Below are positions 1-64,000 of a stretch of 64,000 nt of DNA, one piece after another. How positions within the stretch are numbered: the stretch's first letter is position 1; each line of letters starts with the position of its first letter. Made by a program: the position numbers and the translations under genes. Where the stretch lies: contig NZ_NMUQ01000001.1 of assembly GCF_002233675.1 (NCBI RefSeq), positions 3,021 to 67,020 on the forward strand, in the 5' to 3' direction. This DNA comes from Paenibacillus herberti. GTDB lineage: Bacteria > Bacillota > Bacilli > Paenibacillales > Paenibacillaceae. The notes below the pieces were generated by a model. It ran no database searches, was not told the DNA's origin, and saw only the letters and a list, made by a program, of their open reading frames with translations.

Positions 1-60
1 TCCATGCTGGATCCTTTTCAGTGGATTTATGGACAGGTCTACCTCTCCGATCCATTGTAA
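1..60 (+). CDS. 3' end of an unidentified gene (partial)
   Basis: Frame 1 is open from the window edge to a TAA and gives about 19 residues ending in DPFQWIYGQVYLSDPL. The aromatic, non-repetitive composition looks like a real protein C-terminus, but it is too short to place in a family. The following 170 bases are A+T-rich and noncoding. Confidence 0.3.
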   Translation, partial: SMLDPFQWIYGQVYLSDPL

Positions 61-229
61 AGGATTTTTTTGTGTCCGTTCCCAGATAAAACAGAAGATT
101 TTGAATGTTTAGAGAACATTAATGCAACGCTAGTGATACGCTCTATATCTTTTTATTAAAGTATTGCGTCGAGGAATTGTAGCCTTAGAAATATACATTG
201 ATGAAAAGCTTAATAAATGAGGAGAAACA

Positions 230-547
230 ATGAGAAATGCTCTAAAGTGGGTTGTAGGAGCGGTCGGCGCCATCATTCTAATCTCAATTTTAACTTGTCC
301 CAATGAAGCTGATTATTATAAATGGCTTTCAAAGGAATACAACATAATATGTGTGAATACGGGTTTTGGCGATGAATGCAGGGAACGAGGGGCAGAAATT
401 GAATGGAAATCTAGAGCCGTTAAAAGTGCATGGGTATTTATGAGTGTAAAAGAGGAATACATTCAAGCGAATACGGATTATCAAATTCAGGCTGTAGGGG
501 TATTCAACCATTTTTTTGATTATTCCAAGATCAGTGTGTACGACTAA
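230..547 (+). CDS. small membrane-anchored hypothetical protein
   Basis: A 105-residue protein with one hydrophobic segment at about residues 6-23 and a charged remainder, so probably a single-pass or secreted anchored protein. The motif CPNEADYYKWL after the membrane segment recalls the small DUF4359-type proteins of Bacilli, but this is a weak resemblance. A clear ribosome binding site (GAGGAGA) lies 5 bases before the ATG. The next gene follows after 15 bases and is probably co-transcribed. Function unknown. Confidence 0.6.
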   Translation: MRNALKWVVGAVGAIILISILTCPNEADYYKWLSKEYNIICVNTGFGDECRERGAEIEWKSRAVKSAWVFMSVKEEYIQANTDYQIQAVGVFNHFFDYSKISVYD

Positions 548-562
548 GGGGGGATGACCCTA

Positions 563-1237
563 ATGATTAAAGCGGTTCTATTCGACTTATTTGAAACTTT
601 GATAACTGAATTCTCGGATGGAAAACGATTGTCGAAAAGAGATTACAATTATCAAGCCCTGCTTGGGCTTTCGGATGAAGAGTTCCAAAAGGAATGGCAG
701 AGCCGCAGCAAGGATCGAATGACGGGCCGATTCCCTGACTACCCCTCCGTAATAAAAGATATAATAGCTAAACGAGAGCTTGAACATAACGATCATGCAA
801 TCCAACATCTTTACCAAAAAAGAATGGAAGAGAAGATGCTTCCGTTTAGGAATATTGGACCTGAAGTGATCCATTTGTTAACCTCATTAAAAAATAATAA
901 ACTTAAGTTGGGTTTAGTGAGTAATTGTACGGAGGAAGAAATAAGCGAATGGCGTCATAGTGAGCTTGCTCCTTATTTTGATGAAGTTATTTTTTCGTAC
1001 GAGGTGGGGTTTGCTAAGCCAGATCCGAGAATTTACGAGCTTGCTTGTCATCGGCTGAAGGTCGAACCGAGTGAAGCGATCTTTATCGGAGATGGCGGGT
1101 CACAGGAGTTGGAAGGGGCCCATGGGGCTGGCCTGATGGCGTACCAAGCGGTATGGTTCAGTTCCTTTATCGATAGCAAGTTCACGAAGCTTGTTAACCC
1201 TTCGGATGTTTTATCTGGCGATTTATTTTCAAGTTAG
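563..1237 (+). CDS. HAD-superfamily hydrolase (subfamily IA)
   Basis: A soluble HAD phosphatase-like protein of about 224 residues. Motif I is VLFDLFETL near the N-terminus. The second position expected to hold Asp is Glu in this reading (DLFET), seen in some phosphonatase-like and dehalogenase-like HADs. Motif II is LVSNCT, the motif III Lys lies in FAKPDPRIYE, and motif IV is FIGDGGSQELEGA. Substrate cannot be predicted. An in-frame ATG three codons upstream sits on top of the AAGGGGGG ribosome binding site, so the ATG used here, 9 bases beyond it, is the better start. Confidence 0.8.
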   Translation: MIKAVLFDLFETLITEFSDGKRLSKRDYNYQALLGLSDEEFQKEWQSRSKDRMTGRFPDYPSVIKDIIAKRELEHNDHAIQHLYQKRMEEKMLPFRNIGPEVIHLLTSLKNNKLKLGLVSNCTEEEISEWRHSELAPYFDEVIFSYEVGFAKPDPRIYELACHRLKVEPSEAIFIGDGGSQELEGAHGAGLMAYQAVWFSSFIDSKFTKLVNPSDVLSGDLFSS

Positions 1238-1251
1238 AGGAGAACAGATGA

Positions 1252-1710
1252 ATGATCAACAATTTGTATGAAACACATATCCAGGTGAAAAATCTTGAAA
1301 CATCAATCCAATTCTACAAAACCCTGGGTTTAGAATTATGCAATTTGATTGAATCGCGGAGAGTCGCGTTTTTCTATATCGGGGAAAACAAACAATTATT
1401 GGGAGTTTGGGAAGTTCCAAGTGGACAAGAAGTAATGAAACGTCATTTTGCTTTCGGAACGGATTTAGACCAATTGTTGAAGTCGATTGAATGGTTAAAA
1501 GAAAGAGGAATAGAACCTCTCGAAAAATTTGGCAAGGAACCCGTTGAACCGATTGTCCATCCTTGGATGCCGGCAGCAGCGGTATATTTTTATGACCCGG
1601 ACGGGAATGAATTGGAGTTCATCTCATGGCTTCAAGGCAGTCCGCAAAATACGGGAGAAATGCCTTACCTAAGTGAATGGATTGAAAATAACAACAAAAC
1701 GATTCAATAA
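1252..1710 (+). CDS. VOC-family (glyoxalase/bleomycin-resistance fold) protein
   Basis: A 152-residue single-domain protein of the vicinal oxygen chelate superfamily. The N-terminal beta-alpha unit reads YETHIQVKNLETSIQFYKTLGLEL, quoted here only as the family hallmark, and the C-terminal half carries FYDPDGNELEFISW with the metal-ligand-type Glu. Such proteins include glyoxalase I-like enzymes and fosfomycin or bleomycin resistance proteins; the substrate is not predictable. The ribosome binding site GAGGAGA precedes the ATG by 9 bases. The gene ends just before a bidirectional terminator shared with spoVR. Confidence 0.8.
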   Translation: MINNLYETHIQVKNLETSIQFYKTLGLELCNLIESRRVAFFYIGENKQLLGVWEVPSGQEVMKRHFAFGTDLDQLLKSIEWLKERGIEPLEKFGKEPVEPIVHPWMPAAAVYFYDPDGNELEFISWLQGSPQNTGEMPYLSEWIENNNKTIQ

Positions 1711-1722
1711 ATTTACATCAAA

Positions 1723-1766
1723 ATGCTCCCGTTTGGCCCTCAAGCCACGCGGGAGCATCGTTTCTT
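1723..1766. terminator. bidirectional rho-independent terminator
   Basis: The arms ATGCTCCCG and CGGGAGCAT form a 9-bp stem followed by CGTTTCTT. It lies between the convergent VOC gene and spoVR. Confidence 0.75.
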
Positions 1767-1803
1767 ATGGCATAAGAAGCCTGCTTTCAGACTAGCTGCA
1801 GTC

Positions 1804-3237
1804 TCAAATAAATTTCCGGCTTGTCTTTTTGCCATCGCAGCTGAAGACGATTTTTTTGTCCTCAACGACGGTTTCCAGATGCACCGGCTTACCCCAGAGA
1901 TTCACGACATGAGGGAGGGTGCGCTCCACATACTTGAGATCCAGCTCAACGCCCTCGTACTGATGTCCAAGGTACAGCTCACCAACACGATTGAAATCTC
2001 CATTCAGCACTTCCAGTACCGGGAAGCCGCCGTTTACACGGGAGTAGACGAGCTGTTCGCGGATGTTCTTCCACGTTTTGTCGGTAATTTTCCACTCGGG
2101 GCCCTTCTTCTCAAAAATGTACAAGTCCAAGTCTTCGACTAGCGGCTTGGTCAAGTAATTCCGCAGGAACGAGGTGTCGGAATCGAGTTCGCGCACCTCG
2201 AAGATTTTCTCGCGGCCACGCCCTGGCTTATGGCCGAAGCGGCGCTGATCCTCTTCGTTTGGCTCATCCCAACGTTTTTCGATATTCTCAAAAATTTTCA
2301 GCCCAAGATAATACGGGTTTAGGCTGCCACGGCCCGGCACGACAACGGAGGCGTTGAGCTTGGCGAATTCAATTGTTTCTTCGCTTGTTAGGTCCATTTC
2401 ACGGAGGATGCGCTGATGCCAGTAGGAAGCCCAGCCCTCGTTCATGATTTTCGTCTCGATCTGCGGCCAGAAGTAAAGCATTTCCTCGCGCAGCATGGTC
2501 ATGATGTCTCGCTGCCAGTCCTGCATGGTGGAGCTATTTTCTTCAATGAACCAGACAAGATCCTTTTCTGGTCGGAGCGGGAAACGCTGAGGGTCGGGTT
2601 GCACATCTTGATCTTTTAATCCATTTTTCTCAAGCGACCACAGGTCGTCATAATCCCCTACACGCGGCTCCTCGGCGCTCTCGGCTTCCTTTTGAAGGAA
2701 CTCGTGGCGGCGTGATTTGTCCAGTTGGCGCGGTTTGACCAGTCCGGGATCAATATGCTCCTGGATGGCCAGAACAGAGTCGATGAAAGACTCGACAGTC
2801 TCCGTGCCGTATAGCATTTCGTACTGGCTTACGCGTTCAGCGGTAGCGGACATGCTCTCGACCATGTCGCGATTCGTATTACGGAAGCGGGCATTGTTCT
2901 TGAAAAAGTCGCAGTGGGCAAGCACATGGGCAACGATGAGTTTGTTCTGGATAAGCGAGTTGCCGTCGAGCAGGAAAGCGTAGCAGGGGTTGGAGTTAAT
3001 GACCAGCTCGTAGATTTTACTGAGGCCGAGATCGTACTGCATCTTCATTTTATTGAATGATTTTCCAAAACTCCAATGAGAAAAGCGGGTCGGCATGCCA
3101 TAGGCGCCGAACGTATAAATGATGTCTGCAGGGCAGATCTCGTAGCGCATCGGGTAGAAGTCCAGGCCAAAGCCGACGGCAATCTCCGTAATTTCATCGA
3201 TCGCCCGCTCCAGCTGGCGGATCTCGTCCTGGGTCAT
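1804..3237 (-). CDS. spoVR: SpoVR family protein (stage V sporulation protein R)
   Basis: A soluble 477-residue SpoVR homologue, full length for the family. Recognisable segments are the N-terminal [18 protein letters not shown] block, the [19 protein letters not shown] block and the central [12 protein letters not shown] motif. In Bacillus subtilis SpoVR is needed for spore cortex formation; in other bacteria it is genetically tied to the PrkA kinase and YhbH. A yhbH homologue lies 15 kb away in this window, but no prkA is seen. The ATG is preferred over an upstream in-frame TTG because GGAGGG lies 9 bases before it on the minus strand. A partial copy of this locus lies near 5.2 kb. Confidence 0.93.
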
Positions 3238-3302
3238 ATGCTCAATCCCTCCGTGCAAAAGTTAAGGTTCATACCCAATGTATGCGCTGCTGGACGGGAC
3301 TA

Positions 3303-3431
3303 TGAGAGGTAACTTCTTTGAAAGGCAAACAGGTTGTCTGAATGGATAGCATGTATGACGTTGAAGACACAGATGACAATAACGAGCAATATAAATAGAA
3401 TTAAAATAACGCCGATTCCTGAGCCTTGAAA
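3303..3431 (-). pseudogene. truncated small transmembrane protein gene (3' end only)
   Basis: The minus strand reads FQGSGIGVILILFILLVIV and then VICVFN before a charged tail and stop. The hydrophobic block closely resembles the N-terminal membrane segment of the 156-residue protein at 41.7 kb (SSLGIILVLFILLVIVTQVF). No start codon survives because the reading frame runs into the methyltransferase fragment. This is a truncated relic; function unknown. Confidence 0.45.
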
Positions 3432-3647
3432 GTTACAGAGCTGCGAGCGGAGGCTTTAAAGGAATATTTCCGAGTGCTTAAGCCAGGCGGCACATGCATT
3501 TTGACCCAATATATCGTTCCAGAAGGCGCAATGGCCGATGCACGGGATGAGCATTTTAATGAAAGTCCCGCGGCTTCGTTTGATATTTTGGAAGAGGGAG
3601 ATATGAGGATGATTCTAAACATGGCGGGTCTGGATACCTTTGTTTAA
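3426..3647 (+). pseudogene. class I SAM-dependent methyltransferase fragment
   Basis: An open frame of about 73 residues carrying EYFRVLKPGGTCILTQYIVPE, the post-nucleotide-binding region typical of class I methyltransferases. The glycine-rich SAM-binding motif I that should precede it is missing. The frame begins directly after a stop codon with only a TTG and no ribosome binding site. I read it as the 3' end of a methyltransferase gene left after a deletion or rearrangement. Confidence 0.55.
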
Positions 3648-3678
3648 TCAAGATGAAAAAGGGAGAGGTGTGAAGGTT

Positions 3679-4356
3679 ATGGCTATTCAAGCCGTGCTTT
3701 TTGATCTGGATAATACTCTTGTCAATCGCAAAAAGGCGTTTCAAAATTATGCGGAGCGGTTTGTCGATGAATTTGTTTTGGTAGTGGACTCAAGAAATAG
3801 AGTTCAGGTTGTGGAGTATATCATTCAGGCAGATCGGGACGGGTATCGTAAAAAACGCGAGTTGTATGAAGAACTTTTGACGGAATTTACGATGAAAAAT
3901 CCAGTGACAGCCGATACTCTTGTAGATTACTGGTTTGCGGAGTTTTTTAAACATACGGTCGTGATGGACGGAGCACTGGAGCTGTTAGAGCAGCTGAGAT
4001 CAAAGGAGATCAAGCTTGGGTTAATTACGAACGGCTCCGTACATTCGCAAAACTCCAAAATTGATCAGGTTCAGCTCCGGAGTTATTTTGATGCCGTTAT
4101 TGTGTCCGATGAGGTACAGTTGAAAAAGCCCGATCCTAAAATTTTCGAGCTGGCATTGGAGCGGTTAGGGGTAACGGCAGCGAGCAGTATATACATCGGT
4201 GATCATCCCCGCAATGATGTTACAGGGGCAAAAAGCGCAGGTTTAGGTACAATTTGGCTCCGGGGCGCGGAGGAATGGGATGAAGCGTTGGAAAAACCGA
4301 ACTTTATGATCCGGGAGCTTAATGAGATAAGAAAGATAGTAGAAGAGCTTGGGTAA
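3679..4356 (+). CDS. HAD-superfamily hydrolase (subfamily IA)
   Basis: A 225-residue haloacid dehalogenase-type hydrolase. Motif I VLFDLDNTLVN has both catalytic aspartates (DxD). Motif II is LGLITNGS, the motif III Lys lies in LKKPDPKIFELAL, and motif IV is IYIGDHPRNDVTGA. The arrangement resembles small-molecule phosphatases of the YjjG type; substrate unknown. An in-frame ATG lies 13 codons upstream, but the GGGAGAGG sequence is placed about 9 bases from the start chosen here. It is distinct from the other HAD gene at the left of the window. Confidence 0.85.
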   Translation: MAIQAVLFDLDNTLVNRKKAFQNYAERFVDEFVLVVDSRNRVQVVEYIIQADRDGYRKKRELYEELLTEFTMKNPVTADTLVDYWFAEFFKHTVVMDGALELLEQLRSKEIKLGLITNGSVHSQNSKIDQVQLRSYFDAVIVSDEVQLKKPDPKIFELALERLGVTAASSIYIGDHPRNDVTGAKSAGLGTIWLRGAEEWDEALEKPNFMIRELNEIRKIVEELG

Positions 4357-4525
4357 TATCCGCTCGTCGGATTCTATGCAGGTTTTTTGTGGTTTTTCAT
4401 AAAGACATTGGAATTGTTTAGCGGTAAAAAGACTCGTCTCATCGATGTCATGCAATTGTTCCGACTTTAGATGCCGGTTAAAATATAGAGGCATTAATGT
4501 GAAATTACATCATGGGGGTTCTTTG

Positions 4526-5131
4526 ATGGGGACTAAATTTGGAAATATGCATGTGATAACAAGCGATAAACAAGCGGTGTTAACAGCGCTTAAGGAAGTG
4601 AATGCCGAGCGTTCAGAAAGTACAGGCGGCTCTACCAAGGGGCTTACCGGATTCGAGGCCATATTGGCTGAAGCGGAACGCCTTCGGAACGTTTATTATA
4701 TCGTTGAGCTCAAACCAGGATGGATAAGTATTTTAAACGACAGCTTTGAATGGGGAACTGTCGAACTGATTGGAGAATACCTTTCCGAGTTCATTAATGA
4801 GCCTGTTTTAACGGTATCGTATTTTGACGATGATGTGGCTGAGATTAATCTCTATAGGAACGGTTCGCTCCTCACCGGGCATATTTGGAGCAACGGCACT
4901 TATGAATTAGATGAAAAAGAAGCCGACACCAGCTTTCTTTCGCAGCATTTGGGTCATCACTATCTATCCAAGCTTAATGAGATTTTACATATGGATGATT
5001 GCGAAGAAGCCATAACGGCACTTGAGGAGCTTCTGAAGGTTCCGCTTTGGATTCATTCGGAATGGCTTCAAGGCATGGAGAAAGAGGAAGAAGAGTGGGT
5101 TCAACATTATGAGCGGCATGATTTCAATTAG
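4526..5131 (+). CDS. hypothetical protein, acidic, soluble
   Basis: A 201-residue protein without signal peptide or membrane segment. It is rich in acidic residues, with the C-terminus ending in a Glu/Trp-rich stretch (EKEEEEWVQHYE). I do not recognise a family. The ATG after GGGGG is preferred over an in-frame start 27 codons upstream, whose first residues are cysteine-rich and not protein-like. The gene stands alone between the HAD gene and the spoVR relic. Confidence 0.6.
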   Translation: MGTKFGNMHVITSDKQAVLTALKEVNAERSESTGGSTKGLTGFEAILAEAERLRNVYYIVELKPGWISILNDSFEWGTVELIGEYLSEFINEPVLTVSYFDDDVAEINLYRNGSLLTGHIWSNGTYELDEKEADTSFLSQHLGHHYLSKLNEILHMDDCEEAITALEELLKVPLWIHSEWLQGMEKEEEEWVQHYERHDFN

Positions 5132-5154
5132 TTACGACATGCGGAAGCGTTTCA

Positions 5155-5225
5155 GATCCAGCTCAACGCCCTCGTATTTATGTCCCCAATAAAGCTCGCC
5201 AACGCGGTTGGACGGGACTATGAGC
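5155..5225 (-). pseudogene. spoVR remnant with fragment of its upstream flank
   Basis: Bases 5155-5177 match bases 1937-1959 near the 3' end of spoVR exactly, and similarity continues with scattered substitutions for about 35 more bases. The sequence then jumps to TGGACGGGACTATGAG at 5210, identical over 16 bases to 3291-3306 upstream of spoVR. The piece is therefore the residue of a second spoVR-like locus that lost almost all of its coding region. Confidence 0.6.
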
Positions 5226-5357
5226 GGGGAAGAGTACAATCATACTCCAGTCTCTAGATCTCCGATATTGTCATTGTTTAGCCCCATTATGGTACAATTC
5301 AAAGACAAGTAATGTGCTGTCGGAGTCATGTTATTAAAGTCTAAGGAGGGTGAGATT

Positions 5358-5591
5358 ATGCAATTTAGTCTGAAAGCTCCCGACGGTTCGGTTATTAAGT
5401 CGTATCATAAAAATCGTAGAGAATTTATTCAAATAGCTGGCATGGAATACGAAATTTATAATCCGGTCAATGAGTTTGATACCGACCCGGAAATTAGACA
5501 AATGATTGAGGAATCCGAAGAAGACATCAAGCACGGCAGAGTATATTCAACAGAAGAAATGATTGAAGCGATAAAGCGTGGTGAGCTGTAA
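5358..5591 (+). CDS. putative type II antitoxin
   Basis: A 77-residue acidic protein. The C-terminal half (EESEEDIKHGRVYSTEEMIE) is the type of segment found in RelB/Phd-like antitoxins, where it wraps the toxin. The N-terminal half is beta-rich and has no obvious DNA-binding motif. A strong ribosome binding site (AAGGAGGG) lies 7 bases upstream of the ATG. The stop codon directly abuts the start of a RelE/ParE-like gene, the usual antitoxin-first order. The antitoxin assignment rests mostly on this context. Confidence 0.65.
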   Translation: MQFSLKAPDGSVIKSYHKNRREFIQIAGMEYEIYNPVNEFDTDPEIRQMIEESEEDIKHGRVYSTEEMIEAIKRGEL

Positions 5592-5873
5592 TTGATTGTT
5601 CAATGGACCGAGGCGGCTCGTCGTCGATTCCATCAAATCAAGAGCGATCATTACACTCAACAGGAAACGATGGAATACAAGATCAAGCTGATCAAGCGAG
5701 TGGAAGAGAAGGTCGTCAGCATGGGAATGATCTTGCCTTCGCGTGAGTACCGGAATACTTTCTATTGCATCGTCGATCGATATGTCGTGTCCTATAAAGT
5801 ACTGGATAATGGTGAGCGATATGTCATCACGTCATTCAAGCACGGCGCGATGAAACGCAATCTCCAATATTGA
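5592..5873 (+). CDS. RelE/ParE-family toxin
   Basis: A 93-residue basic protein of the RelE/ParE fold. It begins VQWTEAARRRFHQIKSD, has a long helix (YKIKLIKRVEEKV), and ends with the beta-strands DRYVVSYKVLDNGERYVITS and KHGAMKR. Family members cleave ribosome-bound mRNA or poison DNA gyrase; which one applies here cannot be told. The start is a TTG immediately after the antitoxin TAA, so translation is probably coupled. Confidence 0.75.
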   Translation: MIVQWTEAARRRFHQIKSDHYTQQETMEYKIKLIKRVEEKVVSMGMILPSREYRNTFYCIVDRYVVSYKVLDNGERYVITSFKHGAMKRNLQY

Positions 5874-5947
5874 ACCACTTCAATCGGTTTCTGATGATGC
5901 CGTTTTTTACTAATATGATACGCAAAATCTGGAGGAGGTCGATCATC

Positions 5948-6517
5948 GTGTCAAATCCGGATGAGAAGAAAATCCACACCTATCAAGATTGGCTGACCTG
6001 GGACGGAACGTGGGAGTTAATTAACGGCAAAGCCTATAATATGTCGCTGGCTCCGACTTCATTGCATCAATTTATTGTTGGAGAGCTTTATTTCACCCTA
6101 CGGACGTTCTTTCAAAATCGGAGTTGCTATGTGTTTGTGGCTCCGTTTGATGTGCTGTTCAGTGAAAGTGAAGAGTATCAATCACCTGATCACGTCGCAC
6201 AACCTGATCTTTCAGTTGTTTGTTCTAAGGACCAAATATCCAAAAACGGCTGTCATGGTGCGCCGACCATTATCATCGAAGTGCTGTCGCCTTCCACTGC
6301 ATTGAAAGACTTTAATGAGAAGTTCAATTTATATCAAAAGCATGGGGTGCAGGAATATTGGATTGTTGATCCTGGGAATCGAACGGTTCATGTATATGCG
6401 CTGCAGGATGGCAGTTACCAGGTGCGTCATTTATATACGGAGCATGAAACGATCCAATCCATCGCTTTTAAAGATTTGCAAATGCCTATGAACACGCTGT
6501 TCAGCTTGGAACAATAG
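5948..6517 (+). CDS. Uma2-family restriction endonuclease-like protein (DUF820)
   Basis: A 189-residue protein of the Uma2/DUF820 family, which has the PD-(D/E)xK nuclease fold. The motifs are QPDLSVVC, then IIIEVLSPSTALKDFNEK, then YWIVDPGNRTVHVY. Their biological role is not established; many copies occur in cyanobacteria and Bacilli. GTG is the preferred start because GGAGGAGG lies 8 bases upstream; a TTG 26 codons earlier has no ribosome binding site. It follows the toxin-antitoxin pair closely and may share its transcript. Confidence 0.75.
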   Translation: MSNPDEKKIHTYQDWLTWDGTWELINGKAYNMSLAPTSLHQFIVGELYFTLRTFFQNRSCYVFVAPFDVLFSESEEYQSPDHVAQPDLSVVCSKDQISKNGCHGAPTIIIEVLSPSTALKDFNEKFNLYQKHGVQEYWIVDPGNRTVHVYALQDGSYQVRHLYTEHETIQSIAFKDLQMPMNTLFSLEQ

Positions 6518-6548
6518 CATTTCCATGACGGGAATATAAATAGTTCAA

Positions 6549-6580
6549 CAAAACCGATTCCATTGGAATCGGTTTTTTAC
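6549..6580 (+). terminator. rho-independent terminator after the Uma2 gene
   Basis: The arms AAACCGATTCC and GGAATCGGTTT form an 11-bp stem with a 3-base loop, followed by a T run. Confidence 0.85.
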
Positions 6581-6589
6581 CTCTTTCCA

Positions 6590-6712
6590 AAAAAAATGAC
6601 CCACCGGCAAAAGCCGGGGGTCCAAGGTGTTTCTATATTCAAAGGGGGGTTGTTTAGAATTATACTGTCGCTTTCTTAATAGAGGCTGAAAAGGGCATGT
6701 CATTCCCATTAC
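6590..6712. repeat. direct repeat, copy 1, with minus-strand terminator
   Basis: About 123 bases similar to 11208-11333, with an identical 39-base core (6612-6650 and 11232-11270). Read on the minus strand it ends in a stem (GACCCCCGGC paired with GCCGGTGGGTC) followed by eight T, a good terminator. Both copies also keep a minus-strand peptide end CNG(N/I)DM(P/S)FS...KK. The two copies bracket the tandem DUF4832 genes. Confidence 0.75.
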
Positions 6713-6752
6713 AAATTCTTTTGTTCGATAGAGAAGAGAAATATAGAAAAAA

Positions 6753-6794
6753 TTGGCGCAATGAATTATAATATGCCTGTGGAGATTGGCGCAA
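6753..6794. promoter_or_regulatory. two LacI-type operator candidates (TTGGCGCAA)
   Basis: TTGGCGCAA occurs at 6753-6761 and 6786-6794, 33 bases apart, about three helical turns. A TATAAT lies just downstream at 6803. The same 9-mer occurs upstream of the S-layer-anchored DUF4832 gene and of the ABC importer operon. Confidence 0.6.
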
Positions 6795-6913
6795 ATTATA
6801 GCTATAATTAGATGCCGATTTTCCGTTATTTGAAGCAAAGGCACTCATTTAACTATTGGAAGGGGGAATTTACTACAATCGGCCACGTGAATTACATTTT
6901 TAACAAGTAAAAA

Positions 6914-6926
6914 TGTAAGCGATTAC
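6914..6926. promoter_or_regulatory. cre-like site (catabolite repression)
   Basis: TGTAAGCGATTAC fits the CcpA cre pattern closely and lies 22 bases before the first DUF4832 gene, where binding would block transcription. A related site, TGTAAGCGCTTTA, precedes the third DUF4832 gene. Confidence 0.5.
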
Positions 6927-6947
6927 TTAAAAACGAGGAGGTTTACG

Positions 6948-8939
6948 ATGAAGAAATCGGCTAAAGGATACAAGATTTTGGCCCAAACAATTTTGATGTT
7001 TGCTTTGATACTTGCCTTATTCCCACCTGTTGGCGCTCTTCCTCAGGCTGAAGCAGCTACCATTACGGTAGATGGCAGCGTCAGCGATTGGAGCGCTATT
7101 GGTACGCTCTCAACCAATTCCGGAACAGCTCAAACGTTGAAGGCTACGAATGATGGAACGAACTTATATTTGCTTGTTCAAGGCTCAGGCTTAAGTACAG
7201 TTACTGGAAGCTTCTGGCTGAATCGAGACAATAATACAGCCACCGGTTATCAAGCTTCGGGTTGGGGAGCTACAGGAATTGAATGGCTTCTCGAAAACAG
7301 CGGTTTATACAACTACACCGGCACGGGAAGCAATTGGAGCTGGCCCGCAACTCCGGTACTCTCACTCTCCTCCTCGCAATTTTTCCGCAGCGCTTCTATT
7401 ATTGAAGTGGCAATTCCTTTGTCCTCTTTGCAAATTAGTGCAGGAAATACCATTAGACTTGGTTATATCGACAACAACTCGGCAACGAATAGGCTGCCTG
7501 CGGCAAGCCAGACGCTCCCAGCTTATGTCCTCACAGGCGGCAGCACGGGCGGCGGGACAACGACGACTACTTATCCTGTCGAGCTGAACAGCACTTTGAA
7601 TAATCCGTTCAAAGGCTGGGCGCCTTCAGCGAAATCGACTAGTTACCCGCAGCAAATCAAGCTTGTTTATGCAGGTGTGACCTGGAGAGAGCTCGAGTCG
7701 ACGAAGGGCACCTATAATTTTGCAGCCATTGAACAAACGAATAATTTTGCTTATTGGAAGAGCATAGGCGTTAAAGTCGTATTTCGATTTATTTTGGATA
7801 GCCCTACAGGCACGGCGCACCGTGATATTCCCGATTGGTTATACAATGAAATGGTTGCTGCAGGGGAATCACCTGGAACGGCTTATAACGATACAACCGG
7901 CGGTATGGGAACGGGAAACAACATGGGATTCTCCCCGAATTACAGCTCTTCTAACTTGATACAACGACATAAGCTGGCTATCGATGCAATCGCAGCTCGC
8001 TATAATACGAATGATCGTCCAGTGGCTTTCGTTCAAATCGGCTCACTAGGACATTGGGGTGAATTCCACACCTGGCCTTATGTCGGGCCAAGCGGCCAAA
8101 CGAATTATACGGGAGTTTTTCCTCCAAACGCGATTTCGAATCAATACATTCAGCATTATATCGATGCCTTCGCGGGCAAGGAAGATAAGATGCAGGTGCT
8201 GATCCGGCGCAGCGTTGCGCTAGCCAAGACCAATAACAAAGGCATGGTCATGGGGATGTTCAACGATGTTTTTGGACATAAAGATAGCTTTGATGCATCT
8301 TGGGGATGGTATACAGGAACGCAGAATGGCTACACGGATGATATCGGACAAGTCCAGCCTGCGCACGCGAACTTCTGGGAATCTCGCATCTCTGGAGGGG
8401 AATTCTACAGTGGTGCATCCGGCATGAATGCGGCTTTGACCACCGGTGCAGGATTTACGGAGACGATGCGTCAAACCGAGTTAAGCAAGGTAAGCTGGTT
8501 AGGCCCTAATTCACCAGCCTCCTTGTCCCTCGGCAACTCTCTTCAAGCGAACATGGATACTTTGAAAAAGAGAATGGGTTATCACTTTGTTCTAAGGGAA
8601 GTTACACGCCCTACTACAATAACAGGCAGCACATTCAATGTAACCGTCAAAGTTGAAAATAAGGGCGTTCAGCATTTCCCGTTCAACTGGCCAGTTGAAA
8701 TTCAGCTTCGCAGCGGAAATACTGTCGTTGCTAAAAAAGTAACCACCGTTGATCTAAGAACTTGGAAAACGGGAAATTATACGATTACCGATTCCATTCC
8801 AGTCTCATCCCTTGCAGCTGGAACGTATGATCTAGCGATAGCTATAATCAATCCAGAAACCAATACGCCGGGAGTCGATTTTGCTAATACGGACAGGCTT
8901 TCGGATGGTGCTTTCAAACTGGGCAGCGTAACGAAATAA
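6948..8939 (+). CDS. secreted DUF4832-type putative glycoside hydrolase, paralogue A
   Basis: A 663-residue exported protein. Residues 1-36 are a signal peptide ending near AEA. Residues 37-195 form a CBM9/DOMON-like beta domain (ITVDGSVSDWSAIG, FWLNRDNNTATGY). A Gly/Thr linker leads to a probable TIM barrel (LNNPFKGW, VYAGVTWRELE, RDIPDWLY), the DUF4832 type. A C-terminal beta-sandwich begins near residue 555. Two acidic motifs shared with both paralogues, GHWGEFHTWP and GGEF, are candidate catalytic glutamates; this is inference. The ribosome binding site GAGGAGG is strong. Substrate unknown; its neighbours suggest a plant or microbial glycan. Confidence 0.8.
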   Translation: MKKSAKGYKILAQTILMFALILALFPPVGALPQAEAATITVDGSVSDWSAIGTLSTNSGTAQTLKATNDGTNLYLLVQGSGLSTVTGSFWLNRDNNTATGYQASGWGATGIEWLLENSGLYNYTGTGSNWSWPATPVLSLSSSQFFRSASIIEVAIPLSSLQISAGNTIRLGYIDNNSATNRLPAASQTLPAYVLTGGSTGGGTTTTTYPVELNSTLNNPFKGWAPSAKSTSYPQQIKLVYAGVTWRELESTKGTYNFAAIEQTNNFAYWKSIGVKVVFRFILDSPTGTAHRDIPDWLYNEMVAAGESPGTAYNDTTGGMGTGNNMGFSPNYSSSNLIQRHKLAIDAIAARYNTNDRPVAFVQIGSLGHWGEFHTWPYVGPSGQTNYTGVFPPNAISNQYIQHYIDAFAGKEDKMQVLIRRSVALAKTNNKGMVMGMFNDVFGHKDSFDASWGWYTGTQNGYTDDIGQVQPAHANFWESRISGGEFYSGASGMNAALTTGAGFTETMRQTELSKVSWLGPNSPASLSLGNSLQANMDTLKKRMGYHFVLREVTRPTTITGSTFNVTVKVENKGVQHFPFNWPVEIQLRSGNTVVAKKVTTVDLRTWKTGNYTITDSIPVSSLAAGTYDLAIAIINPETNTPGVDFANTDRLSDGAFKLGSVTK

Positions 8940-8976
8940 ATTTTTTAATGTAGGAAATAGTATAGGAACAAATAAC

Positions 8977-9023
8977 GGGCGGTCGCTTTTCGGTATTTTA
9001 CCGAAAGCGATTGCCTGTTTTGT
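8977..9023 (+). terminator. rho-independent terminator between the DUF4832 paralogues
   Basis: A long stem (GGTCGCTTTTCGGTA paired with TACCGAAAGCGATTGCC, with G-U pairs) is followed by TGTTTTGTT. Paralogue B may therefore be read less often than A or from its own promoter. Confidence 0.7.
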
Positions 9024-9135
9024 TGGATATATAAAAACTCACTTGAAGGGGAAGGATGAACTACGAACCTAAAGTGGATGAATTACTTTTTAATTGAATT
9101 AAATTTGAAACATTCACAATTTGAGGAGGTCTACA

Positions 9136-11145
9136 TTGAGTAAATCAGTTAGTTCTAACAAGATGTTTATCGTGCTTTTCGTAGTAATCGCCATGGTGGT
9201 TTCGTTATTTCCGCCGATTGGAGACCTACCGAGGGCTGATGCGGCAACAATTAAGGTAGATGGAAACGTAAGCGATTGGAGTGGCATCAATGCGCTTACA
9301 ACCCACACAGGTACAGCTCAGAGCTTGAAAGTAACCAATGACGACAAGAACCTGTATCTGCTCGTCGAAGGTGCAGGCCTAAGCACGGCAACAGGACATT
9401 TCTGGTTGGATACAGACAATAATCCAGCAACAGGTTACTTGACTTCGGGTTGGGGAACTAATGGTGTTGAATGGATGATCGAAAACAACACCCTATACAA
9501 CTACGCCGGTGACGGAACTTCGTGGAACTGGAATGAAATTGCTAAGCTTACTCCCGAGCAATTTTTCCGAAGCGCTTCCGTTGTTGAAGTGCTCATTCCT
9601 TTGGCCACTTTGAAAATTGGAGTAGGAAGCAAAATCAAAGCAGGTTATATCGACAACAACTCCGCAACGAATAGGCTTCCGGCAGCGGACCAAACGCTTC
9701 CGGAATATGTTCTGACTACTGAAGCTAAGGCTCCTGGAGCAGTTACGACAGTTACTTCTAATCCTGTAGAGTTGGACAGTCCATTGAACAATCCATTTAA
9801 AGGCTGGGCGCCTTCTGCTAAGACAACATCCTACCCACAGCCAGTTAAGCTCGTTTATGCAGGTGTGACCTGGAAAGAGCTTGAGCCAACCAAAGGCAAA
9901 TTTGATTTTGCTGCGATTGAAGCTAAAAATAATTTTGCTCACTGGAAAACTAAAGGCGTCAAAGTAGTATTCAGACTTATTTTGGACAGCCCAACAGGCG
10001 AAGCACATCGTGATATTCCTGATTGGCTTTATGACGAAATGGCTGCTGCAGGTGAAAACCCAGGAACGGTATACAATGATCCGACCGGACGTATGGGTGC
10101 TGGGAACAATATGGGCTTCTCGCCTAATTACAGCGCGCCTTCCGTAATAGCCGGCCATAAAAAGGTCGTTGAAGCAATCGCAAATCGTTATAACACGAAT
10201 GTTCGTCCTGTAGCGTTCGTGCAAATCGGCTCTTTGGGTCATTGGGGTGAGTTCCACACATGGCCTTACACCAAAACTGCCGATAGCACAGAGAATGTAA
10301 ACTTCACAGGAGCTTTCCCGCCTCTTAATGTGTCGAATCAATTTGTTCAACATTATATCGATGCCTTTGCAGGCAAAGAAGATAAAATGCAGGTATTGAT
10401 CCGCCGCAGCATGGCTTTGGCCACCGAGAATAATAAAGGTATGAAGCTTGGAATGTTCAACGATGTATTTGGAGACAAGCCTAGCTTCGATGCTGACTGG
10501 GGCTGGTATACAGGTACGCAAAATGGCTATTGGGATGATCTTGGGCAGAAGCAGCCTGGAAATCCTAACTTCTGGGAAAGCCGTATTTCGGCCGGTGAAT
10601 TTTATAGCGGAGAATTTGGCATGAAGGCTTCACTGACTTCAGGAGCCGGCTTTGACGAGACTATGCGTCAAACGGAGATGAGCAAAGTAAGCTGGCTCGG
10701 TCCGAATTCACCTGCTCCATTAGCGGTTGGCAATGAGCTGCAAGCCAATATCGATAAGCTTAAGAAAAGAATGGGATATCACTTTGTGTTGAAGGAAGTC
10801 ACGCATCCTTCTGCAATTACGGGCAACTCATTCGAAGTTAAGCTTACCGTTGAAAATAAAGGCGTACAGCATTTCCCGTTCAACTGGCCGCTTGAAATTC
10901 AGCTTCGCAAAGGCGATACTATCGTTGCGAAAAAACAACCGAAAGTTGACTTGAGAACGTGGAAAACAGGAACCTATACGATTACGGAGTCAATTCCTGT
11001 CTCTTCGCTCGCTCCTGGTAAGTACGACTTGTCTGTCGCGATTGTTAATCCGGAAACGAAACGCGCAGGAGTGGACTTTGCCAATAAGATCTACAGATAT
11101 TCGTTCGGGGCTTATAAGCTGGCCAGCGGATTAGAGAAGAAATAA
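9136..11145 (+). CDS. secreted DUF4832-type putative glycoside hydrolase, paralogue B
   Basis: A 669-residue paralogue of the preceding gene, similar along its whole length: signal peptide, N-terminal CBM9/DOMON-like domain (IKVDGNVSDWSGIN), barrel with LNNPFKGW, GHWGEFHTWP and AGEF, and a C-terminal beta-sandwich. The two therefore arose by tandem duplication. The start is a TTG; GAGGAGG lies 6 bases upstream, and no ATG is placed as well. The C-terminus ends SFGAYKLASGLEKK with no anchor, so the protein is probably released. A terminator follows at once. Confidence 0.8.
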   Translation: MSKSVSSNKMFIVLFVVIAMVVSLFPPIGDLPRADAATIKVDGNVSDWSGINALTTHTGTAQSLKVTNDDKNLYLLVEGAGLSTATGHFWLDTDNNPATGYLTSGWGTNGVEWMIENNTLYNYAGDGTSWNWNEIAKLTPEQFFRSASVVEVLIPLATLKIGVGSKIKAGYIDNNSATNRLPAADQTLPEYVLTTEAKAPGAVTTVTSNPVELDSPLNNPFKGWAPSAKTTSYPQPVKLVYAGVTWKELEPTKGKFDFAAIEAKNNFAHWKTKGVKVVFRLILDSPTGEAHRDIPDWLYDEMAAAGENPGTVYNDPTGRMGAGNNMGFSPNYSAPSVIAGHKKVVEAIANRYNTNVRPVAFVQIGSLGHWGEFHTWPYTKTADSTENVNFTGAFPPLNVSNQFVQHYIDAFAGKEDKMQVLIRRSMALATENNKGMKLGMFNDVFGDKPSFDADWGWYTGTQNGYWDDLGQKQPGNPNFWESRISAGEFYSGEFGMKASLTSGAGFDETMRQTEMSKVSWLGPNSPAPLAVGNELQANIDKLKKRMGYHFVLKEVTHPSAITGNSFEVKLTVENKGVQHFPFNWPLEIQLRKGDTIVAKKQPKVDLRTWKTGTYTITESIPVSSLAPGKYDLSVAIVNPETKRAGVDFANKIYRYSFGAYKLASGLEKK

Positions 11146-11152
11146 GTAAAAG

Positions 11153-11199
11153 GGCGATTGCTCCCCCGTGTTTACTCGGGAGCAATCGCCACTTTTTTT
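11153..11199 (+). terminator. rho-independent terminator after paralogue B
   Basis: The arms GGCGATTGCTCCC and GGGAGCAATCGCC form a perfect 13-bp stem followed by a run of seven T. Confidence 0.92.
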
Positions 11200-11207
11200 G
11201 TTACGAC

Positions 11208-11333
11208 AAAAAAAGTGACCCGCCGGCTTAAAGCCGGGGGTCCAAGGTGTTTCTATATTCAAAGGGGGGTCATGTGTCTATTATAAAGCTCTTTTCTTAA
11301 AACAATCTGAAAAGGACATGTCAATGCCATTAC
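11208..11333. repeat. direct repeat, copy 2, with minus-strand terminator
   Basis: The right-hand copy of the repeat at 6590-6712, sharing the 39-base identical core. On the minus strand the GC-rich stem ends in a T run and lies directly downstream of an AraC-type gene relic, which suggests that the repeat began as the 3' end and terminator of such a gene. Confidence 0.75.
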
Positions 11334-11352
11334 AAAACATTACAGAAGTTTT

Positions 11353-11475
11353 TTATTGCGCTGGCGCGACTCCGGTTACCTTTTTGAAATGCCTATAAAA
11401 ATGCGCGGTATCCCAGTATCCTACGGCTTCAGCAATTGCCCCTGTTTTCAAGGCTGTCGTCCGCACAGAAATTGA
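11353..11475 (-). pseudogene. AraC-family regulator fragment (C-terminal HTH only)
   Basis: The minus strand encodes ALKTGAIAEAVGYWDTAHFY and then RHFKKVTGVAPAQ before a stop. This is the second helix-turn-helix of an AraC/XylS regulator (normally about 100 residues with two HTHs, often after a sensor domain). Upstream the frame dissolves into unrelated sequence, so only the last 35-40 codons remain. Confidence 0.7.
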
Positions 11476-11501
11476 CGAGTGAAAAAGAACAAAGCGAAAT
11501 G

Positions 11502-11612
11502 CTTGGGGCCGTTCCAAAAGTCACGTTAGATGACTTCGGGACGGTCCCTTTATTATTTTGACCAGTCAGTACAATAATACAAAAAGGGGCCGTCCCAATA
11601 GTCGTCGTTAGA
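11502..11612. repeat. MITE- or IS-end-like repeat with long hairpin
   Basis: GGGGCCGTTCCAAAAGTC and GGGGCCGTCCCAATAGTC occur in the same orientation about 84 bases apart, each followed by a CGTTAGATG-type sequence. The first forms a long hairpin with GACTTCGGGACGGTCCC, followed by a T-rich tail. Such ends are common in IS or MITE remnants of Bacilli; no transposase remains. Nothing else is visible between the AraC relic and the transporter gene. Confidence 0.5.
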
Positions 11613-11761
11613 TGTGTAGTGTCGAATCCTGTCAGAGGTTAAATGTTTAAGATAGAATGTTTAGGTACAAAAGTTATTTACAGCATTTGATGGCGGGTGT
11701 AAGATACAACATGGTTCCTGCTCTTCTGGGGAATAATGCTTGAAAAAGGGGAAGAGCAAAC

Positions 11762-13582
11762 ATGATCGCAAACCGCATGAAACGCCTGCTCATCGGACGA
11801 CCGATGAAGAGCAAGGAGCTGGAAGGGGAAAAGCTTGGCAGGTTAAAGGCTCTCGCCATCCTATCTTCTGATGCGCTTTCCTCTGTCGCTTATGGCACCG
11901 AGCAGATTCTGATCGCGCTGATGGTCGTTGGTTTCGCGGCAGTGTGGTACAGCATCCCTATCTCGATCGCGGTGCTGGGGCTGCTGCTCATCCTGATCCT
12001 CTCCTATCGCCAGACGATATTCGCCTATCCGATGGGCGGAGGAGCTTACATCGTAGCTAAAAACAATCTGGGCACGACAACCGGGCTACTTGCTGGCGGA
12101 TCGCTGCTGATCGATTATATTCTGACCGTAGCGGTCAGCGCTTCGGCAGGAACAGATGCGATTACATCCGCATTTCCATCACTGCATGACAACCGTATTT
12201 TGATTGCAACTCTTGTCATTCTGTTTCTGACGTTGATGAATTTGCGCGGCGTCACGGAGTCGGCCTCGGTGCTGGCAATCCCGATCTACCTGTTTGTTAT
12301 CTCGATTTTTGTCCTGATTATATCCGGTACGATCCGCTACTTCACGGGAGGCGCTCACCCCAATATTCCTGAGATAGGAACTACGGTAAGCAACGTCAGC
12401 TTGTTCCTGCTGCTGAAGGCGTTCAGCTCCGGCTGTTCGGCGCTTACTGGCGTCGAGGCGGTATCCAACGCAATTCCGAACTTCAAAAAGCCTGCTGACA
12501 AAAATGCGGCCGCGACGCTAGTTATGATGGGCGTCATACTCGGCAGCATGTTCCTTGGCATCAGCTTGCTGGCTTATTGGTACGGAATTACGCCACGTCT
12601 TGAGGAAACGGTCGTATCGCAGATCGCCGCATCAACATTCGGCAGGGGCTTTATGTATTATTTCATCCAAGGCGTAACGGCGCTCATTCTGTTCCTGGCC
12701 GCCAATACAGCTTACTCAGCCTTCCCTCTGCTGGCATTCATGCTTGCTAAGGACAAATATATGCCGCATGCGTTCATGGTTCGCGGAGATCGACTCGGCT
12801 TCTCAAACGGCATTATTTTCCTCGCGATATTTTCAATCGTGCTTGTTGTGATCTTTGGAGGTCATACCGAAAATCTGATTCCGATGTATGCAGTTGGCGT
12901 GTTCATTCCGTTCACGCTGTCCCAGCTCGGGATGATGATCCGCTGGATGCGATTGAAACCTAAAGGTTGGGGCGGCAAGTTTGCGATTAACACGGTGGGC
13001 ATGCTTACTACGCTCAGCATTACGCTGATTTTCATTTTCACCAAGTTTTCTCAGGTGTGGCTCGTATTCATCTTCTTGCCGGTTGTCATGCTGCTGTTCC
13101 TCCGGATCAATCGCCACTATGTTAAGGTCGCTGACGAGCTGCGAATTGATCTGGCAACCGATAAACCGGTCATTAAAGGCAGCACGGTCGTCGTTCCGGT
13201 CGCTGGAATAACCCGCGTGGTGAACAACTCGATCGGCTATGCCAAATCACTGACCGATAATGTTGTTGCAGTTTATGTTGGATTCGATGATGAGTCGATT
13301 GAGCGGATGGAAGCCAAATGGGAGGAATGGAATCCCGGCGTGCGCTTAATCGTGCTGCGCTCTAGCTATCGCAGCATCACCCGGCCGCTGCTCAAGTTCA
13401 TTGACACCGTCGAATGGAAAACGGCAGATACGGACCATATTACCATTCTCATTCCGCAGTTCGTGACCAAGCATTGGTGGCAGCATATTTTGCACAATCA
13501 GACGGGTCTGCTGCTCCGTACGTTCCTGTTTAACCGCAAGGATATTGTTATTGCGACCGTGCCGTATCATTTGAAACATTAA
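11762..13582 (+). CDS. kimA: KimA-like potassium importer (APC superfamily)
   Basis: A 606-residue membrane protein, matching the length of B. subtilis KimA (YdaO), a high-affinity K+/H+ symporter of the KUP/APC group. The N-terminus KRLLIGRPMKSKELEGEKLG and the following LSSDALSSVAYGTEQILIAL are characteristic of the family. About 12 transmembrane segments fill residues 30-450, followed by a soluble C-terminal domain of about 150 residues. In B. subtilis its expression is controlled by a c-di-AMP riboswitch; I could not find the conserved elements of that riboswitch in the 150 bases upstream. Confidence 0.85.
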   Translation: MIANRMKRLLIGRPMKSKELEGEKLGRLKALAILSSDALSSVAYGTEQILIALMVVGFAAVWYSIPISIAVLGLLLILILSYRQTIFAYPMGGGAYIVAKNNLGTTTGLLAGGSLLIDYILTVAVSASAGTDAITSAFPSLHDNRILIATLVILFLTLMNLRGVTESASVLAIPIYLFVISIFVLIISGTIRYFTGGAHPNIPEIGTTVSNVSLFLLLKAFSSGCSALTGVEAVSNAIPNFKKPADKNAAATLVMMGVILGSMFLGISLLAYWYGITPRLEETVVSQIAASTFGRGFMYYFIQGVTALILFLAANTAYSAFPLLAFMLAKDKYMPHAFMVRGDRLGFSNGIIFLAIFSIVLVVIFGGHTENLIPMYAVGVFIPFTLSQLGMMIRWMRLKPKGWGGKFAINTVGMLTTLSITLIFIFTKFSQVWLVFIFLPVVMLLFLRINRHYVKVADELRIDLATDKPVIKGSTVVVPVAGITRVVNNSIGYAKSLTDNVVAVYVGFDDESIERMEAKWEEWNPGVRLIVLRSSYRSITRPLLKFIDTVEWKTADTDHITILIPQFVTKHWWQHILHNQTGLLLRTFLFNRKDIVIATVPYHLKH

Positions 13583-13713
13583 AGCATTCTCTGGGCTATG
13601 TCTTGCCATTGCTTACTTTTTGTATTAAGCTAACTATAAGTAATTAATAGCCGGCTGAATTTAACCGATAATAGACAACGAAGAAAGCCCGCTTAAACAG
13701 GAGGATGATGAAA

Positions 13714-14604
13714 ATGGAAAAGCAGCATATATCGATAGATCCCGGCGTGAGCATCGGCAAAGTTAGATTAAAGGTGACGGAGCTGGAGCGCTCGATCCGC
13801 TATTACCGGGATATTCTTGGTTTTCAAGTACTTAGCCGCACAGATGGCGAGGCGATATTGGGAGCTGCCGATGCGGAGCCGCTTGTCGAGCTGGAGGAAA
13901 GGCCGGATGCAGCTTCCGTTGATCGGCGCTCGGCCGCAGGACTTTATCATTTTGCTGTGCTTATGCCGGATCGGCGCTCGCTTGGCCTTGTGTTGCGCAA
14001 CATGTCGGAGGCAGGGCTTCATATCGGCCAGGGCGATCACGGGGTGAGCGAGGCTCTTTATATTACAGATCCAGATGGCAACGGCATCGAGATTTACCGT
14101 GACCGCCCGCGCTCCGAGTGGAAATATGACCTTGGAGGCAATGTGAAGATGGGGTCAGATCCAGTTGACGTCAAAGGTTTGCTGGAGCTAGCAGAAGGCC
14201 ATGAATGGAAGGGACTCCCGGCAGGGACGATTATTGGGCATGTTCATTTTCATGTGGCGGATCTGCAAACCTCTTACAACTTCTATGGCGGGCTGATGGG
14301 CTTCGACATGGCGTTAGACGCCTCGCAGCAAATGGGAGCGTTGTTCATTTCGGCAGGGGGCTATCATCATCATATCGGGCTGAACATTTGGGCCGGGCAA
14401 GGTGCCCGTCATCCTAAAGAGAATTCTGTAGGGCTGCGCTACGGCACAATTTTATTCCCGAGTGACGAAGCGAGAGGGATCACTGTGGGAAGGCTGCGCG
14501 AAGGCGGTGTGGAGGTTCGCGAGGTCGAGGGTGACCTTGAAGTTACCGATCCGTCCGGCGTTACTCTGCGATTGTCGTTGAAACAAGCGGGATCTGTGGT
14601 ATAA
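13714..14604 (+). CDS. CatE-like catechol-2,3-dioxygenase / two-domain VOC protein
   Basis: A 296-residue protein made of two VOC modules (about residues 5-125 and 165-290), close in size to B. subtilis CatE. The first module begins IGKVRLKVTELERSIRYYRD and contains ITDPDGNGIEIYRDRP; the second contains GHVHFHVADLQTSYNFY and DPSGVTLRL. Extradiol dioxygenases of this type cleave catechol next to its hydroxyls with Fe(II) bound by two His and one Glu. An alternative is a paralogue of unknown substrate. The third in-frame ATG is chosen because it lies 9 bases after AGGAGG. Confidence 0.75.
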   Translation: MEKQHISIDPGVSIGKVRLKVTELERSIRYYRDILGFQVLSRTDGEAILGAADAEPLVELEERPDAASVDRRSAAGLYHFAVLMPDRRSLGLVLRNMSEAGLHIGQGDHGVSEALYITDPDGNGIEIYRDRPRSEWKYDLGGNVKMGSDPVDVKGLLELAEGHEWKGLPAGTIIGHVHFHVADLQTSYNFYGGLMGFDMALDASQQMGALFISAGGYHHHIGLNIWAGQGARHPKENSVGLRYGTILFPSDEARGITVGRLREGGVEVREVEGDLEVTDPSGVTLRLSLKQAGSVV

Positions 14605-14658
14605 TTCGCGCACAAGTCCATTTGTTGATGGAGCAATTGAGGGAGGTATCAGCAGCCT

Positions 14659-14922
14659 ATGGCCAAAAAGAATCGCGGAAGAGCACCAGAGCCGCGTGCG
14701 GACGCAGCATCCAAGCCTGCCACGCTCAAAGATCTGCTGCCAGCCGAGCTGATAGATCGCCTGAAAAATCAGGCTGGTGATCTGAGAGCTGAGCAGGAGC
14801 GCGTCCGCGAAGCGGAGCGTAAGCGGGTCGAGGATGAGCGTAAGGCAGAGCAGAAGCGGAACGAGAGCAACATGGAGTATTTGCTGGACAACAGCAAGAT
14901 GGATTGGAAGAAGTTTAAGTAA
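14659..14922 (+). CDS. YqkE-like protein (DUF3886)
   Basis: A small 87-residue, highly charged protein. It starts MAKKNRGR, has LKDLLPAELIDRLK, a long Glu/Arg/Lys helix likely to be coiled coil (about residues 38-70), and ends with the family signature MDWKKFK. This matches the DUF3886/YqkE family of Bacilli, whose function is unknown. GAGGGAGG lies upstream of the ATG. Confidence 0.75.
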   Translation: MAKKNRGRAPEPRADAASKPATLKDLLPAELIDRLKNQAGDLRAEQERVREAERKRVEDERKAEQKRNESNMEYLLDNSKMDWKKFK

Positions 14923-14955
14923 GAAACTATCAGAAAAGTCACGAAATTTGTGGTT

Positions 14956-15063
14956 GGGAGTGAGTCTCCCTGTTTCGCTCGGCTCATCGGTGGTAATAAA
15001 GATAGCGGACGCAGTAATCGCTACGGTGCTCCGGTGGAGCCCACCCGATTGAATCGAGCGAAA
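14956..15063. ncRNA. candidate structured RNA or cloverleaf-like intergenic element
   Basis: A nested set of helices fills the gap between two short genes. A leading hairpin GGGAG/CTCCC (14956-14970) precedes an outer stem TTTCGCTCG (14973-14981) with CGAGCGAAA (15055-15063). Inside lies a second stem ATCGGTGG (14986-14993) with CCACCCGAT (15041-15049), which encloses two hairpins: TAGCG/CGCTA (15003-15023) and GCTCC/GGAGC (15028-15040). It resembles a multi-branched cis-regulatory RNA or a mobile cloverleaf repeat. It matches no RNA class that I know. The next gene starts 25 bases after it. Confidence 0.4.
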
Positions 15064-15087
15064 TTAGAAAAGAGGTAAGCCGTCATC

Positions 15088-15369
15088 ATGGACTTTAACT
15101 TAATTACGATTTGGAATGAAAAAGAGCATGTTCTTCCCGCAGGTGAAGGACTTTCCCCATATATGGATCAGCTTGAAGAGTTGGATCAGACACTGCAGGA
15201 AATGCGCGAATATGTGAATCGCTATCCTGAGGATGAGATGGGTGTGCTGCATCTGCAGCAATTCGAGCGTAAACGCGCCATACTGGCCGGACAGCTGATG
15301 GAAGTGGAAACGGCTATGCTGACATGCAGCATGGGTAACGGCGAGTTTGAAAGCTTGCAGCTGGCTTAA
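15088..15369 (+). CDS. hypothetical protein, helical
   Basis: A 93-residue soluble protein with predicted long helices (QLEELDQTLQEMREYVNRYP) and no membrane segment; the family is not recognised. A ribosome binding site (AAAGAGGTAAG) is placed about 10 bases before the ATG. The upstream gap holds the structured element, and a strong terminator follows, so it is probably transcribed alone or with the YqkE-like gene. Confidence 0.55.
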   Translation: MDFNLITIWNEKEHVLPAGEGLSPYMDQLEELDQTLQEMREYVNRYPEDEMGVLHLQQFERKRAILAGQLMEVETAMLTCSMGNGEFESLQLA

Positions 15370-15396
15370 GACGCAGCAGTTAGCGAATAAAGAGGA

Positions 15397-15435
15397 TGTC
15401 CCGAGGCATTTACAATGCTGAGGGACGTTTTTTTT
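15397..15435 (+). terminator. rho-independent terminator
   Basis: The stem GTCCC...GCAT/ATGC...GGGAC is followed by a run of eight T. Confidence 0.8.
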
Positions 15436-15450
15436 GTGTTTAAAATATAA

Positions 15451-15495
15451 AAGCGGCTATCCAGGTCTATAAGTAAAGACCTGAACTACCGCTTC
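15451..15495 (-). terminator. rho-independent terminator of the DUF805 gene
   Basis: On the minus strand the outer arms GAAGCGG/CCGCTTT and the inner arms CAGGTCT/AGACCTG are followed by a T-rich tail. Confidence 0.65.
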
Positions 15496-15521
15496 AACTC
15501 AGAGCAAGTTAACGTAATTAG

Positions 15522-15869
15522 TTAACTCGTTTTAGGGTTTCGGCCGTATTCATTATCATGCTCTTCGCCATCTAGACACATAAATACAGTTAAAACAATG
15601 ATGCCAATCAGGGGGACGAAGCCGATCAAGTTCCACCAGCCAGTTCTTCCCGTATCATGTAGTCTGCGGACTGCAACAGATAAAGAGGGTACTAATAAGA
15701 ACAAGGTGAAGAGAAATGATAGCAGGGACGGGATGCCGATAAGTGCTTCCAATACCGAGATGATAAATGTAAATATCGAGCTAAAAAGAATAAACATCCA
15801 ATATTCCATACGTCTTGATCTGCCTGCAAATCCTGCATAATTTTTTATTGCTTTCAAAAACCATCCCAT
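15522..15869 (-). CDS. DUF805 family membrane protein
   Basis: A 115-residue inner membrane protein of the DUF805 family. It begins MGWFLKAIKNYAGFAGRSRR, with the typical FxGRxxRxEYW segment, followed by four hydrophobic stretches and the signature RRLHDTGRTGWW. It ends in a charged tail. Function unknown; often found near stress or phage genes. The upstream in-frame sequence overlaps the sqhC reading and is not credible. The internal ATG with AAGGGAAG upstream is the start. Confidence 0.8.
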   Translation of the reverse strand: MGWFLKAIKNYAGFAGRSRRMEYWMFILFSSIFTFIISVLEALIGIPSLLSFLFTLFLLVPSLSVAVRRLHDTGRTGWWNLIGFVPLIGIIVLTVFMCLDGEEHDNEYGRNPKTS

Positions 15870-15958
15870 GAGCAAATAACTTCCCTTACCGTGAATTTTA
15901 TCCTGATTGAGAATATCACGGAAGGAATTCCATTTATAGGACCAAATTATCCCATGAT

Positions 15959-17908
15959 TCAATCTTTGTCGCCCTTGCCGCCGTAACGCTTCTGGTATTG
16001 CGAAAGTACGCGCAGCGGCCAGATGTAACGGCTGCTGTGATAATCCAAATAAACATGGCCGGGAAAGGCCCCGCCCGCAGGATAGCGGCTTCGCCAGTCG
16101 TTCGCTTTCAGCAGCGTGCAAAGACAGGCGATACCGCGCTCAATCTCACTCTGTGGAGCATGGGGATGAGCAAGCAGCCCCTCCAGCGCCCAAGCGGTCT
16201 GCGAAGGTGTACTGGCACCGAGTGCGCGATATTCTCCGGCCACATCGCTTGAGCAGGATTCGCCCCAGCCTCCGTCCCTGTTTTGCACGGATAACAGCCA
16301 GTTCATGCCTCTATACAACGGTGCGGCGCTTCGCTGCGCCTTGACTGCAAGCAGCCCGGTCATAGCCGCGCCTGTGCCATGCACATAACAAATGCCCCAA
16401 CGTCCGAGCCAGCTTCCAGTTTGTGTCTGCCGTGTCAAAAGCCAATCGGCTGCCTTGGAGATGGTGTCCATCTCGGGATGGGAGCCGTCTTCCTCATTCA
16501 GCGCCACTGCCAGCCAGCCCGGTAACGGCGCCCCGAATTGGCTAGCCCACTGAAGCGTGCGTGCGGTGAGATCAACCGTTGGTGGATCGGTAAGGATCTG
16601 CGCACTCTGTTCGAACTGAATAAGGCCGATGAGCGAGCTTCCGGATTCCCGCTCAAAAGCTGGCCAGCCGCTGCTTCGGTTCTGCATCGACCATACCCAT
16701 TTGCTGCCTCGTTCTTGTGCTTCGGGACTCCAATAGGGAGCATTGCCCGCCACGCGTTTCAACAGCAGTAGGGAGGCGGTGCTGTCGTCGACATCGGGAT
16801 AACGAGTGTTGATATTGCTGAACCCCCAGCCGCCCGGTTTAACATTGGGATTGCGTCGTTTCCAATCTCCCTCGACCGTTTGTTGGCGCGCTGCTAAATA
16901 ACGGGCCGCATTTTGCAGGGCGGGATGTGCTGTGGGCAACCCGCTCTCGTAGAGCGAGTTGCCGATCATCGCCGTGTCCCATACTGTAGAATCCGCGATT
17001 TGCAGATGAGAACGCTCCGACTGCGGGTGATGCCACACCAGGGAGCGGATGCCGTCGAGAGCTCGGGCAATCGTCTCATGCTCTGGCGGATAGCCGATTG
17101 ACAGCAGTGCGGCAATCATGAGGATTGTTGCAGTTGAATAAGTAAGCAGCGTGCCATTCGGCTCGATGCGATCCAGCATATAACGTTCCGCCAGTTTCAA
17201 CGTGGCGGGATAGAGCGGGGAGTGGCCGGTGGCTAACGCATTGACGATTCCGGCAAGTGGTTCCGGCATTAGCGGCGGCAGCCGGAAGCTTCTTTCTTCT
17301 CCGGCGACCAGCTCTTCCAGCTTGGGGAGCCGCCCTTTGCCGAGAGTGAAGCTTCCAGAGCTTAGCATAAGCACAGGTACGAGATGGGCGCGTGCATGGC
17401 CGGAAAGGTCGAAAAGATTGAGCGGCAACCACGAAGGAGCGAGCAGCGACTCCACCGGGATGCGCAGAGCGCGCGGCCATGGCAGCTGGCCGGTCATGGC
17501 GAGCAGCACTTGGGTCATCATTGCTCGGACTTCGCCGAGTCCACCCATGGAGAGGATATAACGTCTTGCTTTGACCATAGCGGGATCGCCGTAAACATAA
17601 CTTCCGCTGGCGAGCAGGGCGTAGTAAGCCTCCACGCTGGATTCTAAATGCCCCTTCTGCTGATCGGCGTAGAGCCGCCACCCGCCATCCTCATGCTGGG
17701 CGGCGGCGATTCGCGCCGCTACCCGTCGGATCAGCTCGCGATCCCCCTCTTGGCGGCCGAGCGATTGGAGCAAAATAAGCAAAAACGCATCGCTCATTAC
17801 TCCACTTTCGGCGCAGAGCCTCCAAGCTCCGTCACTGCTCTGCCCTTCTAGCAGTTCCTGCTGTAACATGGCCGCGCATGAAGCGGCATCCTGCAAGATG
17901 TCAGTCAT
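15959..17908 (-). CDS. sqhC: sporulenol synthase / squalene-hopene-cyclase family terpene cyclase
   Basis: A 649-residue class II triterpene-type cyclase. The catalytic acid motif DVDDST (DxDD type) is at about residue 371, as in B. subtilis SqhC, and several QW repeats are visible (QSSDGAW, QHEDGGW, QTQTGSW, QNRDGGWGE). SqhC cyclises tetraprenyl-beta-curcumene to sporulenol, a C35 spore lipid; squalene-hopene cyclase is the main alternative, and neighbouring genes do not decide it. Strong ribosome binding site GAGGAGGTG. The next gene upstream on this strand is yhbH, also sporulation-linked. Confidence 0.82.
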   Translation of the reverse strand: MTDILQDAASCAAMLQQELLEGQSSDGAWRLCAESGVMSDAFLLILLQSLGRQEGDRELIRRVAARIAAAQHEDGGWRLYADQQKGHLESSVEAYYALLASGSYVYGDPAMVKARRYILSMGGLGEVRAMMTQVLLAMTGQLPWPRALRIPVESLLAPSWLPLNLFDLSGHARAHLVPVLMLSSGSFTLGKGRLPKLEELVAGEERSFRLPPLMPEPLAGIVNALATGHSPLYPATLKLAERYMLDRIEPNGTLLTYSTATILMIAALLSIGYPPEHETIARALDGIRSLVWHHPQSERSHLQIADSTVWDTAMIGNSLYESGLPTAHPALQNAARYLAARQQTVEGDWKRRNPNVKPGGWGFSNINTRYPDVDDSTASLLLLKRVAGNAPYWSPEAQERGSKWVWSMQNRSSGWPAFERESGSSLIGLIQFEQSAQILTDPPTVDLTARTLQWASQFGAPLPGWLAVALNEEDGSHPEMDTISKAADWLLTRQTQTGSWLGRWGICYVHGTGAAMTGLLAVKAQRSAAPLYRGMNWLLSVQNRDGGWGESCSSDVAGEYRALGASTPSQTAWALEGLLAHPHAPQSEIERGIACLCTLLKANDWRSRYPAGGAFPGHVYLDYHSSRYIWPLRVLSQYQKRYGGKGDKD

Positions 17909-17973
17909 TGATTAATGCACCTCCTCGTGGCCTCATGCCCTGCCGCTCTGCAGCCAATCCATCAAAGAGCTGC

Positions 17974-18021
17974 GCTGCTCCGCCGACTTGCTTAACAGTC
18001 TCGGGGAGAGCGCAGCTCTTT
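17974..18021. terminator. long hairpin between yhbH and sqhC
   Basis: AAAGAGCTGCGCT...CTCC pairs with GGGAGAGCGCAGCTCTTT. Only the plus-strand side is followed by T-rich sequence, so its role as terminator of yhbH (minus strand) is uncertain. Confidence 0.45.
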
Positions 18022-18083
18022 ATTTACATATGAATAGAGGCTGCGTTCAGCGGCCAAGACATAGCGGGTTGGCGCGGCTCAGC

Positions 18084-19229
<1,146 letters not shown>

Positions 19230-19470
19230 AGCCGCTCACCCCGCTTCGTTCGTTTTTCAGAGCCTGTTGGACCTGTTCTCCAATTATATTCAAAGGGGAG
19301 TGAATCAGACCCGAAGCGAGGGGGGAGAAGTGATAGTTAGGGTGAAATTGCCCCAATTAAGCCCAAATTAAGGAGGGCAGAATTAAACGAAAGTTGGGAT
19401 AGATGAGCGTAAGAGTAAAGGTAGGGAATGGCGCTGTCAAACCACCCTTTAAAGAATAATCAATAAGTCA

Positions 19471-19577
19471 TTGACAAAACATGAGAAAAACTTTACGATT
19501 CGATTACAATAATTGGCGCAAATAAATCTGCATAATAAGCATTAAAACCTGCAAATATCATTAAAGTTTGGGCCAAA
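19471..19577 (+). promoter_or_regulatory. promoter and LacI-type operators of the S-layer-anchored DUF4832 gene
   Basis: TTGACA (19471) and TACGAT (19494) are spaced 17 bases apart. TTGGCGCAA at 19513-19521 lies just downstream, and the perfect odd palindrome TTTGGGCCAAA at 19567-19577 lies further on. This is the usual layout for LacI-family repression. The rest of the 680-base gap shows no gene. Confidence 0.6.
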
Positions 19578-19825
19578 TTTTGTTAGAGAGATCAAACAGA
19601 CGAGGTGATGCTCTTCTACGACAGCCCGGCTCATGCTTAAGCTCCATGATTCGCAGCACTGCAATCATGCCCCACCCACATTTTTCATTCGTGTTAAACA
19701 TCACTTGTTCCACATTCCTTTCCATCAGGCGCCATTCAACTTGTACTCAAACTCCAGGACGAAGACTCGGAACGATTCAAATCATTTAGTGTTAAGAAAC
19801 ATCAGGTTCAGATTTTCAAAGGAGT

Positions 19826-19838
19826 TGTAAGCGCTTTA
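19826..19838. promoter_or_regulatory. cre-like site
   Basis: TGTAAGCGCTTTA fits the CcpA cre pattern and lies 74 bases before the start codon, inside the probable leader, so carbon catabolite repression is likely. Confidence 0.5.
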
Positions 19839-19911
19839 TTTAGGGGATGCATGGCGGTTGGACATAGGGTCGGTCAAGTGCCGGCTTAATACTTTCTTGG
19901 GGGGAACAGGA

Positions 19912-22900
19912 ATGAAGGGGAAACGATTAACGGCGTTGCTGTTGGCTGCAGCAGTTGCAATGCCATTAGGCACTTGGGGAGGAGCTGCCCAGGTTTATGC
20001 GGATCAGTCAGGCATTAAGGCCGGCAGTTTTGAGGATTGGACATCTTCCGAAGTGGTCAGCTCGGTGCGCGCCAACCGGCTTCAGGATATTAAAGCTGTC
20101 CTGAAGGAGGACAAGCTGTATGTACTCGTTAACGGAACGGGACTGGATAAAGTGAAAACGCTTTATTTGAATACCGATGCTGATGAGGCTACGGGCAGCA
20201 AGGTGATTTACTGGAACGGTGGGGTTGGCGCGGACTACAAAATTGTGAACGATACGGTGTATCGGTTCGAGAATGAGGACTGGGTACAGCAAGGAAAGGC
20301 TCAAATAGCCGTATCTCCTTCTGGTGTTGAATATGAAATCGCCATGACTCTGCTGGGCGGAACAGCACCTGAACTCATGAAGCTTGCTTTTGAAACGGAT
20401 GGATATGCGCTTCCAGAACTAGGACAAGCAACGATGCCGGTGAAGCTTACCAAAACCGTTCATGAACCTGCGCCGCTTGCCCCTCCTGTCGTCACGATAG
20501 ATGCCTACAGTACGGAATGGGCAGATACTCCTGTACTGCAGCTGAGTCCGGACGGAGAGACATCACTGAAATACTCGCTGGGCGACGGCAAGCTTAATGT
20601 CCTTATTCAAGGTGAAGTTGACACGGGAGAAATCCCGGCTATCTACGATCATCTGTATCTTGACGTGGACAATGATCCGGTGAGCGGTTATCAATCCTGG
20701 GCGTGGAAAAATAAGCTCGGGTCGGAATTTTTTGTCCAAAACGGGGTCTTATATGCTTGGAACAGCAGCAGCAAAGCATGGGGGCCAACCCCGGCTGAAG
20801 CTAGCGGAATCAAATACATGCGTGGAGGATCAGGAAAAAACAAGACGATCGAGTGGAGCCTGCCCGTGAGCAGTCTAAATGCGGGAAGCGCCAAAAGTAT
20901 CCGGGTCGGTTATTTGGCCACCGGAACTTCTATCCCGGCAACCAATGCAGAACCGCTTACGCTGTCGCTGGTTGAGCAGCCTCGGCTTACAATTGACGGC
21001 AATGCTGGCGATTGGGCTGGAATTCCTTTGCTCGGGACAGCTCCGGAAGCAGGAGCGATGAGTGTTAAAGCCCATGTTTCTGGAGGCAAACTGTATGGGC
21101 TCGTCACGGGACAGATCGATGCGGCGGAATTTCCGAATCTGTGGGAGCACTTCCTTTTAGACACAGACAAAAATCCAAATACGGGCAGATCATCTTCCGC
21201 ATGGGCAGGCAAGCTGGCGGCGGAGTATTTGGTCCAAAGCGGCAATCTGTTCAAGGCGGACGAAAATCGCGACTGGAAGGTCACCGATACTAAGTACGAA
21301 TATAAAAGATCCGGAACGGGAACCAACAAAGTCATTGAGTTCGCTCTGCCGCTTAGCGCAATCGGCGTGACAACCGAAAAGAGCATCCATGCCGGCGTAA
21401 TTAGCAATGTGTACGGCGCACCGGCGAGAACCGGCGAGCCTGCGACAATCCAAATCGTAAATGTCAATCCGAAAATCATTGTAGACGGAAACGGCGGAGA
21501 TTGGAGCGACGTTGAGATTGGAGCAAAGGCAGGACTGGTGCCGTATACGCTGCAAGCTGCCCAGGACGAGCGGAAGCTGTATATCCGTGTGAAGGGAGAG
21601 AAGCTGGATCTCCGCAATGTTTACTATATCAACAGCGGCAAACCTAACACATCCAATACTGACTCGGTTAATTGGAAGGATGCAGCCTACGACTACAAGA
21701 TTGAAAAAGGCATTCTTTATGCTTATGACGCAGCGCAGAGCGCTTGGGCGAACCGCGGCCAAGTACGTTTGAATGCGGGCGATGATTGGGTTGAAATCGC
21801 TCTTTACCTGAATCAAATCGGACTGAGCGGACCCGCTCCGGTGCAAATTGGTTGGCTGCAACGGGGCATCATGCAGGTTCCGGCATCCGATTCTCCAATG
21901 CTGGCGGTAGGCCAGACAAGCACGACGCATCAGTCGGATGTTTTTTATCCGCGTGAGAACTTTGATGTGTTGAATAATCCGTTTATAGGATGGGCGGGTT
22001 GGGCAAACAGCAGCAGCCAACCGCCAGGAACACCTTACACTCAACAACACAGCCTTGTTTATGTTGGGGTTACCTGGAGAGAGCTGGAGCCTCAAAAAGG
22101 CGTGTTTGATTGGGAAGGTATTGAGAAAAAGTACCAGTTCGATTATTGGAGATCACTTGGAAAAAGAATCAATCTGCGTCTAGTATTGGATACGCCGACC
22201 GGTCAGCCTCATATGGATATTCCGGATTGGCTCTACGAGGAGCTGGATGCAGCAGGAGATCCGGGCACTCATTATAATGGCTTCACCCGCGACGTCCGTG
22301 CCGGCTTTAGTCCGAATTACGACAGCCCTGTTCTCATCAAAGAACATAAGCGGATGATTGAAGCTGTGGCAGCGCGTTACGACAAGGACTCCCTTATTGC
22401 GCATCTTCAGCTGGGCAGCTTGGGGCATTGGGGGGAATGGCATACTTGGCCGGCCGGTACGGGAGTATTCCCTAATCTCAGCGTGTCAAACCAATATGTC
22501 CAGCATTATTTGGACGCTTTCAAGAATACTCCTCTAGGAATGCGTAAGCCGTTCCCAGTAGCAAAAGAAAATAACATGGGCTTGTTCAATGACGTATTTG
22601 GTATCAAATCCAGCACGGACGAATTCATTGGCTGGAGCAAAAAAGGATGGAGCGGCATCAAAGAGTTTGTGGATGATCCGTCCCAAGCCGACGCTGTTCT
22701 GGCTGCATCTATAATGCCGGATTACTGGAAAACGAACTATTCCGGAGGCGAGTTCGCAAACGGCAACGCGGAAAGCTTCCTTACAGACGATACGATAATG
22801 GAATCGTTGCGCCAGATGAGGGAGAGCCACACTACATGGCTTGGTCCTTCTTCTCCGGCTAGAACTCCATATGGAACGGAGATTCAATCCAATATCGACG

Positions 22901-24567
22901 CTATGCAGCGTCTGATCGGTTACCGTTTTGTCGTTGAAGCGGTGAAAAGCAGCCCGACGGCCAATGCCGGTTCCGAAATAACGGTGGAGAGCATCTGGAA
23001 TAACAAGGGAGTAGCTCCGTTTTACCGGGACTGGAATATCGAGTACAGCCTGCGCAACGCGGTGGGCGAAGTGGTATACAACTATCAGGACACGGCAACG
23101 GATCTAATCAATCTTCTTCCGGGCCGACACAATGTGAGCGCTGCGCTTAAACTTCCGGCTACCCTTAAGTCCGGGACGTATCAGCTTGAGGCGGCGATTA
23201 TTGATCCATCGACCGGCCAACCAGGCGTCAAGTTGGCGATAGGCGACGAGCAGAACGACGGGCGTTATAAGATTGGAAGCGTGGCGGTGACCGGAACCGA
23301 CTCAAGTTCCACTCCTACGCCAACGCCATCCGCAACACCGTCTGCAACGCCGTCTGCAACACCATCTGTAACTCCATCTGTAACACCGACGCCAACGTCA
23401 GGCCCGATCTCAACGCCAAGTCCGACGGCGACACCAAGTCCGACGGCGACACCAAGTCCGACTCCGGGCTCTGACGACAAGGTACAACTTGTAAATTCGC
23501 CTGTGTTAACAGGCGGGAAAATCGTTCTGACGCTTGAAACGGGCAAAACGAGCCTTCTGCTGTCTCTTTCGGCGGAAGCGATGAAGAACAGTCCAGCGAT
23601 AGTTGTGAAGTCTGGGGATACAACGTTTGAAATTCCCGGCGATGTTGTGAAGCAGGCAAAGGGACAAACAACGGGCGGTTCGGCAAGCCTGTCCATCAGT
23701 ATTGAGGCGCTTGCCGGTACAAAAAGTCAATCCGTAGCCTCGGCGTACGGCTTAAGCCAAGGAGCAAATGTGAAACCCGCAGCCTCAGGCTTCGGTGTGA
23801 AGCTGGCAGTGAAGGAAAATGCCAAGACAAACGAACTGACGGCTTTCACGGCGCCAATATTGGTTACACTGCCGGGGGCTGTAAACGATGCTTCACTTGT
23901 CAATTTGTATCAAGTTGATGGTACTTCCCTGAAGCTGTATCCAGCGCGCCTTATTGGAGGCAAGCCGGCTGCAACGATCAGCGGGCCAGGAGAGTATGTA
24001 TGGATGCATTACAGCAAATCTTTTGCGGATTTAATGCCAAGCCATTGGGCAAGTGATTCTGTGGCTGAGCTTGCCGCCAAAGAAATCGTTAAAGGGGACG
24101 AACAGGGCCGCTTCCAAACTCGAACTCCAGTAACGAGAGCGGAGTTTACGGCGATGCTTGTTCGGATGTTGAAACTTCCATCGGCCAAGGATCAATCGCA
24201 GCCTTTCCGTGATGTGCCGACTACGGCTTGGTTCAGCGCTGAAGTGGCCTCCGCGCAGGAGGCGGGACTAGTTCAAGGAAGCGATGGCGCGTTCCAGCCA
24301 AACCGCTACATTAGCCGAGAGGAAATGGTTGTTCTGGCGGTAAGGGCAGCCAAACAGCTTGGTCTGCAGCTTAGCGGCAGTGAGACTGGCACGGCTTTTG
24401 CCGACAATGCCGATATTTCGGGATGGGCAGCGGAGAGCGTACGCGCCGCCACGGAGCTGTCGCTTGTAGCAGGCGATGCTGAAGGCTCTCTGCGTCCGAA
24501 GGAAGGAGCCGTTCGGGCGGAAGCAGCCGTTATGTTGGCACGCATTCTACATTTGCTTAATCGCTAG
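19912..24567 (+). CDS. S-layer-anchored multidomain DUF4832 putative glycoside hydrolase
   Basis: A 1551-residue surface protein. A signal peptide (1-31) is followed by four CBM9/DOMON-like repeats starting near residues 33, 192, 357 and 520 (for example LTIDGNAGDWAGIPL). The DUF4832 barrel begins near residue 677 and contains LNNPFIGW, DIPDWLYEEL, GHWGEWHTWP and SGGEF. A Thr/Pro/Ser linker (about 1131-1187) precedes a beta domain and three SLH repeats from about residue 1369 to the end. SLH domains bind pyruvylated wall polymer, so the enzyme stays on the cell. It combines carbohydrate-binding repeats with the domain found in the two secreted paralogues. The importer operon follows. Confidence 0.85.
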   Translation: MKGKRLTALLLAAAVAMPLGTWGGAAQVYADQSGIKAGSFEDWTSSEVVSSVRANRLQDIKAVLKEDKLYVLVNGTGLDKVKTLYLNTDADEATGSKVIYWNGGVGADYKIVNDTVYRFENEDWVQQGKAQIAVSPSGVEYEIAMTLLGGTAPELMKLAFETDGYALPELGQATMPVKLTKTVHEPAPLAPPVVTIDAYSTEWADTPVLQLSPDGETSLKYSLGDGKLNVLIQGEVDTGEIPAIYDHLYLDVDNDPVSGYQSWAWKNKLGSEFFVQNGVLYAWNSSSKAWGPTPAEASGIKYMRGGSGKNKTIEWSLPVSSLNAGSAKSIRVGYLATGTSIPATNAEPLTLSLVEQPRLTIDGNAGDWAGIPLLGTAPEAGAMSVKAHVSGGKLYGLVTGQIDAAEFPNLWEHFLLDTDKNPNTGRSSSAWAGKLAAEYLVQSGNLFKADENRDWKVTDTKYEYKRSGTGTNKVIEFALPLSAIGVTTEKSIHAGVISNVYGAPARTGEPATIQIVNVNPKIIVDGNGGDWSDVEIGAKAGLVPYTLQAAQDERKLYIRVKGEKLDLRNVYYINSGKPNTSNTDSVNWKDAAYDYKIEKGILYAYDAAQSAWANRGQVRLNAGDDWVEIALYLNQIGLSGPAPVQIGWLQRGIMQVPASDSPMLAVGQTSTTHQSDVFYPRENFDVLNNPFIGWAGWANSSSQPPGTPYTQQHSLVYVGVTWRELEPQKGVFDWEGIEKKYQFDYWRSLGKRINLRLVLDTPTGQPHMDIPDWLYEELDAAGDPGTHYNGFTRDVRAGFSPNYDSPVLIKEHKRMIEAVAARYDKDSLIAHLQLGSLGHWGEWHTWPAGTGVFPNLSVSNQYVQHYLDAFKNTPLGMRKPFPVAKENNMGLFNDVFGIKSSTDEFIGWSKKGWSGIKEFVDDPSQADAVLAASIMPDYWKTNYSGGEFANGNAESFLTDDTIMESLRQMRESHTTWLGPSSPARTPYGTEIQSNIDAMQRLIGYRFVVEAVKSSPTANAGSEITVESIWNNKGVAPFYRDWNIEYSLRNAVGEVVYNYQDTATDLINLLPGRHNVSAALKLPATLKSGTYQLEAAIIDPSTGQPGVKLAIGDEQNDGRYKIGSVAVTGTDSSSTPTPTPSATPSATPSATPSVTPSVTPTPTSGPISTPSPTATPSPTATPSPTPGSDDKVQLVNSPVLTGGKIVLTLETGKTSLLLSLSAEAMKNSPAIVVKSGDTTFEIPGDVVKQAKGQTTGGSASLSISIEALAGTKSQSVASAYGLSQGANVKPAASGFGVKLAVKENAKTNELTAFTAPILVTLPGAVNDASLVNLYQVDGTSLKLYPARLIGGKPAATISGPGEYVWMHYSKSFADLMPSHWASDSVAELAAKEIVKGDEQGRFQTRTPVTRAEFTAMLVRMLKLPSAKDQSQPFRDVPTTAWFSAEVASAQEAGLVQGSDGAFQPNRYISREEMVVLAVRAAKQLGLQLSGSETGTAFADNADISGWAAESVRAATELSLVAGDAEGSLRPKEGAVRAEAAVMLARILHLLNR

Positions 24568-24609
24568 TTTTCTATTTGATAGTGCGCAAGGGATTTAAGC
24601 TGCATCAGC

Positions 24610-24658
24610 AAAACAGGAGGAGACTGAGCCGAGCTCAGTTTCCTCCTGTTTACGTTTA
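24610..24658 (+). terminator. rho-independent terminator
   Basis: AAACAGGAGGAGACTGAGC pairs with GCTCAGTTTCCTCCTGTTT, a nearly perfect 19-bp stem. The short tail is only moderately T-rich. Confidence 0.8.
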
Positions 24659-24676
24659 TCGGCTATGGAGAGATTA

Positions 24677-24922
24677 TTTGGCGCAAATAAATCGAAACCT
24701 GAGAGATTGGAACCGTTAACAAATCGCCCCAATGACTATGGTTTTGAAGACAAAATGCCTATTTCACTTAGTGAATAGCTACACTTTAACACTAAGCAAA
24801 TAATTGGCGCAAAATATTAAATATATTAGCCAAAAATTGTTGACGATTTTTAAAAGTTTGGGCTATAATCAGGTTAGATAAAGGCTGATCTTTGCTTCCC
24901 ACGGTAAAAGGGATTGGCGCAA
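24677..24922 (+). promoter_or_regulatory. promoter with multiple LacI-type operators for the importer operon
   Basis: TTGACG (24840) and TATAAT (24864) are spaced 18 bases apart. Operator-like sites: TTTGGCGCAAA at 24677, TTGGCGCAA at 24804 and 24914, TTAGCCAAA at 24826 just before the -35, and TTTGGGCTA at 24858 overlapping the -10. Sites on both sides of the promoter suggest repression with looping. Confidence 0.7.
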
Positions 24923-24948
24923 TTATGACCAATTGGAGAGTGTACAAC

Positions 24949-26085
24949 ATGAACAAGCTTAGAATGGCTTTCATCGGGGTCGGCGACATGGGATCTCATC
25001 ATTGCATCGGCTTTGATCTGTTGCCGGAATGTGAAGTGAAGTATATTTGTGACGGCGATGAGGCGAATGTACAGAGAACGCTAGTTGAGTTGAAAAATTC
25101 GCAGCCTGAAATTTGCAGTGATTACAGGGAGCTGCTTCATGCTGATGACATCGACGCTGTCGTGATCGCGGTACCGAACTATCTTCACCGGGAGCTGGCG
25201 GTTGCGTTCCTGGAAGCCGGCAAACATGTCTTTTTGGAAAAGCCTGTAGCTCATACCCTCCAGGATTGCGATGCCATTATTGCTGCAGCTGAGAAGAGTG
25301 GTCGCTTCCTGCAGATTGGACTTGTATATCGATACTCCAACGTGTACCGCAGAATGGAAAAAGAACTTTCCCTCGGCAAGCTGGGAGAAGTCAAGCTGAT
25401 GTGGTGCAAGGAATTCCGCGAACCATTCCCTCCAACTGACTGGTTCTATGACAAAAATCGCTCCGGCGGAGCGCTTGTCGAGAAGGACTGTCATCACTTT
25501 GATATTTTCAACTGGATGATTGGCTCCCGTCCGAAGCGGGTGTTCGCTACTGGTGGTCAGCATGTCATTAAGCAAGGTGAGCCCAATCAGATTACAAACT
25601 CTTACACGCATTATCCAACAAAGGAAATCAAAGATGTGTCCATCGTCGACCACGCTTGGGTAACGATCGAGTATGAGAATGGCAGTAAGGCGAATCTTGG
25701 TCTCTGTATGTACCTCAAGCCAAGGAACTTGATGGGAGAAGGGCTGGAAATTGGCCTGATCGGCGACAATGGCGCACAGATGGTCGTTCGCAATGATAAA
25801 ACGATTGATATCGTTGGCGGTGAAAATTCCACTACGGAGCATCTCGACATCGATGTGATTTCGGATTCGATCTTGGGCGGCCATACGGGCGGACAAACTC
25901 AGCGAGTTGAATTCCTTAAATGTATTCGTGAGGGTAAGCAGCCTTCTGCCTCTGCACAGGTAGGCCGAGATGCGCTATTGGTAGCGCTTGCAGCTGAGAA
26001 ATCTATTGTTGAGGAGCGCTATGTTTATCTGCATGAATTAACAAGCGAGGGGTGGAAGCATGAAAGGCAGCTTGAGAAAATTTGA
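24949..26085 (+). CDS. Gfo/Idh/MocA-family NAD(P)-dependent oxidoreductase
   Basis: A 378-residue cytoplasmic oxidoreductase. The Rossmann motif GVGDMGSHH is near the N-terminus, EKPVAHT is near residue 97, and KDCHHFD carries the conserved His. The family oxidises or reduces sugars, inositols and sugar acids. It is the first gene of an operon with a sugar importer, so it probably acts on the imported sugar; substrate unknown. The ATG with GGAGAG 9 bases upstream is chosen over an earlier TTG. The stop overlaps the permease start by 26 bases. Confidence 0.88.
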   Translation: MNKLRMAFIGVGDMGSHHCIGFDLLPECEVKYICDGDEANVQRTLVELKNSQPEICSDYRELLHADDIDAVVIAVPNYLHRELAVAFLEAGKHVFLEKPVAHTLQDCDAIIAAAEKSGRFLQIGLVYRYSNVYRRMEKELSLGKLGEVKLMWCKEFREPFPPTDWFYDKNRSGGALVEKDCHHFDIFNWMIGSRPKRVFATGGQHVIKQGEPNQITNSYTHYPTKEIKDVSIVDHAWVTIEYENGSKANLGLCMYLKPRNLMGEGLEIGLIGDNGAQMVVRNDKTIDIVGGENSTTEHLDIDVISDSILGGHTGGQTQRVEFLKCIREGKQPSASAQVGRDALLVALAAEKSIVEERYVYLHELTSEGWKHERQLEKI

Positions 26086-26953
26086 CACTCCCTTATTCTT
26101 TCTTTACATCGCACCTTGGTTAATCGGTTTTGCTCTTTTCTTTCTCATTCCGTTCGGAACGTCGGTTTTCTATGCATTCACGGATGCTCGTCTGCCGGGC
26201 TCGGTTGATTACAATTTTGTCGGATTAGATAACTTTATTGATATGTTCAACAATCCGATCTTTGGGAAAAGTTTGTTCAATACGTTCTACTTCGTAGTGA
26301 TCGGAGTTCCTGTCGTAACAACCGGCATGCTGCTGCTAGCTATGCTGCTCAACCTCAACGTGAAGGGAATTGCAGTTTTCAGAGCGTTTTACTACTTGCC
26401 TACGCTTGTCCCGATCGTTGCAACCGTTATTATCTGGAAGCTTGTTTTTAACTCGGAATTCGGCATTCTCAATGCGGTTCTCTCCACGTTTGGCATGGCC
26501 AAGACGGACTGGCTTGGAGGCGAACACACGATTAAGCCTGTCATCATCATCCTGCAGGTTTGGATTTCCGGCAGCGGGGTGCTGATCTTTCTTGCCGCTC
26601 TTAAAAATGTCCCCAAACATCTTTATGAAGCCGCTCACATTGATGGAGCAGGACGCTTTCGGAATTTCTTCCACATCACGCTGCCGATGATCAGCCCGTC
26701 GATTCTCTTCGTCGTCATTATCCAAACAATGTATAACTTCCAGCTGTTTACCGAAGCGCTGCTCCTTTCAAGGGGAGGCCCGAACTACGCTGCTTACACG
26801 TTTGTTTACAACATTTATAAGTCGGCGTTTACCGATTTGAGGTTCAATATGGCGATGACGCAGTCCATCTTCTTATTCGCGCTGATCTCGCTGATTACTT
26901 TTGTGCTCATGAAGCTTTCCAACCGCTTCGTGTACTATGAGAGCGAGAAATAG
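26060..26953 (+). CDS. sugar ABC transporter permease (MalF/UgpA type)
   Basis: A 297-residue membrane protein with six hydrophobic segments. The EAA loop EAAHIDGAGRFRNFFHITLP contacts the ATPase. It belongs to the CUT1 importer family for oligosaccharides. It overlaps the preceding oxidoreductase gene, implying translational coupling. Its partner permease and binding protein follow directly; no ATPase gene is present, which is usual in Bacilli where a shared MsmX-like ATPase serves many importers. Confidence 0.92.
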   Translation: MKGSLRKFDTPLFFLYIAPWLIGFALFFLIPFGTSVFYAFTDARLPGSVDYNFVGLDNFIDMFNNPIFGKSLFNTFYFVVIGVPVVTTGMLLLAMLLNLNVKGIAVFRAFYYLPTLVPIVATVIIWKLVFNSEFGILNAVLSTFGMAKTDWLGGEHTIKPVIIILQVWISGSGVLIFLAALKNVPKHLYEAAHIDGAGRFRNFFHITLPMISPSILFVVIIQTMYNFQLFTEALLLSRGGPNYAAYTFVYNIYKSAFTDLRFNMAMTQSIFLFALISLITFVLMKLSNRFVYYESEK

Positions 26954-26966
26954 GAGGACACCCCGC

Positions 26967-27806
26967 ATGAACAAACCACAAAGCAATGGACTTAAGACGC
27001 TGGGGAAGTATTTGATATTAACGGTTGCTCTTGCCTTGTTTGTCGGACCGCTGATCTGGATGCTCTCTACAATGTTGAAAACAAAGGCCGAAACGTATGA
27101 GTTCCCGCCATCGATTATCCCGAATCCGATTACGGTTGAATCGTTCGAAAGACTGTTCTCCGTCCAGCCTTTAATGTGGACATGGATCGGGAACTCCTTT
27201 ACCATCTCGATTCTGATCGTAATTGGCGCGGTCATCTCAAGCTCGATCGTAGCATACGGTTTCTCTCGTTTTCAGACGAATCATAGGAAATATCTCTTTC
27301 CTATCGTGCTCGCTACGCTGATGATTCCTCCTTCCATTATGATGATTCCTTCTTATGTACTATTCACCAAGCTGGACTGGATCGATACGTGGCTGCCGCT
27401 CATTGTGCCTGCTTGGCTCGGGGGAGCGTACTACATCTTCCTTTTCCGCCAGTTTTTCATGACGATTCCCCATGAGCTGGACGAAGCAACTTATCTTGAT
27501 GGAGGCGGACGCTGGGTTGTTTACTCAAAAGTAATCATGCCTCTGTCCAAACCGATTGTCGTAACGACAGTAATCTTCGCTTTCGTCAATTCCTGGCTGG
27601 ACTTCCTCGGTCCGTTCCTTTATCTGAAAGATAACGCGAAGTTTACGCTCAGTGTCGGTCTGCAGCTACTCATCGGACAAACCAGCCAAGACCTCCCTTC
27701 ATTGTCGGCAGGTGCATTTATCAGCATTATCCCTATCGCCTTGCTGTTCCTGTTCGCGCAACGGTATATCGTTGAGGGGGTGGTGCTGACTGGTTCGAAA
27801 GGGTAG
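26967..27806 (+). CDS. sugar ABC transporter permease (MalG/UgpE type)
   Basis: A 279-residue second permease of the CUT1 importer. The EAA loop is DEATYLDGGGRWVVYSKVIM and there are six membrane segments. It starts at ATG, 9 bases after AGGAGG and 13 bases beyond the stop of the first permease. It forms a heterodimer with that protein. An earlier in-frame start with an Arg-rich leader overlaps the preceding gene and is unlikely. Confidence 0.92.
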   Translation: MNKPQSNGLKTLGKYLILTVALALFVGPLIWMLSTMLKTKAETYEFPPSIIPNPITVESFERLFSVQPLMWTWIGNSFTISILIVIGAVISSSIVAYGFSRFQTNHRKYLFPIVLATLMIPPSIMMIPSYVLFTKLDWIDTWLPLIVPAWLGGAYYIFLFRQFFMTIPHELDEATYLDGGGRWVVYSKVIMPLSKPIVVTTVIFAFVNSWLDFLGPFLYLKDNAKFTLSVGLQLLIGQTSQDLPSLSAGAFISIIPIALLFLFAQRYIVEGVVLTGSKG

Positions 27807-27856
27807 AAATAGGGGCAAAGATTTTGTTTTCAAATGAAACCAAAGGGGACCTATGC

Positions 27857-29230
27857 ATGAAAACAAATGGAAAAATCAGTCTGCTCGCTCTAACCATGTC
27901 GATCGCTCTTGTTGCTGCAGGATGCGGATCGAACAATAATTCGAACTCCAGCAACAACTCGACTCCTGCTACTAATGCGGGAACGGAAAACACAGCGGCA
28001 ACTCCTGCAAAGGAGGCAGAGCCGGTAACGATTACTTATTCCCAATGGGGAACAGCGGAAGAGTTGCAACGCACGCAGGAGCTGCTCGATAAATTTATGG
28101 CGGCCAATAAAAACATAACCGTCAAGATGGAAGGTAAAGATTGGGGCAGCTATTGGGATGGATTGACGGCAAATGCGGCTGGCGGCACGCTGCCCGATGT
28201 ATTCAAGACCAGCTTCGCTTTCATTGAAAAGTATGCTGAGCTCGGGATTTTCAAAGAGCTGGACGGACCGCTTAAGGACGTCGGTTTTGATCTCAACAAT
28301 ATCGATCCAAGCTTGCTCGGTCTTCACAAATACAAGGACAAACAAGTGTCGCTGCCGATTGATGCCAACGTCATTGTGTGGTACTACAATAAGACGCTTT
28401 TCAGCGATCCAAAAACCAATCCTAAAGGCGCCAAAGAGCCTTCCCTTGAGCCTACTTGGGCCGAAATTGAAGAAATCGCAACGAAGATGACGTTAGACAA
28501 AAACGGTAAAAACCCAGGTGAAGCTGGATTTAACGCCAAAAACATCGTTCAATGGGGCATGTCCATTTCTCCAGGCTCGACGATAGACTGGTTCCTTGAA
28601 CCTGAGCTGTGGTCTAACAACGCCAAGCTAGTCAACGATGACGGCTCGCTTGCACTGGACACTCCGGAAGCCAAGGAAGTTATGGACTACTTCATTGACA
28701 TCACAAAGAACAAAAAGATCAACACAACTCCAGCTCAAATCGAAGGTCTCGGCGGCCAAGTCGGCCTGGCGATCAGCACGGGTAAAGTAGCAATGAACCC
28801 GGGCGGCAACTGGAACATCAACAACTTCAAAGAAGCCAAAACCGAATACGGTACTACGTATCTGCCGAAGTTTAAAGAAACAAAAACGGTCGTTCAACCG
28901 GCAGGTATGGCTGTAAGCTCCTCCACTAAAAACGAGGAAGCTGCCTACAAATTGCTGGCCTGGTTGGCAGGTCCTGAAGGGCAAACCGAGCTAGCTAAGC
29001 AAGGTTATTCGATCCCGGCTAACAAAGCGGCTGCTGATGCCTATATCGCAACGGCAGGCGAAGCGAACAAGATCTTCCTGGATGCACAAAAATTCGGTAT
29101 TATTTCTCCATTCACAGTTAAGAAAACCGATCTTGTGTGGACATACGGAGAGCAATCGCTGAAGTTGCCTCTTGCTGGTGATGGAGATTTGGAAGCTGCA
29201 TTGAAGGATCTGGCATCAAAAATGAAATAA
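27857..29230 (+). CDS. extracellular sugar-binding lipoprotein of the ABC importer
   Basis: A 457-residue solute-binding protein. The lipoprotein signal peptide ends in the lipobox VAAGC at about residues 20-24, followed by an Asn/Ser-rich tether. The mature part has family-1 solute-binding features (ITYSQWGT, WGSYWDGLTANAAGGTLPDV). It captures the oligosaccharide outside the membrane and delivers it to the two permeases. The gene closes the operon and is followed by a hairpin. Confidence 0.92.
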   Translation: MKTNGKISLLALTMSIALVAAGCGSNNNSNSSNNSTPATNAGTENTAATPAKEAEPVTITYSQWGTAEELQRTQELLDKFMAANKNITVKMEGKDWGSYWDGLTANAAGGTLPDVFKTSFAFIEKYAELGIFKELDGPLKDVGFDLNNIDPSLLGLHKYKDKQVSLPIDANVIVWYYNKTLFSDPKTNPKGAKEPSLEPTWAEIEEIATKMTLDKNGKNPGEAGFNAKNIVQWGMSISPGSTIDWFLEPELWSNNAKLVNDDGSLALDTPEAKEVMDYFIDITKNKKINTTPAQIEGLGGQVGLAISTGKVAMNPGGNWNINNFKEAKTEYGTTYLPKFKETKTVVQPAGMAVSSSTKNEEAAYKLLAWLAGPEGQTELAKQGYSIPANKAAADAYIATAGEANKIFLDAQKFGIISPFTVKKTDLVWTYGEQSLKLPLAGDGDLEAALKDLASKMK

Positions 29231-29240
29231 AACCTTAAGC

Positions 29241-29275
29241 TGAAAGAAGGGGGCTGCAAGTGCCTCCTTCTTTCA
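29241..29275 (+). terminator. hairpin terminator after the importer operon
   Basis: TGAAAGAAGGGGGC pairs with GCCTCCTTCTTTCA. The tail is only moderately T-rich. Confidence 0.6.
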
Positions 29276-29342
29276 TCATATTATGGGATGGCTGCGGCAC
29301 AACAAGTGAAAAAAGATATTCCAATACATGGAAAATGGGAAG

Positions 29343-29398
29343 TTGACAAGGTAGGGTAGTGATTATAGAATGAATTGCAACGCAAAGTTTGCCCCAAA
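29343..29398 (+). promoter_or_regulatory. lacI promoter with operator
   Basis: TTGACA (29343) and TAGAAT (29366) are spaced 17 bases apart. TTGCAACGCAA (29375-29385) and TTTGCCCCAAA (29388-29398) follow, both variants of the TTTG-N3-CAAA operator, so autoregulation is likely. Confidence 0.6.
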
Positions 29399-29439
29399 AG
29401 AGTTAAGGGACCTTGGATTGATGAAGAGAGGAAAGCAAA

Positions 29440-30477
29440 ATGGCCAAACTAAAGGATATTGCTGAACTGGTTGGCGTTTCAATCTCTACGGTTTCGAGGG
29501 TGATGAAGAACGATCTTTCTCGTTCCGTCAGTGAGGATACTCGCAGGAGAATACGGGAAGCAGCAGAAAAACTCGACTACAAAGGTGCTAGAAGCGAAGT
29601 GAAGCCATCCACTTTCCGGATCGGCTGCGTCGTTGCTGCGCCTCAGAATAAATACAATAACCCTTATTTCATGGTTATTTTAGGCGGAATCGAGCGTTCA
29701 ATGGAAGAAGCCGGACTTCGTCTTGAATTCATTTTCAGCGTAGAAAAGCCAACGGACTTACAGCAGCTGCAGCAGCTCGTAAAAGAGCAGCATGTGGATG
29801 GAATCATCGTTGTAGAACGAATTGAGCCTAATGCTTATAACTGGATCAAAGAAAATGTCAGAGCCGTCGTCGGTGTAGACTTGCCGGATCTCAGCGTGCC
29901 CGTTGTATGTTATGACCGGATGGGGGCAGCACAGTCAGCAGTGGAGTACTTGATTCGTTCTGGTCATAAGCGGATCGGGTACCTTGGAGGCTCGGAATAT
30001 AACGATTATTACCGTTTAGAAAAGCGTTATTTGGGCTATGAGAAAGCGATGCGGGAAGCTGGACTGGAGATTGATGACAGCTGGGTGCTCGATGTAAAAT
30101 GGGATGTTTCTCTAAGCTACGAGCTGACGAAACAGGCTTTTGAGCAGAATAGATCTGTACCAACTGCGATCTTTGCTGCCAGTGATACGATGGCTATTGC
30201 AGCCATGCGAGCCGCTTCCGAACGTGGGCTTCGGATTCCAGAAGATATCGCCTTTTTCGGGGTCGACAACATTGAAATTTCTGAATACACCTCACCACCG
30301 CTATCTACGATTCATGTTCCTAAAATGGAGATGGGAAGTTATGCGGTCAAGCTGCTGTTCAGCTACTTGAATCAGGAATACACATTGCCTGTCCGAATGA
30401 CAGTTCCGCATCAGCTCATTGTTCGGCGTTCCAGTGGAGTGGTATCGGATGTTGAGGTTGTTAAGTCGGGAGTTTGA
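29440..30477 (+). CDS. LacI-family transcriptional regulator
   Basis: A 345-residue repressor of the LacI/GalR family. The N-terminal HTH reads LKDIAELVGVSISTVSRVMK, a hinge helix follows, and a periplasmic-binding-protein-like effector domain spans about residues 60-335 (AIFAASDTMAIAAMRAA, IAFFGVDNIEIS). It probably controls the importer operon and the DUF4832 genes through the repeated TTGGCGCAA-type palindromes. The inducer should be the imported sugar or a breakdown product. The ORF ends 93 bases before the DUF423 gene. Confidence 0.93.
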   Translation: MAKLKDIAELVGVSISTVSRVMKNDLSRSVSEDTRRRIREAAEKLDYKGARSEVKPSTFRIGCVVAAPQNKYNNPYFMVILGGIERSMEEAGLRLEFIFSVEKPTDLQQLQQLVKEQHVDGIIVVERIEPNAYNWIKENVRAVVGVDLPDLSVPVVCYDRMGAAQSAVEYLIRSGHKRIGYLGGSEYNDYYRLEKRYLGYEKAMREAGLEIDDSWVLDVKWDVSLSYELTKQAFEQNRSVPTAIFAASDTMAIAAMRAASERGLRIPEDIAFFGVDNIEISEYTSPPLSTIHVPKMEMGSYAVKLLFSYLNQEYTLPVRMTVPHQLIVRRSSGVVSDVEVVKSGV

Positions 30478-30569
30478 CACGGCATTGTAACGCCTCGCGT
30501 TTGAGGGCCATGTTATACTATCGGGAGTCCGTTCCTAATAGGAACGATAGAAAAGGGAGCCCTGCCGAT

Positions 30570-30953
30570 ATGTTTCCCCGTTATATTTCTTATGGCGCGG
30601 TGCACGCGCTCATTGCCGTTGCTCTCGGAGCATTCGGCGCTCACGGCTTGAAAGACCGTTTAGATTCCGACATGTTAGCTATATTTGAGACTGGTGTACG
30701 TTATCAGATGTACCATGCGATCGCGTTAATGATCATAGCCCTTGCCGCTAGCCGGCTCGGCGATCGGAAGGGGCTGCGAGTCGGAGGACGCCTGATCAAC
30801 GTCGGCATTTTTGTTTTCTCTGGCAGTCTCTATGTACTTAGTCTGAGCGGAGTAAAATGGCTAGGTGCTATCACCCCGATCGGCGGCGTTTGTTTCATCG
30901 CCGGTTGGGCGATTTTTGCTTACAGCGCTTGGAAGGCTCGCGACAGCAGCTGA
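30570..30953 (+). CDS. DUF423 family membrane protein (YwdK-like)
   Basis: A 127-residue membrane protein with four hydrophobic segments. The family hallmark GAFGAHGLKDRL and YQMYHAIALM are present. Function unknown; conserved across bacteria. The ATG chosen lies 10 bases after AAAGGGAG; the open frame extends 32 codons upstream but overlaps the lacI end and lacks a start signal. Confidence 0.85.
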   Translation: MFPRYISYGAVHALIAVALGAFGAHGLKDRLDSDMLAIFETGVRYQMYHAIALMIIALAASRLGDRKGLRVGGRLINVGIFVFSGSLYVLSLSGVKWLGAITPIGGVCFIAGWAIFAYSAWKARDSS

Positions 30954-30972
30954 GCTTACTGCCAATTGCGCA

Positions 30973-31027
30973 AAAAGAACCTTTATGGAATAGGCTGAAC
31001 TGCCTATCCCATAAAGGTTCTTTTTTG
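30973..31027 (+). terminator. rho-independent terminator
   Basis: AAAGAACCTTTATGG pairs with CCATAAAGGTTCTTT, with an inner GATAGGC-type stem and a T run. It is one of the strongest terminators in the window. Confidence 0.92.
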
Positions 31028-31079
31028 TTCTAAGTCGTAGTATTCCGATCAGGGACTTTTGGTGCAAAATGTGAGGCTA

Positions 31080-31559
31080 CTACAACACGAAATCATCAAT
31101 TTCCCCGATGCTGAACGTGTACACTTGCTTCTCATCTACATGGTAGACGGTCAAAAGTCCTGTTTCCTCATCCAAGTTGATGATGCGACAGGGGACGCTG
31201 AGTTGTACGCCTTTGCCACGATTGATACTGAGCCGCACGAGTCTTCCGTCCTCCAGGCAGCATCGAATCATATCGAGAGCGAGATTTTTAAGGCCTTGGT
31301 CGGAAGAAGTAGTGGTAGCTTCAATAGTAGGGATAATCTCAGGAACAACCTCCGCTGCTGCGGCAACTCCAATGTTAGGCGTAACGGCAGGTTCCTCTGA
31401 AATGGAGAAACCGATGAGTGAACCTTTGCCTAAGCGGTATCGGCTGAGTCCAGCGGTGTCCAGCAGCTGCTTGAGCAGCACTTCTGCCTCGTCGTGGTTA
31501 TGCGCCTCGATGACAAGGTCAGTCTGGAAGGAATAGGTACGAAGACCTTTGTCTTTCAT
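31080..31559 (-). CDS. hypothetical protein, soluble
   Basis: A 159-residue protein. The N-terminal half is amphipathic, a central Ala/Thr-rich linker (about residues 55-85) follows, and the C-terminal 60 residues form a beta-rich module (LVRLSINRGKGVQLSVPCRI, TVYHVDEKQVYTF) resembling small SH3-like or Sm-like barrels. I do not recognise a family. GGGGGAAC lies upstream of the ATG on the minus strand. It is convergent with the DUF423 gene. Confidence 0.6.
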   Translation of the reverse strand: MKDKGLRTYSFQTDLVIEAHNHDEAEVLLKQLLDTAGLSRYRLGKGSLIGFSISEEPAVTPNIGVAAAAEVVPEIIPTIEATTTSSDQGLKNLALDMIRCCLEDGRLVRLSINRGKGVQLSVPCRIINLDEETGLLTVYHVDEKQVYTFSIGEIDDFVL

Positions 31560-31828
31560 AGTATGTTATAGTTCCCCCGAACGTTAATATAATAATAAAC
31601 TAACTATATCATCGGAATTGTTGATTACATAGTCCTATTTTTTGATGTTTTGTAGCAGAATCGGCGTTTTGGTAAAACGGAGACGCGTCAGCTAGTCAGA
31701 TTTAATTAAAAGGCTATAATTTTGCCTATCATCGTAGCTGTTCGGGCCGTTTCAGCCTAACAAATCTAAACCAACTCCTGCCGAGTTAGCGGGTACGAAC
31801 CACTGACCCACTCCTGCCGAATTTCTGG

Positions 31829-32230
31829 TTCTGCCGCTGCAGTGGGTTTTGCTTATTCAAGTAACTTTTGTTACTTAGATCTGCTGCTGCAGTGGGTGCT
31901 GGCTCAAGCAAGAAGCTATAGTTACTTGGTTCTGTCGCCGTGTCGGGTTCCAGAGCATTCAAGTAGCTTTTGTTACTTGGTTTTGCTGCTGTGACGGGTT
32001 TCAGAGCATTCAAGTAGCTTTTGTTACTTGGTTTTGCTGCTGTGACGGGTTTCAGAGCATTCAAGTAGCTTTTGTTACTTGGTTCTACTGCTGCAGTGGG
32101 TTTCAGAGCATTCAAGTAGCTTTTGTTACTTGGTTCTGCTGCTGTAGTGGGTTTGAATGCATTCAAGTAACCTTTGTTACTTGGTTTTACCACTGCGACG
32201 GATCTCAGTGCATTCAAGTAACTTTTATTA
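31829..32230. repeat. 51-bp tandem repeat array (about 8 units)
   Basis: The unit is 51 bases; two inner units are identical and the outer ones are diverged. Each contains an AAGTARCTTTTGTTACTT palindrome. On the minus strand all units stay in frame and give a 17-residue peptide repeat (PSNKSYLNALKPVTAAK) over about 140 residues. No ATG or ribosome binding site opens that frame (it begins at TTG after a TGA), so I treat it as a repeat rather than a proven gene. Flanking sequence holds no other gene. Confidence 0.8.
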
Positions 32231-32340
32231 GCGAAATCGAACCCTCAACTCACTCCTGCGGAATTGGCGGAGACTCTTCACCAACTGAATCATGGCGCGC
32301 ATAAGATGTGGGAATGCGGTTGGAAGGAGGTTGGCGGACG

Positions 32341-32658
32341 ATGATACAATTGATTCCGATCCCGCTGGGAGATGGACTTACAGCGCTAGGGGTGGAGGTT
32401 AAGCTGCCCAAAACGACGCTTCTCGCGGTATCAACGGAAAAAGGCTATATAATGTGTGGAGCTCTCGATGTTGCGCTGTTTGACAGCAATCCCAAGTTGA
32501 AGGAGCGCGGCGTGCTGGCTGCTCGGGCAGTTGGCGTACGCACGCTGCAAGAGCTGCTTGACGCACCTCTGGAGTCGGTTACTGAGGCGGCCCAAGCGGC
32601 GGGATTGTCGGTGGGTATGAAAGGGATGGATGCAGTGCGTAAGCTCGCTGCCCTATAA
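32341..32658 (+). CDS. DUF1805 family protein (YunC-like)
   Basis: A 105-residue soluble protein matching the DUF1805/YunC family in length. It begins MIQLIPIPLGDGLTALGVEV, has GYIMCGALDVALFD, and ends with KLKERGVLAARAVGVRTLQE and a short helix-rich tail. Function is unknown. GGAAGGAGG lies 10 bases before the ATG; an upstream in-frame ATG overlaps it. A strong terminator follows. Confidence 0.85.
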   Translation: MIQLIPIPLGDGLTALGVEVKLPKTTLLAVSTEKGYIMCGALDVALFDSNPKLKERGVLAARAVGVRTLQELLDAPLESVTEAAQAAGLSVGMKGMDAVRKLAAL

Positions 32659-32673
32659 AGGTTTTAGGTCAAA

Positions 32674-32725
32674 CAAAAAGGCGCCTGTCAATGCGGATGA
32701 TCCGCAAAGCAGGCGCCTTTTTTGC
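32674..32725 (+). terminator. rho-independent terminator
   Basis: AAAAGGCGCCTG pairs with CAGGCGCCTTTT, with an inner TGCGGATGATCCGCA hairpin, followed by a T run. Confidence 0.9.
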
Positions 32726-32749
32726 TGCGCTGATTGACGCTAAAAAAAG

Positions 32750-32943
32750 CTAACGGAACTGAGAGAGCTTAAATGCTCGACAACAGACAATAAAAAAATC
32801 TAACGGAACTGAGCGGCGTTATTGAGTGGAAAATGTGCCAAAAAGCCGTGTGGAGCTTCGAATAGCGTTCCTCAGTTCCGTTACACTCAGAATCCATCGC
32901 GAATGGGCCAAATAAGAGCTCTGAGTTCCGTTAGCTGAGCTGC
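32750..32943. repeat. dispersed TAACGGAACTGAG repeats (four copies)
   Basis: CTAACGGAACTGAG occurs at 32750 and 32800 in direct orientation. CTCAGTTCCGTTA (32871) and a one-base variant (32931) are inverted copies. The pairs can fold into long hairpins. The surrounding 430 bases contain no convincing gene; the Leu-rich minus-strand frame near 32.9 kb is low-complexity AGCAGTA-type sequence. Confidence 0.7.
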
Positions 32944-33097
32944 GGAGCAGCAGCGCAAGCAGTACGATGAGTAGCAGAACAAGCAGTGCCGCAAACAGTG
33001 CCGTAATCAGCACCACAAGAAGTACTTTAAGCAGTAGCACAAATAGCTACTTGACCTGCCATCAGCCTGCCATCTATTCCTACTTTCAGCCATATCT

Positions 33098-34186
33098 TCA
33101 GCCCTGTTTGAGTTCCTCAAACAGCTTTTTCAGGCTGTCGCCGTAAGGTGCGCGGATAACGCCTTTTTCCGTAATGATGGCCGTTACATACTCTGCCGGA
33201 GTCACATCGAAGGCCGGGTTGAACACTTTGACGCCCTGAGGAGCGGTGCGTTTGCCGAAGCCCTCTGTAATTTCCTCGGCGTGGCGCTCCTCGATTGGAA
33301 TTTCATCACCGGTCGGGGTGTTCATATCAATGGTGGAAATCGGGCATGCGACATAAAAAGGAATGCCATGCGCCTTGGCCAGCACTGCGACGCTGTAGGT
33401 GCCGATCTTGTTGGCGACATCGCCATTCGCGGCGACCCGGTCAGTGCCGACGATGACGGCGTCTATCCAGCCTTTGTTCATGACCATGCCGGCCATATTG
33501 TCGCAAATGAGCGTCACGTCAACACCAGCCTGCTGCAGCTCAAACGCCGTCAGGCGAGCTCCCTGAAGCACTGGGCGCGTCTCATCGGCGAATACGCGTA
33601 TATCCATACCGCGCTCTTTGGCGAGATAAAATGGCGCGAGCGCCGTGCCGTACTTAGCCGTTGCGAGGCCTCCGGCGTTGCAGTGCGTCAGCACGCCCAT
33701 GCCATCGCGGAACAGCTCAAGTGCATGCTCGCCGATTTGGCGATTTGTCTCTTCATCCTCGCTCTGAATAAGAATCGCTTCGTCAAGTAGTGCTTGTTTC
33801 GCTTCATCAAGCGGCGTGAGAGCTTCGGCCAGGGCGGAGGCACGAGCTTTCATACGGTCCAGTGCCCAGAACAGGTTAACTGCCGTCGGGCGGCTAGTCG
33901 CCAAATGATCGCCAGTCTCTTGAATGCGGCCGAGCCAAGCGGCTAGGCTGTCGTCCGGGTCGCCCTGGCCTGGCAGACCGCTGCCAAGCACGAGGCCATA
34001 GGCGGCGGCGATGCCGATTGCAGGCGCTCCGCGCACTTTCATTTGGCGAATTGCCTCCCATACGCCTTCCGCGTCGGTAAGAGGCAAGTAGACGGTCTCC
34101 TCCGGCAGCAGCCGTTGATCGAGCAGCTGCAGTTGGTTGCCAGCCCAGATCAAGGAGATCAAGCCGGGGTAGGTGCTATTGGTCAT
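33098..34186 (-). CDS. mtnA: S-methyl-5-thioribose-1-phosphate isomerase
   Basis: A 362-residue MtnA homologue of normal length. It carries [15 protein letters not shown], the catalytic cysteine region [10 protein letters not shown], and the aspartate region [20 protein letters not shown]. The enzyme converts methylthioribose-1-phosphate to methylthioribulose-1-phosphate in methionine salvage. The open frame extends upstream into a poly-Leu stretch produced by a 9-bp repeat; the true start is the ATG 9 bases after GGAGGT. It lies downstream of mtnK on the same strand. Confidence 0.94.
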
Positions 34187-34251
34187 GATAGTAATACCTC
34201 CAGTCTTTCGGTGGGACAAAGTAATTGTGGAACATCCTGGAACGGCTGAGA

Positions 34252-34323
34252 GCAACAGAAGCAACAGAAGCAACAGAAGCAACAGAAGCAACAGAAGCAA
34301 CAGAAGCAACAGAAGCAACAGAA
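34252..34323. repeat. perfect 9-bp tandem repeat, (GCAACAGAA)8
   Basis: Eight identical 9-base units, 72 bases, lie in the spacer between mtnK and mtnA, 65 bases upstream of the mtnA start. The array is noncoding. Unit number is likely to vary between strains. Confidence 0.95.
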
Positions 34324-34350
34324 GCACCTGCTCTGGCACTTCCCTGCGGT

Positions 34351-35562
34351 TTAGCGGGCAGCTGCGGTAAAGGCGATATCGATAATCTGCTCGATGGAGC
34401 GAATAGTCCTGTTCTGGCGGATCAGCTCTTTGCCGATTAAAAGACCAAGACGTTTGGCTCGCTCACGCGCCGCGTCATCCGGGATGGCGTCTAGGTCAGC
34501 GACATGGGCGAAGCCGACGATGCGCCGAATCATTTTGGCACCGGCGAAGCCAGCAGTATCTTGCAGCAGGCGGTCCATGTACAGGTCCTGGTAGCCAGGT
34601 GCTTTGGAAAATACCGGGTCCTGACACTGTTCGTCCCACAACGTGCGGAACTTGGCGCTGAACTGCGTCCATGTGCCGCGTACAGCCTCTAGGAGGAACT
34701 CCCGGTACTCGCGGCGGGAAGCCTCGTCCTGGCTCCAATGCTCCTGGCTGGCGAAGTTCAGCAGCAGGTTGGCGATGACAGCTCCGATATCGAAGCCCAT
34801 TGGGCCGTAAAAAGCGAATTCGGGATCAATTACTTTAGTAGATTCCGGCAAAGCGAAGATGCTGCCTGTATGAAGATCTCCGTGCAGCAATGCCTCTCCG
34901 CGAGTCAGGAATTTTTCCCGAAGCAGGGCGATCTCGGTGAGCAACTCACCGTCGATGCGCAGAGCAGCGGCTTCATCGGCGATAGAATCCTCGTAATTAT
35001 TGCGCTCATGCTCGCGATATGGCTCATCAAAGATAAGATCCTCTGTAATCTGGCAAAGCTCGACATTGACGAAGGACTGTTGGCGTAGCTTTTTCTCCTG
35101 CTGGCTCATGCCAAGGTCGGAAGTGAAAAACAGCGTTTGAGCAAGGAAGGTAGAAATATCGCCGGCGAAGCGAGGGTACAAGGTTCGCTCCATCAGTCCT
35201 TTACGCATAATAACATGACTGCTTAAATCCTCCATAACCGTGATAGCCTGCTCGTGATTGGTTAATAACACTTGAGGCACCAACTCGGGTGCCAGGGCAT
35301 GCTGGATTTTGAGTGCCTCCCCCTCGATGCGGGCGCGGTCGATGGAGAGTGGCCAGGATTCTCCGAAAACTTTGACATATGGAAGGGCTTGTTTGATGAT
35401 GAGGCCTTTGCCTGTGGCAGGCTCGGTAATATGAAACACGAGATTAAGATTGCCATCGCCGATTTCACGGCAGTGCAGATCGGCTCCCGGAGAGAATACG
35501 TTCTCGAACGAACGGGCGAGCCCGATGGCATCGGCCTCATTATAAGGATGGTAGCCTGACAT
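34351..35562 (-). CDS. mtnK: S-methyl-5-thioribose kinase
   Basis: A 403-residue MtnK homologue. The kinase fold is of the aminoglycoside/choline phosphotransferase type. The phosphate-binding region [10 protein letters not shown], the catalytic loop [11 protein letters not shown] and the metal-binding [18 protein letters not shown] are present. It phosphorylates methylthioribose with ATP in methionine salvage, feeding MtnA encoded just downstream. In B. subtilis the operon is governed by an S-box (SAM) riboswitch; the upstream gap of about 120 bases is too short and shows no such structure. Confidence 0.94.
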
Positions 35563-35683
35563 GATTAAAACCGCCTTTCCTGGTCATTATGATATGGATT
35601 ATAGCCCTTTTTTTTTCGACTTGAAATAGGTTGATTTGATATAATAGTACGATATGTGCAGGGACAAGGAGCGTGAGGGGCCA

Positions 35684-36316
35684 TTGAGCACGAGGGAACA
35701 GTCTGAGGCTATGTCGAATGGCGGTACAATTACAACTTCGCCGGCAGCTCTCAAGGAATGGGCAGTCACGGTGCGAGCCCTGGAGCAGGGCCGCCAGATC
35801 GTTGTGCTGCGCAAGGGCGGCATCTCCGAGGAGACGCGCAAGTTCCAACTCGCAAGCAAAGACTTCTATTTAATGCCGGCCTACGAGCATCAGCGGCGAG
35901 AGCTGTTGAAGGAGAGCAACAAGGAGTTGCTGGACGAGGTGCTCCATGAGTGGGAGGGGCCGGAGGCCTCACATATCGTCATTTCCAGCCGGGCGCATGT
36001 TGCGGAGGACATTCTCATCACCGATCAGGAGGTGTTGGATCGTATCCGTGAGTTGCATATCTGGACCGACGACTTCGCGATGGAGAGGTTAAAATGGAAA
36101 CGCCGCGATCCGTTGCATGTGCTGCTGCTTCGCGTGTACCGGCTTCCACAGCCGCTTCAGCTCCCGATGGAGCCGTCTTTTACCGGCTGTAAGTCGTGGA
36201 TTGCTGCGGGTCCTCCCCTTGAGGCGGACAGGGTTATCCCAGTACTCGACGACGAAGAATTCAAGCGGCGCTGCTCTGAGATCAGAAGCTTATTGGGAAC
36301 AGATGGCGAACATTGA
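35684..36316 (+). CDS. DUF1802 family protein
   Basis: A protein of about 210 residues of the DUF1802 family. LKEWAVTVRALEQGRQIVVL near the N-terminus, LRKGGISEETRKF and FYLMPAYEHQ are characteristic. Function unknown. The start is uncertain: an ATG 10 codons upstream lies only a few bases after a TATAAT and lacks a ribosome binding site, so the TTG after GAGGGG is preferred; a further ATG lies 9 codons downstream. It is divergent from mtnK. Confidence 0.75.
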   Translation: MSTREQSEAMSNGGTITTSPAALKEWAVTVRALEQGRQIVVLRKGGISEETRKFQLASKDFYLMPAYEHQRRELLKESNKELLDEVLHEWEGPEASHIVISSRAHVAEDILITDQEVLDRIRELHIWTDDFAMERLKWKRRDPLHVLLLRVYRLPQPLQLPMEPSFTGCKSWIAAGPPLEADRVIPVLDDEEFKRRCSEIRSLLGTDGEH

Positions 36317-36420
36317 TTTGTAACGAGTTTTATACTAAAATTATTATTGAGAATCACTGAGAATCAATTTCCGTTTCCAATCCCGTTCGGATGGAAAGGA
36401 TTGAGGATATCGAATACCGC

Positions 36421-36442
36421 TTGCCCGCATCATGCGGCAAGT
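36421..36442. other. hairpin in the suf operon leader
   Basis: CTTGCCCGCA and TGCGGCAAG form a tight hairpin 30 bases before sufC. It has no T run, so it is more likely an mRNA-stabilising or regulatory fold than a terminator. Confidence 0.4.
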
Positions 36443-36472
36443 ACTTATATGTCGAAGGGAGCAATTTTCAAT

Positions 36473-37252
36473 ATGGCAACGCAATTCACGATTGAAGGAC
36501 TTAAGGCAGAGATCGAAGGCAAGGAAATTCTCAAGGGGGTTAGCCTCAGCATGAAGGGCGGAGAGATCCACGCGATCATGGGCCCGAACGGTACAGGTAA
36601 AAGTACGCTGGCTTCCGCACTGATGGGTCATCCCAAATATGAAGTGACTGCTGGCACCGCTGAGCTGAACGGCGAAGATGTACTGGAGATGGGCGTCGAT
36701 GAGCGCGCTCTTGCTGGTCTTTTCTTGGCGATGCAGTACCCGAGCGAAATTACGGGCGTTACGAACTCCGACTTCCTGCGCAGTGCGATCAACGCACGCC
36801 GTGAGGAAGGCAATGAGATCAGCCTGATCAAGTTCATCCGTCAGATGGAAGGCAAGATGAAGGAGCTTGAGATGAACCCTGAGTTCGCTCACCGCTACCT
36901 GAACGAAGGTTTCTCCGGCGGCGAAAAGAAACGTAATGAGATTCTGCAGATGATGCTGCTGGATCCGAAGGTCGTTATTCTTGACGAAATCGACTCTGGT
37001 CTCGACATCGATGCGCTCAAAGTTGTTGCCCAAGGCGTCAACGCTATGCGTGCCGACGACCGTGCGTTCCTGATCATCACTCATTATCAGCGCCTGCTGG
37101 ACTATGTAAAACCAGATTTTGTACACGTAATGATGCAAGGCCGCATCGTTAAGTCCGGCGGACCGGAGCTGGCGGAGCGCCTTGAGGCAGAAGGTTATGA
37201 CTGGGTCAAGGTTGAGCTCGGTATCGTAGACGAAACAGTCGGCCAGGCCTAA
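36473..37252 (+). CDS. sufC: Fe-S cluster assembly ATPase SufC
   Basis: A 259-residue ABC-type ATPase. Walker A GPNGTGKST, signature FSGGEKKRNE and Walker B VVILDEIDSGLD are intact. SufC forms the SufBCD scaffold, using ATP to drive cluster assembly. First gene of sufCDSUB. The ATG 10 bases after AAGGGAG is chosen; the upstream frame extension is not protein-like. sufD follows after 18 bases. Confidence 0.96.
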   Translation: MATQFTIEGLKAEIEGKEILKGVSLSMKGGEIHAIMGPNGTGKSTLASALMGHPKYEVTAGTAELNGEDVLEMGVDERALAGLFLAMQYPSEITGVTNSDFLRSAINARREEGNEISLIKFIRQMEGKMKELEMNPEFAHRYLNEGFSGGEKKRNEILQMMLLDPKVVILDEIDSGLDIDALKVVAQGVNAMRADDRAFLIITHYQRLLDYVKPDFVHVMMQGRIVKSGGPELAERLEAEGYDWVKVELGIVDETVGQA

Positions 37253-37270
37253 TAGACGGGAGGGAATAAG

Positions 37271-40213
<2,943 letters not shown>

Positions 40214-40246
40214 GGCCAAGCTGCATAACAAGGAGTGTGACCAATC

Positions 40247-41644
40247 ATGGCAAAATCAATGCCGGAGATGGAAGAATATAAATATGGATTCCGCGACGAG
40301 CACAAGTCGATTTTCCAATCAGGCAAGGGCCTGACGGAGGAAGTCGTTCGTACGATTTCCGAAATGAAAGGCGAGCCGGAGTGGATGTTGAAATTCCGTC
40401 TCAAAGCGTTGGAACAATTCAACAAAATGCCGATGCCTAGTTGGGGCGGAGACATGGACGATCTGGATTTCAACGACATTCAGTACTATGTCAAGCCATC
40501 CGAGAGACAAGGCAAGACTTGGGAAGAAGTTCCTCAAGAAATCAAGGAAACGTTCGACAAACTCGGTATTCCTGAGGCGGAGCAGAAGTTCCTCGCAGGT
40601 GTTTCCGCACAGTACGAGTCCGAGGTTGTTTATCACAGCATGCAGGAAGATCTGGAGAAGCAAGGCGTTCTCTTCATGGATACCGATACGGCGCTGCGCG
40701 AGCATCCAGAAATCATACGCGAGCACTTAGCTACTGTTATTCCTACAACAGACAACAAATTCTCGGCGCTTAACAGCGCTGTCTGGTCTGGCGGCAGCTT
40801 CATCTATGTGCCGAAGGGCGTAAAGTGTGAGATTCCGCTGCAGGCGTACTTCCGGATCAATTCCGAGAATATGGGCCAATTCGAGCGTACACTTATCATT
40901 GCTGATGAAGATAGCTTTGTGCACTATGTTGAGGGCTGCACGGCTCCGGTATATAGCACAAACTCCCTGCATAGCGCAGTTGTAGAAATCATCGTCAAAA
41001 AGAACGCTCGCGTTCGTTACACGACGATTCAGAACTGGGCGCCAAACATCTACAACCTCGTAACCAAACGTGCGGTTGCTGATGAGAATGCAACGATGGA
41101 GTGGGTCGACGGTAACATCGGCTCTAAGCTCACCATGAAGTATCCAGCAGTCATCCTGCGTGGTCGCGGTGCAAAAGGCATGGTATTGTCCATCGCCGTT
41201 GCCGGCAAAGGCCAACATCAGGATGCCGGCGCGAAGATGATCCACCTGGCGCCGGATACGACGTCAACGATCGTTTCCAAGTCGATCTCCAAACATGGCG
41301 GCAAAGTAACGTACCGTGGTCTTTGCTCGTTCGGCCGCAACGCCGAGGGCGCCAAGGCGAACATCAAATGCGATACGCTCATTCTCGACAACCTGTCGAC
41401 GTCCGACACAATCCCGTACAACGAGATTCTGAACGACAACATCACGCTTGAGCATGAGGCGACTGTATCCAAGGTTTCCGAGGATCAACTGTTCTATCTG
41501 ATGAGCCGTGGTCTTAGCGAAGCGGAAGCAACGCAAATGATCGTCATGGGCTTCATCGAGCCATTCACGAAGGAACTGCCGATGGAGTATGCGGTTGAGA
41601 TGAACCGTCTCATCAAGTTCGAGATGGAAGGTTCAATCGGTTAA
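40247..41644 (+). CDS. sufB: Fe-S cluster assembly scaffold SufB
   Basis: A 465-residue SufB, the main scaffold subunit on which clusters are built before transfer to targets. The strongly conserved stretches [28 protein letters not shown] and [20 protein letters not shown] are visible. AAGGAG precedes the ATG. Last gene of the operon, with a terminator 15 bases beyond the stop. Confidence 0.97.
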
Positions 41645-41659
41645 ACCCTTTATGTAGGA

Positions 41660-41692
41660 GGCGAACTTTTAAAGTTCGCCTTCTTCTTTTTT
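41660..41692 (+). terminator. suf operon terminator
   Basis: GGCGAACTTT pairs with AAAGTTCGCC around a one-base centre, followed by a T-rich run that overlaps the 3' end of the next, convergent gene. Confidence 0.88.
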
Positions 41693-42161
41693 ATAACGAA
41701 CGGAATATTGTAATATCGTTGTGGCGAGAGGATGAGTCAAGAAAGTCAGAGCTGATAGAAACGTCTGTAGAACTATAGGGCCCTCCATATAGATTCATCT
41801 TAATGGTAACGGTTGTATAACTACCCGTGGGAATGTTGACTCTGTAAACAGCGGTACCAGTAGTTTTTTTAAATACAGCAGTGTTAACTTGAAAATTATA
41901 ATAGCTACCTGGAGGGATGATATGCGGGAGAGGGGAAGGCGACTCAAAATTTCCTGTCAGTGAAGTGGACTCCATGCTCAAAAATGTTATTTCGTTGTAG
42001 ACGTTAAACGATACGCTTCCCGCTGATGAGATGTTATCCGGCTCGTTGCCGACAGAGTTGCCAAAGACTTGGGTAACGATAACAAGTAAAATAAATAAAA
42101 CCAGAATGATACCGAGACTTGAATCTCTGAACCGGCTAATTTCTAATTTTTTTCGATCCAT
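41691..42161 (-). CDS. hypothetical single-pass membrane protein
   Basis: A 156-residue protein. A short basic N-terminus is followed by one membrane segment (SSLGIILVLFILLVIVTQVF) and an extracytoplasmic domain rich in Ser, Thr and aromatic residues, probably beta-rich. The membrane segment recurs in the relic at 3.3-3.4 kb, so this is a small family in the genome. Ribosome binding site TTTAGGAGC. It lies between the suf operon and the phage-like element; function unknown. Confidence 0.65.
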   Translation of the reverse strand: MDRKKLEISRFRDSSLGIILVLFILLVIVTQVFGNSVGNEPDNISSAGSVSFNVYNEITFLSMESTSLTGNFESPSPLPHIIPPGSYYNFQVNTAVFKKTTGTAVYRVNIPTGSYTTVTIKMNLYGGPYSSTDVSISSDFLDSSSRHNDITIFRSL

Positions 42162-42361
42162 TCTATTTGCTCCTAAACTAGGGAATGTTATATGAATATT
42201 CTATGCGGAGGAAGTAGTTTTGATCGTAGGCTCTAGTCTGTTTAAAAGATGATACCTTCCGAGTACTGATTAGAGAGTACCCCGTCAGACCGTCAACCTG
42301 TGGCGCGGTCGGTATTTTTCGTTTATTTGATGTAGGTCAAAACGAGACTAAACTAATAGAG

Positions 42362-42383
42362 GAGCCTGCCGAATGGCAGGCTC
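42362..42383. terminator. hairpin downstream of the ImmA-like gene
   Basis: GAGCCTGCC and GGCAGGCTC form a perfect 9-bp stem with a 4-base loop directly after the ImmA-like gene stop. The following T run is weak on both strands. Confidence 0.6.
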
Positions 42384-42396
42384 TATTTGCTCTAAT

Positions 42397-42879
42397 TTAG
42401 CGTTTTGAGGTATCGAATATTTCTGCGACTCCGAGCGGATCGAAGTAAATCGTAAACCGGCCGAGGACGATCATCTGGCCGTATTTTTCCTGGTAGTGGA
42501 AGATGGATTCCTTCAAAAACTCTTCTGTAACCTCCAAAAAATCGGCGATCTCAAAGGCGTTGCGGCAGCCACCGATGTAAGCCCGCACGAGCTCGGACAA
42601 AGGAATGAGCTTTTCAAATCCCCAATTGCGGGCGCGCTTTTCCTGTTTGCGGTTCACAAGAGTGGACTGATCGGTAATATCCCCGGCTGAAGTGTAGTAA
42701 TGGCCAAGCTCCTCCGCTAAGATACAGGCCTTCTCCGATGAAGTCCGCAGACTCCGGCTCAGAAGAATCGCTTGAACCGCTTTTGTTTCGACGTATAGTC
42801 CCTTAATTTTGTCGGGAAGATCAGCTTGCTCGCTCAGGAGTACAGGCGTTTCCCGCAGCAAGCTCTCGTATTTGGACAT
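42397..42879 (-). CDS. ImmA/IrrE-family phage metalloprotease (XkdA-like)
   Basis: A 160-residue protein of the ImmA/IrrE/XkdA group. The family zinc site, normally HExxH, reads LAEELGHYYTSAGDI: the first His is Glu, as in many phage-type members. ImmA-type proteases cut the Xre-type repressor to induce ICEBs1 and related elements. It lies 16 bases downstream of the repressor gene, the PBSX arrangement (xkdA with xre). GGGGAGAGG precedes the ATG. Confidence 0.85.
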   Translation of the reverse strand: MSKYESLLRETPVLLSEQADLPDKIKGLYVETKAVQAILLSRSLRTSSEKACILAEELGHYYTSAGDITDQSTLVNRKQEKRARNWGFEKLIPLSELVRAYIGGCRNAFEIADFLEVTEEFLKESIFHYQEKYGQMIVLGRFTIYFDPLGVAEIFDTSKR

Positions 42880-42894
42880 AACCTCTCCCCTAGA

Positions 42895-43254
42895 TTATTT
42901 TTTGGCTAATGCGATGCGCAGCGCCAGCTTGATTTGATCGAGTTCTTGCCCCGATAACGGCCCCTCATGTCCAATGCGATGCGCCGCCAGCGTCAAAATC
43001 TGCTCCTCCGTCAGCTCATGCCCGATATCCTGCAGACTTTTGGGCGGCGCGGGCTGACTGATGCCGCTCAGCAAATAATCCGAGGTGACATTCAAAATCT
43101 CGGCCAGTTGGCTGAGTTTGTCGCTTGGAGGGGCGCTTTTGTCCCGCTCATAACTAGATATATTGGCTTCCGTCATTTGAAGCTTCGCGGCTAGCTGCAT
43201 TTGGGTCAAACCTCGTTTGATCCGGTACTCTCGAATCCTTTTGCCAAGCGACAT
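42895..43254 (-). CDS. Xre-family phage repressor
   Basis: A 119-residue repressor. The N-terminal HTH (RIREYRIKRGLTQMQLAAKL and NISSYERDKSAPP) is followed by a C-terminal helical oligomerisation part. As in PBSX, the repressor is expected to keep the tail operon silent until DNA damage. The intergenic region upstream carries two perfect CTCAAAT-N3-ATTTGAG palindromes, probable operators. Confidence 0.88.
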   Translation of the reverse strand: MSLGKRIREYRIKRGLTQMQLAAKLQMTEANISSYERDKSAPPSDKLSQLAEILNVTSDYLLSGISQPAPPKSLQDIGHELTEEQILTLAAHRIGHEGPLSGQELDQIKLALRIALAKK

Positions 43255-43301
43255 CGTTGCATTCTCCCCCTTATTTTCCCATGAGTTGAGACAAACTATT
43301 G

Positions 43302-43532
43302 CTCAAATATAATTTGAGTGATATAGTAGGTCTCAGATGATTTATTGCTATCGGACTCCTCGATTGCCAGCTTATTCAAGTGAAAGGCGGGATAATGGGC
43401 AGGATACGGAGCCGGACTCAAATTATTTTTTATTTTAATATCTATTATAAAAGAGAAGAACACAAAGCGCAAGATGATTTCGAGAACATCTGTGCTTATT
43501 TATTCGTGATCCAAACTCAAATCTAATTTGAG
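43302..43532. promoter_or_regulatory. Xre operator candidates (two 17-bp palindromes)
   Basis: CTCAAATATAATTTGAG (43302-43318) and CTCAAATCTAATTTGAG (43516-43532) are perfect 7-3-7 palindromes. Half-sites CTCAAAT at 43418 and ATTTGAG near 43578 lie between or beside them. The 414-base gap between xre and the transposase holds nothing else recognised. Confidence 0.7.
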
Positions 43533-43589
43533 TAAAGGCCAGCTACTTAATAAAAGGAGCTATTCCTGTAATGAAGTAATTTGAGCTTT

Positions 43590-45190
43590 GAGCAAAAAAG
43601 CGCCACTTAGTATACTGGGAATCGTGTTCCGCCAAAGAACAAATTCCAATACGAAAGAGGCGCTCATTATGAAGTATAAATTGAAGCAGAAACAGAATCA
43701 ACGTATCACACGAATTAACGAAGCAACACTGGTTGTCGGAGCAGATATTGCCAAGAAGGTTCATGTCGCTCGTGCGGTAGACTTTCGAGGGATCGAACTC
43801 GGCAAAGATTGCGTCTTCCATAATGACGCAGAAGGGTTGACGAAGCTATCGGCGTGGATGAAAGAGCTCGGGCAAGCACACGGCAAGACCGAAATCATGT
43901 TTGGCATCGAGCCTACCGGACACTACTGGTTTCCTCTCGCAGCTTTCTTGCAAGAACAAGGGATTCAAGTCGTTGTCGTCAATCCGTCTCATGTAAATAA
44001 GACGAAAGAGCTTGAGGACAATTCGCCGACGAAAAGCGATTACAAGGACGCGAAAGTCATCGCCGATTTGATTCGGAACGGGAAGTACTCCGAACCTAAA
44101 CTACCGACCAAGGAATACGCGGATTTGCGCATCCTCATGAATTTGCGTGAGAAAGTATCTGCAAGCCTAACGCAAGCAAAAGGGCGCATCGGCAATTGGT
44201 TCGACCGGTTTTTCCCGGAGTACTCCCGTGTCTTCAAGAATTGGGATGGGAAAGCGTCGCTCATGAGCATGCGGAAGTTTCCGTTGCCCGCCGACATCGT
44301 CGCTATGGGAGCCAGAGACGTCCTGGCCCACTGGAAGACGGATGTGAAGCGCGGCGTAGGGATCAAGCGCGCGGAAGCGCTACTCGTTGCTGCCACCACT
44401 TCCATCGGTCTGACGGAGGGAACGGTTGCAGCACGAATGGAGCTTAGCACGCTCCTGAGCCAGTTCGAGCTTTTCAGCGAACAGCTCGAACAAATCATGG
44501 AGCAAGTCATGGTGATCCTGGATAGCATTCCGGGAGCCGCACAAATGCTGACCGTACCGGGAGTTGGAGCGATCACCGTCGCTGGATTTTTAGCGGAAGT
44601 TGGGGATTTGAACAACTACGATCACGGTCAACAAATCATTCGACTGGCAGGGCTGAATCTCAAAGAGAACAGCTCCGGCAAGCGCAAAGGCAGAACCTCC
44701 ATTACCAAACGAGGGCGATCGCGGCTTAGGGCGCTGTTGTTCCGCGCGGTAATGCCGATGGTGGCGAAGAACGAGGCGTTCAAAGCGCTGCACAAGCACT
44801 ATACAACGCGAAGTCAGAATCCGCTGAAGAAGAAACAATCGCTCATCGCCTTGTGCGGGAAGTTGATTCGGGTCTTGCATACGCTTGGAACCAAACAGAA
44901 GGCATACAACGCTGTAGATGTAATCGGGCCGGTTCGACAGTCTCAGATGCACCAAGCGGCTGCTTAAGCAAGAAGCACAACTCCTGGACATTTACGATTC
45001 AACGTAAGCAACGAAGACAACGGAAGCACCGGAGAAGCCGAAGCACAATATTCCATAAGGGCAACGACCCCGTAAAGGAGCAAGAATCGGCATCCACCCC
45101 TTGAGAGGTAGAACGAAGGAATGTAAGGGCATAGACCCAGCGTGACATGGGAGGGTAAACCCCGAGGGCGAAATGTGGAGATCCACTGTG
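43590..45190 (+). mobile_element. IS110-family insertion sequence (boundaries approximate)
   Basis: The transposase gene is intact. Noncoding flanks of about 80 bases upstream (with an AGCGCC/GGCGCT stem at 43599-43662) and about 220 bases downstream (GGGTAAACCCC and GTGGAGATCCAC folds) may hold the bridge RNA known from IS110 elements. No terminal inverted repeats or target duplication are expected for this family, so the ends cannot be fixed by eye. Confidence 0.6.
43669..44967 (+). CDS. IS110-family transposase (DEDD recombinase)
   Basis: A 432-residue transposase. The N-terminal RuvC-like DEDD catalytic residues lie in VVGADIAKKVHVA, GIEPTGHYWF and SPTKSDYKDAKVIADL. The C-terminal domain holds PGVGAITVAGFLAEVG and the conserved serine region NSSGKRKGRTSITKRG. 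IS110 enzymes use a bridge RNA to choose donor and target. The reading frame is intact, so the element could be active. It has inserted beside the Xre operator region of the phage-like element. Confidence 0.93.
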   Translation: MKYKLKQKQNQRITRINEATLVVGADIAKKVHVARAVDFRGIELGKDCVFHNDAEGLTKLSAWMKELGQAHGKTEIMFGIEPTGHYWFPLAAFLQEQGIQVVVVNPSHVNKTKELEDNSPTKSDYKDAKVIADLIRNGKYSEPKLPTKEYADLRILMNLREKVSASLTQAKGRIGNWFDRFFPEYSRVFKNWDGKASLMSMRKFPLPADIVAMGARDVLAHWKTDVKRGVGIKRAEALLVAATTSIGLTEGTVAARMELSTLLSQFELFSEQLEQIMEQVMVILDSIPGAAQMLTVPGVGAITVAGFLAEVGDLNNYDHGQQIIRLAGLNLKENSSGKRKGRTSITKRGRSRLRALLFRAVMPMVAKNEAFKALHKHYTTRSQNPLKKKQSLIALCGKLIRVLHTLGTKQKAYNAVDVIGPVRQSQMHQAAA

Positions 45191-45379
45191 CGATCATATC
45201 CACCATCTCACAGTTTTGGACCCCTAAGCGATCCTAAACTCTGTTCCCGCCTACGCGCTTACAGGAAATCTGGGTGCAGATCACCTTCTCCACCAATACC
45301 TCTTCAAATGTCGAAGTTGAAATACTGCGAATTAGCGAGAAAACAGGAGAAAACATTACTTTATAGTGGGAGGAAGGAA

Positions 45380-46084
45380 ATGATGTTAACAAGCGAAGCT
45401 TTAATCGGGGGCATCGGCTCCGCCTTGCGCAAACCGCTAGATGAGCTTATCGACGAGCTGAACAATAAACAGGTGGAGAGTCTCGTGCATGACGAGGCCC
45501 AAAGATACCGCGAGCTGAAGCTGCAGATTAAGGTTCTCGGCAATTATTCCGTTGGTGCGGGACTGACCGTTAGCCGCCTCAATCAGGAGGATCAGCTTCA
45601 GGATCTTCATCGGCGTTTGCGGACAATGCCGTCCTATATGTATTTGAATAAACATGAGCAAAAGTTGGAGACGATTGCCCACGCCTATTTGGATAAATAT
45701 CCTACCGGAACAAAAAGCCAGCTCGCATCTATCCCCCGCAAGGGCAACGATTTGGAGGATGATCGGCTGCTCAGAGAGCTAAGGGGCAAGCTTGAAAAGG
45801 TCATTGAAGCCCGTGCAGGCAAAATGGGGGATTACGACTCCGTGCTGGAGAGAATGGCCAAGCTTCAGGAGCTGCAAGCCGAGCAGGAGCAACTTGAAGA
45901 GGCTCTGAGTTTGCTGGAGGAGCAGAAGGACGGTTATGGCCACTTGGTCCGGCTCTATTACTTTGAGAGGAGAACGGCAGAGGCATCCGCAATGTCGTTG
46001 TGCATCTCACGCCCCACCTTTTTTCGCTGGAAGCCGGCGGCGGCAAGAATGTTTTTGAGGATACTGGAGTGGCAAAGAGAATAG
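45380..46084 (+). CDS. phage late-regulator-like protein with sigma-region-4-type HTH
   Basis: A protein of about 234 residues. It is mostly helical with a coiled-coil-like stretch near residues 175-200 (LQELQAEQEQLEEALSLLEE). The C-terminus VRLYYFERRTAEASAMSLCI-SRPTFFRW resembles the last HTH of ArpU/RinA/Xpf-type phage regulators and sigma region 4. In PBSX, Xpf switches on the late operon from this position. GGGAGGAAGG precedes two adjacent ATGs. A damaged copy of its last 174 bases lies 3.4 kb downstream. Confidence 0.65.
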   Translation: MMLTSEALIGGIGSALRKPLDELIDELNNKQVESLVHDEAQRYRELKLQIKVLGNYSVGAGLTVSRLNQEDQLQDLHRRLRTMPSYMYLNKHEQKLETIAHAYLDKYPTGTKSQLASIPRKGNDLEDDRLLRELRGKLEKVIEARAGKMGDYDSVLERMAKLQELQAEQEQLEEALSLLEEQKDGYGHLVRLYYFERRTAEASAMSLCISRPTFFRWKPAAARMFLRILEWQRE

Positions 46085-46161
46085 CTCTACAAGAGAGCGT
46101 GGAAAAAGGAATGATTCGCGTTGTTGCACTATTAAACACAACTTATATAGGCATTCGTTGG

Positions 46162-46194
46162 AGGCGAACCGCTGTAAACCTGGGTCGCCTTTTT
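46162..46194 (+). terminator. rho-independent terminator after the late-regulator-like gene
   Basis: AGGCGAACC pairs with GGGTCGCCT (one mismatch), followed by TTTT. The next 400 bases before the MarR gene contain only a GTTGCCG/CGGCAAC hairpin near 46424 and an operator; no gene was found. Confidence 0.6.
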
Positions 46195-46598
46195 GCTCAG
46201 CATTTATCAGATAAAGGATAATTCCATATCCGAGCAATCATCATAGATTTAAAAGTAGACGATCCCTTTGTATGAGTATCGTTTTTAATGAAACTGTTGT
46301 GCTCGGTTGCGCATCAATTACACGAGGGCAGGTGACCTTACTACGAAATCCATTAGCCGTTGGCGCCGTCATGTATGTCTCCACATGTGCTAGACAGACT
46401 TGGAATAATACAAAGGTTGCCGGTACGGCAACAAAGAGTTGCAGATAGCGTTGGGTTCAGGTACGATGGCGCTATGGGACATAATGTGAGTTCTCCTTCG
46501 TTTAAAAGTGTGTTGTGGTGACTACTTTATAATATAAGGAAAGCACTTTGTCTCTATTCTTTTCGAGTGTTTGAGTCAAGCTAATTTTATGATAATAT

Positions 46599-46610
46599 TT
46601 GGCATACTAA
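46599..46610. promoter_or_regulatory. MarR operator candidate
   Basis: TTGGCATACTAA is an imperfect version of the TTAGCATGCTAA palindrome found twice before the nitronate monooxygenase gene. It lies 21 bases before the MarR start codon, consistent with autoregulation. Confidence 0.55.
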
Positions 46611-46631
46611 ATATATAAAGACGGTGATTTT

Positions 46632-47051
46632 ATGATAGAAGATGAAATTAGAGAAATTTTAGATAAGGTACATGCTCAAATGCGTAGAAATTTCGCTATA
46701 GCGTTAAGATCGTTAAATTTACATGTGGGGCAAGAACATTTATTATGTCGTTTATGGAGTGGTGATGGAGTTACGCAACAACAATTATGTGAACATTTAA
46801 AATGCGAAGCTTCAACTGTCACAAATATGCTAAAAACACTTGAGAAAAATAAACTTGTATATCGCATCCGCGACGATAATGATGGGCGAATTAGCCGAGT
46901 ATTCTTGACAGAGAAGGGGAGAGAAATTAAAGAACCTATTGAAAAAATGTGGAGAGCCCAACAAGACAAGTTATTGAATGGTATTGTAACAGAAGAGCGA
47001 TTGTTATTACGAAGAATTCTGAAGCAGATGGAAAAAAATTTGTTACCGTAG
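46632..47051 (+). CDS. MarR-family transcriptional regulator
   Basis: A 139-residue winged-helix regulator. VTQQQLCEHLKCEASTVTNM is the recognition region, and the wing contains RDDNDGRISRVFLTEKG. Likely a repressor of the nitronate monooxygenase gene 1 kb downstream, because matching palindromes precede both. Codon use and base composition are more A+T-rich than in the surrounding phage-like genes, so the pair was probably acquired. The ribosome binding site is weak. Confidence 0.88.
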   Translation: MIEDEIREILDKVHAQMRRNFAIALRSLNLHVGQEHLLCRLWSGDGVTQQQLCEHLKCEASTVTNMLKTLEKNKLVYRIRDDNDGRISRVFLTEKGREIKEPIEKMWRAQQDKLLNGIVTEERLLLRRILKQMEKNLLP

Positions 47052-47137
47052 ATTGATTAAAACTAAACCAATATTTGTTACCGTAAGTTTATCTGACCAT
47101 ACTTGTGTCACCACGACACACTCCTTTTACGGAAACC

Positions 47138-47820
47138 TCAAACCATAAGTCCAGGGCGTAGTGCAGATATAGATTTGCAAGTATTGGAGATGGACCCTTG
47201 AGGAATTCCGGTCTTTGTTGGCTCCCATAGACCTTGCTCCATAATCCCGCCTTTCAGAAAACGTCTGACCAGACTTTGGATGTTAGAGTCTCCTACTCTC
47301 ACCCCGAGAAATTTCATGAGCCATTGGTGATTGACATTTGTGAAGAAGCTACGGATGTCGGCATCCACAATGTAGCTGGTTCTTTCGTATTCGATACTGC
47401 GATTCAATGCTTTTAGCGCGTTATGACAACTTCTACCAGGTCTAAAACCGTAGGACAGGTTCAAAAAGTTCTGCTCGTAAATGGATCCCGAGTGGTCTTG
47501 TGCTCTTTTCATCCTTGGGAATATAGGTTCTTTTTACAGGTTGTGGTCGGTAGCTTTTCTTCTTTAAATCGATCTACCAAGTCCTTGATGTTTGATTCCA
47601 GATTCTCCTCATACATTGCTTTTGTGACTCGATTAACCCTCGTTGCTTATTACCGTCAAGTTCAAAGTGGCATTGTGGTAGCAGTTCCTCGTTCAAGTGC
47701 CTACGCTTAACGTCTGAAATTACCTCCAGCCGTCCAAGAATCTGCTGTTGGTGGCTTGGCTATAGCCTTTTCAAGCGGGGTTTCCACCTGCTTTACTTCA
47801 CAACCTAGGCTTGGTCGCAC
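47138..47820 (-). mobile_element. group II intron relic with degenerate reverse transcriptase
   Basis: Read on the minus strand, the piece starts with GTGCGACC, the usual 5' end of a bacterial group II intron. Reverse transcriptase segments follow in different frames: AMYEENLESNIKDLVDRFKE, then KRTYIPKDEKSTRPLGI, then YGFRPGRSCHNALKAL with DADIRSFF. The frame shifts, an internal segment between RPLGI and the YGFRP block is missing, and the catalytic YxDD and maturase parts are absent. It is inactive and splits the MarR gene from its probable target. Confidence 0.82.
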
Positions 47821-47871
47821 CGAAAGTTGAGTAATTTACTTTACAAAGGGCAAAAAAATGTTACAATTCAT

Positions 47872-47982
47872 TTAGCATGCTAAGTATATAGAGGATGGTG
47901 ATATGTGTGTGTGATAGATTGCAATCAACTATATGTGGTGATTGATATGTATATTTTTTTGTGAATATATTTAGCATGCTAA
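47872..47982. promoter_or_regulatory. two MarR operator candidates (TTAGCATGCTAA)
   Basis: The perfect 12-base palindrome TTAGCATGCTAA occurs at 47872-47883 and 47971-47982, within A+T-rich sequence upstream of the nitronate monooxygenase gene. Confidence 0.7.
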
Positions 47983-48062
47983 ATAAATGAGATTTTGATT
48001 ACTTGGATGAATAGCCCTATATTTCGAACAGGTTATTTAAATCATAAGGAGTGGATAGTTTT

Positions 48063-49037
48063 ATGAAAAATGAAAATAGCATCACAAATATACTTGGAAT
48101 TGAATTTCCAATAATTCAAGCGGCAATGTCGTGGGTCACGGACGCAAAAATGGTTGCAGCAGTATCAAACGCTGGTGGCATGGGTGTGTTAGGTCCGAAT
48201 GCTGGTCAAAATTCATTCGCTTCAGGGCCAGATGAAGTAGGAAAAAGACTTCGTGAAGAAATCCGTAAAGTGAAAAAATTGACAGATAAACCTTTCGCTT
48301 TGAATCTCATTATGCCTGAACAAGGCCATACTGACCAATATACAACTGCCACCTTTGAAACGGCAGTTGAGGAAGGCGTAAAAATATTTGTATGTGTGGA
48401 TGGCGGAGTAAACAAGGAGGTAATGGGAGAAATAAAGAAACTTAATTTGACATTAATACATCGTACACTAACAATATCTCCTGAAGCAGCAAAAATGGCT
48501 GAGGCTCATGGAGCTGATATTATTATTGCGACTGGTTATGACGAAGGAGGAACGCTTCCACAGAACCATATTGGTACGTTTTCTATTGTACCTACGATCG
48601 TAGATTCAGTAAATGTGCCGGTATTAGCTGCAGGTGGAATTAATGATGTTCGTGGAGTTAGGGCAGCTTTTGCCCTTGGAGCAGCAGGCGTTTATGTAGG
48701 AACTCGATTTATTGCATCAGAAGAGTGCCCTGCTGTTGAGGAAGCTAAGCAAGATATTATAAATTCCAAGGCATCAGATCTCTTGATGGTATCATCATTT
48801 CAACGTTCCACACCAAATAAATTTGCATGTGAAATCGGTGCTATGTATAGGGATGGGGAATCATCTGAAAATACAGAACAGAGAATTAGGCAGATTGGAG
48901 GAATCTTCCCAAGGATGATCTTAGGAAGACGTGATGAAGGTATCAATTCGGTTAATACGGCCATTGATCTTATCAGTCAAGTGAAAAGCTGCAAAGATAT
49001 TATTCACGAATTAATGGCTGACTTCATTAAACACTAA
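48063..49037 (+). CDS. nitronate monooxygenase (2-nitropropane dioxygenase family)
   Basis: A 324-residue FMN-dependent TIM-barrel enzyme. The N-terminal IEFPIIQAAMSWVTD and the flavin-phosphate motif AAGGINDVRGVRAAFALGAA followed by VYVGTRF are typical. The family oxidises nitronates, which are respiratory toxins; FabK-type enoyl reductase is related but less likely here. The ATG 11 bases after AAGGAG is preferred to an upstream GTG that overlaps it. Probably controlled by the MarR protein encoded upstream. A+T-rich, likely foreign. Confidence 0.9.
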   Translation: MKNENSITNILGIEFPIIQAAMSWVTDAKMVAAVSNAGGMGVLGPNAGQNSFASGPDEVGKRLREEIRKVKKLTDKPFALNLIMPEQGHTDQYTTATFETAVEEGVKIFVCVDGGVNKEVMGEIKKLNLTLIHRTLTISPEAAKMAEAHGADIIIATGYDEGGTLPQNHIGTFSIVPTIVDSVNVPVLAAGGINDVRGVRAAFALGAAGVYVGTRFIASEECPAVEEAKQDIINSKASDLLMVSSFQRSTPNKFACEIGAMYRDGESSENTEQRIRQIGGIFPRMILGRRDEGINSVNTAIDLISQVKSCKDIIHELMADFIKH

Positions 49038-49094
49038 GTGGAAAATCGCTATTTTATGGAGGAGAGCTCCAATCAAAAAAACCAACCATTCATA

Positions 49095-49466
49095 TTGGGG
49101 ACTGACCCCCGTTTGTGAGAAAACCTTCAGATAGAACGTTTCAGACTTTAGCGTGGAATGAAACGATTCAATGGGGGCATTATCAGCGGGCGTTCCCTTA
49201 CGGGACATGCTCGTGGTAATGTCTTTTCCTTTTATAACCTCTTGATAGGCGAGAGTCGTATACACTTCCTTGATCGCTATGGAGCATCATACCCGGTACA
49301 TATTTTAGTTGATATAGCGTATCTAGCACAAAGGCCGTGTCTTGCTTGTCCGCTATACTGTACGCCACGATCTCCCCGTTAAACAAGTCTAAAATACTCG
49401 ACAAGTACAAGGTTCGTCCACCAAAAGGCAGATAGGTAATGTCAGTCACGAGTTTTTGCATCGGAG
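49095..49466 (-). mobile_element. IS3-family transposase remnant (OrfB 3' part)
   Basis: The minus strand encodes KLVTDITYLPFGGRTLYLSS and DLFNGEIVAYSIADKQDTAF of an IS3/IS150-type integrase core. A frameshift near 49250 follows, then KGTPADNAPIESFHSTLKSE. A TGGGGACTGACCCC end resembling IS3 termini lies near 49097. The 5' part is cut off where the late-regulator copy begins. Inactive. Confidence 0.8.
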
Positions 49467-49637
49467 TTTGCTGGAGGAACAGAAGGACGGTTAAGGCCGC
49501 TTGATCCGGCTCTATTACTTTGAGAGGAGAACGGCAGAGGCGTCCGCAATGTCGCTGTGCATCTCGTGCCCGACCTTTTTTCGCTGGAAGCCGACGGCGA
49601 CAAGAATGTTTTTGAGGATACTGGAGTGGCAAAGAGA
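49464..49637 (+). pseudogene. duplicate of the late-regulator 3' end
   Basis: 174 bases align without gaps to 45907-46080, with 11 differences counted by eye. One difference turns TAT into an in-frame TAA, and no start or N-terminus is present. The duplicate is the right-hand boundary of the 3.4-kb insertion. Confidence 0.85.
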
Positions 49638-49661
49638 GAAGGGTGACGCCTGAGGATGAAT

Positions 49662-49704
49662 CAAGAGAAGTGGTTTGGTCGATGGTGACCAGACCTCTTC
49701 TCTT
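49662..49704. terminator. bidirectional terminator
   Basis: AAGAGAAG...TTTGGTC pairs with GACCAGACC...CTTCTCTT, followed by TTTG. It lies just after the duplicate regulator end and before the convergent membrane-protein gene. Confidence 0.7.
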
Positions 49705-49714
49705 TTGCGTTATG

Positions 49715-50170
49715 CTACAATTTGAGCGGTTGCCGCTTATTGGCGGTTCTTTCTTTTATAAGCTGCAAAAGCCATAACAAATACAGCGTATAAGTGAAAA
49801 ACGATACGATATAGGTCCAGAAAGGATAGCGGGTTTCAAAGCTGACCCACATGAAATAAAGGATAGCGGCGTAGCCAAACAGTCTTATCACATTGGATAG
49901 CAGGCCGTCCTTCTGTAGAAGCAACGTTTGCCAAAACACGCCCTGCTGCGGTTCGTTCATGACGGACACAAAGTAAAGTTGCATGTGAATGAGCGACTGG
50001 ACGATGATCACCAGGATCAAAACGAATGCGGCGACCAGGGCAAGGCCGCTTGCTTGATCTGCACCATCTGGAACGGCAAAAGATTCGGACAACATAACCA
50101 TTTTCAAGGCAGTATAACTATAGGCAGCCGCAATCAGCAACGATAGAGTGAAGAAGCTAGATTTCTTCAA
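49715..50170 (-). CDS. hypothetical four-pass membrane protein
   Basis: A 151-residue integral membrane protein with hydrophobic segments at about residues 5-25, 42-65, 92-112 and 115-138 and a basic C-terminus (KERTANKRQPLKL). Not a recognised holin. It is transcribed away from the tail operon, and its role in the phage-like element, if any, is unclear. A ribosome binding site (AGGAGGAAGG) is visible on the minus strand. Confidence 0.65.
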   Translation of the reverse strand: MKKSSFFTLSLLIAAAYSYTALKMVMLSESFAVPDGADQASGLALVAAFVLILVIIVQSLIHMQLYFVSVMNEPQQGVFWQTLLLQKDGLLSNVIRLFGYAAILYFMWVSFETRYPFWTYIVSFFTYTLYLLWLLQLIKERTANKRQPLKL

Positions 50171-50318
50171 GTCCTTCCTCCTAAATTAATTTCCTCAATA
50201 TGGAATTTATTATAACACGTGAGACGATATCGAGACGGAAATGAGACTTAGTTGAGTCTTTGGAGGCGTTTTGGCCGTGTTAAGATGCTAGTATCAGGAA
50301 CGATGAAAAACAGACATG

Positions 50319-50343
50319 AGCCGCCCGGCGACGGGCGGCTTTT
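50319..50343 (+). terminator. hairpin in the tail-operon leader
   Basis: GCCGCCCG pairs with CGGGCGGC around GCGA, followed by TTTT. It lies 150 bases before the first tail gene, so it either ends upstream transcription or attenuates the late transcript. Nothing else is certain in this 320-base gap. Confidence 0.6.
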
Positions 50344-50493
50344 GCTTTTCCTGATGCGCCGTGGAAGCTTGGCAGCCTATGGTCTGGAAGGAGAGGCTCT
50401 AGACAATGATGACGATCGTGGGCAACGCTCTGGCTGGAATTTCACGGGCGCCGCCTGTTTTTGCCGCATTTTTAAAAGGAAGGGGTAGATACA

Positions 50494-50883
50494 ATGAGTG
50501 GCTATGTGAAGTGGAAGCTGGACGATCCGCAGAAGCTGCAAAAACGGCTGCTGGAGCTGGAGCGGACTTTGCCGGATGAGCTGGAGAGGGCGCTCCGCAG
50601 GGAAGCCGAAACAGTGGTGAAGCTTGCCTCGTCCCGAATTCCGGAAGAGCAGAAGGCGCTTCGGACAGGCTGGGAAATCGGCAGCATCCAGCGGAAGGGT
50701 GAGACGATGTCGATTGAAATCCGGCACTCATCGCCCGAAGCTACCAGATTGGAATACGGTTCCGGTCCTGATGGCTCGCTGCAGCAGGGCCGGTTCATGC
50801 TGGCATTGGCACTCGCTGAGCTGGAACGGGATTGGCCGAACCGTTTGGAGCAGAGCCTGAGTGCGCTGCTTATGGTCAAGTGA
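50494..50883 (+). CDS. xkdI: tail completion protein, HK97 gp10 / XkdI-like
   Basis: A 129-residue protein in the XkdI position of PBSX. The HK97 gp10-like features are an N-terminal helix pair (LELERTLPDELERALRREAE) and a Gly-Pro-rich region. It probably joins tail to head or seals the tail end. It is the first gene of the tail operon: the capsid and terminase genes that precede it in PBSX are absent. AAGGAAGGGG lies 8 bases upstream. Confidence 0.75.
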   Translation: MSGYVKWKLDDPQKLQKRLLELERTLPDELERALRREAETVVKLASSRIPEEQKALRTGWEIGSIQRKGETMSIEIRHSSPEATRLEYGSGPDGSLQQGRFMLALALAELERDWPNRLEQSLSALLMVK

Positions 50884-50906
50884 AGTAAGGAGCAAGGAGG
50901 GATCGT

Positions 50907-51341
50907 ATGGACATGACTGCGGCAGTGGCCGCTTTATTGAGGGAGGAATATCCCGAATGCGTCGTCCTGACCGGTGAACCGGGGGCGGGAGGCAGCACGC
51001 CTAAACCTTTCATCGAGCTGCGGGAACTGTCGGGATCTCGGCAAAGCATGCTCGGGAGGCGTTATCGCCGTCAGGCGTTGCTGGTCTTGCGCTACGTCCC
51101 GGCTGAAGCGCCGTCCCCGACTCCAGAGAATGCAGTATCGGGGATGACAGACAGGCTCTACTCCCTAATGGTTTCGGTTGCGTTGCCGGGAGGCGGCTTG
51201 CTGAAAGGAAGCGGAATGAGCCATGAACGAGTCGACGGGACGCTGCTCTTTAAATGGGGCGCCGCTTATGACGGCATTGAGGTCGGGCAGGAGCCGCCCC
51301 TTATGAGATCGCTGCAGGAGGAGGTCGTAACGAATGGCTAA
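50907..51341 (+). CDS. xkdJ: XkdJ-like tail terminator protein (DUF6838)
   Basis: A 144-residue protein at the XkdJ position, between XkdI and the sheath. The alpha/beta fold with FIELRELSGSR and RRYRRQALLVLRYVP resembles tail terminator or minor tail proteins. It probably caps the tube at the end that would attach to a head. Ribosome binding site AGGAGG. It overlaps the next gene by 8 bases. Confidence 0.7.
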   Translation: MDMTAAVAALLREEYPECVVLTGEPGAGGSTPKPFIELRELSGSRQSMLGRRYRRQALLVLRYVPAEAPSPTPENAVSGMTDRLYSLMVSVALPGGGLLKGSGMSHERVDGTLLFKWGAAYDGIEVGQEPPLMRSLQEEVVTNG

Positions 51342-51537
51342 TAATGCTGAGATGATGGACGGAAATTCGGAGAAACCGGCAAGCAAACCGGCTTTTTCGA
51401 AAAGCCAGCTGTTGGTAAGCGGATTGTATCAGCAACGCCGGGATTTGCTCAGCGCGCTGCTGGACGGTAATCGGATTTATACGAAATCGGAAGTAGATTC
51501 GCTCATTCAGACTTATCTAAATAAGGAGGCTGTTTAA
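51334..51537 (+). CDS. YqzN/YkzM-like small phage protein
   Basis: A 67-residue protein. It is disordered at the N-terminus and then contains KSQLLVSGLYQQRRDLLSAL and YTKSEVDSLIQTYLNKE. It fits the YqzN/YkzM family that lies just upstream of xkdK in PBSX and the skin element. Function unknown. It overlaps xkdJ and is one base from the sheath gene. Confidence 0.75.
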   Translation: MANNAEMMDGNSEKPASKPAFSKSQLLVSGLYQQRRDLLSALLDGNRIYTKSEVDSLIQTYLNKEAV

Positions 51538-51538
51538 T

Positions 51539-52852
51539 ATGGCAGGAGGCAATTTTACTGCAATGAACAAAGTTAGGCCGGGGGTGTACATCAATTTCGC
51601 TACAGAGGGAACGGCGATTGCGCCGGGCGGACGGGGCACGGTTGCTCTGGCGCTTCCGCTATCCTGGGGAGAGTCGCAGATGCTGCAAGCAGTTGAAGCG
51701 GGCGAGGATGTGCTGCCAAAGCTCGGCTATTCGCTGGGGGATTCCGAGCTGCTGCTCGTTCGCGAGGCACTTAAGCGGGCAAGCCGTCTGCTGCTGTACC
51801 GTCTCAACAGCGGCGTACAGGCTTCCGCAACTATCGGCGCGCTGACGGCTAAAGCCAAATATTCCGGCTTGCGCGGCAACGCGCTCAGCGTAGCGGTTGT
51901 AGCCAGTGTTGACGTGCCGAGTGAGTTCGAAGTTGTAACCTATTTGGCGGGAGTGGAACGAGACAAGCAGGTTGTCGAGACGGTTGACGAGCTTGTAGAC
52001 AACGATTGGATCGTCTGGAACGCAACCGGCGCGCTGACCGCATCCGCAGGCGCCCCGCTAACTGGCGGCACGGACGGCGCGGTGACGAACCAGAACTATT
52101 CTGATTTTCTGCAGGCTACCGAGCTACAGGAGTTCCATACGATGGCGTATATCGGCACCGATCCGGTCATGAAGGGGCTGTTCGCCGCTTTTGCCCGCCG
52201 TTTGCGCACTGAGGAAGGCCGCAAAATCCAGGTGGTCATGGAAAACTACGCCTCCGCCAACGATGAAGGGGTCATCAGTGTCAAAAACGGCGTTCGGCTA
52301 GAGAATGGAGTCGTCCTGACCGCTGCTCAAGCTTCCGTATGGGCAGCTGCTGCGACTGCGGCAGCCGGTCCAGGCCAGTCGTTGACCTTTTCGGCCTACG
52401 ATGGCGCAGCGGATGCGGCTCCTCGGCTGACTCATTCCGCTACCGTTGCTGCGTTGCAAGGCGGAGAGTTTCTGTTCACGGCCCGCGCCGGTTCGGTTGT
52501 CGTGGAGCAGGATGTGAACTCGTATCATCAGCCGACTCCGGCAAAGGGCAAGCTTTTTGGCAAAAATCCGGTTGTCCGTGTGCTGGACGGGCTTGCGAAC
52601 GACTTCAAAAGCACGTTCGAAGCGCTCTACGTCGGCAAAATCGGCAATAACGAGAATGGCCGCGCTTTGTTCCGCAAGGACTGCGTCAAGCTGATGGAGC
52701 AGTATGGGGCAATAGGAGCGATTCAGGGTTTTGACGCCTCGAAGGATATCGAGGTTTCTCAAGGCGGTGAGCCGGATACGGTCGTTGTAGCCGCCTCAGT
52801 ACAGCCGGTGGATGCAATTGAAAAAATCTATATGAAAGTACAGGTGAAGTAA
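51539..52852 (+). CDS. xkdK: contractile tail sheath protein XkdK
   Basis: A 437-residue tail sheath protein. The N-terminal NKVRPGVYINF and the central domain are typical. The C-terminus contains FRKDCVKLMEQYGAIGAIQG and ends DAIEKIYMKVQV. The sheath surrounds the tube and contracts to drive it into the target cell, marking a myovirus-type particle. AAGGAGG precedes the ATG. Confidence 0.93.
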   Translation: MAGGNFTAMNKVRPGVYINFATEGTAIAPGGRGTVALALPLSWGESQMLQAVEAGEDVLPKLGYSLGDSELLLVREALKRASRLLLYRLNSGVQASATIGALTAKAKYSGLRGNALSVAVVASVDVPSEFEVVTYLAGVERDKQVVETVDELVDNDWIVWNATGALTASAGAPLTGGTDGAVTNQNYSDFLQATELQEFHTMAYIGTDPVMKGLFAAFARRLRTEEGRKIQVVMENYASANDEGVISVKNGVRLENGVVLTAAQASVWAAAATAAAGPGQSLTFSAYDGAADAAPRLTHSATVAALQGGEFLFTARAGSVVVEQDVNSYHQPTPAKGKLFGKNPVVRVLDGLANDFKSTFEALYVGKIGNNENGRALFRKDCVKLMEQYGAIGAIQGFDASKDIEVSQGGEPDTVVVAASVQPVDAIEKIYMKVQVK

Positions 52853-52853
52853 A

Positions 52854-53318
52854 ATGAGCATTTTGAACGCAGGAGATACTCTTTCCGGACATTCCGGCAC
52901 GGCATTTGCGACGATTGGCCAACAGAGCATTGAGATGTTTTATGTGAAAAATCTGAAGGCGACGGCCAAAAAGAATAAAGCGGACATCAAAACGCTCGGC
53001 AGCCGTATCACTCAGAAAAAAGCGACGGGCTGGGAAGGCACTGGAACAATGACGATTTATTACGTCACGACAAAGTTTCGTGAAATGATGAAACAATATA
53101 TCGATAACGGTATCGACACTTATTTTGATATTCAGGTGACGAACGACGATCCTGCTTCCACCATCGGCAAGCAGATTGTAACGCTGATCGGCGTCAATTT
53201 GGATGAGGTAGTTATGGCTTCGCTGGATGTAGAGTCCGATGCGCTGGAAGAAGAAATTCCATTCACTTTCCACAATGTCGATATTGGTAAGTCGTTTAAC
53301 GAGCCGACTTCTCGTTAA
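52854..53318 (+). CDS. xkdM: tail tube protein XkdM
   Basis: A 154-residue protein of the XkdM family, which builds the inner tube inside the sheath. MSILNAGDTLSGHSGTAFAT at the start and GWEGTGTMTIYYVTTKFREM are characteristic. Sheath and tube are adjacent, as in PBSX. A hairpin with a short T tract follows before the chaperone gene. Confidence 0.92.
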   Translation: MSILNAGDTLSGHSGTAFATIGQQSIEMFYVKNLKATAKKNKADIKTLGSRITQKKATGWEGTGTMTIYYVTTKFREMMKQYIDNGIDTYFDIQVTNDDPASTIGKQIVTLIGVNLDEVVMASLDVESDALEEEIPFTFHNVDIGKSFNEPTSR

Positions 53319-53393
53319 ATTGCAAGAGCAGCTTGAATGTTATGCAAGAAAAATTAGGTTAGGCATGCGGCTCCCAGGCTGCATGATTTTATG

Positions 53394-53427
53394 GGCGGAG
53401 GGAGCGTAATACTCCGATCCGCCTTTT
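53394..53427 (+). terminator. attenuating hairpin between tube and chaperone genes
   Basis: GGCGGA and TCCGCC form an outer stem with an inner GGAG/CTCC stem, followed by TTTT. It would lower expression downstream of the abundant sheath and tube proteins. Confidence 0.65.
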
Positions 53428-53448
53428 CAATTACAAGGAGGAATTAAG

Positions 53449-53871
53449 ATGACTATGAAACTGTTTTTTGCCCAAAACGCCCTGCAATCGGAACCTCAGG
53501 AGGTTATCATATCGGAGCGCTTCGTTGATGAAACAGGCCGTCCCTCTGCCTGGAAGCTGCGCGCCATTTCGGAGGAGCTGAACGAGGAGCTGCGCTCCCA
53601 GTCGATGAAACGGACAAAGGGCAAAAACGGCCAAGGCATGCCGGAGCTGGACTACAACGCCTATCTTGGCCGCATGGTAGCCGCCTGCGTTGTGTTTCCA
53701 GACCTGAATGATACTGAGCTCCAGCAGTCTTACGGTGTTCGGGGTGCAGCTGCGGTCGTGCGTAAAATGTTACTTGCAGGTGAGTTCGCCAACCTTGCTG
53801 CCAAGGTGCAGGAAATCAACGGTTTTGACAACGATATGAGCGAACTGTCCGATGAAGTAAAAAACGACTAG
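53449..53871 (+). CDS. xkdN: tail assembly chaperone XkdN (short product)
   Basis: A 140-residue chaperone with the XkdN-type core (MTMKLFFAQNALQSEPQEVI, WKLRAISEELNEEL). It coats the tape measure protein during tail assembly. At the 3' end the reading is GTA AAA AAC GAC TAG: the heptamer AAAAAAC is a canonical -1 slippery site, four bases before the stop codon's first base. A second frame continues for 63 codons (next entry). Strong ribosome binding site AAGGAGG. Confidence 0.85.
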   Translation: MTMKLFFAQNALQSEPQEVIISERFVDETGRPSAWKLRAISEELNEELRSQSMKRTKGKNGQGMPELDYNAYLGRMVAACVVFPDLNDTELQQSYGVRGAAAVVRKMLLAGEFANLAAKVQEINGFDNDMSELSDEVKND

Positions 53872-54056
53872 AAGAGGGCGACGGAGAGTGGAACTACGCT
53901 TACTACGCCCTCAACGAATATGGGATTATGCCATGGGACTTCGCCGGACTGAGCGTCCGTCGCAAAGCGGCGCTGATCGGCATGATCCGAGTCCGCCTCG
54001 ATGCGGAGAAGCGCGCCAGGCTGCAAAGCTCGCCCCGCTCCGGGCGGGGTCGTTAA
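53865..54056 (+). CDS. -1 frameshift extension of the tail assembly chaperone
   Basis: After slipping on AAAAAAC (53859-53865) the ribosome would read RLEEGDGEWNYAYYALNEYG and on through VRRKAALIGMIRVRLDAEKR to a TAA. That is 63 extra residues with no start codon or ribosome binding site of its own. The extension has clear protein character and fits the long form of chaperone made by frameshifting in many tailed phages (lambda gpG/gpGT is the model). The long product would be about 202 residues. Confidence 0.75.
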   Translation, partial: RLEEGDGEWNYAYYALNEYGIMPWDFAGLSVRRKAALIGMIRVRLDAEKRARLQSSPRSGRGR

Positions 54057-54089
54057 CGCTTTTTCGGGCATGGTCTGAGGCGAGATATT

Positions 54090-56471
54090 TTGATAGGAAA
54101 GGAGGTTTTAGCTATCGCGACTTTACAAGCGACGATTACGCTTTACGACCGATTCACATCTGGACTTGGAAAAGCGAACAAAACGTTAGAACGAACCATA
54201 CAGCTTAGCGAAAAGCTTCGCTCAAAGCTGTCTATCCCGCTTAAAACGACGGTTGAAGCGGATAAAGCGAAGAAAGCGCTGGACGGTCTGAAAAAACAAG
54301 TGGATTCCCTTCGCAAGCAGCCCATTCAAATTAAGTTGGATGAATCTGATTTTTCGCAGCAGGTATCTCGGTTGAGAAGTGAATTGGAAAAGAAATTAAC
54401 GGCTCAACCCTTTCTTTATAAGCTGCAAGGGCAGAGCTCAGCGGCAGCTCCTGCCGCATCGCCGACGCCTGCAGCGGCGACTGCATCCCCTAGTCAGGCA
54501 GCGGCCAGCACAGCAGCTGTAACAGCTTTTCCATGGGACTCCATGTCACAGGGCGCAGTCGCCGGGATTCAAGCCGTCGGAAAAGCGATGCAGACGGCAG
54601 ACAAAATTTCGAAAAATGGAATGCCCGAATTTATGAACCTGCTAGCGGGACGAAGCGTAACTGCTGCGGACGGGATTGCAGGGTTATCGGCTATGTTGCA
54701 GCAGCTTATTCAAGTTTTCCCCCTATTTCCAGCAGTGGTCAAAAGTGCGATGGAGCAGCAGTCCATTAAGGATCAATATAAGGTTAAAACAGGCAGCGAT
54801 GCTGGAGGCGAAGTGCTTTACAATGCCGTTGGGAGACAAGCGTTAAAGGCCAACGTTGATCAATTGGAGGCCCAAAAATCAGGAATTGCCTTGACTAGCG
54901 TGACAACTGACCCGGCCATGCTTACCGCTCTAAACGGATTCACAATGAGGATGCAGAAGCTTAATCCATCCAATAAACAAGGTGCAGTAGGAATCGATTT
55001 AAGGAAGTTGTTAAGTGGAGATACTTCTGTTCTGAAAGGCTATGAAATAAGCGACAAGGATTTCAATGCAAGCGGCGCGCAAAAAGCGATAAGAGCCGGT
55101 GATGGCGCCGGTTTTGTTAAAGCTTTTGACCGTTTGCTGAGTGCAAAAGGAATGAGCCAGTCGCAGTTCAATCAGCTGCAGCAGACACCAGGAGCGAAGA
55201 TGCAGGGCTTGCAGCAGCATTTGAACGTTCAGCTCGGTTTGACCGGAGTGCCGGCCATGGAGGCGCTAATACCGATGGTCGACCAATTAACGGCTGCTTT
55301 TGAGGCTGGAAAATTTGATTCGTTTTTTGGCGCGTTATCAGCGGGTTTGTGGGTTGTAGGTGAATTACTGGCAAAGGCAGGCGAAGCTGTAGTTGCGTTC
55401 GGGGATTTCTTCTCCATGTATGGGGATCAAATCGTGGCAATGTTAATTGCAGTAGGGCTTGTTTTACTGCCTCTGTTGGTCATCCAGATCTGGTCTATGG
55501 TCGCTCCGCTGGCTGCGGTGGCTTTTCAGTGGATGATCATAAATGCTCCTATTCTGATTATCATGGTCGCAGTCATGGCGCTTGTTGGTATTCTGTTACA
55601 TTTCGGCGTCACATCGGAGCAAATTGTCGGCACAATCGTGGGCTCTTTCTTCTTTTTAGGTTCAGCCATTTACAACATAGTTGCATTTGTATGGAATTTA
55701 TTCGCAAGCTTGTCCAACTTTCTATTTAATCTATTTGTCGATCCGATTTATGCCATTAAAATGCTGTTCTACGAATTGGCTAAAAACTTCTTGGATCTGA
55801 TGTATAACATGATTCTCGGAGCGGAGACTTTTGCCGGAGGGTTCATGAAGACGATTCTTAAAGGAATCAATGGCGTAATTTCGGGCGTAAATTGGTTGAT
55901 TAAGGCCTTGAATAAAATACCGGACGTCGATATTAAACAGGCCAAGCTGCTTGATGAGAACAATCAAAACGCAATTAGTAGCGGCATCAAAAACATGGCG
56001 GATTCACTCGTCAAACCGACGAGCGATAAAAATGTCGTGGTATCGCCGCAGATGAAATATAAGGATTCAGCCGCTGCCTACAACAATGGATATGACAAGG
56101 GCGCCCAGTTCATCGACAAAATGAAAAATCATGAGGGGTTATTTGGAAAGGATAAGGAAGAGGAGTTTAAAGGAAAGACCAAAATCACCGCCGGCCCGCC
56201 GCCAACGACCCCCGGAACGAACGATATTGGACGGGTAGGCGAAGTTGGTAGCATCAAAGATGAGGTCGATATCGGCAGCGAGGATTTAAAGGTGATGCGT
56301 GATCTGGCGGAGATGAAGGCGATCCAGAATTTTGTCACGCTGACGCCGACGGTACAGGTGACGACCGGACCTGTGAACAGTAAGGTGGACGTGAACGATG
56401 TTGTCCGCGAGATTACGACGAGCATGGAAAGGGAGATTCAATGGTCCGCTCAGGGCGTATTCGGCTTTTAG
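54090..56471 (+). CDS. xkdO: tail tape measure protein XkdO
   Basis: A tape measure protein of about 785-793 residues. The N-terminal third is helical and the Ala/Pro-rich part lies near residues 130-155. Three hydrophobic segments lie at about residues 450-560 (for example LLPLLVIQIWSMVAPLAAVA), and the C-terminal tail is basic and Pro-rich. It sets tail length. The start is odd: the listed TTG lies before a perfect AAAGGAGG, while the codon placed 8 bases after that site is ATC, which would give the natural beginning ATLQATITLYDRF. Confidence 0.87.
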   Translation: MIGKEVLAIATLQATITLYDRFTSGLGKANKTLERTIQLSEKLRSKLSIPLKTTVEADKAKKALDGLKKQVDSLRKQPIQIKLDESDFSQQVSRLRSELEKKLTAQPFLYKLQGQSSAAAPAASPTPAAATASPSQAAASTAAVTAFPWDSMSQGAVAGIQAVGKAMQTADKISKNGMPEFMNLLAGRSVTAADGIAGLSAMLQQLIQVFPLFPAVVKSAMEQQSIKDQYKVKTGSDAGGEVLYNAVGRQALKANVDQLEAQKSGIALTSVTTDPAMLTALNGFTMRMQKLNPSNKQGAVGIDLRKLLSGDTSVLKGYEISDKDFNASGAQKAIRAGDGAGFVKAFDRLLSAKGMSQSQFNQLQQTPGAKMQGLQQHLNVQLGLTGVPAMEALIPMVDQLTAAFEAGKFDSFFGALSAGLWVVGELLAKAGEAVVAFGDFFSMYGDQIVAMLIAVGLVLLPLLVIQIWSMVAPLAAVAFQWMIINAPILIIMVAVMALVGILLHFGVTSEQIVGTIVGSFFFLGSAIYNIVAFVWNLFASLSNFLFNLFVDPIYAIKMLFYELAKNFLDLMYNMILGAETFAGGFMKTILKGINGVISGVNWLIKALNKIPDVDIKQAKLLDENNQNAISSGIKNMADSLVKPTSDKNVVVSPQMKYKDSAAAYNNGYDKGAQFIDKMKNHEGLFGKDKEEEFKGKTKITAGPPPTTPGTNDIGRVGEVGSIKDEVDIGSEDLKVMRDLAEMKAIQNFVTLTPTVQVTTGPVNSKVDVNDVVREITTSMEREIQWSAQGVFGF

Positions 56472-56552
56472 ATCGGACTGAGCTTGAGCGAGGAGCGGCT
56501 AGTACGAGAATGAGATCCGTCCCTGGAGTCATGACGGAAAGGAGGTGGCCGC

Positions 56553-57275
56553 ATGTCCACAACAAATGAACCGCAAACGGCGGCAATTGTGCCTTCTTAT
56601 GCGATTCGGTTGGAATTCAATGCCGGAGCTGAGGGCTGGGAGCTTCCCATTTTGCCGGGGAAACTCTCAATTCGACGTAGCGGCGCAGGCAAAAGTTACT
56701 CGATTATCGGTGCAGGAAACATTTCGACCATCGAGAAGCCGGAGCTGGCCGAAATTGATTTCGAGAGCTTTTTTCCCGTTAATCCGTGGCCGTTCAACAA
56801 ACAGGCCATAAGCAAAACTCCGGCTGAATATGTCGCTGACATTAACCGTTGGATGAAGTCCGGTTATCCGCTGCGCTTTATCTATGGAGGTAGCGGTGAA
56901 GCTGGACGACGAGGTGCCATCCGTCTACCGATGACGATTACTTCGTTCGAACGCTGGGAAGAAGCGGGTTCACCGGGAGACGTGTATTACAGTTTGAAAT
57001 TGAAGGAGTATGTCTATTATGCTCCCATCAAAATCAGGGTTGCGGGTACGGGGGGCAAAATGGTTGCAGAGCCGGCCAAACGGGTTGATCTGCGAGTCCC
57101 TCCCAAAACCTACAAAGTAGTCAAGGGCGATACGCTAATTCGCATCAGTATGAAGCTGTACGACGGGGACAGTAGCCGTTGGCGTGAGATTCAAAAGCTG
57201 AACGGTTTGTCAGATGCTGATTTGAAGAGAATGCAAATCGGACAGCTGCTCAAAGTACCGCCACCAAAGGAGTGA
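56553..57275 (+). CDS. xkdP: XkdP-like baseplate protein with LysM domain
   Basis: A 240-residue protein. The N-terminal part (PILPGKLSIRRSGAGKSYS) resembles baseplate connector proteins of the XkdP family. A LysM domain fills the last 50 residues (YKVVKGDTLIRISMKLYDGD, LNGLSDADLKRMQIG), probably binding peptidoglycan or joining baseplate to tube. AAAGGAGGT precedes the ATG. Confidence 0.9.
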   Translation: MSTTNEPQTAAIVPSYAIRLEFNAGAEGWELPILPGKLSIRRSGAGKSYSIIGAGNISTIEKPELAEIDFESFFPVNPWPFNKQAISKTPAEYVADINRWMKSGYPLRFIYGGSGEAGRRGAIRLPMTITSFERWEEAGSPGDVYYSLKLKEYVYYAPIKIRVAGTGGKMVAEPAKRVDLRVPPKTYKVVKGDTLIRISMKLYDGDSSRWREIQKLNGLSDADLKRMQIGQLLKVPPPKE

Positions 57276-57279
57276 GGCG

Positions 57280-58287
57280 ATGCTGAAAATTGAAGTGGAC
57301 AACCGAAACGGCCGTTTATGGGACGTGACCGCCTTGGTACCGGAGCTGAACTGGAAAACATCCCGCATCGGTAAGGCAGGCACGCTAGATTTTCAAATCG
57401 TGCGAAACCGCAGCCTGGGGCTGAGGGAACAGCTTCCGCTCGCCTGCGGCAATGTCGTGCGTGTTTGGCATGGCGACAGACGGCTGTTTTACGGGTTTAT
57501 TTTTACGCTGGATGAAAGTCAGGATCGGGTCATAAGTGTCAAAGCGCAGGATCAGCTTCGCTATTTGCTGGAAACGGACACTTACGTGAAGGCGAATGTA
57601 ACTGCTACGCAGGTTATTAAGGATCAGGCAATGGCGATCAAAGGGTTGATGGGGCCGATTGCCGACACGAGCCATGCGATTCCAAAGTTCAGCCAGGACG
57701 GGCAAAAGCGGCTGGATATGATATTTAAAGCGCTGGACGAAACACTGATGGCTAAAGGCATGCTGTTTGTTTTTTATGACGAGGCCGGTTACATGACGCT
57801 TCGAAATGTGATGGATATGAAGGCGGAAATCATTGTCGGGGATAATAGTCTGCTCTACGGTTATTCCTATAGCCGCAGCATCGATAGTGAGACTTACAAT
57901 CGCATCAAGCTCGTCCGTGATAACAAGGAGACGGGGAAACGGGATGTGTACATCGAGCAGGATAACGCCTCAATTGCTCGCTGGGGCCAGCTTCAGTTCT
58001 ATCAAAAAGTGGATGAAAAGCTGAATGAGGAACAGATCAAGGAGATGTCACATCGCATCATGCAACTCAAAAACCGCGAGCAGCGGAAGTTCAGCCTGGA
58101 GGCGCTCGGACATCCCGGCATTCGGGGCGGCTCAGTTGTGCAAGTGACGATCGAGCAGCTTGGGCTGAATCGTAACTTTTTGGTTGAGGAATGTACGCAT
58201 AATTACAAGGGGCAGGGACACACGATGCAGCTTGAGCTGCGGGTGTTCGACGGGCTGATTGAGGAACGAGGGAGGGATGGAAAATGA
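57280..58287 (+). CDS. xkdQ: XkdQ-like baseplate hub protein
   Basis: A 335-residue protein of the XkdQ family, equivalent to the gpD/gp27 hub that closes the tube at the baseplate. WKTSRIGKAGTLDFQIVRNR and RVWHGDRRLFYGFIFTLDE match the usual N-terminal half. Its stop overlaps the next gene by 4 bases, and the following genes are similarly coupled. Confidence 0.9.
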   Translation: MLKIEVDNRNGRLWDVTALVPELNWKTSRIGKAGTLDFQIVRNRSLGLREQLPLACGNVVRVWHGDRRLFYGFIFTLDESQDRVISVKAQDQLRYLLETDTYVKANVTATQVIKDQAMAIKGLMGPIADTSHAIPKFSQDGQKRLDMIFKALDETLMAKGMLFVFYDEAGYMTLRNVMDMKAEIIVGDNSLLYGYSYSRSIDSETYNRIKLVRDNKETGKRDVYIEQDNASIARWGQLQFYQKVDEKLNEEQIKEMSHRIMQLKNREQRKFSLEALGHPGIRGGSVVQVTIEQLGLNRNFLVEECTHNYKGQGHTMQLELRVFDGLIEERGRDGK

Positions 58288-58580
58288 GCATCAATGATGC
58301 GGTCAAGCAGATCGTAAAACGCTCCTTCGAGGCGCAGCAGCTAACTAAGGCGATGAACGGCACAGTCACCTCAGTGCAGCCGCTTGAGGTAACGATTGAG
58401 CAGCGCTTCATGGTCCCGGAGGAATTTCTCGCGGTCCCGGAGCATTTGACTTCACAGGAGCTGGAGCTTGAAGGAAAAAGGATTTTGCTGCGGAGGGGGC
58501 TGACTGTCGGTGACAAGCTGATTTTGCTGCGCTCGGAGGGTGGTAGTCCCTATGTTGTGATCGGGAGGTTGGAAACATGA
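58284..58580 (+). CDS. xkdR: XkdR-like protein (DUF2577)
   Basis: A 98-residue protein of the DUF2577/XkdR family. It carries TVTSVQPLEVTIEQRFMVP and ends with KLILLRSEGGSPYVVIGRLE, the form of a small beta-rich baseplate or spike-associated protein. Overlaps both neighbours by 4 bases (ATGA). Confidence 0.88.
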   Translation: MSINDAVKQIVKRSFEAQQLTKAMNGTVTSVQPLEVTIEQRFMVPEEFLAVPEHLTSQELELEGKRILLRRGLTVGDKLILLRSEGGSPYVVIGRLET

Positions 58581-58945
58581 GCTTGCCGGAAGGGGCGGCC
58601 GCTTTTGTCGCGGCACAGCAAGTTAATCAGCCGAGCCGGACGTACCGGCTGAATTTGGATGGGCGAACGGGCGGCATGGTGGACGGAATAGAGGCGATAC
58701 AGCAGTTCGTATTTAAGCAGCTACAGACGGAACGCTGGGAGCATGATATTTATTCCGGACGCATCGGCCATGAGCTGCTGGGCTCTGATGCCGCCGGAGC
58801 TGTCGAAGAGGCTCTTCTGATCGATGAACGAGTTTTGGCGATTGAGGATATGGGGATGAGACAGACCGGAGACGAGCTTACGCTTTCGTTTTCGGTCTTT
58901 TCGGTGTTTGGGTCTTTTCAGAGCGAGGTGAGCCTGGATGTATGA
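58577..58945 (+). CDS. xkdS: XkdS-like baseplate wedge protein (DUF2634)
   Basis: A 122-residue gp25/DUF2634-type baseplate wedge protein. The sequence RTYRLNLDGRTGGMVDGIEA and WEHDIYSGRIGHELLG are typical of XkdS. gp25-like proteins start sheath assembly at the baseplate. It overlaps xkdR and xkdT. Confidence 0.9.
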   Translation: MSLPEGAAAFVAAQQVNQPSRTYRLNLDGRTGGMVDGIEAIQQFVFKQLQTERWEHDIYSGRIGHELLGSDAAGAVEEALLIDERVLAIEDMGMRQTGDELTLSFSVFSVFGSFQSEVSLDV

Positions 58946-60014
58946 ACATCAGACGTATTTTGCGATATTGGAACGAATGCTGGAGCGGGTGCCGGATGAG
59001 GTGGACAAGCGGGAGGGCAGCATCATCTTTGATGCACTTGCGCCTGCCGCAGCTGAAATGGCTGGATTCTATCAGGAGCTGGATATCCAGTATGGGCTTT
59101 CCTTTGCGGACACGGCTACCGGTGAGTTTCTGACGCGAAGGGCCGCTGAACACGGGGTGAGGCGCAGATCGGCTTCAGCATCGATTCGTATAGGGAAATT
59201 TTATGACTCGGCGGAGGCCACGATGGAGGTATTGCTTGGATCGCGCTTCGCAGCTTCAGGCATTGCCTATGCTGTGCGCGAGCGCGAAGCTGCGGGTGTA
59301 TATCGGTTGGAGGCGGAGGCAGTCGGCTCAGTGGGCAATGTGTACTCGGGCGTGCTGCTGCCTCTGGACTACATTCCGGGCTTGGCTCGTGCCGAGCTAG
59401 TGGATGTTGTTGTGCCAGGCGAGGAGGAGGAGACGGACAGCGAGCTTAGAGCCCGGTTCGTGCAAGCGGTAAATGAGCAGCCATTCGGTGGGAATCTTGC
59501 AGATTATCGCGCTAAAATCGGCGGTTTTCCGGGTATTGGCGGCGTTAAGATTTACCCTGCATGGAATGGCGGCGGCACGGTGAAGGCCACGATTATCGGC
59601 AGTGACTTTGAGCCACCGACTGCTGGTCTCGTGGAAGAGGTTCAGACGATTATCGATCCCGGGAAAACCGGGCAGGGAATCGGCATGGCCCCGATTGGCC
59701 ATAAGGTTACCATTGCTCCGGCGCTTCCGATCGCGATGAATATCGTGACGCAGCTCACTTTGCAGACAGGGACGACTACCGCTCAATTGGAAAGGGATGT
59801 GAAGACAGCGCTAGAAGCTTATTTCTTGTCGCTTAGGCGCTCCTGGTCCGGGGAGAATCGGCTTGTCGTGCGGATTTCCCAGCTGGAAACCCGTATTCTG
59901 AGCATTCCGGGCATAGCCGACATTACGGGAACAACTCTTAATGGCTCGCCCGTGAATGTTGAGTTACAAGCTGATGAGGTGCCAAAAGCAGGGACGGTGA
60001 CGCTCCATGGCTGA
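58938..60014 (+). CDS. xkdT: baseplate J-like protein XkdT
   Basis: A 358-residue baseplate J (gp47) family protein. It begins MYEHQTYFAILERMLERVPD, has the conserved TGEFLTRRAAEHGVRR, and contains ELRARFVQAVNEQPFGGNLADY. With XkdS and XkdU it forms the baseplate wedges that carry the fibres. Overlaps both neighbours. Confidence 0.93.
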   Translation: MYEHQTYFAILERMLERVPDEVDKREGSIIFDALAPAAAEMAGFYQELDIQYGLSFADTATGEFLTRRAAEHGVRRRSASASIRIGKFYDSAEATMEVLLGSRFAASGIAYAVREREAAGVYRLEAEAVGSVGNVYSGVLLPLDYIPGLARAELVDVVVPGEEEETDSELRARFVQAVNEQPFGGNLADYRAKIGGFPGIGGVKIYPAWNGGGTVKATIIGSDFEPPTAGLVEEVQTIIDPGKTGQGIGMAPIGHKVTIAPALPIAMNIVTQLTLQTGTTTAQLERDVKTALEAYFLSLRRSWSGENRLVVRISQLETRILSIPGIADITGTTLNGSPVNVELQADEVPKAGTVTLHG

Positions 60015-60591
60015 GCCGCTGCTGAGCCGATTGCCGGAATTTTATGGTGAGAGTCGGGAGTTTAAGGAGCTTTTGGCAGCGGAGGATGTTGAAATAACGA
60101 CGGCGGAGTCGGCCGTATTGCGCCTGTTGGAAGATCAATTTGTTATGACAGCAGGGCAAGAGGCTCTTCGCCGGCGTGAGCGAGTGCTGGGCATTTTGGC
60201 GGATGAAGGGGTCGAGACGCTGTCATTCCGCAGGATGCGGATCGTTAACCGATACTCGACGAAACCTCCTTTTACGCTGCGTTATTTGCAGGATCGGCTG
60301 GACTATCTGGCAGGTCCGGGCAGAGCGCTGGCCGCGGTGGACCTAGATGATTATGTGCTGACCGTATCGGCAGCGATTCAGGATGCTTCGCTGTTCCGCG
60401 AAGTGGAACGAACGATTCAAGCTGTCAAACCTGCCAATCTGGTTTATGAGCAGCAAACTGCGGTTGCCGACACGCTGCTGCTGCGTGAGAGTGTTCGTTA
60501 TCGTCCGCTTACGCGGGAGACGAGACTGGGAAGCTGGAAGCTTGGGGCGATTGCTTTTACCACTGAAGGAGAAGAGGTGATTGCAAAATGA
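60007..60591 (+). CDS. xkdU: XkdU-like baseplate protein (DUF2313 / YmfQ)
   Basis: A 194-residue DUF2313/XkdU family protein corresponding to gpI or YmfQ of other contractile tails. LSRLPEFYGESREFKELLAA and LEDQFVMTAGQEALRRRERV are characteristic, as is the helical middle RMRIVNRYSTKPPFTLRYLQ. It links the baseplate to the tail fibre. Overlaps both neighbours by 4-8 bases. Confidence 0.9.
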   Translation: MAEPLLSRLPEFYGESREFKELLAAEDVEITTAESAVLRLLEDQFVMTAGQEALRRRERVLGILADEGVETLSFRRMRIVNRYSTKPPFTLRYLQDRLDYLAGPGRALAAVDLDDYVLTVSAAIQDASLFREVERTIQAVKPANLVYEQQTAVADTLLLRESVRYRPLTRETRLGSWKLGAIAFTTEGEEVIAK

Positions 60592-60872
60592 TTCCGGCTC
60601 TTTTCATGAACGATGTGGCCAGTTATATCAACAACCGAATTGCTAGAGTATCACTCAATAGCGGGGCGGTATTGCTGACGGAGTTTACGGTGAAGAAGGT
60701 GAACGGCAGCGTTGTTGAGCTACGTTATTATATCCCGGCAGGCCGTGTGGGGGCGGTGAGCAAGATTGAGCTTCAAGACAGCAGCGGAGCGGTGTTGAGC
60801 AGCAATGCGGTCGATATTCCTGTTCTATCCGATACGCTGATGGTGCAGTCCATTACGCTACAGGAGGTATAA
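60588..60872 (+). CDS. hypothetical small tail-region protein
   Basis: A 94-residue, beta-rich protein (MIPALFMNDVASYINNRIAR, VVELRYYIPAGRVGAVSKIE). The position between XkdU and the fibre gene suggests a fibre adaptor or baseplate accessory part; the family is not recognised with confidence. Translation is coupled to xkdU by an ATGA overlap. Confidence 0.7.
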   Translation: MIPALFMNDVASYINNRIARVSLNSGAVLLTEFTVKKVNGSVVELRYYIPAGRVGAVSKIELQDSSGAVLSSNAVDIPVLSDTLMVQSITLQEV

Positions 60873-60879
60873 CATTAGC

Positions 60880-63150
60880 ATGGCAAAAACAAATTGGAAG
60901 TTCAACGATGTGGTTACGGAAGCTGATATGAATCAGCTTGGCAGCGAGCTGAACGCCGCATCGGAGCATGCGGCGGCAACCTCGGGAGCGCATGGCGCGA
61001 CTAGCGCGGCGACACCGTCTCGGATTATACAACGGGATAGTGCGGGGCGTGCTCGGGTAGAGCCGCCGCTAACGGGAGCAGACATTGCCCGCAAGGATAC
61101 CGTGGACAACGCTGTGCAGCCGTTGATAGCTGATCTTATCGACGTGCCAGCAGTTGCCCTCTCGCTCGCACCTGGTGTGCAGGTAGTTGCTGCTCCGAGG
61201 GATACACCATTGCGGATCAAGAGTATTAAGGGACGGACTTTGGTTAATTTGTTGGGGTGTGACGGCAACTGCGAGGATACATCACGTTGGCAGGCGGTAA
61301 GCTCTACTCTTGCCCTGGACGCAACAAACTATGTTTCGGGTAAGAATGGTTTAAAAATTACTCTATCAGCCGCCAATGGGTCCGCCGTTACCCAATCTTC
61401 AGTGACTTTAACTGCCTCTAAGCACTACCTACTAGCTGCTTATCTCAAAAAGGGGAATGGCATAAATGTGAGTGCCTACGTATCATCGCAGGCAGCGGCT
61501 ACTCGTACGACATTTGTGACCACCACGGGCTTTAGCTTGGCTTATAAGAAATTCACTGGTATTGCCGTGGCTGGACTAGGTATCGTCGTGGACGTGAATG
61601 GGGCAAATGGAAATTATGCCTATGCGGATGAAGTGAGATTGTATGAAATCTCTACATCAGAGTTTGCATCCATAGATAGTATGACTCCCGCTCAAATTGC
61701 AACGATGTATCCGTATGTCGACGACATAAAAAACGTCAACGGAGTGTATCTGCGTCGCGTGGCCGCTCAGCCAGCGGATGATCAATACGTCTTTTATCCG
61801 GACTGCCAGCTTGCATCTAATGTGAATGGTAGCGTGTACGATGAGCTTTATACAGATAACATAGGGCAGGAGCGGGTGAAGCGGGAGTTTAAGACGATGG
61901 ATCTAACTGGTGATTTACCTTGGGTATATCTCGGCGGTGACAGCATACAAAGCACCGCGATACTTAAAATTCAAGATTCAATCAAAGACACAGGTGTCAT
62001 CTCTAAATTTGACGGTAAAATCTTGAGTAGGGTAGTGCAGGGCGGATCGATAAATGCAGCAGACTTGCAAGTAGTAACTGATGTTACAGATTTAGTTAAT
62101 CCCGATGTAGTCGGTATAACTATTTCAAGATCCGACTCTGGCTGGGGTGTGAGTTACGTACCGACAGCGGATGAGGTCAAGGCATATTTTTGGGGCTGGA
62201 CAATGAGACAGGAAGGGATGATTAGCACTCCATATACATCCGGGACTAAATGGTGGAGGCGTACAATAGATAACAGCAACCCTGTGTCTACGTTGCCAAT
62301 AAGCTTTGCTCCCGGATATACACCCTACCGACTCCAATATCAGCTTACTGCTCAAGTAAACGAGACGGTACGCTCCGAAGGCGCAATTATGCTAGCTGAG
62401 GGCGCTAACACCCTAGAGGTAGGCTACGGGGTTATAGTTAGAGAGAGGGCCAAGCCTGTCAATCGAGCTGAGGGAGATTTTGTATATATTAATAGCTCGG
62501 TTGCTCTTGGAACAGGTTTAGATAGAGCAAATCAAAGCATTATTGAGATTTATAGGGACTCCCGTAAAGATAAATCTTGGACGATAGACAATAACGCCGA
62601 AGCATTACCCGGCAAGCAGAGGGCTTACAAATGGGCCTCAACCTACAACCCTTCCGCCGTATATGAGGTCACCTATCTTGCGCTGTATACCTATTTGATC
62701 GGAATTCCGCCAACACAGGTAAGCGCGGAGTATGCGCCTAATCAACGTACCGTAACAGATGATCTTGCCAAGACAGCGACACAACTCGCCGGACGGGTAA
62801 CAGTGCTTGAAAACGGAACGGCGCAGGCTAAGCAACCGCAGTGGATTACACCGACGCTGCTTGGTGGCTGGGTAAAATACCATGACAATTTCAGCGGAGC
62901 CGCTTATCGTAAGGTCGGTAATGAGGTGCAATTGAGAGGAATGATTAAGGACGGAAATAATAGTGTAGCCATTATCAAATTACCTGCGCTATATCGGCCT
63001 AAGTACTTAATTTCGCTCCCTGTAATCTCGTTTAATGGTACAGACCATGATATTGGCAGTGCTGAAGTCACCCCTGCTGGAATTGTTACTGTCTATTTGG
63101 TCGGGAGTAACTGGTTATCTCTTGACACCATAAGGTTTGCCATAGACTAA
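60880..63150 (+). CDS. tail fibre / receptor-binding protein
   Basis: A 756-residue fibre. The N-terminal 70 residues (KTNWKFNDVVTEADMNQLGS) are the baseplate-attachment type found in Paenibacillus and Bacillus tail fibres. Residues about 130-580 form a variable, aromatic and beta-rich region with carbohydrate-binding character (TSRWQAVSSTLALDATNYVS). The last 110 residues form another beta-domain. The middle of the gene is more A+T-rich than its neighbours, suggesting that the receptor-binding part was swapped in. No obvious enzymatic motif. Confidence 0.85.
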   Translation: MAKTNWKFNDVVTEADMNQLGSELNAASEHAAATSGAHGATSAATPSRIIQRDSAGRARVEPPLTGADIARKDTVDNAVQPLIADLIDVPAVALSLAPGVQVVAAPRDTPLRIKSIKGRTLVNLLGCDGNCEDTSRWQAVSSTLALDATNYVSGKNGLKITLSAANGSAVTQSSVTLTASKHYLLAAYLKKGNGINVSAYVSSQAAATRTTFVTTTGFSLAYKKFTGIAVAGLGIVVDVNGANGNYAYADEVRLYEISTSEFASIDSMTPAQIATMYPYVDDIKNVNGVYLRRVAAQPADDQYVFYPDCQLASNVNGSVYDELYTDNIGQERVKREFKTMDLTGDLPWVYLGGDSIQSTAILKIQDSIKDTGVISKFDGKILSRVVQGGSINAADLQVVTDVTDLVNPDVVGITISRSDSGWGVSYVPTADEVKAYFWGWTMRQEGMISTPYTSGTKWWRRTIDNSNPVSTLPISFAPGYTPYRLQYQLTAQVNETVRSEGAIMLAEGANTLEVGYGVIVRERAKPVNRAEGDFVYINSSVALGTGLDRANQSIIEIYRDSRKDKSWTIDNNAEALPGKQRAYKWASTYNPSAVYEVTYLALYTYLIGIPPTQVSAEYAPNQRTVTDDLAKTATQLAGRVTVLENGTAQAKQPQWITPTLLGGWVKYHDNFSGAAYRKVGNEVQLRGMIKDGNNSVAIIKLPALYRPKYLISLPVISFNGTDHDIGSAEVTPAGIVTVYLVGSNWLSLDTIRFAID

Positions 63151-63160
63151 GGAGGTCCAC

Positions 63161-63676
63161 ATGAAAGAAGCCATAATCACAGACCTAAACGGCCTGTTTA
63201 TCGATGTCGAGCTCGTTGACGACAACGAAACAGGTTATTTGCCGTTGTCCGCGCCGGATGACCCATACGATAACGAAGTCGCGCCTATTACCGGCTATCG
63301 AGTTGCGCTGCCCGTCACGCCTGGCTTTTATCGCCCGCGTTTTGACCGAGAGGCTTATGATGCACATCAAGCATCCCTATCGTCATATGTAGTCGCTAAG
63401 GCCGCTTGGCTAGCACTACCAGAGGGTGAGCGCGGTCCAGAGCCGACAGCTCCCGCATCAACAGCGTATTGGGTGGAGGGGCTAGCGCCGGAGGATATCG
63501 CTGCGCTTCAGCTAACTCTGCCAAGGCCGTCGCCGGAGCAGGTGCGCATCAGGCAGTTGGAGACAGACAACGCCACGCTGCTGCTCAGTCAGGCCGAGAC
63601 GGAGGCGCGGCTACAAAAATCAGAGCAAGATCACGCAGGGCTGCTGTTAGCGCTCGTGGAAGGAGGTGTGATTTAA
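63161..63676 (+). CDS. XkdW-like tail fibre accessory protein
   Basis: A 171-residue protein just after the fibre gene, in the position of XkdW. The N-terminus DLNGLFIDVELVDDNETGYL and a C-terminal coiled coil (VRIRQLETDNATLLLSQAET) suggest a fibre-associated chaperone or trimeric tip protein. Assignment rests on position and the coiled coil. GGAGGT precedes the ATG. Confidence 0.65.
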   Translation: MKEAIITDLNGLFIDVELVDDNETGYLPLSAPDDPYDNEVAPITGYRVALPVTPGFYRPRFDREAYDAHQASLSSYVVAKAAWLALPEGERGPEPTAPASTAYWVEGLAPEDIAALQLTLPRPSPEQVRIRQLETDNATLLLSQAETEARLQKSEQDHAGLLLALVEGGVI

Positions 63677-63678
63677 AA

Positions 63679-63816
63679 ATGGACTGGTACTTTACGATTA
63701 AGCGTTACTATGAACTGGGCTGTTATACGGCAGCGCAGGTGCTACGCTTCGCCGAGCTCGGCAAGCTTTCGCTAGATCAAGCGCAAGAGATTACAGGAGC
63801 CAGGAATGAGCAGTAG
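63679..63816 (+). CDS. XkdX-family small protein
   Basis: A 45-residue protein beginning MDWYFTIKRYYELGCYTAAQ and ending ITGARNEQ. This is the XkdX family (about 45-50 residues, YxxG(x)Y then a helix) that follows the fibre genes in PBSX-like elements. Function unknown. The ribosome binding site AGGAGG overlaps the end of the previous gene. Confidence 0.8.
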   Translation: MDWYFTIKRYYELGCYTAAQVLRFAELGKLSLDQAQEITGARNEQ

Positions 63817-63844
63817 CGGAACTCCGGCTCGAAAGGAGAATGAC

Positions 63845-64000
63845 ATGAGCAGACCCGAGGTACAGCTTCAGGCGATCGCATCCCAAGTGGTTAAGCTCGA
63901 GACGCTGCAGGAAGTCAACACCCGGGCACTCGGCGATGTGGCCACTGGTATCACGCGTTTGATTGAAAGGTTAGAAAAGTCGGATGACACGGCACGAGAA
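63845..64000 (+). CDS. xhlA: XhlA-like hemolysin/holin-associated protein (5' part, cut by window edge)
   Basis: The first 52 codons are present: MSRPEVQLQAIASQVVKLET, a coiled-coil-forming region and LIERLEKSDDTARE, all typical of XhlA. In PBSX XhlA, with holin XhlB and an amidase, releases the particles; those genes should lie beyond the window. A GAAAGGAGAATG ribosome binding site is visible. Confidence 0.7.
   Translation, partial: MSRPEVQLQAIASQVVKLETLQEVNTRALGDVATGITRLIERLEKSDDTARE

Follow-up and report, generated by a model that had tools for sequence, protein, structure and literature searches.

Introduction

Tail assembly chaperones made in two forms by ribosomal frameshifting are known from lambda, SPP1 and many other phages. 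In lambda a programmed -1 frameshift produces gpG and gpGT (reviewed in PMC5009743, citing Xu et al. 2004, 2013, 2014); the part common to both proteins binds the tape measure protein, whilst the extension, which is made at a low level, binds the tube protein (PMC5009743). The 17.5/17.5* proteins of SPP1 are ascribed to a putative -1 frameshift identified by bioinformatics (PMC6316719), and the haloarchaeal virus HCTV-2 uses A_AAA_AAC for the g-t shift of its tail chaperone (PMC5009743). Low similarity among tail chaperones is also established (PMC5009743). Here we describe a candidate site of this kind in an XkdN-like chaperone gene within a 64,000-nucleotide stretch of Paenibacillus herberti DNA (the window).

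Results

An XkdN-like chaperone gene with a slippery heptamer and an open -1 frame

The gene at 53449–53871 on the plus strand encodes an XkdN-like tail assembly chaperone with a short, zero-frame product of 140 aa. This product matched PF08890 (Phage_TAC_5) over profile positions 2–135 of 135 with 147.6 bits (E 2.7e-43), passing the curated cut-off of 27 bits, and matched phrog_389 with E 6e-45. Sequence and predicted-fold searches agreed on YqbN of B. subtilis (3klu) as the nearest solved structure to this short form. Pfam and PHROGs matches place the gene between those for the tail tube and the tape measure protein. Counting phase from the start codon (ATG 53449), the heptamer A AAA AAC, a -1 slippery site, occupies 53859–53865 and is followed in the zero frame by GAC TAG (53866–53871), the TAG stop (53869–53871) lying one codon past the heptamer.

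The -1 frame opens at 53856 and stops at 54054–54056. Its extension (53865–54056, plus strand; 63 codons and TAA), delineated by the open frame, alignment, dN/dS and a helical model, reads in the -1 frame from 53865 as RLEEGDGEWNYAYYALNEYGIMPWDFAGLSVRRKAALIGMIRVRLDAEKRARLQSSPRSGRGR (63 aa). A fusion of XkdN and extension is predicted to comprise approximately 202 aa and to contain the junction peptide EVKNRLEEGDGEWNYAYYALNEYG. A first-pass annotation had reported AAAAAAC in the zero frame close to the TAG, a -1 frame open for 63 codons and an extension lacking its own start. The position and phase of the heptamer proved exact to the base, no stop codon precedes the end of the extension at 54056, and its first 21 codons contain no ATG, GTG or TTG, the earliest start being ATG 53928 at codon 22, midway through the conserved part. 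Two other occupants of the gap before the tape measure gene were weighed and rejected, namely a +1-frame ORF (53888–54208), the length of which varies among relatives, and a minus-strand ORF (53868–54071).

Conservation of the site among relatives

The PF08890 profile matched in 201 of 300 genomes of the same order, and the best-scoring 111 loci, the window included, were examined. AAAAAAC was present in frame, at or near the stop, in all 111 of these top-scoring loci. In most of them the stop directly follows the heptamer; the distance is 3 nt in a few, including the window, and 36 nt in locus L013. The -1 extensions were 50–73 aa in length. At the level of the phylum, 28 of 29 strong loci carried AAAAAAC, in a set that includes one repeat of an order-level locus (L130); the other locus, L132, had AAAAAAG in the same phase. 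The L132 site is dnaX-like, lies 54 nt ahead of the zero-frame stop and is followed by a similar extension. Weaker PF08890 matches were more varied: 16 of 20 had AAAAAAC, two a run of nine A, one a run of eight A, and one homologue (L172) had no extension at all. The A9 runs (L169 and L170) and the A8 run (L171) belong to one distant clade, in which they replace AAAAAAC.

The heptamer is also tied to this place in the gene, since in 53 relatives one other in-frame AAAAAAC was found in 6572 upstream codons, against 53 of 53 at the site itself. Together with the conserved hairpin described below, these comparisons provide very strong evolutionary evidence for a frameshift signal.

Among named phages, AAAAAAC was found in nine of ten records (L148–L157). 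In Streptococcus phage EJ-1 (L150, NC_005294.1 30163–30759) an additional base immediately ahead of the heptamer joins chaperone and extension into a single continuous ORF of 198 aa, unlike in its close relative MismyG; this is either a genuine fusion or the result of an error in sequencing.

The extension as a conserved protein

Substitutions in the extension were counted in 35 disjoint pairs of relatives with a median nucleotide identity of 86%. The -1 frame gave a dN/dS of 0.113 with zero stop codons, whereas the other two frames gave values of approximately 2.1 (138 codon pairs containing a stop) and 1.9 (142 such pairs). Differences in the -1 frame fell at the first, second and third codon positions in the proportions 182/125/625. 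In an alignment of 56 diverse sequences one Pro was invariant and Leu, Ala-Leu and Ala residues were nearly so; conservation began at the first codons. This substitution pattern indicates that the second frame is kept as protein, under purifying selection.

An AlphaFold2 model of the extension was a helical domain with a mean pLDDT of 83. Family, sequence and fold searches with the extension gave no consistent Pfam family and no relative of solved structure; a match to 7udk was set aside as this is a designed helical repeat protein. With regard to homology with lambda gpG/T, the short form gave only PF08890 in Pfam and only YqbN (3klu) by fold, and the extension gave nothing significant.

Selection on the heptamer codons and a downstream hairpin

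Elsewhere in the genes AAA accounts for 47% of Lys codons, AAC for 56% of Asn, GTA for 19% of Val and GCA for 21% of Ala, whereas AAA, AAC and the preceding NNA codons are fixed at the site, against codon usage. With the 53 loci counted as independent, the combined probability of this codon choice is approximately 1e-66; their relatedness makes this figure too extreme.

A predicted stimulatory stem-loop, absent from the first-pass annotation and added by comparative analysis, lies at 53874–53912 on the plus strand and was defined by folding, synonymous permutation and codon bias. Its arm GAGGGCG (53874–53880) pairs with CGCCCTC (53906–53912), and the spacer between heptamer and stem-loop is 8 nt, a distance canonical for ribosomal frameshifting. 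Synonymous codon permutation was applied to 51 loci in 45-nt windows at positions -240 to +105; the mean fold z reached -2.14 +/- 0.17 at +15, whereas no other position gave a value outside -0.5 to +0.5. Codons within the stem were strongly biased, with GAG at 97% (background 59%), GGC at 84% (31%), GCC at 81% (34%) and CTC at 91% (14%), and pairing was retained in 87% of cells, compared with 46–63% when the partner was slid. Covariation was limited, three pairs having changed on both sides, as both stem arms are also protein-coding. An RNAalifold consensus of the whole alignment returned a weak alternative register, and reliance was therefore placed on permutation folding and codon bias. More distant loci often fold differently and some lack the same hairpin. 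No clear upstream Shine-Dalgarno-like stimulator was seen in the window, the family average containing a weak dip at -12 to -18. These last points, like the limited covariation, the alternative register and the homologue without an extension (L172), weigh against the frameshift reading. Stimulatory RNA elements are common at -1 sites and are not obligatory. Taken as sequence evidence, permutation folding and codon bias indicate an RNA hairpin under selection, for which a stimulatory role is predicted.

The tape measure gene and the surrounding cluster

Downstream of the extension, the tape measure protein gene (54114–56471, plus strand) matched phrog_1068 with E 1.7e-99, and its start was assigned by comparison with relatives. 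Translation probably begins at ATC 54114, with AGGAGG at 54100 (8 nt upstream), giving the protein IATLQATITLYD. The same start codon is ATC in the close relative L071, ATA in L055 and ATG in L047, L051, L065 and L067. The mechanically called start, TTG 54090, lies upstream of the AGGAGG ribosome-binding site. As a possible non-canonical start, ATC may lower tape measure synthesis.

Upstream of the chaperone gene are plus-strand genes for a contractile tail sheath protein (51539–52852; PF04984, PF17481, PF17482) and the tail tube protein (52854–53318; PF09393, E 8.5e-44). An HK97-gp10-like protein and a tail terminator are also encoded upstream. Past the tape measure gene are LysM, YqbQ-like, sheath initiator, baseplate J and Mu gp48-like genes and, further downstream, a putative fibre, a holin and an amidase. 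Host genes lie on both flanks. The cluster encodes a contractile tail and lysis functions, and the three head families searched (Phage_portal, SPP1_portal and Terminase_3) had no match in the whole genome. With no head genes found, it is probably a tailocin. The closest named relatives found were Paenibacillus pasadenensis and P. humicus.

The region upstream of the tail cluster (43588–49632) contains an ORF judged by eye to be transposase-like (43588–44967), a fragment with a reverse transcriptase domain (47138–47512, PF00078) and one with an integrase core (49198–49632, PF00665).

Discussion

The locus very probably undergoes programmed -1 ribosomal frameshifting as lambda G/GT does, yielding a short and an extended chaperone. 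With AAA and AAC in the P and A sites at A AAA AAC, a fraction of ribosomes would slip back one base, helped by the hairpin 8 nt downstream. Unslipped ribosomes would end at the TAG and release the 140-aa short form, whilst slipped ribosomes would read on in the -1 frame to make the extended chaperone of approximately 202 aa as a small share. Following the precedent of lambda gpG/gpGT, the tape measure protein would be coated by both forms, and subunits of the tail tube would be brought in by the extension. In lambda both proteins leave the tail. What we infer is that ribosomes slip at the site, how often they do so and how the two forms share the work; by analogy with lambda, the tube protein would be bound by the extension and the tape measure protein by the common part. 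The first-pass annotation had proposed this frameshift and pointed to the two-form chaperone of lambda and other tailed phages, a precedent that the literature bears out (PMC5009743; SPP1, PMC6316719). It had also suggested comparison with related xkdN loci, an unconserved, non-protein-like second frame being the outcome that would speak against it. The heptamer was found in 111 of 111 loci and the substitution pattern strongly favours coding; together with the selected hairpin, the universal heptamer and purifying selection on the extension support the proposal.

Transcriptional slippage is an improbable explanation for the family, although it draws on the same run of A: RNA polymerase would slip on A6, and an altered number of A in some mRNAs would put the extension in frame. 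Eight or nine A are lengths at which polymerase slippage is plausible, and in the clade with A9 (L169/L170) and A8 (L171) it is a live possibility. Six A are short for polymerase slippage; moreover, C follows the run in nearly all loci, the run keeps the X XXY YYZ phase, L132 has AAAAAAG in that same phase, and the selected hairpin 8 nt downstream has the geometry of a ribosomal frameshift. Still less probable is reinitiation, in which ribosomes would start afresh at an internal codon past the chaperone stop and make the extension as a small protein of its own. In the public records of phages Osiris, phiCDKH02 and PBP180 part of the extension does appear as an independent small ORF, but in the window the extension has no start in its first 21 codons and yet is conserved from the first codons onwards, and reinitiation leaves both heptamer and hairpin unexplained. 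A-rich genes contain A-rich heptamers by chance, but a chance heptamer before a decayed or meaningless frame, the least credible account of all, is refuted by its presence in 111 of 111 loci, by the single in-frame copy elsewhere in 6572 codons and by purifying selection. Programmed -1 ribosomal frameshifting is thus the preferred reading.

In E. coli, A AAA AAC is reported to be much less shift-prone than A AAA AAG (PMC5009743), a point against the frameshift reading; because of this weakness, the near-fixed A AAA AAC in Firmicutes may reflect host-specific decoding. A broader proposal is put forward tentatively, the balance tilting slightly against it: that the XkdN family of Firmicutes contractile phages and tailocins shares one near-universal, undocumented cassette of A AAA AAC and a hairpin at 8 nt, and that this cassette, given the reported weakness of A AAA AAC in E. 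coli, would be adapted to Gram-positive ribosomes, with A AAA AAG, A8/A9 and the in-frame fusion as rare natural experiments on the rule. The frameshift appears to be retained in a tail cluster with no head genes found, and two-form chaperones may therefore matter for tail or tailocin assembly itself; a continuing need for both chaperone forms in building the tail would explain why the putative tailocin keeps the signal.

For the XkdN family, a search of the open literature found no report of a frameshift site, and an earlier description is possible. A joined chaperone-extension gene is annotated in none of the ten named-phage records, where the extension is omitted or partly called a separate small hypothetical ORF; two of the ten label the chaperone 'portal protein'. 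The frameshift would supply the missing half of a family annotated, in the records inspected, as a short chaperone or as a chaperone plus a spurious ORF. The site is strongly conserved and is therefore usable as an annotation rule for XkdN loci, and the well-supported hairpin adds detail to a known kind of frameshift.

Compared with described systems, the locus resembles lambda G/GT in its position between the tail tube and tape measure genes and in having a short chaperone with a -1 extension that ends just before the tape measure gene. It differs from lambda in its family (PF08890), in its A AAA AAC site, in slippage close to the stop, in a clear downstream hairpin, and in belonging to a contractile and headless cluster. 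With SPP1 it shares a Gram-positive host and a chaperone ahead of the tape measure gene, whereas SPP1 is a siphovirus with the site UUUUUUC. HCTV-2, unlike the source of the window, is an archaeal siphovirus. In PBSX, xkzB may correspond to the same extension. The xkdN locus of the PBSX-like phage PBP180 has the same AAAAAAC and an extension of 60 aa, in a record that annotates no shift and presents part of the extension as a separate hypothetical ORF.
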